DNA of 28,229 nucleotides, from positions 1-28,229 of IMG/VR virus record IMGVR_UViG_3300028287_000023. The stretch is one strand, 5' to 3'. Positions 1-28,229 of the stretch are shown one piece after another (within the stretch, counting starts at the first letter, position 1; each line of letters starts with the position of its first letter). This DNA is from a virus. The notes under the pieces are model-generated. The model was not told the origin of the DNA, searched no databases, and saw nothing but the letters and a program-made list of their open reading frames with translations. A program made the position numbers and the translations under genes.

Positions 1-983
1 CTCCATCAGATGTAATTAAATTTGATTCTACAGAATATATTACAGTTCCTAATGATTGGTTAACTACAACGGATTCTAGTATTCAAACTATTAGAGAAGG
101 AGGAAACTCTGATATTAATAATAATCAAATAAAAGCAGTATATATTGAGGATGGTGGGAAAGGATACACTACAGGCACGACTGCAGATATTTTAGGAGAT
201 GGAACTGGAGGTAAAGTTTCAATTACGGTAGATAGTGCAGGTACAATAACCGATATTACGGTAACAAATGGTGGAAAAGGATATACATATGGAATTCTCA
301 ATTTACCCAAATCTTCCCCCACTGATACTGCAAAATTAATACCTATAATTCCTCCATCAAAAGGTCATGGTTATAACATTTATGAGGAGTTGGGAACAGA
401 TAAAGTATTAATGTACGCAAGATTCGACGATTCAACTAAAGATTTTCCAATAGACACTAAATTTGCTCAGGTCGGAATTATAAAAAATCCCGAAACATTT
501 TCTGGAGCAGGAGTAACTTTTACTGGAAATACATTCTCATCTCTTTCTGGTATCGGACTATCAGAGTCTAGAAATGTAACTATTGGTGAACAAATAACTC
601 AAAGTGTGTCTGGGGCAAAAGGATATGTAGCATCATTTGATAAAGATACTAAAGTTTTGAAGTATTATCAAGACAGATCATTATGTTTTGGAAATAAAAT
701 AGACCAAACACTTAGTAACAGTACAACAAATATAATAGCATTCAATTCTACTAATGACATCGAATTTAATACTAGTGGAGGTTCTGCAAGTATTGCAGAT
801 CTAAACGGTAGTGTTGTAGTTGTTAATAATAAGCAGATTAATCTGGGAGTTACTTTTACAAATGGTCTTGCAAATCCAGAGATAAATAAAAAGACGGGGG
901 ATATAATTTATATTGACAACCGACCCGAAGTTCAGAGAGACTCTAGACAAAAAGAAGACATCAAAATTATTCTGGAATTCTAA
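1..983 (+). CDS. 8: Baseplate wedge subunit gp8 (3' part, truncated at window edge)
   Basis: The frame is open from base 3 to the TAA at 981-983, so about 326 C-terminal residues are present and the start lies outside the window. The last 30 residues (tGDIIYIDNRPEVQRD followed by EDIKIILEF) match the end of T4 gp8, which has SGEMIYMENRPP and ends in EEINILFTF. The segment FDSTEYITVPNDW near the left edge matches the T4 gp8 'NEYIVVPWP' stretch. In T4, gp8 dimers join gp10, gp7, gp6, gp53 and gp25 in the baseplate wedge. Between the two matched segments this protein carries extra beta-rich modules absent from the 334-aa T4 protein: two GGKGYT repeats (about bases 147-300) and one 'GEQIT..SGAKGYV' module (about 585-635). 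A TTG at 390 could be read as a start, but the open frame and homology upstream of it argue against that. The next gene begins 6 bases after the stop. Confidence 0.82.
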   Translation, partial: PSDVIKFDSTEYITVPNDWLTTTDSSIQTIREGGNSDINNNQIKAVYIEDGGKGYTTGTTADILGDGTGGKVSITVDSAGTITDITVTNGGKGYTYGILNLPKSSPTDTAKLIPIIPPSKGHGYNIYEELGTDKVLMYARFDDSTKDFPIDTKFAQVGIIKNPETFSGAGVTFTGNTFSSLSGIGLSESRNVTIGEQITQSVSGAKGYVASFDKDTKVLKYYQDRSLCFGNKIDQTLSNSTTNIIAFNSTNDIEFNTSGGSASIADLNGSVVVVNNKQINLGVTFTNGLANPEINKKTGDIIYIDNRPEVQRDSRQKEDIKIILEF

Positions 984-989
984 AAAAAG

Positions 990-3900
990 ATGGCACAAAA
1001 AACAGACTTAAATATAAGCCCATATTATGATGATTTTGATGGGGATAAAAATTTTTATAAAGTTTTATTTAAACCAGGATATCCAGTTCAGGCTAGAGAA
1101 TTAACAACTCTTCAATCCATCTTACAGAACCAAGTAGAGTCTTTTGGTGGCAATATTTTTAAAGAAGGATCTATGGTTCTTCCAGGATCTGTAACTTTTG
1201 ATAATCAGTTTTCTGCAGTAAAATTAAATGCGGTCAATTTAGGTATAGATGTCTCTGTTTATATTAAGAATTTTATTGGAAAGAAAATTACAGGACAACT
1301 TTCGGGTGTAACAGCATCTATTCAAGAAGTTGCACTTACATCTGATAGTGATTTAGTAACTGACATTACAATTTACGTAAAATATGGAGAATCTGGAGAT
1401 GATGCAGATGTAGATACATTTCAAGATGGGGAACAATTATTTGCAAGTGAAAATGTTACCTATGGTAATACTACAATTAATGCAGGAACTGTATTTGCAT
1501 CATTAATTTCTCAAGATGCAACATCTATTGGTTCAGCAGCATCTATTGATAATGGTGTTTATTTTATCAGAGGAACATTTGTAGAGGTTTCAAAGCAAAC
1601 ACTTATATTAGACTATTATACAAATACTCCTTCTTATAGAGTAGGATTAAAAATATCAGAAACTATTGTAAATGCAAAAGATGATTCATCCTTGTATGAT
1701 AATGCAAGTGGTTTCACTAATTTTGCAGCACCAGGAGCAGACAGATTAAAGATAGCATTAACACTTACAAAAAAAGAAATATCTAATAATACAGATACTG
1801 ATTTTGTAGAGATATTGAGAGTAGATGAAGGAAGAATTAAAAAAATTGAAAATAAACCTGTCTACAATTTAATAAGAGATTATATTGCAGAAAGAACATT
1901 TGATGAATCTGGTCATTATGCCGTAGATGAGTTTGGTGTTAAAGCACTCAATTCGTTAAATGATCAAATCGATAATGATGGTTTATATTTAGAAGGAGAA
2001 ACTACAGAACAAGGAAATACTCCATCGGATGATTTAATGTGTCTACAGGTAAGTCCTGGAAGAGCATATGTTGATGGTTATGATGTTACTTTAGATACAG
2101 AAACTGCTATAGATGTAGAAAAACCAAGAGACACTGAAACTATTAATAGTGCAAATATTCCATTTGAGATGGGGCATTTACTTAGAGTTAATAATGTCCG
2201 TGGTGCTCCAAAAGAAAATGAAACTTTATATTTATATGGTCGATTGGGGTCGATAATTGGTGCTGCGAGAGTATATACCTTTAACTTGACTGATGCTGCA
2301 TATTCTGGTGCAGCAACTCAATGGGATTTATATCTTTATGATATTCAAACTTATACATCTGTAACTTTTAATAGAAGTGTAACGGCAACTGAAATGCCAA
2401 CTTCCTCCTTTATAAAAGGAAAAAGTAGTGGAGCAAGTGGTTTTGTTGTTTTTGGTGCCCCTACAGCAATTTTAAATCTTTCTCAAACTTCAGGAACTTT
2501 TGTAACCGGAGAAAAACTAATTGTTAATGGAATTGAAACTGCATTAACAATTGCAAGTTTTACTCAAAATACAATTGACCAACTTGGTACTGTTAGACAA
2601 AAAGGAGCAGAAGAGTTTCCAAGTTTTTCTGCATCTTTATCTATATATAATTTTACTGCAGATGCAGTTCTAAGTCCTAGAAAATTCTCTAATGGGATTA
2701 CAGAAGTTAATGTCACTGGAACTCAAGTAACAAGTCCAGGAAAATTATTCTCTGGAGTGAACGAGAACGAAATAATTAGTGTCATAGAGGGAACTAATTT
2801 AAAATATAATAGAATTGTATCAATTTCTTCAGATTTAGCAACACTAACTATTGCTAGTATTGGTAGTGTTAGTGGAGTATATGACGGAACTTCCATCGGA
2901 AATGGAAATTATACAGCAAATCTTAGAAAAGCACAAATAAGAAATAGTGAAAATGGATTTCTTTATGCAAATCTACCTGAATCTAACATATCTTCAGTTG
3001 ATCTTTCTAATTCGCAGTTAGCAATAACAAAGCAAATAACTCAAGAATCAACTGATGTTAATGGAGATTTGGTATTTGGTCTACTACCAACTGGTATTAC
3101 AAGTGCATTTTACGAATCATTTGATCAAGAAAGATATTCTATTCATTATACTGGGGGAGGAATTGGAACAATAACTTCTGAAGCATTTACTCTTACTGGA
3201 GGGGGAACTGGAGTCGAAATTGAAGGATTAATCTCCGGTCAATCAGATATAGTTGTAAATACAACTCTCAAAAAGAATGGTATACAAAGTAAAATTAAAA
3301 ACTTTACTAGAAGTGCAATAAAAGTAGTTGAACTATCAAAATTAGCACAATCTGGGTCTGCATCTAGCATATCAATCAATGATGGACTAACATATAATCC
3401 ATATTATGGACTCAGAGTTCAAGATGATCAAATTTCATTAAATGTTCCTGATGTCTCAAAAGTTCTTGTAGTATACGAATCATCAAATACTGCAGATCCT
3501 AAATTGGATACAATAGAATTTTCTTCAATATCTAATGTCGGAACAGATGCGATTATTGGTGAAAATATCATTGGTTCTGAAAGTGGAACAGTTGCAAGAA
3601 TTGTTACAAATCAGAATTCTACACCATCATATTTTTCTTTACCTAATTCTTCATCTAGTAACAATAAATTAGGTGTGGTTTATCTAAATCAAAATACTTT
3701 TACTGCTGGAGAAACTGTAACATTTAAAGAATCTAATATTATTTCTACGGTTCAGTCTATTACATTGGGAAAATATAATAATGTAACAAATAATTTTGTT
3801 CTTGATGGTGGTCAAAAAAATGAATATTATGATTATTCAAGATTGATTAGAACAACAGATTCGGAACCATCTAAAAGGTTGCTAGTTGTTTTTGATCATT

Positions 3901-6900
3901 ATATAGTTCCTGCATCAGATACTGGTGATGTATTTACGGTTTTAAGTTATGATTCTGATAGATTTTTAAATGATATTCCTACAATTGGACCTAATAATGT
4001 TAGAGCTTCTGATACATTAGATTTTAGACCAAGAGTTGTTAATTATTCAGGAATAAGTTCTTCACCATTTGATTTTGGGTCAAGAACATTTACTACAGAT
4101 TATAACTTAAAACCTGGTGAGAGTTCTTTAATTGGGTTTGATTTTTATCTTCCTAGAATTGATAAATTATATCTTGATAAGTTTGAAAACCTTATTGTTA
4201 GTAAAGGTGTTTCAGCAAAAGATCCAAAAGCATCTCCAAGTAATGATCAAAGTTTGATGGAATTGGCAACGATTATACTTCCACCATATCTTTATGACCC
4301 TGATGATGTTTCTATTAATTTGGTTGATAATAGAAGATATACCATGAGAGATATTGGTCAACTTGAAGATAGAATAGAAAACTTAGAAAGAGTCACATCT
4401 TTAAGTTTATTAGAGGTTAGTACTGAAGCATTGCGTATTGAAGATGAAGATGGCAATAATAGATTCAAGTCTGGTTTCTTTGTAGATAATTTTGCAGATA
4501 GAACAGGTAGTGATGAAAATCTAACATCAGCAGATATTAGTGAAGGTCAATTGAGACCAAGACTTCTTTCCAATTCCTTAAGACAAAGAGTTTTACCTTC
4601 ATCGGAAATTTCCGAAGAAGATTTGGATTTGACAACTAACTTTGAGTTATTAGATCCAAATATTCAAAAAACTGGGAATATTGTTACTCTAAAATATGAT
4701 TCTATCGGTTGGTTAGAGCAACCACTTGCTACTCGTGTTGAAAATGTCAATCCATTCCATGTAGTAGAATATGTTGGAAGTGTAAAACTATCTCCAGAAA
4801 ATGATTTTTGGATTAGAACCATTTATATTCCCCCTTCTGTACAGAATATAACAAGAAGAACTACTAATGTTGTTACTAACACTGTTAGAAATACAGTATC
4901 AATACCAATACAGAATGAAACACCTGAAATACCTCGTTTTAGAAATAGATTGGATTTCTTTGCATTTGCTCTCCTTCGAAGGAGACAAGCAACGCAAAGA
5001 ACAGACTGGAGAAGTAGTACAAACTCTAGAACACAGACTTCAATAAGTTCTAGAACTAGAGTTGATGTACGATCCAGAGATGTTCTAATCTCAAGTGGTG
5101 ATGAGCAGTATATCAGATCTAGAAATGTTTCTTTCTTTGGAAGATCACTGAAACCTTTAACAAGACATTATCAGTTCTTAGATAATCATAGTAATGTAGA
5201 TTTTATACCGAAACTCATAGAAATTGCTAATAGCACATCTTTAAATACATCTGGTACTTTACAAGGTTCATTTACTTCAGGTGAAACAGTAAAAGTATAT
5301 AAAGGTGGACAAGAAACAGGTCGGTTTAGACTTGCAACATCAAATCATAAAGAAGGTCCTTTCAATTCACCATCAAGAACTTATAACATTAATCCTTATG
5401 TAAGATCCGAAAACTTACCAACTTCATATAGCCAATCATCCAAAACATTAAATATTGACCTAAATTCATTATCCGATGAAGCACAAGGAAGATTTTTTGG
5501 ATACATTACCAAAGGAGCAAAGATCGTTGGACAAACGAGTGGTGCAATTGCATATGTAAAAGATTTAAGATTGATAACTGATAATTATGGAGATCTTTTT
5601 GGTTCATTCTTTATCAAGAATCCTCATACAAATCCGGCACCAAATCCAAGACTTCTTACTGGTAAAAAGACATACTTATTGACTAGTAGTTCTACAAATA
5701 CCAAACCATTACCTGGAAGTAAGTTAATTTCTACCGGTCAAGGATCTTATAGTGCTGTTGGAACTCTCTTAACAAGACAAATACAGACCACAGTAACGAC
5801 AACTATTGACACTACGGTAAGACGTACTACAACTATAACAACAACTAGACGTGAGGTTGTTAGAGCGAGAAGATCTGATCCTCTTGCACAGTCATTTGTT
5901 GTCGGTAGAGATATTGATGCTCCCGATTTAAATGGATTTAGTAGTGATGATAAAGGTGTAGTTCTTACTGAATTAGATATCTATTTTGCTAACAAACCAG
6001 CAGGTAGTGAACCTCTTGAAGTTCAAATAAGAACAGTGGAACTTGGTATTCCAACTCTAAATCTGGTTGGAGAATCTAAAACATTATATCCAGATCAAAT
6101 TACAACATCAGCAACTGGAGAAATTGCAACAAGAGTTACATTTGATGAACCGAAATATCTTGCCCCAGGAAATGAATATGCTGTAGTTTTACTTGCACCT
6201 ACTTCAGATGAATATGAAGTTTGGATTGCAAAAATGGGAGAGAGAACTGTTAATACACAATCTTTACCTGATGCGGAAGCAGTCATTTATAGTAAGCAAT
6301 TCGCACTTGGTAGTTTGTTTAAGTCTCAAAATGGATCTATTTGGACTCCTACACAAGAATTAGATCTTAAATTTAAACTTTATAAAGCAAAATTTACTGC
6401 AAATACTGGTATTGCATATTTTGGTAATCCACCTTTAGATCAAAGTAATGGATATGTAAATAATTTACTTACAAACCCAGTTACAGGTCTACCAAAAACT
6501 GTCAATCTTGGAGTTACAACATTCACAGATTCTGGACTGATTGATATTTTAAATACTGGTAGAAAAATTGCCGGTTCTATTCCAAATAGTTATGGATATA
6601 TTGAGTATGCTGGAGGTCCAGTTAGTGGCACACCAACAGTTACTAATGGAGGAGAAAATTATACAACTCAGTCTGATTTAATAACAACTACTCTGGTCGG
6701 AAAAGGTAGTGGATTAAGACTGACTATTGCACAAACTGCTGGTGTAATTACTGGGGTCACAATAACTGATAGTGGAACTGGATATGAAGTTGGTGACGTG
6801 GTAACTATTGATAATGAATTGAATGGTAATATAACAGGAAGAGGTGCATTAATTACTATTAGTACAATTACCGGAAGAGATACCCTTTACTTGACTAATG

Positions 6901-8387
6901 TTCAAGGTGAAGTTGGTGCAGCAAAAGCATTCAGATCTAATGCTGGAGTTGGAGTAAGTTATTATGATACAGATACAACTATTGTATCTCTGGCATCTAC
7001 CACCATTTTAAGTGTAACTGAAGGAACAGGAACAAATTCTGGTAATTACTTAGAAGTAAGTCATTTCAATCATGGAATGTATGCCAATAATAATAAATTG
7101 CAATTGAGTGGTGTTGAATCTAATATTTCACCAACAATTCTTACTGCTGGTTTATTATCAACAGAATTAAATACAATATTTGTTGGACTTTCTACTGACT
7201 TTGAAACTTTTGAAGGTCTTCCTGTTAGCAATTCCAATCCAGGATATGTAAAAATTGGAGATGAAGTTATATCATACGAAACGGCATCTTCAAATGAGTT
7301 AGGAACTCTTACTAGAGGTATTGAAGGAAAAATTGAATCTCATGAAGTTAATTCTAAGGTTCAAAAGTATGAGTTTAATGGAGTATCTTTAAGAAGAATT
7401 AATAATGTAATTTATGATATTTCCGATACTGGAATTGACTCTAATGGATATTATGTTGAAATAGATCGAAGTGCTACATATGGAGTAAATAGATCTGCAG
7501 ATACTGCAACTTTACCACAATTATCATTTAATAGACAATTTGTTGGTGGTGGAAATAATGTCTATGCAACTGAGAATATCCAATTTAATTCACTAAATCC
7601 AAGATTCTTTGTTCAGGCACCTGGTGATTCAACTTCAGTAAGTGCCGTAGTTAGAACAACAACCGGAACTAGTATTGATGGCACTGAAACTTCTTTCCAA
7701 CTTCTAAATGAAGTAGAACCTGTAGAATTGAACTCCTTTAATAATTTAAAATCTACCAGAATAGTGTGCTCTAGAGTGAATGAATTGCAGCAACCAGCAT
7801 TCAATAATGTTTCTGGTAGAAGATCATTTACTACAGCAGTTACATTAAATAGTACAGATGAAAACTTATCTCCAATTATAAATCTCGAAAATTCTACTGT
7901 TGAATTTGCATCAAATTATTTAAATAGACCTGTCACCGATTTTGCTTCAGATTCTAGAGTAAATTCTATTTTAGATGATCCACACTCAGCAATCTATGTT
8001 TCTGATACTGTTGGACTTTCCAAACCAGCATCTTCTTTGAAGGTTATACTTGGGGCATATAGACCTGCATCTGCAGATATTAGAGTTCTTTATAGTCTCG
8101 TCAGAGATGATTCATCTGAAATTGAACAAGAATTTGAATTATTCCCAGGATATGAGAATCTTGAGGCAACTTCTGACGGTGGATTTAGAGTTGTTGATCC
8201 ATCTTTAAATAACGGGAAATCTGATGTTAAAGTTCCTGCAAGTTCTGCTAACCAGTTCTTAGAATATGAGTTTAGTGCTAATGATTTGGGAGAATTTAGT
8301 GGATATTCAATTAAAATTATTATGTCAGGAACTGATCAGGCAAATGCACCAATTATTAGTGACCTTCGAACAATCGCATTAGCATGA
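990..8387 (+). CDS. Giant virion structural protein, DUF4815-like front half, baseplate/peripheral tail
   Basis: This 2465-residue protein takes up a quarter of the window and sits where T4 has gp9-gp12. The N-terminus (ISPYYDDFDGDKNFYKVLF, GYPVQARELTTLQ, GGNIFKEGSMVLPG) is the opening of DUF4815-type phage structural proteins. That resemblance continues to about residue 1290, including the coiled coil RYTMRDIGQLEDRIENLERV (about 1116-1135) and FHVVEYVGSVKLSPENDFW (about 1256). An Arg/Ser-rich stretch follows. A Thr/Arg-rich linker (about 1595-1630) leads to DPLAQSFVV at 1630, the start of a beta domain common in phage tail proteins. A GxGY repeat pair (about 1880-1945), a 'GYVKIGDEVISYE..LTRGIEG' module (about 2085) and a C-terminal beta-rich domain follow. 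A plausible job is peripheral baseplate or fibre attachment, inferred from position and domain type. The ATG at 990 follows the gp8 stop; the end overlaps the next gene by 4 bases (ATGA). Confidence 0.8.
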   Translation: MAQKTDLNISPYYDDFDGDKNFYKVLFKPGYPVQARELTTLQSILQNQVESFGGNIFKEGSMVLPGSVTFDNQFSAVKLNAVNLGIDVSVYIKNFIGKKITGQLSGVTASIQEVALTSDSDLVTDITIYVKYGESGDDADVDTFQDGEQLFASENVTYGNTTINAGTVFASLISQDATSIGSAASIDNGVYFIRGTFVEVSKQTLILDYYTNTPSYRVGLKISETIVNAKDDSSLYDNASGFTNFAAPGADRLKIALTLTKKEISNNTDTDFVEILRVDEGRIKKIENKPVYNLIRDYIAERTFDESGHYAVDEFGVKALNSLNDQIDNDGLYLEGETTEQGNTPSDDLMCLQVSPGRAYVDGYDVTLDTETAIDVEKPRDTETINSANIPFEMGHLLRVNNVRGAPKENETLYLYGRLGSIIGAARVYTFNLTDAAYSGAATQWDLYLYDIQTYTSVTFNRSVTATEMPTSSFIKGKSSGASGFVVFGAPTAILNLSQTSGTFVTGEKLIVNGIETALTIASFTQNTIDQLGTVRQKGAEEFPSFSASLSIYNFTADAVLSPRKFSNGITEVNVTGTQVTSPGKLFSGVNENEIISVIEGTNLKYNRIVSISSDLATLTIASIGSVSGVYDGTSIGNGNYTANLRKAQIRNSENGFLYANLPESNISSVDLSNSQLAITKQITQESTDVNGDLVFGLLPTGITSAFYESFDQERYSIHYTGGGIGTITSEAFTLTGGGTGVEIEGLISGQSDIVVNTTLKKNGIQSKIKNFTRSAIKVVELSKLAQSGSASSISINDGLTYNPYYGLRVQDDQISLNVPDVSKVLVVYESSNTADPKLDTIEFSSISNVGTDAIIGENIIGSESGTVARIVTNQNSTPSYFSLPNSSSSNNKLGVVYLNQNTFTAGETVTFKESNIISTVQSITLGKYNNVTNNFVLDGGQKNEYYDYSRLIRTTDSEPSKRLLVVFDHYIVPASDTGDVFTVLSYDSDRFLNDIPTIGPNNVRASDTLDFRPRVVNYSGISSSPFDFGSRTFTTDYNLKPGESSLIGFDFYLPRIDKLYLDKFENLIVSKGVSAKDPKASPSNDQSLMELATIILPPYLYDPDDVSINLVDNRRYTMRDIGQLEDRIENLERVTSLSLLEVSTEALRIEDEDGNNRFKSGFFVDNFADRTGSDENLTSADISEGQLRPRLLSNSLRQRVLPSSEISEEDLDLTTNFELLDPNIQKTGNIVTLKYDSIGWLEQPLATRVENVNPFHVVEYVGSVKLSPENDFWIRTIYIPPSVQNITRRTTNVVTNTVRNTVSIPIQNETPEIPRFRNRLDFFAFALLRRRQATQRTDWRSSTNSRTQTSISSRTRVDVRSRDVLISSGDEQYIRSRNVSFFGRSLKPLTRHYQFLDNHSNVDFIPKLIEIANSTSLNTSGTLQGSFTSGETVKVYKGGQETGRFRLATSNHKEGPFNSPSRTYNINPYVRSENLPTSYSQSSKTLNIDLNSLSDEAQGRFFGYITKGAKIVGQTSGAIAYVKDLRLITDNYGDLFGSFFIKNPHTNPAPNPRLLTGKKTYLLTSSSTNTKPLPGSKLISTGQGSYSAVGTLLTRQIQTTVTTTIDTTVRRTTTITTTRREVVRARRSDPLAQSFVVGRDIDAPDLNGFSSDDKGVVLTELDIYFANKPAGSEPLEVQIRTVELGIPTLNLVGESKTLYPDQITTSATGEIATRVTFDEPKYLAPGNEYAVVLLAPTSDEYEVWIAKMGERTVNTQSLPDAEAVIYSKQFALGSLFKSQNGSIWTPTQELDLKFKLYKAKFTANTGIAYFGNPPLDQSNGYVNNLLTNPVTGLPKTVNLGVTTFTDSGLIDILNTGRKIAGSIPNSYGYIEYAGGPVSGTPTVTNGGENYTTQSDLITTTLVGKGSGLRLTIAQTAGVITGVTITDSGTGYEVGDVVTIDNELNGNITGRGALITISTITGRDTLYLTNVQGEVGAAKAFRSNAGVGVSYYDTDTTIVSLASTTILSVTEGTGTNSGNYLEVSHFNHGMYANNNKLQLSGVESNISPTILTAGLLSTELNTIFVGLSTDFETFEGLPVSNSNPGYVKIGDEVISYETASSNELGTLTRGIEGKIESHEVNSKVQKYEFNGVSLRRINNVIYDISDTGIDSNGYYVEIDRSATYGVNRSADTATLPQLSFNRQFVGGGNNVYATENIQFNSLNPRFFVQAPGDSTSVSAVVRTTTGTSIDGTETSFQLLNEVEPVELNSFNNLKSTRIVCSRVNELQQPAFNNVSGRRSFTTAVTLNSTDENLSPIINLENSTVEFASNYLNRPVTDFASDSRVNSILDDPHSAIYVSDTVGLSKPASSLKVILGAYRPASADIRVLYSLVRDDSSEIEQEFELFPGYENLEATSDGGFRVVDPSLNNGKSDVKVPASSANQFLEYEFSANDLGEFSGYSIKIIMSGTDQANAPIISDLRTIALA

Positions 8388-8587
8388 AGAATTTAATAAG
8401 AGTTAAAGATCATCCTCATCTTTACAGAGATGAGGATACTGGAGCAATTGTTAATTGTGACGATATTGCTTATGATAGATATAAGAATAGAGTGAAACGA
8501 AAAAATTCTGAGAAAGAAGAGTTGAATAATATGAAAAAAGATATTGAAGAAATAAAAAATTTACTCAAAGATTTTTTAAGCAAATAA
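8384..8587 (+). CDS. Small conserved phage protein with C-terminal coiled coil (67 aa)
   Basis: I do not recognise a function. The N-terminal half reads VKDHPHLYRDEDTGAIVN, a pattern I associate with small proteins found beside structural genes in cyanophages and pelagiphages. The C-terminal half (SEKEELNNMKKDIEEIKNLL and onward) has heptad-like spacing of leucine and isoleucine in a highly charged segment and probably forms a coiled coil. Its ATG overlaps the stop of the giant structural gene (ATGA), so it is translationally coupled to that protein and may be a small partner or chaperone for it; that role is inference. It is followed by a 53-base gap with a late-promoter-like box. Confidence 0.7.
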   Translation: MKNLIRVKDHPHLYRDEDTGAIVNCDDIAYDRYKNRVKRKNSEKEELNNMKKDIEEIKNLLKDFLSK

Positions 8588-8605
8588 ACTGCCACCAATA
8601 ATTCA

Positions 8606-8613
8606 TATAAATA
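8606..8613 (+). promoter_or_regulatory. Late promoter candidate TATAAATA
   Basis: A perfect TATAAATA octamer, the T4 late promoter consensus, lies 27 bases before the ATG of the 116-aa structural gene. It is in a real intergenic gap (8588-8640), which makes it one of the better candidates in the window. In AT-rich DNA a single octamer can occur by chance. Confidence 0.6.
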
Positions 8614-8640
8614 TCTAAAGGATTATAATTTACAAAGATA

Positions 8641-8991
8641 ATGGCAGTTTATGCATCTAATATTGTGATTGAGCAGGGATTTGATTTTTCCAGCTCTTTT
8701 GCCTTAGGTGACTCTAGAACCAATTCCAGTATTAATATTACTGGATATGGTGTTACTGCACAATTAAGAAAAAGTCCCTCTAGTTCAACATCAGTTTCTT
8801 TTGCTTCGACAATTTTAGATTCCGAAGTTGGTATTATTGAACTTTCACTAACTGATAATCAAACTCTAAGTTTAAAACCTGGTAGATATGTTTATGATGT
8901 TCTAGTTGAAATCGGGGGATTGGACTCTGGAGGAAAAAAATATAAAGCATTTGAGGGTATGGCTTTAGTAAGAGCGGGAGTAACAAGGTAA
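8641..8991 (+). CDS. Small virion structural protein, beta-rich (116 aa)
   Basis: The protein is Ser/Thr/Val-rich with alternating beta-type segments: 'IEQGFDFSSSFAL', 'INITGYGVTAQLRKS', 'GIIELSLTDNQTLSLKPGRY' and 'YVYDVLVEIGG'. This layout resembles the N-terminal domain of phage baseplate upper/appendage proteins (BppU-type) and small structural proteins seen in cyanophages just before gp13. It has no signal peptide or membrane segment. The start is the first ATG after the TATAAATA box. The stop overlaps the next ATG by one base (TAATG). Role in the virion is inferred from fold type and position. Confidence 0.7.
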   Translation: MAVYASNIVIEQGFDFSSSFALGDSRTNSSINITGYGVTAQLRKSPSSSTSVSFASTILDSEVGIIELSLTDNQTLSLKPGRYVYDVLVEIGGLDSGGKKYKAFEGMALVRAGVTR

Positions 8992-9470
8992 TGCCAAGTA
9001 TACCAGATAGAATTGGTGGACAGGGGGTAATAAAAGTCCTCTCAAATATTAGTGGATCATCTGTATCTAGAATTGTAGATCTAAGTGATGTTGATGTATC
9101 ATCCTTAGCAGATGGTTTCTTTTTAGAATATAATGCAAATACTTCTAAATTTATCACAACAGATACATTTAGATTTGTTAAAAATATTAATGTAACTGAT
9201 ACGGTCACAACTCAAAACATTGATGTTGTTGGAGTTACTACTTTTAGGGGTGATTTATTTGTAGGTTCAGATCTTTATGTTGATGAATATCTAATTTATG
9301 AAAATAATTTTAATGGTCCAAATGGAGTTGGATATTTTACTACAGAAGGAAAATTAGTAAGTAGTGGAAGCACTGCAACGGCAATAGAGACAAGTAATTT
9401 TATATTAACAACTGATGAACCATCCGGAATTGTTACTTGGACAAGTATCCTTGATGGAGGAGAATACTGA
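8991..9470 (+). CDS. Fibre-like minor structural protein (159 aa)
   Basis: The N-terminal part has 'IVDLSDVDVSSLADGFFLEY', and the middle has 'INVTDTVTTQNIDVVGVTTF' and 'GDLFVGSDLYVDEYL'. Short VTGVTTF/GDLYVD-type repeats like these are typical of the shafts of cyanophage tail fibres and whiskers. The protein is much shorter than a full fibre, so it may be a fibre base, a collar piece or a remnant. It overlaps the gene before by one base and gp13 by one base (TGATG), so the three are probably translated in series. Its last codons carry the Shine-Dalgarno sequence for gp13. Confidence 0.65.
   Translation: MPSIPDRIGGQGVIKVLSNISGSSVSRIVDLSDVDVSSLADGFFLEYNANTSKFITTDTFRFVKNINVTDTVTTQNIDVVGVTTFRGDLFVGSDLYVDEYLIYENNFNGPNGVGYFTTEGKLVSSGSTATAIETSNFILTTDEPSGIVTWTSILDGGEY
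9457..9463 (+). promoter_or_regulatory. Strong ribosome binding site for gp13 (GGAGGAG)
   Basis: GGAGGAG ends seven bases before the gp13 ATG at 9470. It is the best Shine-Dalgarno match in the window. Most other starts here have weak or no such motif. It lies inside the coding end of the upstream 159-aa gene. Confidence 0.65.
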
Positions 9471-10309
9471 TGGCAAAACCAAGTACAAGACAAGGATTAA
9501 TTGACTATTGTCTCAGAAAACTGGGAGCACCAGTTTTAGAAATCAATGTTGATGATGATCAGATAGATGATTTAGTTGATGATACTATTCAATATTTTAA
9601 TGAACGACATTATGATGGTGTTGAGAGAATGTATTTAAAATACAAAGTATCTCAAGATGATATTGATAGAGGAAAGGCTAATGGAACAGATGGTGTAGGA
9701 ATTGTAACAACTACTGGGACTTCAAATATTGTAGGAACTGCAACTACTTTTAATTTCTACGAAAATTCGAATTATATACAAGTTCCAGATTCTGTAATAG
9801 GAGTTGAAAAAATATTTAAGTTTGATACTAGTTCAATTTCTGGAGGAATGTTTAGTATTAAATATCAACTTTTCTTAAATGATCTTTATTACTTTAGTTC
9901 TGTTGACTTACTAACTTATGCAATGACAAAAACATATCTTGAAGATATTGATTTTTTACTTACCACAGATAAACAGATAAGATATAACAAAAGACAAGAT
10001 AGATTATACTTAGATATAGACTGGGGAGCACAATCTAAAGATACTTTTTTCGTAATTGATTGTTATAGAGCATTAGATCCCGAATCATTTACTCAAGTTT
10101 ATAATGATTCATTTGTAAAAAAATACTTGACGGCATTGATAAAAAGACAATGGGGTCAAAACTTAATTAAATTTAATGGTGTCAAACTTCCTGGCGGAAT
10201 TGAATTAAATGGAAGGCAGATATATGAAGATGCTCAAAGGGATTTAGAAGATATAAAACAAAGAATGTCTTCTGAATATGAACTACCACCTTTAGATCTA
10301 ATTGGATAA
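9470..10309 (+). CDS. 13: Neck protein gp13
   Basis: This matches T4-type gp13, the neck protein that with gp14 closes the portal after packaging and provides the tail docking site. Visible features are the opening STRQGLIDYCLRKLGAPVLE, the acidic 'NVDDDQIDDLVDDTIQYFNE', YFSSVDLLTYAMTKTYLEDI, the LDIDWG segment, and the C-terminal region with 'FVKKYLTALIKRQWGQNLIK' and 'GRQIYEDAQRDLEDI'. At 279 residues it is slightly shorter than T4 gp13 (309). The start is fixed by the GGAGGAG site and overlap with the upstream stop. gp14 starts two bases after its stop. Confidence 0.9.
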   Translation: MAKPSTRQGLIDYCLRKLGAPVLEINVDDDQIDDLVDDTIQYFNERHYDGVERMYLKYKVSQDDIDRGKANGTDGVGIVTTTGTSNIVGTATTFNFYENSNYIQVPDSVIGVEKIFKFDTSSISGGMFSIKYQLFLNDLYYFSSVDLLTYAMTKTYLEDIDFLLTTDKQIRYNKRQDRLYLDIDWGAQSKDTFFVIDCYRALDPESFTQVYNDSFVKKYLTALIKRQWGQNLIKFNGVKLPGGIELNGRQIYEDAQRDLEDIKQRMSSEYELPPLDLIG

Positions 10310-10311
10310 TT

Positions 10312-11787
10312 ATGGCACTGAATCCCTATTTTCTTCAAGGTTCATCTGGTGAACAGAGTCTTGTACAAGACTTAGTGAATGAACAATTAAAAATGTATGG
10401 AATAGAGGTTTACTATATTCCAAGAAAACTATTAAAAACTGATGATATACTGAATGAAGTTCAGTCTTCAAAATTTGATACAAGTTTCGTAATTGAGGCA
10501 TATTTAAATAATTATGATGGGTATGCTCCTGATAGTGATATCATGACCAAATTTGGTCTAAGACTTAAAAATGAAATAACTTTAGTTCTTTCAAAAGAAA
10601 GATTTGAAGAATCAATTTCACCATACTTAGCAGAAATTGCCTCAATATCTAGAATATATTATCCAGGAGAAGACCTAGCATTTGTTGATAGACCAAAAGA
10701 AGGAGATTTAGTTTATTTTCCTTTAGGAGAAAGATTTTTTGAAATTAAAAGAGTTGAAGTAGAAAAACCATTTTATCAATTAGGTAGAAATTATGTTTAT
10801 GAATTATCATGTGAACTCTTCGAATATGAAGATGAGGAAATTGATACCGGAATTCCAGAAATAGATGATGTTCTAGAAGATGTTGGTTATATTACTGATT
10901 TGAAATTGGTTGCCTTCGGTGGAACTGCAGAATGCGATTCAATACTTGTTCCAGGTTTTTCAGGTGTTACTAATGTTGTTCTACTAAATGATGGATACAA
11001 TTATACAGGAATACCAACAGTAACAATAAGTCCTCCAGGTCTTGGATCTCCACTTTTTGCAGATGTGGATGTTAGTACCATTACAGGTGCCATAGGAGTT
11101 GATGAATTTTCTTTGACAGCTACCGCAGTTGCAATAACTACATCAGTCGGAGATGCAATATCAATTAAAGAGATAGTCATTACAAATACTGGATATGGAT
11201 ACACTGAACCTCCTACTATAACTATTGCTGGAGGAAATGGTTCTGGTGCAATTGCAACTTGCATTATATCCGAAAGTCCAATTCTTAAGATTGAAGTTAC
11301 AGATAAGGGTGATAGATATTATCAAGCACCAACTATAACAATAGATCCACCAGTCGGTGGAGGAACAACAGCAACGGCAATCTCTAGAATTTTCAATGGA
11401 AGAGTTTCGGAAGTACTGTTAACAAATGCAGGTTCTGGATATACTTCTAAACCAAATATCACAGTTTCTCCACCACCTACAGTTGGAATTGGAACCTTTA
11501 TTGTGTCCGAAACAGTCACTGGATCTCTTTCGGGAGTTACTGCAGAAGTCAAATCTTGGACTAATCCGGGACAAGACATTGATAAGATTTTGAGAGTTTC
11601 ACTAAATAGTGGAACATTTAGTGAAGGAGAAAATATAGTTGGATCTTCTTCCTCCGCAATTTACACTTTAAAGTCATATGACACAGATACTTCATCAAGT
11701 GATCAATATTCAGATAATGATGAATTTGAGGTAGAAGCAGACAAAATATTAGACTTTACAGAAACAAATCCATTTGGTACATATTAA
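10312..11787 (+). CDS. 14: Neck protein gp14 with C-terminal GxGY-repeat extension
   Basis: Residues 1 to about 195 are the gp14 neck domain, including 'LVNEQLKMYGIEVYYIPRK', 'FGLRLKNEITLVLSKERFEE', 'PKEGDLVYFPLGERFFEIK' and 'QLGRNYVYELSCELFEYEDE'. gp14 acts with gp13 at the head-tail joint. At 491 residues the protein is nearly twice T4 gp14 (256). The extra half is a run of beta modules with GYNYTGIPTVTI (about 229), GYGYTEPPTITI (about 294), DRYYQAPTITI (about 333) and GSGYTSKPNITV (about 373), followed by two 'SGVTAEV'-type modules. The extension could form neck decorations or whisker-like projections, given that no wac gene is seen; this is inference. Its stop overlaps the gp15 ATG (TAATG). 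Confidence 0.88.
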   Translation: MALNPYFLQGSSGEQSLVQDLVNEQLKMYGIEVYYIPRKLLKTDDILNEVQSSKFDTSFVIEAYLNNYDGYAPDSDIMTKFGLRLKNEITLVLSKERFEESISPYLAEIASISRIYYPGEDLAFVDRPKEGDLVYFPLGERFFEIKRVEVEKPFYQLGRNYVYELSCELFEYEDEEIDTGIPEIDDVLEDVGYITDLKLVAFGGTAECDSILVPGFSGVTNVVLLNDGYNYTGIPTVTISPPGLGSPLFADVDVSTITGAIGVDEFSLTATAVAITTSVGDAISIKEIVITNTGYGYTEPPTITIAGGNGSGAIATCIISESPILKIEVTDKGDRYYQAPTITIDPPVGGGTTATAISRIFNGRVSEVLLTNAGSGYTSKPNITVSPPPTVGIGTFIVSETVTGSLSGVTAEVKSWTNPGQDIDKILRVSLNSGTFSEGENIVGSSSSAIYTLKSYDTDTSSSDQYSDNDEFEVEADKILDFTETNPFGTY

Positions 11788-12587
11788 TGTTAGGAACATA
11801 CTATTATAACGAAATAATTAGAAAAACGATTATATCGTTTGGAACTCTTTTTAATGATATTCATATCAAACATAAAGATAATTCTGAAGATGTAATTTCT
11901 GATATGAGAGTTGGTTTATCTTATGGACCAATGCAGAAATTTCTTGCAAAAATTGAACAACAGGAAGATTTAACAAAACCTGTTGCAATTACTTTACCAA
12001 GAATGTCTTTTGAAATGAGTAGTATTCAATATGATGGTGATAGAAAAACTGGAATAGTACAAACCTTTAAGGCATGTGACAAAAATGGAAAGGTAAAAAA
12101 AGTTTTCATGCCAGTTCCTTATAATATAGGATTTGAGTTAAATATTTTCACTAAATTAAATGATGATGCTCTTCAAATAGTTGAGCAAATACTACCATTT
12201 TTTCAACCATCATTTAATGTTACAGTTGATTTGGTAGAATCTATTGGAGAAAAAAGGGATGTTCCTATTGTTTTAGATAGTATAGATTTTCAAGACGATT
12301 ATGAAGGTTCATTTCAAACTCGTAGAGCATTAATTTACACTTTAAGATTTACTGCAAAAACTTACATATTCGGTCCTGTTGCAGATAGCACTGATGGACT
12401 TATTAAGAAAGTTCAGGTTGATTTGTATGCTGATACAAATACTAAGACAGCAAAACGTGAAATGAGATATACTGCTGTTCCTGACCCAATTGACGCAGAA
12501 CCTGGTGATGATTTTGGATTTACAGAAAGTTGGGAATTTTTAGGAGACTCTAAAGAATTCAGTCCCACTAAAAAAGAGGATTACTAA
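11787..12587 (+). CDS. 15: Tail sheath stabiliser / tail completion protein gp15
   Basis: At 266 residues it is close to T4 gp15 (272). The opening MLGTYYYNEIIRKTIISFGT is typical, as are 'IHIKHKDNSEDVISDMRVGL', 'VAITLPRMSFEMSSIQYDGD' and the C-terminal 'TRRALIYTLRFTAKTYIFGP'. gp15 forms a hexamer at the head-proximal end of the tail, locks sheath and tube after assembly, and binds the gp13/gp14 neck. Position directly after gp14 agrees with this. The frame overlaps gp14 by one base. Confidence 0.92.
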   Translation: MLGTYYYNEIIRKTIISFGTLFNDIHIKHKDNSEDVISDMRVGLSYGPMQKFLAKIEQQEDLTKPVAITLPRMSFEMSSIQYDGDRKTGIVQTFKACDKNGKVKKVFMPVPYNIGFELNIFTKLNDDALQIVEQILPFFQPSFNVTVDLVESIGEKRDVPIVLDSIDFQDDYEGSFQTRRALIYTLRFTAKTYIFGPVADSTDGLIKKVQVDLYADTNTKTAKREMRYTAVPDPIDAEPGDDFGFTESWEFLGDSKEFSPTKKEDY

Positions 12588-12593
12588 TCTATT

Positions 12594-13010
12594 ATGAATA
12601 ATTATGATTCAATCGATGAGGCTCTGAATATTGAGAGTGATATTGTCGAGTCAAAACCAATCAAAAAACCAGAGATTATAAAATCGAAAGATGATGATAT
12701 AGAGAAAGATTATATCTATAGTCGTGCGAACCTCTACTCCCTCATAGAGAAGGGTCAGGAGGCAATCAATGGCATTATGGAGGTAGCAGGGGAAGGAGGC
12801 AGTCCAAGGGCATATGAGGTCGCAGGGCAGTTGATTAAGAGTGTTGCTGATACTACTGATAAGTTAATTGATTTACAAAAGAAACTTAAGGATGTAGAGG
12901 ACGAAACTAAGAGAACTACAAACAATGTTACCAATAATGCAGTGTTTGTTGGATCGACATCAGAACTTCAAAAAATGCTTAAGCAAGGTTTTCTAAATAA
13001 TAAAGAATAG
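12594..13010 (+). CDS. 16: Small terminase subunit gp16
   Basis: A 138-residue protein whose core, 'SLIEKGQEAINGIMEVAGEG', 'GSPRAYEVAGQLIKSVADTT' and 'DKLIDLQKKLKDVEDE', is the paired-helix coiled-coil oligomerisation region of T4 gp16. gp16 forms a ring that regulates the ATPase and nuclease of gp17 and helps start packaging. The N-terminal 45 residues are acidic and probably disordered. The C-terminus has 'NNAVFVGSTSELQKML', typical of the family. In most T4-like phages gp17 follows at once; here a 554-aa gene intervenes. The stretch around 12725-12840 is clearly richer in G and purines than its surroundings. Confidence 0.9.
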   Translation: MNNYDSIDEALNIESDIVESKPIKKPEIIKSKDDDIEKDYIYSRANLYSLIEKGQEAINGIMEVAGEGGSPRAYEVAGQLIKSVADTTDKLIDLQKKLKDVEDETKRTTNNVTNNAVFVGSTSELQKMLKQGFLNNKE

Positions 13011-13015
13011 ACTAC

Positions 13016-13031
13016 TTTTCATCGATGAAAA
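13016..13031. repeat. Perfect 16-bp palindrome over a start codon
   Basis: TTTTCATCGATGAAAA reads the same on both strands and contains the ATG (13025-13027) of the 554-aa gene. As RNA it can fold as a 6-bp stem with a UCGA loop, placing part of the start codon in the stem. No Shine-Dalgarno-like motif is visible ahead of this ATG. Confidence 0.7.
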
Positions 13032-14689
13032 AGTGTAAGCAAGGATATTATTATTGTTATACGGATGAGGTTTGTAAACCTATTCCGAAGGGTTTAAGAG
13101 TAACCGCTAGATTTTCTGGTGGAGGAAAGGAACCAGAAGAAACTGGTATCGATGTTCCTACAAATGGTAATGGGGATGGAAACGGTAATGGTAATGGTGG
13201 GGATGGAGGAGGTGTAAGTGAATCGAAAAGTGGTGATAAGTCTTTGAGTGACTGGTTTGGCAAGAGTAGGTCTAGTGATGGCAAGCCTGGTTGGGTTCAA
13301 TTGGGTGGCAAATATGCCGGAAAACCCTGCGCCAAACAACCAGGACAAACCACAAAACCAAAATGCGGATCCAGCAGAATGGCCGCAAATTTAGATGATA
13401 AGGAAGAGAAAAAAGCATTTAATAGAAAGCAACGTCAAGATCCAGATCCAGATAGAAAAGGGAAGGCAATCAACGTGAAGACAGAAGAAACTGTAGTAGA
13501 AAAAGCAGGCGAAAAAGATGCCTGTTATAAGAAGGTCAAGAGTAGATATAGTGTTTGGCCTTCTGCATATGCATCCGGAGCACTTGTAAAATGTCGTAAA
13601 AAAGGTGCTGCTAACTGGGGAAATAAGTCAGAGTCTGTAGAGTATTCTGATTGGAGAGATGACTTTAAAGCAACCGAATATGAATTCGTTGATATTATCA
13701 AAGCAGAACCTATTAAGGGTGGACAAGAACAAATTGATGAAAATGTTTCATCTGGAAAATCACGTCTAGCTAAAATGGGTAGGGTTAAAGGAAAACCTAC
13801 TGGACCTATTACTAATGCCGAAAAATCTGCAGAGTTACAAAAACAAAAAGATACTGTAAAGGCAAAGGACAGAGAATCTGCAAGTAAGGTAGATGTATCA
13901 GGGTTAAGTCCTGCTGATGCATTAATGAAGAAAAGGCAAGCCGAATTTAAGGCAGAAAAGGCAAGATTAAAAGCACAAAAAAATATGAGAAGAGAAGAGA
14001 CCGAATCACTTGGTGAAGGACAAAAGTGTTGGAAAGGATATGAGAAGAAAGGAACCAAAAAGATGTTTGGTAAAGTTGTAAACAATTGTGTAAAGAAAGA
14101 AGGGTATGATGTTGGTGATGTTGATCAAAAAGTTGGTGCCGTAACTCCTATTCCTAAGAGTGAACAGGATGCTGCCAGAGCAAGATTACTTGCTAAGGCA
14201 AAAGCAAAACGTGAAAAAATGAAAGAAGAAAAAGAAGAATCAAAAATCGACGGTAGCAATCTAAAAAAACTTGCCGCAAAAGCAGTAAGAAGAGTCGATG
14301 CCGATGTGGATGGTGATGTAGATACTGATGATATGAAGTCCTCAGAGACTGGTGAGTTTGTTCCTTCACCTGATGGTAAGAAACTAAAACCAAAGGTAAG
14401 ATTTGAAGGTGCTTCCGATTGGAGAAATGAACTTGGAGAAGGTGCTGCCTGGACTAAAAAGTCAGGTAAGAGTAAATCTGGAGGACTAAATGAAAAAGGT
14501 CGTAAGTCTTATGAAAGAGAAAATCCTGGTTCTGACCTGAAAGCACCATCTAAAAAGAAAGGTAACAAAAGAAGAGCATCATTCTGTGCGAGAATGAAAG
14601 GAATGAAAAAGAAATTAACTTCTGCTAAAACTGCAAGAGATCCAGATAGTAGAATCAATAAGTCCCTTAGAGCATGGAACTGTAATTAA
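13025..14689 (+). CDS. Modular Lys/Cys-rich protein between the terminase genes, DUF6321-like C-terminus (554 aa)
   Basis: Function unknown. Distinct modules can be read. Residues 1-25: 'GYYYCYTDEVCKPIPKG' with C4, C11 and C17. Residues 45-65: a Gly/Asn/Asp spacer. Residues 74-120: 'KPGWVQLGGKYAGKPCAKQP' and KPKCGSSRMA. Residues 164-202: 'DACYKKVKSRYSVWPSAYAS' then CRKKGAANWGNKS. Residues 207-230: YSDWRDDF..EYEFVDIIK. About 296-320: a charged helix. Residues 334-358: 'CWKGYEKKGTKKMFGK' with C335 and C355. Residues 425-436: the EF-hand-like loop DADVDGDVDTDD. Residues 463-470: a second SDWR motif. Residues 485-553: GGLNEKGRKSYE, 'RRASFCARMKGMKKKLTSAK' and DPDSRINKSLRAWNC, which I recognise as the DUF6321-type domain found in phages. 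There is no enzyme motif, signal peptide or membrane segment. Strong basic charge suggests nucleic-acid contact; a packaging or internal-virion role is inferred from position only. Confidence 0.8.
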   Translation: MKKCKQGYYYCYTDEVCKPIPKGLRVTARFSGGGKEPEETGIDVPTNGNGDGNGNGNGGDGGGVSESKSGDKSLSDWFGKSRSSDGKPGWVQLGGKYAGKPCAKQPGQTTKPKCGSSRMAANLDDKEEKKAFNRKQRQDPDPDRKGKAINVKTEETVVEKAGEKDACYKKVKSRYSVWPSAYASGALVKCRKKGAANWGNKSESVEYSDWRDDFKATEYEFVDIIKAEPIKGGQEQIDENVSSGKSRLAKMGRVKGKPTGPITNAEKSAELQKQKDTVKAKDRESASKVDVSGLSPADALMKKRQAEFKAEKARLKAQKNMRREETESLGEGQKCWKGYEKKGTKKMFGKVVNNCVKKEGYDVGDVDQKVGAVTPIPKSEQDAARARLLAKAKAKREKMKEEKEESKIDGSNLKKLAAKAVRRVDADVDGDVDTDDMKSSETGEFVPSPDGKKLKPKVRFEGASDWRNELGEGAAWTKKSGKSKSGGLNEKGRKSYERENPGSDLKAPSKKKGNKRRASFCARMKGMKKKLTSAKTARDPDSRINKSLRAWNCN

Positions 14690-14697
14690 ATTTTGTT

Positions 14698-16344
14698 ATG
14701 AGTGACGTATATCTTGGTAATCCATTATTAAAAAAAGCAAATACTCCGATTGAGTTTACAGAAGAACAAATTATTGAGTTCCTCAAATGTAAACAAGATC
14801 CAATTTATTTTGCAAATAACTACATTAAAATTGTTTCTCTTGATGAAGGTCTAACACAGTTTCATCCATATCATTTTCAAGAGAAATTAATTCATAATTT
14901 TCACAATAACAGATTTAATATCTGTAAGATGCCACGACAGACTGGTAAGTCTACTACTGTGGTATCATATCTCTTACACTATGCACTTTTTAATGATAGT
15001 GTAAACATTGGTATTCTGGCAAACAAAGCATCTACTGCTAGAGAATTGCTAGGAAGATTATCAACCGCATACGAAAACTTGCCAAAATGGATGCAACAAG
15101 GTATCCTAGTGTGGAACAAAGGAAACATCGAGTTAGAAAATGGCAGTAAGATATTGGCATCTTCTACATCTGCGAGTGCTGTCCGAGGCATGTCGTTCAA
15201 TATCCTCTTTCTCGACGAATTCGCATTCGTCCCGAATCATGTTGCTGACTCCTTCTTTGCATCTGTTTATCCTACTATTACTTCTGGCAAAAGCACAAAG
15301 GTAATTATTGTATCCACACCACATGGTATGAATCACTTCTACCGTATGTGGCATGATGCGGAAAGAAATAAAAACGAATATATTCCTACAGAAGTTCATT
15401 GGTCAGAAGTTCCTGGTAGAGATGTAGTTTGGAAAGAACAAACAATTGCAAACACATCAGAAGAACAATTTCGGGTTGAGTTTGAGTGCGAGTTCTTAGG
15501 TTCTGTCAATACTCTTATAAACCCATCAAAACTCAAAACTTTAATATATGATGATCCAATACAGAGAAATGCTGGATTGGATGTCTATGAAAATCCAATT
15601 CCAGAACACAATTATCTAATTACGGTTGACGTTGCTCGTGGTCTTGGTAATGATTACTCCGCATTTATTGTCTTTGATATCACAGAGTTTCCTTATAAGG
15701 TAGTTGCAAAGTATAGAAATAATGAAATTAAACCAATGTTATTTCCAAATATCATATTTGATGTGGCAAAGGGATATAATTATTCTTGGTTATTGATAGA
15801 GGTTAATGATATTGGTGATCAGGTTGCTAGTATTCTCCAGTATGATTTGGAATATGAAAATATTCTTATGTGTGCTATGAGAGGTCGTAATGGTCAAGTT
15901 GTTGGATCAGGATTCAGTGGTAAGAAATCTCAACTTGGAGTTCGTACAACTTCAGCAGTTAAAAAATTAGGATGTTCAAATCTTAAAACTCTTGTAGAAG
16001 ATGATAAATTACTTGCGTCTGATTATGAAATTATATCAGAACTTACCACTTTTTCGCAAAAAGGAAACTCTTTCGAAGCAGAAGAAGGATGTAATGACGA
16101 TTTGGCAATGTGTCTTGTAATATTCTCTTGGTTAGTAGCACAAGAGTATTTCAAGGAGATGACAGAGAATGATGTAAGAAAAAGAATATACGAGGAACAG
16201 AAAAATCAAATTGACCAGGACATGGCACCATTTGGATTTATTGAGGATGGAATTAATAGTGAAGCAAGTTTTGTAGATGATTCTGGAGATAGATGGTATG
16301 CAGATGAATATGGTGATATGTCCTATATGTGGGATTATAAGTAG
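14698..16344 (+). CDS. 17: Terminase large subunit gp17 (packaging ATPase/nuclease)
   Basis: This motor protein docks on the portal, pumps DNA with ATP and cuts the concatemer. The ATPase half has the Walker A motif MPRQTGKST (78-86, K84), Walker B NILFLDE (D173, E174) and the coupling segment 'IIVSTPHGMNHFYRMW' (about 204-219). The RNase H-fold nuclease half has 'YLITVDVARGLGNDYSAFIV' with D311, LLIEVND with E368, and GCNDDLAM with D467/D468, matching the three acidic metal ligands of T4 gp17. At 548 residues it is shorter than T4 gp17 (610), mainly at the termini, as in other cyanophages. All catalytic residues I can check are intact. The stop shares one base with the next GTG start. Confidence 0.95.
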   Translation: MSDVYLGNPLLKKANTPIEFTEEQIIEFLKCKQDPIYFANNYIKIVSLDEGLTQFHPYHFQEKLIHNFHNNRFNICKMPRQTGKSTTVVSYLLHYALFNDSVNIGILANKASTARELLGRLSTAYENLPKWMQQGILVWNKGNIELENGSKILASSTSASAVRGMSFNILFLDEFAFVPNHVADSFFASVYPTITSGKSTKVIIVSTPHGMNHFYRMWHDAERNKNEYIPTEVHWSEVPGRDVVWKEQTIANTSEEQFRVEFECEFLGSVNTLINPSKLKTLIYDDPIQRNAGLDVYENPIPEHNYLITVDVARGLGNDYSAFIVFDITEFPYKVVAKYRNNEIKPMLFPNIIFDVAKGYNYSWLLIEVNDIGDQVASILQYDLEYENILMCAMRGRNGQVVGSGFSGKKSQLGVRTTSAVKKLGCSNLKTLVEDDKLLASDYEIISELTTFSQKGNSFEAEEGCNDDLAMCLVIFSWLVAQEYFKEMTENDVRKRIYEEQKNQIDQDMAPFGFIEDGINSEASFVDDSGDRWYADEYGDMSYMWDYK

Positions 16345-16565
16345 TGTCTTTTGATGATGAGATCGAATTAGAACATTTATTATTCTTTGATCGCAAATGT
16401 AGAGTTTGTGGAAAGATTAAAAGTTTGATGGATGATTTTTATCTCACTCGAAAAGGTAGAAAAACATTACCATCTGCATATTCATATGAATGTAAGGATT
16501 GTACGGTTAAAAGAGTAAGTAAAGGTAGAAAGAGCAATTTAAGATGGGAATATCCTGATTGGTAA
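16344..16565 (+). CDS. Small zinc-ribbon-like protein (73 aa, GTG start)
   Basis: Two Cys-x2-Cys pairs, CRVCGK near residue 19 and CKDC near residue 50, are separated by about 27 residues including a basic 'RKGRKTLPSAYSYE' stretch, the layout of a structural zinc ribbon. The C-terminus is basic (VKRVSKGRKSNLRWEYPDW). No HNH or other catalytic motif follows, so it is unlikely to be a homing endonuclease. Small CxxC proteins of this type are common next to gp17 in cyanophages; function unknown. The GTG at 16344 uses the last base of the gp17 stop, and no ATG in frame gives the first Cys pair with a comparable overlap. Confidence 0.7.
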   Translation: MSFDDEIELEHLLFFDRKCRVCGKIKSLMDDFYLTRKGRKTLPSAYSYECKDCTVKRVSKGRKSNLRWEYPDW

Positions 16566-16604
16566 GTATTCACGCATTGTTTCCCCATTAGAAATACCCC
16601 TTTT

Positions 16605-16620
16605 CCTAAATATTTTTAGG
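16605..16620. repeat. Inverted repeat ahead of gp18 containing a late-promoter-like core
   Basis: CCTAAATATTTTTAGG has perfect 6-bp arms (CCTAAA/TTTAGG) around TATT. It contains CTAAATAT. It is followed by no T run, so it is not a standard Rho-independent terminator. Confidence 0.6.
16606..16613 (+). promoter_or_regulatory. Late promoter candidate CTAAATAT for gp18-gp19
   Basis: CTAAATAT resembles the T4 late consensus TATAAATA with the TAAATA core intact. It lies 33 bases before the gp18 ATG in the gap 16566-16646, at a spacing like that seen before gp20, gp22 and gp23. Confidence 0.5.
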
Positions 16621-16646
16621 TAAATTGGATGCGAGGAAAAAACAAG

Positions 16647-18833
16647 ATGCCACTAAATTTAGCATCTCCTGGTATTGTAGTAAGAGAAGTAGACTTAACT
16701 GTCGGTAGGGTTGATCCAACCTCCGGTGGCATTGGTGCGATTGTTGCACCTTTTGCACAAGGTCCCGTTGATCTTCCTACAGTAATCGGAAGCGAGAAAG
16801 ACTTATTAGATGTCTTCGGAAAACCATACGGAACAGATAAGCACTATGAGCACTGGTTAGTTGCTTCTTCTTATTTGGCATATGGTGGTTCTCTTAGTGT
16901 TGTAAGAGCAGATGATACTAGTCTTCAGAACGGGTTTGTTGGTGCTGCCGCAAGTATCAAAATTAAAAGTTTAGAGCACTACGAAGAATTAGGATACGAT
17001 GAAAATCCAATTACTAATGTAGTTGTTGCTGCCAGAAATCCCGGTTCTTGGGCAAATGGTTTAAGAGTTGGTATTATTGATGCCAAGGCAGATCAAATTC
17101 TTACACTTTCTGCAGCACCTGCAGGATTTGCTGTTGGAATGGGAGTTACTCAAGCAATTTCTTCAACACTTCCAGGAGCAGGAACTACTTCAGTTCTTGA
17201 TGGATATTTAAAAGGTATCGTCACTGAAGTTGTTGGTGCAAATGCTTATGTAAAAGTTCTTGAGCATGTATCCGCAGCAGGAACTGTTACCGAAGTAGAT
17301 TATCAACAATCTGGAGTTTACACATTCTCCGGAAGTGGAAGTGTAGCAATTCACACTAGTGGACAAGCAGCATCATATGCGACTACTTCTGTTACTGCAC
17401 AGACAGATTGGTTCGATCAACAATCACTTACTTTAACTTCTTCATCGACTGTTAAGTGGAATCAACTCGCAGATCGTCCAGGAACTTCCGAGTATGCAGC
17501 AGCAAGAGGTTCTAGATTTGATGAAGTTCATGTCGTCGTAGTTGATGGTGATGGAGATATCACTGGAAACTCCGGAACAATTCTCGAAAAGCATCTATCA
17601 CTATCAAAAGCAAAAGATGCAGAATTCTCTCTTGGATCTCCTTCATACTGGAGAAAGTATATTGCAAATGGTTCACCAAATATTTTTGCTGGTTCAGCAC
17701 CAGCAGGTATTGTAACAACCGGATTTGTTAGTGGTGGAACTGGATTTGATCCTGAGACTGATGTATCTTGGGATCAAAATGCTGAAGGTATTACCTTTGC
17801 CGCAACTGGTAATTCTAACAACACCTTAAGTGGTGGTTGGAATTACGATGGAGCAGGTAACATACAAAATCCTGGTGCATTAAGTTCTGGATTAGATGGA
17901 TTAGTTACTGGTTACGGATTATTTGAGAATACTGAAAAGTATAATGTAGATTTCATTCTTATGGGATCTGCCGGATATGGTAAAGAAGAAGCACAAGCAC
18001 TTGCGAATAAGTGTATTGCGGTTGCCGAAACAAGAAAGGATGCGGTTGCATTCATCTCACCATATAGAGGTGCCGCAATTACTGATGTTGGTGCAGGAAC
18101 TAATGATGTTGATGATAGAGCAGTAACTATCAATTCAGATGAGACAATTACTGAAAATGTAATTAGTTTCTATTCTCCCATCACTTCAACAACTTATGGA
18201 ATTTTTGATAGTGGTTATAAGTATACGTTTGATAGGTTTGCAAATACCTTTAGATATATTCCACTAAACGGAGACATTGCTGGTCTTTGTGCCCGAAATG
18301 ATGCGAACAACTTCCCGTGGTTCTCACCAGCAGGAACAAATCGTGGTGGAATTCTAAATGCAGTTAAACTTGCATATACTCCATCTAAAGCACAGAGAGA
18401 TAGATTGTATTCTAATAGAGTCAATCCAGTAATCTTCTCACCTGGTGCCGGTATTGTTCTCTTTGGAGACAAGACTGGATTTGGTAAGTCATCGGCATTT
18501 GATCGTATTAACGTTCGTAGATTGTTCATCTATCTTGAGGACGCAATTTCTGCTGCTGCAAGAGATCAACTCTTCGAATTTAATGACGAAATCACAAGAA
18601 CTAACTTTGTGAACATTGTCGAACCATTCCTTCGTGATGTTCAGGCAAAGAGAGGAATCTTCGAATTTGTAGTTATTTGTGATGAGACAAATAACACTGC
18701 TGCTATTATAGATAATAATGAGTTTGTAGCAGACATCTTTATCAAACCCGCAAGATCAATCAACTTCATCGGTCTTACGTTTGTTGCCACCAGAACTGGT
18801 GTTTCATTTGATGAAGTAATCGGTAACGTTTAA
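16647..18833 (+). CDS. 18: Tail sheath protein gp18
   Basis: The sheath protein forms the contractile cylinder around gp19. The N-terminus 'MPLNLASPGIVVREVDLTVG' is the typical sheath opening. The C-terminus has the conserved sheath core: 'GFGKSSAFDRINVRRLFIYL', 'FEFNDEITRTNFVNIVEPFL', 'RDVQAKRGIFEFVVICDETN' and 'FIKPARSINFIGLTFVA'. An ATG at 16629 is in frame six codons upstream, but GAGGA at 16633-16637 is well placed for 16647 and the family starts at MPLNL-type sequence, so 16647 is preferred, giving 728 residues (T4 gp18 has 659). The middle is a variable surface domain. gp19 follows 19 bases later without its own promoter-like box. Confidence 0.93.
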   Translation: MPLNLASPGIVVREVDLTVGRVDPTSGGIGAIVAPFAQGPVDLPTVIGSEKDLLDVFGKPYGTDKHYEHWLVASSYLAYGGSLSVVRADDTSLQNGFVGAAASIKIKSLEHYEELGYDENPITNVVVAARNPGSWANGLRVGIIDAKADQILTLSAAPAGFAVGMGVTQAISSTLPGAGTTSVLDGYLKGIVTEVVGANAYVKVLEHVSAAGTVTEVDYQQSGVYTFSGSGSVAIHTSGQAASYATTSVTAQTDWFDQQSLTLTSSSTVKWNQLADRPGTSEYAAARGSRFDEVHVVVVDGDGDITGNSGTILEKHLSLSKAKDAEFSLGSPSYWRKYIANGSPNIFAGSAPAGIVTTGFVSGGTGFDPETDVSWDQNAEGITFAATGNSNNTLSGGWNYDGAGNIQNPGALSSGLDGLVTGYGLFENTEKYNVDFILMGSAGYGKEEAQALANKCIAVAETRKDAVAFISPYRGAAITDVGAGTNDVDDRAVTINSDETITENVISFYSPITSTTYGIFDSGYKYTFDRFANTFRYIPLNGDIAGLCARNDANNFPWFSPAGTNRGGILNAVKLAYTPSKAQRDRLYSNRVNPVIFSPGAGIVLFGDKTGFGKSSAFDRINVRRLFIYLEDAISAAARDQLFEFNDEITRTNFVNIVEPFLRDVQAKRGIFEFVVICDETNNTAAIIDNNEFVADIFIKPARSINFIGLTFVATRTGVSFDEVIGNV

Positions 18834-18852
18834 TCTAGAGGTTTAAGAAACA

Positions 18853-19449
18853 ATGGCTCGTCAACAAGTAAATACTTTACCACTAAGAACTATTAGTGAT
18901 TTTAAAAGTAAATTAAAAGGTGGTGGTGCAAGACCCAATCTATTCGAAGTGGAACTAGCCTTCCCTTCGGGTGTTGGTGTTCAGGATGAGAATGAAGTTC
19001 TTGATAATGCTAGATTTTTAGTAAAAGCAGCAGCACTACCTTCTTCAACAGTAGCACCAATTGATATTCCTTTTAGAGGAAGAATCCTGAAAATTGCAGG
19101 TGATAGAACATTCGAAACATGGACTATCACTGTAATGAATGATACTTCATTCAATATCAGATCTGCATTTGAGAAGTGGATGAACTATATTAATAAATTG
19201 GACAATGGAACTGGTGAAACAGATCCTGCACTTTATCAAGTGGATGCTAAAGTAAATCAATTAGATCGTACCGGAACAGTCCTTAGAAAATATGTTTTTA
19301 AGGATGTTTTCCCAACTAACATCTCTACAATTGATTTAAGTTATGAGACAACTGACACTATTCAGGAGTTTACCGTAGAAATGCAAGTCCACTATTGGGA
19401 AGCATATAAAGGTAATGGACCATCAGCAGGTGGTGAAGATATTGCCTAA
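18853..19449 (+). CDS. 19: Tail tube protein gp19
   Basis: A 198-residue protein (T4 gp19 has 163) with typical tube features: TISDFKSKL followed by 'GGGARPNLFEVELAFP', 'AAALPSSTVAPIDIPFRGRI', 'GDRTFETWTITVMNDTSFNI' and the C-terminal 'TTDTIQEFTVEMQVHYWEAY'. It stacks as hexamers to form the inner tube for DNA delivery. TAGAGG at 18836-18841 serves as ribosome binding site. It is surely co-transcribed with gp18. Its stop lies inside a late-promoter-like box for gp20. Confidence 0.92.
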   Translation: MARQQVNTLPLRTISDFKSKLKGGGARPNLFEVELAFPSGVGVQDENEVLDNARFLVKAAALPSSTVAPIDIPFRGRILKIAGDRTFETWTITVMNDTSFNIRSAFEKWMNYINKLDNGTGETDPALYQVDAKVNQLDRTGTVLRKYVFKDVFPTNISTIDLSYETTDTIQEFTVEMQVHYWEAYKGNGPSAGGEDIA

Positions 19450-19453
19450 ATAA
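19446..19453 (+). promoter_or_regulatory. Late promoter candidate CTAAATAA overlapping the gp19 stop
   Basis: CTAAATAA includes the gp19 TAA (19447-19449) and lies 29 bases before the gp20 ATG. The TAAATA core is intact. Confidence 0.5.
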
Positions 19454-19482
19454 TAAAATAGTAGTCTAAGTTAGTTTATAAT

Positions 19483-21138
19483 ATGGCAAAACTTTTTGGT
19501 TTTTCTATTGATGATGCAGAAAAGAAATCCAAATCTATAGTTTCCCCTGTCCCCGTGAATAACGAGGATGGGGTTGATAACTATATTAGCAGTGGATTTT
19601 ATGGTTCATATGTAGATATTGAAGGACAATATAGAACAGAATTTGATCTAATTAAAAGATATAGAGAGATGTCACTACATCCAGAAGCGGATGGTGCTAT
19701 CGAAGATGTTGTAAACGAAGCAATTGTGAGTGATCTTTATGATTCTCCAATTGAAATTGAATTATCTAATCTAAATGCTACGGACAATTTAAAGAAAGCA
19801 ATTAGACAAGAATTTAAGTATATTAAAGAAATTTTAGATTTTGATAAAAAGTCTCACGAAATTTTTAGGAATTGGTATGTTGATGGAAGACTTTATTATC
19901 ATAAGGTAATCGATCTTAAAAAACCTCAGGAAGGAATTAAAGAACTGAGGTATATTGACCCAATGAAAATGCGGTTTGTCCGCCAAGAAAAGAAACAAGA
20001 TAAGAATCTTATTGGACCAAATATTCCTGGTCGTGATGAACAAAAAAATGGAATTGCTCCAGAGATTGAGGAGTATTTTGTATATACCCCCAAACCAAAC
20101 TATCCAACCGGAAACTTAACCGGTGGTGGTGGAAATAAAGGAACAAAAATTGCAAAGGATGCAATTACATATTGTACTTCCGGTCTTGTAGATAGGAACA
20201 AAGGAAATGTTCTTTCTTATCTACATAAAGCAATCAAGGCACTCAATCAACTTAGAATGATTGAGGATTCTCTGGTTATTTACAGATTGTCAAGAGCACC
20301 AGAACGTCGTATTTTTTATATTGATGTTGGTAATCTTCCTAAAGTGAAGGCAGAACAATATCTTCGTGATGTTATGAACCGTTATCGTAACAAGCAAGTA
20401 TATGATGCGAACACCGGAGAGATCCGTGATGATCGTAAATTTATGAGTATGATGGAAGACTTTTGGCTTCCTCGTAGAGAAGGTGGTAGAGGAACTGAAA
20501 TCACAACTCTTCCAGGTGGACAGAATTTAGGAGAACTTGCTGATATTGAGTATTTCCAAAAGAAACTTTATAGAGCACTTGGAGTTCCAGAATCAAGAAT
20601 TGCTGCCGATGGTGGTTTTAATCTCGGACGTTCTTCTGAAATCTTAAGAGACGAACTTAAGTTTGCTAAGTTTGTTGGTCGTCTGAGAAAGAGATTTGCT
20701 CAGATGTTTAATGATATGTTGAAGACACAGTTAATCCTTAAGAACATTGTTTCTGTGGAAGACTGGGATAGAATTAGTGATCATATTCAATATGATTTCT
20801 TGTATGATAATCAGTTCGCAGAACTCAAAGAAACAGAAATGTTGAATGAAAGACTTGGTGTTCTCGCAACTATTGAACCTTATATCGGTAAGTATTATTC
20901 CCAGAAGTGGGTTCGTAGTAAAGTTCTTCGTCAGACTGATGGAGAAATGATTGAAATGGATGAGCAAATTGAACAAGAAATTAAAGATGGCATTATTCCA
21001 GATCCAAGTGCTGTTGATCCAATAACTGGAGAACCATTACCACAAGAAGGTGAACAGGGAATGATGGGTGATGTTCCGATGGAACCTGAAGTAGATGGTG
21101 GAATGACTGAAGTAGACGGCAAATCTGCTGAGATATAA
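19483..21138 (+). CDS. 20: Portal vertex protein gp20
   Basis: The dodecameric portal through which DNA is packaged; it also nucleates prohead assembly and receives gp13. The sequence has the gp20 landmarks 'DLIKRYREMSLHPEADGAIE' with DVVNEAIV after it, 'HEIFRNWYVDGRLYYHKVID', 'YIDPMKMRFVRQ', 'IVYRLSRAPERRIFYIDVGN', 'DFWLPRREGGRGTEITTLPG' and RALGVPESRIAADGGFN. It is 551 residues against 524 in T4. The C-terminal 40 residues are acidic and Pro/Gly-rich. This gene is the classic marker for cyanomyovirus diversity. No clear Shine-Dalgarno is present; the start is the first ATG after the promoter-like box. Confidence 0.95.
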   Translation: MAKLFGFSIDDAEKKSKSIVSPVPVNNEDGVDNYISSGFYGSYVDIEGQYRTEFDLIKRYREMSLHPEADGAIEDVVNEAIVSDLYDSPIEIELSNLNATDNLKKAIRQEFKYIKEILDFDKKSHEIFRNWYVDGRLYYHKVIDLKKPQEGIKELRYIDPMKMRFVRQEKKQDKNLIGPNIPGRDEQKNGIAPEIEEYFVYTPKPNYPTGNLTGGGGNKGTKIAKDAITYCTSGLVDRNKGNVLSYLHKAIKALNQLRMIEDSLVIYRLSRAPERRIFYIDVGNLPKVKAEQYLRDVMNRYRNKQVYDANTGEIRDDRKFMSMMEDFWLPRREGGRGTEITTLPGGQNLGELADIEYFQKKLYRALGVPESRIAADGGFNLGRSSEILRDELKFAKFVGRLRKRFAQMFNDMLKTQLILKNIVSVEDWDRISDHIQYDFLYDNQFAELKETEMLNERLGVLATIEPYIGKYYSQKWVRSKVLRQTDGEMIEMDEQIEQEIKDGIIPDPSAVDPITGEPLPQEGEQGMMGDVPMEPEVDGGMTEVDGKSAEI

Positions 21139-21141
21139 ATA
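21134..21141 (+). promoter_or_regulatory. Late promoter candidate TATAAATA overlapping the gp20 stop
   Basis: A perfect TATAAATA contains the gp20 TAA (21136-21138) and lies 25 bases before the gp67-like ATG at 21167. It would drive the prohead core and protease genes. Confidence 0.6.
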
Positions 21142-21166
21142 TAAAATATAGATATATTAAACTTTC

Positions 21167-21334
21167 ATGGAAGAAATTGTAAATTTAATTGGATCCGACT
21201 CTTCGGCATCTGATATTAGTGACAGAATCAAAGATGTTTTGTATGCAAAAGCAGCAGGACATATTGATAATGCTCGTCCAGTAGTTGGAGCATCTATGTT
21301 TGGTGACGAATCACAATCAGAGGATCAAGAATAA
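21167..21334 (+). CDS. 67: Prohead core protein, gp67-like (55 aa)
   Basis: ATG at 21167 opens a 55-codon frame ending in TAA at 21332-21334. The protein begins MEEIVNLIGSDSSASDISD, continues RIKDVLYAKAAGHIDNARP, has VVGASMFGD, and ends in an acidic tail (DESQSEDQE). T4 has gp67, a small acidic prohead core protein, at exactly this place between gp20 and gp21, and cyanophages carry similar 'SASDISDxIKxxLxxKAxxxID' proteins here. gp67 is part of the scaffold core and is digested by gp21. The name rests on position, size and composition, since T4 gp67 itself (80 aa) is hard to align. The stop overlaps the next ATG (TAATG). Confidence 0.65.
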   Translation: MEEIVNLIGSDSSASDISDRIKDVLYAKAAGHIDNARPVVGASMFGDESQSEDQE

Positions 21335-21594
21335 TGGGATATATTCGTCATGACGAAAATAATAACCCAGAACCAGGTGTATCTACTGTTTTCTCCTCTT
21401 CATATCTTGGAGGCACTACCGGTTGGTCAACTGTCACCTATGAAAATTTTAATGTAGATTATCAGGCTCGTAATGCAGATAATAGTCCAAGAACTCCTGG
21501 AACATATCAACGTCACGATGAAAATAATAATCCAGTTGGTGTAGGAACATATCAACGTCACGATGAAAATAACAATCCCGTAACATCTCCATAG
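21334..21594 (+). CDS. Tandem 15-residue repeat protein between gp67-like and gp21 (86 aa)
   Basis: Function unknown. The C-terminal half is three tandem 15-residue units starting YQARNADNSP (43-57), YQRHDENNNPVGVGT (58-72) and YQRHDENNNPVTSP (73-86). A fourth copy, YIRHDENNNPEPGVS, sits at residues 3-17. Between them is a Ser/Thr/Gly-rich stretch (residues 18-42). There is no predicted helix-rich scaffold character, no signal and no catalytic motif; the composition suggests a disordered or beta-turn chain. It starts in overlap with the gp67-like gene and ends 12 bases before gp21, so it sits where T4 has gp68, a prohead core protein. It may be an internal head or decoration peptide; this is inference. 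Confidence 0.65.
   Translation: MGYIRHDENNNPEPGVSTVFSSSYLGGTTGWSTVTYENFNVDYQARNADNSPRTPGTYQRHDENNNPVGVGTYQRHDENNNPVTSP
21499..21572 (+). repeat. Direct repeat, 29 bp identical at 45-bp period
   Basis: The same 29 bases, beginning GGAACATATCAACGTCACGA, occur at 21499-21527 and 21544-21572, 45 bases apart. The period equals 15 codons, so unit gain or loss keeps the frame. A diverged related unit lies at 21340-21369. Confidence 0.85.
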
Positions 21595-21606
21595 CAAGAT
21601 AAAGAA

Positions 21607-22257
21607 ATGAAACTCATCACAGAAGAAATTTCAAACGTAAAGATTATTACCGAAGGTAAAGGTTCTAATAAGAAACTTTATATTGAAGGTGTTTTCCTTC
21701 AAGCAGACCTCGAAAATCGTAATAAAAGAATGTATCCTATGGAGACTCTTTCTCGTGAAGTAAAAAGATATAATGAAGCATTCGTCCAAAAGGGACGTGC
21801 TCTCGGAGAACTTGGTCATCCCGATGGACCTACCGTAAATCTTGACCGTGTTTCTCATAAGATTACTTCACTCACTCAAGAGGGTAGTAATTTTAGAGGT
21901 AAAGCACAAATCCTTAATACTCCTATGGGCAAAATTGCATCTTCACTTTTAGATGAAGGTGTGATGCTTGGAGTTTCTTCTCGTGGTGTTGGTTCATTAA
22001 AAGAAGATCGTGGTGGAGTGAAAGTTGTTGGTGAAGATTTCATGTTAGCAACTGCTGCTGATATCGTTGCCGATCCTTCTGCACCTGATGCATTTGTATC
22101 AGGAATTATGGAAGGAAAAGAGTGGATTTGGGAAGGAGGAATTCTTCGTGAACAACTTGCAGAAAGAACTCAGAAGAGAATTAACACTCTTGTTGACCAA
22201 AGAATTCTCGATGAACATAAGTTAAACTTGTTCAACGAATTCTTATCAAATCTTTAA
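21607..22257 (+). CDS. 21: Prohead core protease gp21
   Basis: The serine protease that digests the scaffold and trims capsid proteins after prohead assembly. At 216 residues it matches T4 gp21 (212). Key segments are 'YIEGVFLQADLENRNKRMYP', 'GRALGELGHPDGPTVNLDRV' with candidate catalytic H71 (and H84), and LGVSSRGVGS with candidate nucleophile S124/S125, followed by 'ATAADIVADPSAPDAFVSGI'. This His..Ser layout is that of the gp21/herpesvirus-type prohead protease group. It lies directly before its main substrates gp22 and gp23. The start follows 'AAGATAAAG', a weak ribosome site. Confidence 0.93.
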   Translation: MKLITEEISNVKIITEGKGSNKKLYIEGVFLQADLENRNKRMYPMETLSREVKRYNEAFVQKGRALGELGHPDGPTVNLDRVSHKITSLTQEGSNFRGKAQILNTPMGKIASSLLDEGVMLGVSSRGVGSLKEDRGGVKVVGEDFMLATAADIVADPSAPDAFVSGIMEGKEWIWEGGILREQLAERTQKRINTLVDQRILDEHKLNLFNEFLSNL

Positions 22258-22259
22258 AT

Positions 22260-22267
22260 TATAAATA
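22260..22267 (+). promoter_or_regulatory. Late promoter candidate TATAAATA for gp22
   Basis: A perfect TATAAATA sits 32 bases before the gp22 ATG in the 42-base gap after gp21. Cyanophage gp22/gp23 are among the most abundant late products, which fits a consensus box. Confidence 0.65.
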
Positions 22268-22299
22268 AATATATTAGTATAAAAAATCTAATAAATCAA

Positions 22300-23424
22300 A
22301 TGTCCGTTGGTAGCAATTTACAAGAAATGGAAAACGTAGTAACTAAAGGAGCTGCTGCATCTGAACCAATGTCAAAGGCAGGGAGCAATGCTTCCGGTGT
22401 ATCCACACCAGGCCAAACTGGCAATTGGGAAGATCTCGGTGGTCCGACTCCAGAAAACTATAAAGTAGACGACAACTCTGCTAAACTCGCAGAACCAAAA
22501 ATCGCAACTGTCAAAGACATTGTGAATAGAGGTGCTAAACCTGCCGAACCCATGCCTAAAGGTATGAAGGAAGAAGAGGAAGTTGACGGTGAAGTAGTCG
22601 AAGAAGAAGAGACCACTGCATCTGCCGAAGATGTAGTTTCTGAGGAAGAAACTTCTGATGAAGAAGTTGTATCTGAAGAAGAAGTCATCGAAGCAGAATA
22701 TGACATCGAAGAAGATGTTGATGCATTGCTTGCCGGTGAAGAACTTTCCGAAGAATTCCAAGAGAAAGCACGTACCATTTTTGAAACTGCTATCAGGACA
22801 AAAGTTGCCGAAGTTCAAGAAGAACTGAAGGTACAATACGAATCAACTCTCGAAGAAGAAGTTACTCTTATTAAAGAAGAACTGACTGATAGAGTTGATG
22901 CTTATCTTGAGTATGTTGCCGAAGAGTGGATTTCCGAAAATCAACTCGCAGTTGAGCAAGGTCTCAAGGCAGAGATGACCGAATCATTCCTCACTGGAAT
23001 GAGAAGTCTTTTTGAAGATCATTATGTAAACATCCCTGAAGAGAAATATGATGTAACTACCGCAATGGTAGAAAAATTAGATGAAATGGAATATAAACTC
23101 AACGAGCAAATTAAGTCTAATATTGCTCTCAATCAAAGATTAGCCGAGTCGGTTGCTGATGCAATCTTCTCCGATGTCTCCGAAGGTCTTGCACTTTCAC
23201 AGAAGGATAGACTAGCTTCTCTTGCCGAAAATGTTGAGTTTGATAGTGAAGACAACTATCGTGAGAAACTGGCAACCCTGAGAAATTCATATTTCCCAGA
23301 AAATGCTGGTGCTCAAAGAGACACTTCAGAGAATATCTCCGAGAGTTCAGAGTCCATTGCACAACCAGTTACTGGTCTAATGGAATCCTATCTCGATACT
23401 CTGACTAGAGTTTCTAAAAAGTGA
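22300..23424 (+). CDS. 22: Prohead scaffold protein gp22
   Basis: Main internal scaffold of the prohead core. The sequence is mostly acidic helix: residues about 88-150 are dominated by Glu/Asp, followed by helical stretches such as EEFQEKARTIFETAIRTKV and 'ALSQKDRLASLAENVEFDSE'. The C-terminal end 'PVTGLMESYLDTLTRVSKK' is the characteristic gp22 tail that in T4-like phages faces the capsid shell. At 374 residues it is longer than T4 gp22 (269), mainly through an N-terminal Ser/Gly/Pro-rich and acidic region. It is expected to be degraded by gp21. Confidence 0.9.
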   Translation: MSVGSNLQEMENVVTKGAAASEPMSKAGSNASGVSTPGQTGNWEDLGGPTPENYKVDDNSAKLAEPKIATVKDIVNRGAKPAEPMPKGMKEEEEVDGEVVEEEETTASAEDVVSEEETSDEEVVSEEEVIEAEYDIEEDVDALLAGEELSEEFQEKARTIFETAIRTKVAEVQEELKVQYESTLEEEVTLIKEELTDRVDAYLEYVAEEWISENQLAVEQGLKAEMTESFLTGMRSLFEDHYVNIPEEKYDVTTAMVEKLDEMEYKLNEQIKSNIALNQRLAESVADAIFSDVSEGLALSQKDRLASLAENVEFDSEDNYREKLATLRNSYFPENAGAQRDTSENISESSESIAQPVTGLMESYLDTLTRVSKK

Positions 23425-23433
23425 TTTTTTAAT

Positions 23434-23441
23434 TATAAATC
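23434..23441 (+). promoter_or_regulatory. Late promoter candidate TATAAATC for gp23
   Basis: TATAAATC matches seven of eight bases of the late consensus and is 30 bases before the gp23 ATG. An AAGGT ribosome-site motif (23459-23463) follows it. The position fits the other candidates, though the last base deviates. Confidence 0.45.
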
Positions 23442-23471
23442 AAACTAAAATTTTTAACAAGGTAAATTCAA

Positions 23472-24842
23472 ATGCAAGGTTTCAATGCTGAATACCTTCA
23501 GGAGAAGTGGGCACCTATCCTCAACCACGAGGGTCTCGGAGGCATCAATGATGCTCATAAGAGAATGGTTACCGCAGTTCTTCTGGAGAATCAAGAAAGA
23601 ACAATTAGAGAGGAAAAAGAATTCCTTTCTGAAGCACCTACCAACTCCGTTGGAGACGGAACTGGTATTAAAAACTTCGATCCCGTTCTGATCTCATTGA
23701 TCAGACGCGCAATGCCTAACCTGGTCGCATATGACCTCGCAGGTGTTCAACCGATGAACGGTCCTACTGGACTGATCTTCGCAATGCGTTCCCGTTTCAC
23801 GAATCAAAGTGGTGCAGAAGCACTCTTCGACGAAGCAAATACCGGATTCTCTAACAGTGGAATCGGAAGTGCTACTCCATATGTTACTGGTCAGGAAGCA
23901 AACGTTGGTTTAGGAACCACTGGAAATCAGAGTGGATCTAATCCAGGACTTCTGAGCCCAACTGCTCAAACCCAAACCGGATATAACGTCGGTCAGGGCA
24001 TGGATACTGCATTCTCCGAGGATCTCGGAGATGGTCAGGCATTCAATGAGATGGCATTCTCGATTGAGAAAGTCACCGTTACTGCTAAGTCCCGTGCTCT
24101 GAAAGCAGAGTATTCTCTGGAACTGGCACAAGACCTCAAGGCTATTCATGGTTTGAATGCCGAGGCAGAACTTGCCAACATTCTCTCCACTGAAATCCTT
24201 GCGGAAATCAACAGAGAAGTCATCAGAACCATCTATAAGGTTGCAGAACCCGGTGCTCAACAGAATGTTGCCACCCCTGGTACTTTCGACCTTGACGTTG
24301 ACTCTAATGGTCGTTGGTCTGTTGAGAAGTTCAAAGGTCTTATTTTCCAAATCGAGAGAGATGCGAACGCAATCGCACAAAGAACTCGTAGAGGAAAGGG
24401 CAACATGATTCTGTGTTCCGCAGACGTTGCTTCCGCACTGACCATGGCTGGTGTACTTGATTACACCCCTGCACTCAATGCAAACCTGAACGTTGATGAC
24501 ACTGGTAACACCTTCGCAGGTGTTCTTGCTGGTAAGTATAAGGTCTATATCGATCCTTATTCTGCAAACCTTCCTAACCCATCTGGTGCTCAGTACTATG
24601 TTGCTGGTTATAAAGGTTCTTCACCTTATGACGCAGGTCTGTTCTATTGCCCTTACGTTCCTCTTCAGATGGTTCGTGCAGTTGGAGAGAACACTTTCCA
24701 GCCTAAGATCGGCTTTAAGACTCGTTACGGTATTGTTGCCAACCCCTTCGCAGAAGGTGCTGCTCCTGTTACCAATCCTGGTAGACTGCAGACTAACACA
24801 AACCGTTACTACAGAAGAGTCAAGGTTCAAAACCTCATGTGA
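23472..24842 (+). CDS. 23: Major capsid protein gp23
   Basis: HK97-fold capsid protein, 456 residues. Clear T4-like landmarks are 'EKWAPILNHEGLGGINDAHK', LLENQE, 'LISLIRRAMPNLVAYDLAGV' followed by QPMNGPTGLIFAMRSRF, 'GQAFNEMAFSIEKVTVTAKS' followed by RALKAEYSLELAQDL, 'VIRTIYKVAEPGAQ' and the C-terminal 'IGFKTRYGIVANPFAEG'. FLSE-APTN at residues 51-58 looks like the gp21 cleavage site (E54/A55), matching FLTE-AEIG in T4, so mature capsid protein would be about 402 residues. The gene is visibly richer in C-ending codons and G+C than its neighbours, usual for a highly expressed protein. No gp24 vertex gene follows; a terminator does. Confidence 0.97.
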   Translation: MQGFNAEYLQEKWAPILNHEGLGGINDAHKRMVTAVLLENQERTIREEKEFLSEAPTNSVGDGTGIKNFDPVLISLIRRAMPNLVAYDLAGVQPMNGPTGLIFAMRSRFTNQSGAEALFDEANTGFSNSGIGSATPYVTGQEANVGLGTTGNQSGSNPGLLSPTAQTQTGYNVGQGMDTAFSEDLGDGQAFNEMAFSIEKVTVTAKSRALKAEYSLELAQDLKAIHGLNAEAELANILSTEILAEINREVIRTIYKVAEPGAQQNVATPGTFDLDVDSNGRWSVEKFKGLIFQIERDANAIAQRTRRGKGNMILCSADVASALTMAGVLDYTPALNANLNVDDTGNTFAGVLAGKYKVYIDPYSANLPNPSGAQYYVAGYKGSSPYDAGLFYCPYVPLQMVRAVGENTFQPKIGFKTRYGIVANPFAEGAAPVTNPGRLQTNTNRYYRRVKVQNLM

Positions 24843-24869
24843 TATTTGCCTACGGGCATTCACACTCAC

Positions 24870-24895
24870 AGACCTCCTTCGGGGGGTCTTTTTTT
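24870..24895 (+). terminator. Rho-independent terminator after gp23
   Basis: AGACCTCC (24870-24877) pairs with GGGGGTCT (24882-24889) as an 8-bp stem with one G-T pair, closed by the extra-stable TTCG loop and followed directly by six T (24890-24895). It lies 28 bases after the gp23 stop and ends the capsid transcript. Confidence 0.93.
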
Positions 24896-24897
24896 AT

Positions 24898-24905
24898 CTA
24901 AATAA
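24898..24905 (+). promoter_or_regulatory. Late promoter candidate CTAAATAA immediately before gp3
   Basis: CTAAATAA begins three bases after the terminator T run and ends only 8 bases before the gp3 ATG. If it works like a T4 late promoter, the transcript would begin almost at the start codon. Confidence 0.45.
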
Positions 24906-24913
24906 AAATAAAA

Positions 24914-25462
24914 ATGGCTTGCAATTTTCCCAACCAAATAAACAATAGAAACTTTCTAGCACCGGTTGGTTTTAAGTTTACTCTTTCAAAAAATCCAAAG
25001 ATTCCTTTTTTCTGCAATTCAGCAAGAATACCAGAAATTAGTTTAGGTTCTGCAATTCAACCAACATATCTTAAGGATTTGGATGTTCCTGGTGATAGAT
25101 TATCTTATGGAGATTTCTCTTTAAGATTTTTAGTTGATGAGAATATGGAAAATTATATGGCAGTCCATAATTGGTTGACTGGATTAGGATTTCCAGAAAC
25201 AACTCAACAATTTAAAGATTTAGTTACAAATGATGATGGAGTCAGAGATTTAAAAGAACAGTTCAGTGATGGAAGTCTTCATATTTTAAATAGCAATTTC
25301 AGAGATGTTGCTATTGTAAAATTTAGAGATTTATTTCCAATTTATTTGACCTCTTTAGATTTTGAAGCAAGTGATACTGATATCAGCTACTTTACAGCAG
25401 AGGTCACTTTCAAGTATACTATCTACAATGTCTTAGCTGCTGATAACAGAACACCCTTATGA
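24914..25462 (+). CDS. 3: Tail completion and sheath stabiliser protein gp3
   Basis: A 182-residue protein, close to T4 gp3 (176), which caps the tail tube and binds near gp15. Readable motifs are 'NNRNFLAPVGFKFTLSKNPK', 'FFCNSARIPEISLGSAIQPT', 'DVPGDRLSYGDFSLRFLVDE', 'HNWLTGLGFPETTQQFKDL' and 'FPIYLTSLDFEASDTDISYF'. This is a tube-like beta fold, as in other cyanophage proteins labelled gp3, and the place between gp23 and uvsY is the usual one. T4 gp3 itself is distant, so a more general tail-tube-like label would be the alternative. No Shine-Dalgarno is visible. The end overlaps uvsY by 4 bases (ATGA). Confidence 0.75.
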   Translation: MACNFPNQINNRNFLAPVGFKFTLSKNPKIPFFCNSARIPEISLGSAIQPTYLKDLDVPGDRLSYGDFSLRFLVDENMENYMAVHNWLTGLGFPETTQQFKDLVTNDDGVRDLKEQFSDGSLHILNSNFRDVAIVKFRDLFPIYLTSLDFEASDTDISYFTAEVTFKYTIYNVLAADNRTPL

Positions 25463-25890
25463 ACCTTGATCAAATTCAGGAGATGTGGGAAAAGGATTCT
25501 CAAATCGACCCTGATAATCTACATGATGAATCATTAAAAATTCCACAACTTCATTCGAAATATTATACTTTATATAATACCATCACTCTTTTGAGAGAGA
25601 AGGCAAGAGGAACTTATAATCGAGTAAGATTGGAAAGATATAACTATTACACAGGAAAGGCAACAGCAGAGGTTTATGCCGAAGAACCATTCCCATACAA
25701 AGTTAGAGATAAAGAGGCATTACAGAGGTATATGGATGCCGATGAGAAGTTAAATACTATTGACCTCAAAGTTCGTTATTATGATGTAATGCTCAAGTTC
25801 TTAGAAGAAATTATTAAGACAGTTTCAAATAGAACTTTCCAAATTAAAAACTCAATCGACTGGCACAAATTCCAAGCAGGTTTTAACTAA
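25459..25890 (+). CDS. uvsY: Recombination mediator UvsY
   Basis: UvsY loads the UvsX recombinase on single-stranded DNA covered by gp32. This 143-residue protein (T4 137) has the family outline: N-terminal 'NLDQIQEMWEKDSQID', the basic helix 'TYNRVRLERYNYYTGKATAE', 'DADEKLNTIDLKVRYYDVML' and the C-terminal 'SNRTFQIKNSIDWHKFQAGF', which parallels the T4 ending SRGFAIKHIQDMRAFEAG. It overlaps gp3 by 4 bases and the next gene by one base, so a recombination protein is translated from the same message as a tail protein. Confidence 0.92.
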   Translation: MNLDQIQEMWEKDSQIDPDNLHDESLKIPQLHSKYYTLYNTITLLREKARGTYNRVRLERYNYYTGKATAEVYAEEPFPYKVRDKEALQRYMDADEKLNTIDLKVRYYDVMLKFLEEIIKTVSNRTFQIKNSIDWHKFQAGFN

Positions 25891-26072
25891 TGGACGACGA
25901 ATATTATTCTATAGAATTAAATATCAGAGGAATTAGACTTATTCATGAAGGACTTCGACAAGCAGTTCAAAAATGGTCTGGGGGAGAACCAGAAGAACAA
26001 ATTAATTTAATCGCAATGAGAGATAATTTTTATAGACTTATCTTAGAACATCAGTTTGACAACATGAACTAA
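25890..26072 (+). CDS. Small conserved phage protein between uvsY and uvsW (60 aa)
   Basis: I do not recognise a function. The sequence is a probable single helical domain with a basic/hydrophobic pattern ('IELNIRGIRLIHEGLRQAVQ', 'KWSGGEPEEQINLIAMRDNF', YRLILEHQFD). It overlaps the uvsY stop by one base (TAATG) and lies just before uvsW, so an accessory role in recombination or repair is plausible, but this is guilt by association only. T4 has small uvsY-linked proteins at a comparable place; I cannot show homology. Confidence 0.65.
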   Translation: MDDEYYSIELNIRGIRLIHEGLRQAVQKWSGGEPEEQINLIAMRDNFYRLILEHQFDNMN

Positions 26073-26076
26073 ATAC
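26069..26076 (+). promoter_or_regulatory. Late promoter candidate CTAAATAC overlapping a stop codon
   Basis: CTAAATAC contains the TAA (26070-26072) of the 60-aa gene and lies 21 bases before the uvsW ATG. The TAAATA core is intact; the last base differs from the T4 consensus. Confidence 0.4.
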
Positions 26077-26078
26077 TT

Positions 26079-26092
26079 ATAGGTGAACCTAT
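26079..26092. repeat. Inverted repeat over the uvsW ribosome binding region
   Basis: ATAGGTGAACCTAT is a 6+6 inverted repeat around GA. As RNA it could form a 5-bp stem (AUAGG/CCUAU) with a UGAA loop, covering the AGGTG motif that is the only Shine-Dalgarno-like sequence before uvsW. Confidence 0.55.
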
Positions 26093-26097
26093 GAGTT

Positions 26098-27561
26098 ATG
26101 TCTCATTTGATTATATCAAAAAAGAATGAAGTATATTTACAGGTTAAGGCAGAACCTCACGTATACTACGAATTATCAGACCAGTTTACCTTTGAGGTTC
26201 CTGGTGCAAAGTTTATGTCCTCGTATCGTAGTAAATACTGGGATGGAAAGATAAGATTATTTAATACTCAAACAGGAGAGATTTATGTTGGGTTATTAGA
26301 TAAGGTTACAAAGTTTTGTGATGACCACAAATACACTTATGAGTTTGTAGATAATAAGTATTATGGTCTTCCTTTTGAGACGAATGATTTTATCTCAAAG
26401 GAAGGTGTAAAAGATTACATGAATGCTATTTGCAAGTATTCACCGAGAGATTACCAAGTTGAGGGAGTATACGACGCCTTAAAACATAATAGAAAATTGT
26501 TGATATCCCCAACTGCTTCTGGAAAGTCTCTGATGATATATTCTCTTGTGAGATATTACGTTGAGAAGAAACAAAATATTCTGATAGTCGTTCCGACGAC
26601 TTCGCTAGTAGAGCAGATGTATAAAGACTTTGCAGACTATGGTTGGGATGTAGGTTCATATTGTCACAAGATCTATGCGGGAAAGGAGAGAGAAACAGAT
26701 TCTCAAGTCATTATTACTACCTGGCAGTCTATTTACAAACTCCCCCGCAAATACTTTTCCAGATTTAATGTAATTATCGGAGACGAAGCACACCAGTTTA
26801 AATCAAAGTCATTAATATCTATAATGTCTAAACTTGCTGATGCAAAATATCGTTTTGGATTTACCGGAACACTTGACGGAACACAAACTCATAAATGGGT
26901 TCTTGAGGGATTGTTTGGTGCTTCCTACAAAATCATTCGTACCGATGAGTTGATGCAAAAGGGTTATGTTGCTAAACTGGATATCAATGTACTTCTACTG
27001 AAGCACCCAGCACATAAATTTGAAAACTTTGAAGAAGAAGTTCAGTATATTATTAATCATGATCGTAGAAATAAGTTCATAAGAAATCTTGCATTAGACC
27101 TCAAAGGAAATACTTTAGTTCTTTTTGCCAGAGTTGAAGGTCACGGAGAACCTCTATATCATATGATAAATAATAATACGGTTGATGAAAGACAAGTATT
27201 TTTTGTTCATGGTGGTGTAGATACAAAGGATAGAGAACAAGTAAGGGAGATTACTGAGCAAGAAAATAATGCAATTATTGTTGCATCATACGGAACATTC
27301 AGTACAGGAATTAATATCAAAAATCTCCACAATGTCATTTTTGCTTCTCCATCCAAATCTAGAATTCGGAATCTCCAGTCTATTGGAAGGGTGCTTAGGA
27401 AAGGTAATAACAAGACCAAGGCAACTCTCTATGACATTGCTGACGACATATCCTACAAATCCAGGAGGAACTATACACTTAATCATCTAATCGAAAGAAT
27501 TAAAGTTTATAACGAAGAAAACTTTAATTACGATATTGTAAACATACCACTAAAGAATTAA
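26098..27561 (+). CDS. uvsW: Recombination/repair helicase UvsW
   Basis: Superfamily 2 helicase that in T4 branch-migrates recombination intermediates, removes R-loops and helps switch replication from origin-dependent to recombination-dependent mode. At 487 residues it is close to T4 UvsW (503). Visible are an N-terminal DNA-binding domain (to about 105, with 'SDQFTFEVPGAKFMSSYRSK' and YWDGKIRLF), a Q-motif-like 'YSPRDYQVEGVYDALKHNRK', Walker A PTASGKS (138-144), IVVPTTSLVEQM, DEAH (229-232), FGFTGTLDG (TGT at 256), and motif VI QSIGRVLRKG (from 427). All helicase motifs are intact. A second ATG at 26091 is out of frame. Confidence 0.94.
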   Translation: MSHLIISKKNEVYLQVKAEPHVYYELSDQFTFEVPGAKFMSSYRSKYWDGKIRLFNTQTGEIYVGLLDKVTKFCDDHKYTYEFVDNKYYGLPFETNDFISKEGVKDYMNAICKYSPRDYQVEGVYDALKHNRKLLISPTASGKSLMIYSLVRYYVEKKQNILIVVPTTSLVEQMYKDFADYGWDVGSYCHKIYAGKERETDSQVIITTWQSIYKLPRKYFSRFNVIIGDEAHQFKSKSLISIMSKLADAKYRFGFTGTLDGTQTHKWVLEGLFGASYKIIRTDELMQKGYVAKLDINVLLLKHPAHKFENFEEEVQYIINHDRRNKFIRNLALDLKGNTLVLFARVEGHGEPLYHMINNNTVDERQVFFVHGGVDTKDREQVREITEQENNAIIVASYGTFSTGINIKNLHNVIFASPSKSRIRNLQSIGRVLRKGNNKTKATLYDIADDISYKSRRNYTLNHLIERIKVYNEENFNYDIVNIPLKN

Positions 27562-27562
27562 T

Positions 27563-28000
27563 ATGGGAGATGAATTTTACGCAATAATAAAACTAGTATC
27601 TGGTGAAGAAGTATTATCACTTATTTCTATTGATGAGAATGATGGTGATCCTTTGATTGTAATGCAGAATCCAATCACAATGAAACTTCTACATTCTCAA
27701 CATGGAATGCACGTTAAAGTTAAATCATGGATGGAATTAGCATCTGATGATTTCTTTATTGTAAGACCTGATAAAATTCTTACCATGACAGAAACTCATG
27801 ATAAAAGAATGATCGAGATATATACTAACTATCTTGAAGATGAAGATGATATAGAAGTTTATAAACCTCAATCATCCTCTAATGAAAAACCTAAAGGTAT
27901 TGTTAAACCTTCTAGAAAGATGGGGTACTTATCTTCGGTAGAAGAAGCAAGAAAGTCTCTAGAGAATATCTTTAAACTTGAAGATACTAAAGAAAGCTAA
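27563..28000 (+). CDS. Conserved cyanophage protein, possible Sm/LSm-like N-terminal fold (145 aa)
   Basis: The N-terminal 85 residues look like a small beta barrel: 'FYAIIKLVSGEEVLSLISID', 'DPLIVMQNPITMKLLHSQHG', 'VKVKSWMELASDDFFIVRPD' and KILTMTETHDKRMIEIY. The 'KLVSGEEVLSxI..xxxxPLIVxNP' layout recalls Sm/LSm-type proteins and recurs in cyanophage genomes; RNA binding is inferred only. The C-terminal 50 residues are charged and probably flexible ('KPQSSSNEKPKGIVKPSRKM'). It starts one base after the uvsW stop and is followed by the gp55 promoter region. Confidence 0.7.
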   Translation: MGDEFYAIIKLVSGEEVLSLISIDENDGDPLIVMQNPITMKLLHSQHGMHVKVKSWMELASDDFFIVRPDKILTMTETHDKRMIEIYTNYLEDEDDIEVYKPQSSSNEKPKGIVKPSRKMGYLSSVEEARKSLENIFKLEDTKES

Positions 28001-28071
28001 GCCCCTCTCTTTAACCCTAACAAAGGTATTCTACTGATAATCCAGGGTTCTGTCAAGCCCTCTTAAAAGTG

Positions 28072-28080
28072 TGGTATAAT
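28072..28080 (+). promoter_or_regulatory. Extended -10 promoter (TGGTATAAT) for gp55
   Basis: TGGTATAAT is a perfect TATAAT hexamer with the TGn extension, recognised by host primary sigma factor. No good TTGACA match occurs 16-18 bases upstream; the extended -10 can compensate. It lies 33 bases before the gp55 ATG in the longest non-coding gap of the window (28001-28113). It differs from all the late-type boxes upstream, consistent with early or middle expression of gp55. Confidence 0.75.
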
Positions 28081-28113
28081 TAATATAACTTATACTTTAA
28101 AGAGTAATGGATT

Positions 28114-28229
28114 ATGCCCAAAAAGAAATCTGAACACTATGTAAATAATAAAGAATTGTTAGAGGCAATGATTGTCTATCGAACCAAGGTAGAAAAATCA
28201 TACATGAAGACTTTCAATAAAGACCTCAC
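28114..28229 (+). CDS. 55: Late transcription sigma factor gp55 (5' part, truncated at window edge)
   Basis: The 38 complete codons present begin MPKKKSEHYVNNKELLEAM and continue IVYRTKVEKSYMKTFNKDL. T4 gp55 has YVNNKELLQAIIDWKTE near its N-terminus, an almost exact match, and cyanophage gp55 proteins begin in the same way. gp55 is the phage sigma-like subunit that directs host RNA polymerase, with gp33 and the sliding clamp, to TATAAATA late promoters. In-frame stops upstream fix the ATG at 28114; AGAG at 28101-28104 can serve as ribosome site. The catalytically relevant core and clamp-binding C-terminus are outside the window. Confidence 0.85.
   Translation, partial: MPKKKSEHYVNNKELLEAMIVYRTKVEKSYMKTFNKDL

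Follow-up and report, generated by a model that had tools for sequence, protein, structure and literature searches.

In phage T4, the two terminase genes, 16 and 17, are direct neighbors. A marine cyanobacterial virus, a cyanomyovirus near S-SKS1, carries a gene for a 554-aa protein between its counterparts of these two genes, which raises the question of what this protein does and what its place there means. The sequence analyzed, here named the window (28,229 nucleotides, positions 1 to 28,229 of IMG/VR record IMGVR_UViG_3300028287_000023), contains the following features, where a slash marks the candidate point of cleavage, as it does throughout.

12594-13010, +, terminase small subunit (gp16); PF11053 E 3.3e-8, phrog_445 E 2.4e-57
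13025-14689, +, T4-GC119 / phrog_727 protein, 554 aa, proposed internal-head polyprotein; ORF and profile match
14698-16344, +, terminase large subunit (gp17); Terminase_6N/6C
21607-22257, +, prohead protease gp21, proposed cutter; name assigned from S-SKS1 synteny
23622-23633, +, candidate gp21 site FLSE/APTNS in the phage's own major capsid protein (yardstick); gene by synteny, predicted cleavage

An intact ORF between the two terminase genes, as described in the first-pass annotation, was confirmed: it has an ATG start, no internal stops, gp16 on one side and gp17 on the other. We favor, with modest confidence, the explanation that its product is packaged inside the head as a polyprotein, which gp21 would cut into DNA-binding microproteins.

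Family membership and genomic position

The protein belongs to a known cluster, and its modules are not special to it. The phrog_727 profile matches most of the chain in three stretches (E 9.8e-131), annotated T4-GC119 homologues align with it (T4-GC numbers are quoted as the phage records write them), and tblastn with the whole protein found relatives in 494 phage records (E<=1e-3), which is not chance. Searches of Pfam, PHROGs and the PDB gave no sequence relative of known function, and no solved (PDB) relative was found for the whole protein or for a podovirus DUF6321 protein, which itself had 536 matches (E<=1e-3). A Pfam AMOP match (E 0.069) was dismissed as a chance match.

The position near packaging genes is usual among the sampled loci, which were picked by similarity to the 554-aa protein: downstream, gp17 is no more than 3 kb away on 58 of the 62 contigs that show it, and upstream, gp16 is within this distance on 37 of 41. 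In S-SKS1, the closest relative, two ORFs in different frames take the place of the single gene. The T4-GC119 gene of P-SSM4 is at another locus, that of P-SSM2 is ahead of gp16, and a relative in S-CREM2, gp160, is ~17 kb from gp17.

The region from g15 to g18 is a published hypervariable region of cyanophages that carries metabolic genes; extra genes between gp16 and gp17 are therefore not odd in these phages, contrary to the initial view of the locus. This region also bears on two other explanations. One is that the gene is cargo of the hypervariable region, part of a mobile module collection with no head role. The metabolic genes published there would suit it, but DUF6321 is widespread and well conserved, relatives were detected in S-CREM2 virions, and in 18 of 31 loci of other phages the modules have head or terminase genes close by (see below); we regard it as extremely improbable. 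The other was the original proposal of a packaging scaffold, in which the Cys/Lys modules of a non-virion assembly factor would tether terminase, portal or DNA and be absent from the finished particle. The usual position between gp16 and gp17 agrees with it, as do a module cassette shortly ahead of TerL in CRP-7, L098, L099 and L101 and the lack of detection in S-SZBM1 virions. Unrelated loci in relatives count against it by the first-pass annotation's own reasoning, however, as do the hypervariable region, the P-SSM4 locus, the distance of gp160 from gp17 and the presence of gp137 and gp160 in the S-CREM2 virion proteome, so that a scaffold is quite improbable.

A string of small basic modules

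Detailed inspection of the protein showed a string of small basic modules with partly disordered linkers. The motifs quoted in the first-pass annotation (Cys head, PGWVQ, DACY, SDWR at residues 208 and 464, CWKGY and DUF6321) were all found in place.

13034-13093, +, module M1, CKQGYYYCYTDEVCKPIPKG, three Cys (Cys head, residues 4-23); HMM matches in 37 ORFs
13241-13477, +, module M2, SLSDWF..PGWVQ..GKPC..KPKC.. (residues 73-151); HMM; preceded by VSE/S (residues 64-66)
13514-13627, +, module M3, DACY..VWPSAYASGALVKC (motif within residues 164-201); preceded by VVE/K (residues 157-159)
13646-13720, +, first SDWR segment, SDWR..DIIKAEPIKG (SDWR at residue 208); resembles a stretch of P-SSM2_125
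13733-13741, +, candidate gp21 site IDE/N (residues 237-239); predicted cleavage
14009-14017, +, candidate gp21 site LGE/G (residues 329-331), ahead of M4; predicted cleavage
14024-14098, +, module M4, KCWKGYEKKGTKKMFGK..NNC (CWKGY..NC, residues 334-358); HMM
14102-14230, +, stretch M5, GDVDQKVGAVTPIPKSEQDAARARLLAKA, partly helical; also within S-SZBM1_194, a different protein
14297-14338, +, M6, acidic DADVDGDVDTDDMK stretch; EF-hand-like by eye only, putative metal binding
14414-14440, +, second SDWR (residue 464) with candidate gp21 site SDWRNELGE/G, ahead of DUF6321; predicted cleavage
14441-14686, +, module M9, DUF6321 (residues 481-551), net charge +18; PF19846 E 5.2e-22

The strong basic charge attributed to the protein holds, with a net charge of +43 (125 K+R vs 82 D+E) and a pI of 9.65, a basic character shared with the T4 internal proteins and Alt; all 11 Cys fall within modules. 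For DUF6321 (PF19846) the score was 78.7 bits, where Pfam's gathering cut-off is 28.5, which places the C-terminal module in this family. The Pfam cut-off for DUF5872 (PF19197) was missed, since M3 reached 18.0 bits against 27.5 and M2 had no match. Both M3 (profile positions 12-43, E 0.0044) and CRP-7 gp63 (positions 49-99, E 5.9e-6) align with the DUF5872 profile below the cut-off. M2 is probably a divergent DUF5872-type domain, a tie seen only via an iterated local HMM. The M3 counterpart in phage CRP-7 is a separate 47-aa gene.

The modules are reused and reordered, with 34 architectures across 97 module-bearing ORFs, some of them cut by contig ends and with the window entered twice (as itself and as L006). 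This shuffling, together with the occurrence of modules as separate genes, bears out the earlier suggestion that modules are exchanged among proteins.

AlphaFold gave a mean pLDDT of 62.5 and a pTM of 0.29 for the whole protein, and 69.7 and 0.48 for DUF6321; within the whole-protein model, M3 reached a pLDDT of just 52-67. Residues 264-328, regarded as a linker, were predicted as confident helices. Both observations count against the polyprotein explanation. Fold comparison of the whole-protein and DUF6321 models against the PDB found zero matches at E<=0.001, and the best matches (E 3.8 or worse) were taken as chance.

Separate genes in other marine phages

Podoviruses and many marine phage contigs carry DUF6321 as a gene of its own. 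Conservation is good among phages infecting cyanobacteria and Pelagibacter, and a divergent form was found in a Roseobacter-group phage; one row, L005, was left out of this comparison after a frame error. DUF6321, DACY and DUF5872/M2 were all present as separate small genes in 31 of 80 marine phage loci, in the order DUF6321-DACY-DUF5872 in 29 of these 31, and where separate DACY and DUF5872 genes occur together they overlap by 1 nt in 33 of 50 loci. The major head protein gene is 0.9-1.6 kb upstream of the trio in 14 of the 31 loci and TerL 0.15-0.93 kb downstream in 4, which places the trio close to one or the other in 18; in the remaining 13 neither is close by. Of 5 podoviruses and pelagiphages examined, 3 have a lone DUF6321 gene close to capsid or scaffold genes.

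When a cellular origin was considered, DUF6321 turned up at 76 loci in a wide range of unrelated genome records. Most of these records are metagenome bins, which misbinned phage DNA would fit. A search of the literature library found no paper on DUF6321 and a single list entry for DUF5872, a protein of an algal giant virus (PMC12085832).

Prohead protease-like junctions

The reported gp21 consensus is L/I-X-E (PMC9026906). In fused proteins, the strict motif [IL]xE was found at 60 of 118 module boundaries, against a shuffle mean of 24.1, and the broad motif [ILVM]xE at 92 of 118, against 40.7; a first version of the boundary count gave 90 of 118 against 40.0. The count used one sequence per 50%-identity cluster and excluded boundaries within 16 aa of the ORF start. 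Ahead of modules encoded as separate genes (ORFs of up to 140 aa) the strict motif occurs at 1 of 141 and the broad one at 8 of 141, a contrast that may be partly compositional because separate genes have short leaders. I, L, V or M stands at P3 of the closest Glu ahead of modules in 179 of 257 cases vs 485 of 2449 other Glu in the same proteins. At boundaries each 18-residue context entered this count a single time, while the background kept its repeats; with distinct contexts the background is 374 of 1805. The sequences share ancestry and the test was devised after looking at the data.

Per module, only M4 (CWKGY) clearly exceeds shuffling with the strict motif. For M2, M3 and M9 the best of 300 shuffles equals or exceeds the observed strict count, and for M3 this is also so with the broad motif. 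In the 554-aa protein, two of four module sites (VSE and VVE) have V rather than I/L at P3, while LGE ahead of both M4 and DUF6321 fits L/I-X-E and gives candidate sites. The IDE of the window protein recurs in L015 directly ahead of M4 (IDEGQK-CWKGY), and each of the three modules of S-CREM2 gp160 is preceded by [IL]xE. A strict LNE/K inside DUF6321 is invariant across 42 aligned rows, and could be either an additional site or a warning of chance motifs.

Fused module proteins outside T4-like phages were sought as a negative control, and 10 neighbors scanned in L162, L175, L173, L164, L125, L109 and L115 showed no T4 head marker. A literature search on cyanophage prohead protease cleavage sites found no cyanophage study, judged by title.

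These junctions could also be no more than linker composition in a fixed head, neck or capsid part, such as a cement or connector, that stays as one intact chain. The location of DUF6321 genes near capsid genes in podoviruses would agree with this, and records of S-P4, S-E7 and Sf-FS3 carry the label 'structural protein'. Such a part is nevertheless improbable, given that module number and order vary, the linkers are partly disordered in prediction, the modules are separate genes elsewhere, and junction enrichment is above shuffles overall.

Virion detection and capsid targeting sequences

The published S-CREM2 virion proteome includes gp137 (4 peptides, coverage just 4.1%) and gp160 (7 peptides), and its authors allow for co-purification of some non-structural proteins. 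S-CREM2 gp137 is the DUF6321 protein between gp16 and gp17, and gp160 has the architecture M2-M4-M3. These two relatives and the prohead-protease-like junctions support the earlier idea of a packaged internal protein. S-SZBM1_192 and S-SZBM1_194 were not in the published 30-protein virion list of S-SZBM1, and Syn9 gp114 and S-SM1 SSM1_115 lack the structural label that their neighbors bear in the same records.

The key residues of the T4 capsid targeting sequence (CTS) are reported at positions 4, 7, 8 and 10 (PMC9026906). An N-terminal CTS is absent from the 554-aa protein, which in this respect departs from T4 internal proteins and Alt. Among its relatives, S-SZBM1_192 (DUF6321, between gp16 and gp17) has a T4-type CTS at its N-terminus, and L075 has one ahead of its DUF6321. 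In S-CREM2, 4 of 219 proteins match the four positions and all 4 are in the 52-protein virion list (hypergeometric p 0.003); a wider pattern, picked after viewing the N-termini, gave 5 of 6 in virions vs 47 of 213 others (p 0.003). In S-SZBM1, CTS proteins were not enriched in virions (1 of 4 vs 29 of 214 others, p 0.45). CTS-like N-termini were also in excess in other loci (13 of 1063 vs 1.4 expected), for few of which the phage type is known. A literature search on cyanophage capsid targeting found only the T4 review.

The CTS-bearing virion proteins of S-CREM2 are mostly enzymes, including SAM hydrolase gp6, kinase gp14 and cytidylyltransferase gp154. They suggest a further explanation, in which the protein is packaged and ejected as an effector. 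Its modules, in the manner of T4 IPI or Alt, would serve in the newly infected cell (in anti-restriction, in takeover of the nucleoid or of transcription, or in redox functions), and DNA condensation would be incidental. There is precedent in T4 IPI, reported as an ejected anti-restriction protein (PMC9026906), and variable module sets could fit an arms race; but DUF6321 is well conserved across cyanobacterial and Pelagibacter phages, and our scans show neither a catalytic domain nor a known effector family. We consider an effector unlikely, with some weight in its favor.

Proposed role in the head

Under the favored internal-head polyprotein, the product would be a beads-on-a-string protein of the virion interior, in which linkers that are partly disordered and partly helical connect small basic domains carrying conserved Cys. 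The precursor would join the prohead core, and gp21 would cut it at PhixE sites as the head matures. As their charge alone suggests, the freed basic microproteins could then bind to the packaged DNA in the way of T4 internal proteins, and they may be ejected along with it.

A wider proposal, to which we give even chances, starts from an ancient cassette of basic microproteins associated with the head (DUF6321, DACY and DUF5872), which other marine phages still encode by separate coupled genes. T4-type marine phages would have converted it into a polyprotein with shuffled modules, cut in the capsid by the prohead protease to provide a customized set of DNA-binding peptides via one targeting event. 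The same T4-type signals would load cyanophage heads with enzymes such as the cytidylyltransferase, the SAM hydrolase, the kinase and a Cas9-like protein.

If true, this would assign an internal-head protein system to a large group of marine cyanomyoviruses, and a job to a very common gene of hundreds of cyanophage records with no assigned function. It would also help explain the enzymes in cyanomyovirus virions, as suggested by the four CTS proteins of S-CREM2, with no such support from S-SZBM1. As a format for loading the head with several different DNA-binding microproteins, a protease-cut polyprotein would be new.

Comparison with known systems

Besides PMC9026906, PMC10052503 and PMC12085832, published sources for this analysis are PMC10665884, PMC9146016, PMC3037559, PMC2984593, PMC9602691 and PMC9964418. 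Of the domain families, DUF6321 is the C-terminal module of the 554-aa protein, and the DUF5872 profile matches M3 below the Pfam cut-off. Within T4-GC119 / phrog_727, the proteins of S-SM2, P-RSM4, P-SSM2 and P-SSM4 have overlapping module sets, all with M2 and DUF6321, whereas the window copy has added helical stretches and an acidic DxDxDG stretch.

The ejection (E) proteins of SPN3US travel in the head, and a T4-like protease processes them behind a short xxE motif, in some cases at several sites, but the motif is A-X-E and the reported cuts remove propeptides rather than freeing several domains (PMC10052503). T4 IPI-III and Alt are described as basic, head-targeted and cut by gp21 after L/I-X-E (PMC9026906). 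No IPI, IPII or IPIII family appeared among the PHROGs and Pfam matches of the window protein. Some cyanophage relatives have a matching N-terminal signal; the window protein differs from T4 IPI-III and Alt in lacking this signal and in having several domains per chain, with candidate cleavage sites in between.

Gene identity and module architecture

The 554-aa ORF at 13025-14689 is intact and, as the first-pass annotation had it, lies between the two terminase genes, 14 bases after that for the small subunit (gp16) and 8 bases before that for the large subunit (gp17, TerL). The window features considered here are:

10312-11787, gp14-like neck protein extended at its C-terminus by a long stretch like tail-fibre and baseplate proteins
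13025-14689 (+), 554-aa ORF
14486-14497 (within the 554-aa ORF), LNEK sequence inside DUF6321
16344-16565, small endonuclease VII-like gene (phrog_4723), between gp17 and gp18
21334-21594, 86-aa ORF with RHDENNNP repeats, with portal and protease genes on either side

A Pfam search assigned residues 481-551 to DUF6321, and the protein falls in phrog_727 (PHROGs, E 9.8e-131), a known family without assigned function; annotated relatives bear the label T4-GC119. Of named phages, Synechococcus phage S-SKS1 comes closest to the window, an IMG/VR fragment of 28,229 bases, matching 92% of the 18,230 bases used as query at 94.2% DNA identity. In this phage the homologue is split into pieces in different frames, and 84 bases occupy the place of 466 in the window gene.

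HMMs were built for the modules of the first-pass annotation, including the Cys head (M1), PGWVQ..KPC (M2), DACY (M3), CWKGY (M4) and DUF6321 (M9). They gave 34 architectures among 97 ORFs (some cut by contig ends, and the window counted twice), which bears out the shuffling of modules among proteins. All 11 cysteines of the window protein lie inside modules, where they may bind Zn or form disulfides, and net charge is +3 to +18 in the modules and 0 and +3 in the two long linkers. Two further stretches, DIIKxEPIKG and GDVDQKVGAVTPIPKSE, are shared with the otherwise different proteins P-SSM2_125 and S-SZBM1_194, respectively.

AlphaFold did not predict an overall fold (pTM 0.29). Local pLDDT was ~60-90 for M1, M4, the bulk of M2 and the latter portion of DUF6321, only 52-67 for M3, and below 50 at residues 27-72, 147-164, almost the whole of 198-256, 419-446 and 456-484; linker residues 264-328 and 378-405 were predicted helices. 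The model of DUF6321 alone (pLDDT 69.7) shows a small helical domain, for which no PDB match was found.

Modules as separate small genes

In Roseobacter phage CRP-7, three adjoining small genes immediately upstream of TerL encode gp65, which is DUF6321-like (E 2.8e-7, not picked up by Pfam's model), gp64, a 47-aa DACY module (E 3.1e-12), and gp63, an 80-aa DUF5872 protein (E 5.9e-6, slightly below Pfam's cut-off). A scan seeded with gp64 supplied 79 new loci among the best 80 of the matches listed, analysed together with CRP-7. Among these 80 loci, all three modules were separate small genes in 31, and the others carried DACY and DUF5872 (19), DACY and DUF6321 (2), DACY only (6), fused forms (19) or other arrangements (3). 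Within the same set, the order DUF6321-DACY-DUF5872 was found in 29/31 trio loci, and the DACY and DUF5872 genes overlapped by one base in 33/50. M2 alone did not match Pfam's DUF5872 model; it is probably a divergent DUF5872-type domain, since HMMs derived from DUF5872 and from M2 matched many of the same ORFs.

The cassette lies 0.9-1.6 kb downstream of a major head protein in 14 of the 31 trio loci among the best 80 listed (phrog_371 in both loci scanned) and 0.15-0.93 kb upstream of TerL in four; neither gene was seen in 13, some of them on short contigs. Solitary DUF6321 genes are close to capsid or scaffold genes in the podoviruses and pelagiphages P-SCSP1k, HTVC304P and KBS-P-1A, whereas those of Greip and HTVC010P are not. 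A ferredoxin-like phage protein (phrog_3704) is encoded downstream of the cassette at L116:5789-6475 and in 13 more trio loci. The separate DACY and DUF5872 proteins of two loci, L106 and L116, have like C-terminal tails, e.g. RGQGAVMSNRLR or KGCGKVMNNRRK.

Gene position

The site between gp16 and gp17 proved usual in the sampled loci, although not universal. Among 81 loci carrying a DUF6321 ORF, from IMG/VR or the window, gp17 was within 3 kb downstream in 58 of the 62 showing it and gp16 within 3 kb upstream in 37 of 41, shares biased upward because the loci were picked by similarity to the window protein; none of gp15-18 was visible in eight. In S-SM2 and S-SM1 the homologue lies between gp16 and gp17 together with other genes, in P-SSM2 between gp15 and gp16, and in P-SSM4 at another locus, close to nrdA and a cytidylyltransferase gene. 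Given this variable position, and the description of the g15-g18 interval as a hypervariable region in cyanophages (PMC2984593, PMC3037559), position alone is weak evidence for a packaging role.

Protease-like junctions

The T4 prohead protease gp21 is described as cleaving after L/I-X-E (PMC9026906). Residues preceding modules in the fused proteins are highly variable, yet frequently end in a similar motif, as in LDEK-CWKGY, LGEAGKK-CWKGY, LDEG-AAWT and IEEGKK-DACY. At P3 of the Glu nearest a module, I/L/V/M was found in 179/257 cases, compared with 485/2449 for other Glu outside modules (374/1805 with distinct contexts). After clustering, the broad motif [ILVM]xE occurred at 92/118 boundaries (shuffle mean 40.7) and the strict motif [IL]xE at 60/118 (shuffle mean 24.1). 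No module but M4 exceeds the best of 300 shuffles under the strict motif, the best shuffle equalling or passing the counts of M2, M3 and M9; under the broad motif, M2, M4 and M9 exceed it. Modules encoded as separate genes showed the strict motif in 1/141 and the broad motif in 8/141.

Table. Boundaries with the protease-like motif, by module (observed; best shuffle)
M2, 12 boundaries: strict 4; 5. Broad 11; 8
M3, 23 boundaries: strict 11; 12. Broad 17; 17
M4, 47 boundaries: strict 27; 15. Broad 35; 21
M9, 36 boundaries: strict 18; 18. Broad 29; 21

In the window protein the second SDWR leads into DUF6321 through the candidate site SDWRNELGE|G (SNWREELSE|G and SDWRTELDE|K in relatives), consistent with the predicted protease-site junctions, and the first SDWR is followed 26 residues further on by the candidate IDE|N. 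A similar candidate site, FLSE|APTNS, is present in the capsid protein encoded in the window itself. LNEK inside DUF6321, invariant among 42 aligned T4-like rows, is a possible extra protease site. Greip gp45, a pelagiphage copy with 77% identity, reads LNAK here; the position has Q in S-CREM2 gp137, A, K or R in most other separate copies, and E in that of locus L154.

An internal T4-like signal, [FYW]xx[FYW][ILVMQ]xE, was found in six distinct instances in 95 module proteins, five of which end 0-3 residues before M4. In three loci (L019:4501, L087:307, L003:8433) an in-frame internal Met directly precedes a targeting-like sequence and M4, as though a separately started gene had become fused; no clear ribosome-binding site was seen at these Met codons.

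Head-targeting signals

In T4 IPIII, residues 4 and 7 are reported chiefly to govern capsid targeting, and 8 and 10 processing (PMC9026906). S-SZBM1_192, a 165-aa DUF6321 protein encoded between gp16 and gp17, starts MKTFKQYITEA, in which positions 4 and 7 are aromatic, position 8 is I and position 10 is E. N-terminal signals of this type were found in 25/1147 ORFs of loci taken as T4-like (2.2 expected from shuffling) and in 13/1063 ORFs of other loci (1.4 expected). Thirteen of the 25 belong to a ~105-aa gene directly after the DUF6321 gene, whose head-targeting-like start MKSFKQFLSES.. is often followed by GDFNGTLNVGG; it is absent between the window ORF and gp17. Its locations are:

L001:7352-7657 (S-SKS1), ~105-aa gene with head-targeting-like start
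L011, L020, L022, L025, L029, L044, L057, L073, L074, L083, L095, L177, ~105-aa gene immediately after that for DUF6321

In S-CREM2, four of the 219 proteins agree with the capsid targeting sequence (CTS) at each of its four positions, and all four are among the 52 virion proteins (p 0.003): gp6 SAM hydrolase, gp14 kinase, gp136 (between gp16 and gp17) and gp154 cytidylyltransferase. When the processing position was restricted to I/L/V/M and the offset left free, 3/3 were in virions (p 0.013). The two exact CTS matches of S-SZBM1 were not among its 30 detected virion proteins, and its virion cytidylyltransferase has the signal shifted one residue earlier. T4-type signals near the N-terminus were seen in S-CREM2 virion enzymes (SAM hydrolase, kinase, cytidylyltransferase, Cas9-like; gp6, gp12, gp13, gp14, gp154; loci L179 and L007), and would explain the finding of these enzymes in virions.

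Virion evidence and proposed mechanism

Two relatives have been reported by others in virion preparations. Table 3 of the S-CREM2 study (PMC10665884) includes ORF137, with 4 unique peptides at 4.1% coverage, and ORF160, with 7 unique peptides at 13.1% coverage, and its authors considered co-purification of some non-structural proteins possible. ORF137, which has DUF6321 at its end, is encoded between gp16 and gp17; ORF160 contains M2, M4 and M3, with [IL]xE ahead of each. Two observations speak against presence in virions: in Table 1 of PMC9146016, S-SZBM1_192 and _194 are undetected although _190 and _195 from the same region are detected, and records of the Syn9 and S-SM1 homologues carry no structural label. 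Small Lys-rich proteins yield few usable tryptic peptides, and absence from virion lists is therefore weak evidence.

Module identity, reuse, the separate-gene form and junction enrichment were observed directly. Most likely, the precursor would join the prohead core, via its own signal or with core partners, gp21 would then cleave it at the PhixE sites (L/I-X-E-like, with a hydrophobic P3), and the basic modules would remain with the DNA as internal proteins; DNA binding and ejection are likewise proposed. In the literature searched, which covered few subscription papers, no description was found of the cassette of separate genes or its relation to the fused proteins, nor of junctions resembling protease sites or of targeting signals on virion enzymes. 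A review of T4 has suggested that CTSs enable T4-like phages to package various proteins (PMC9026906).
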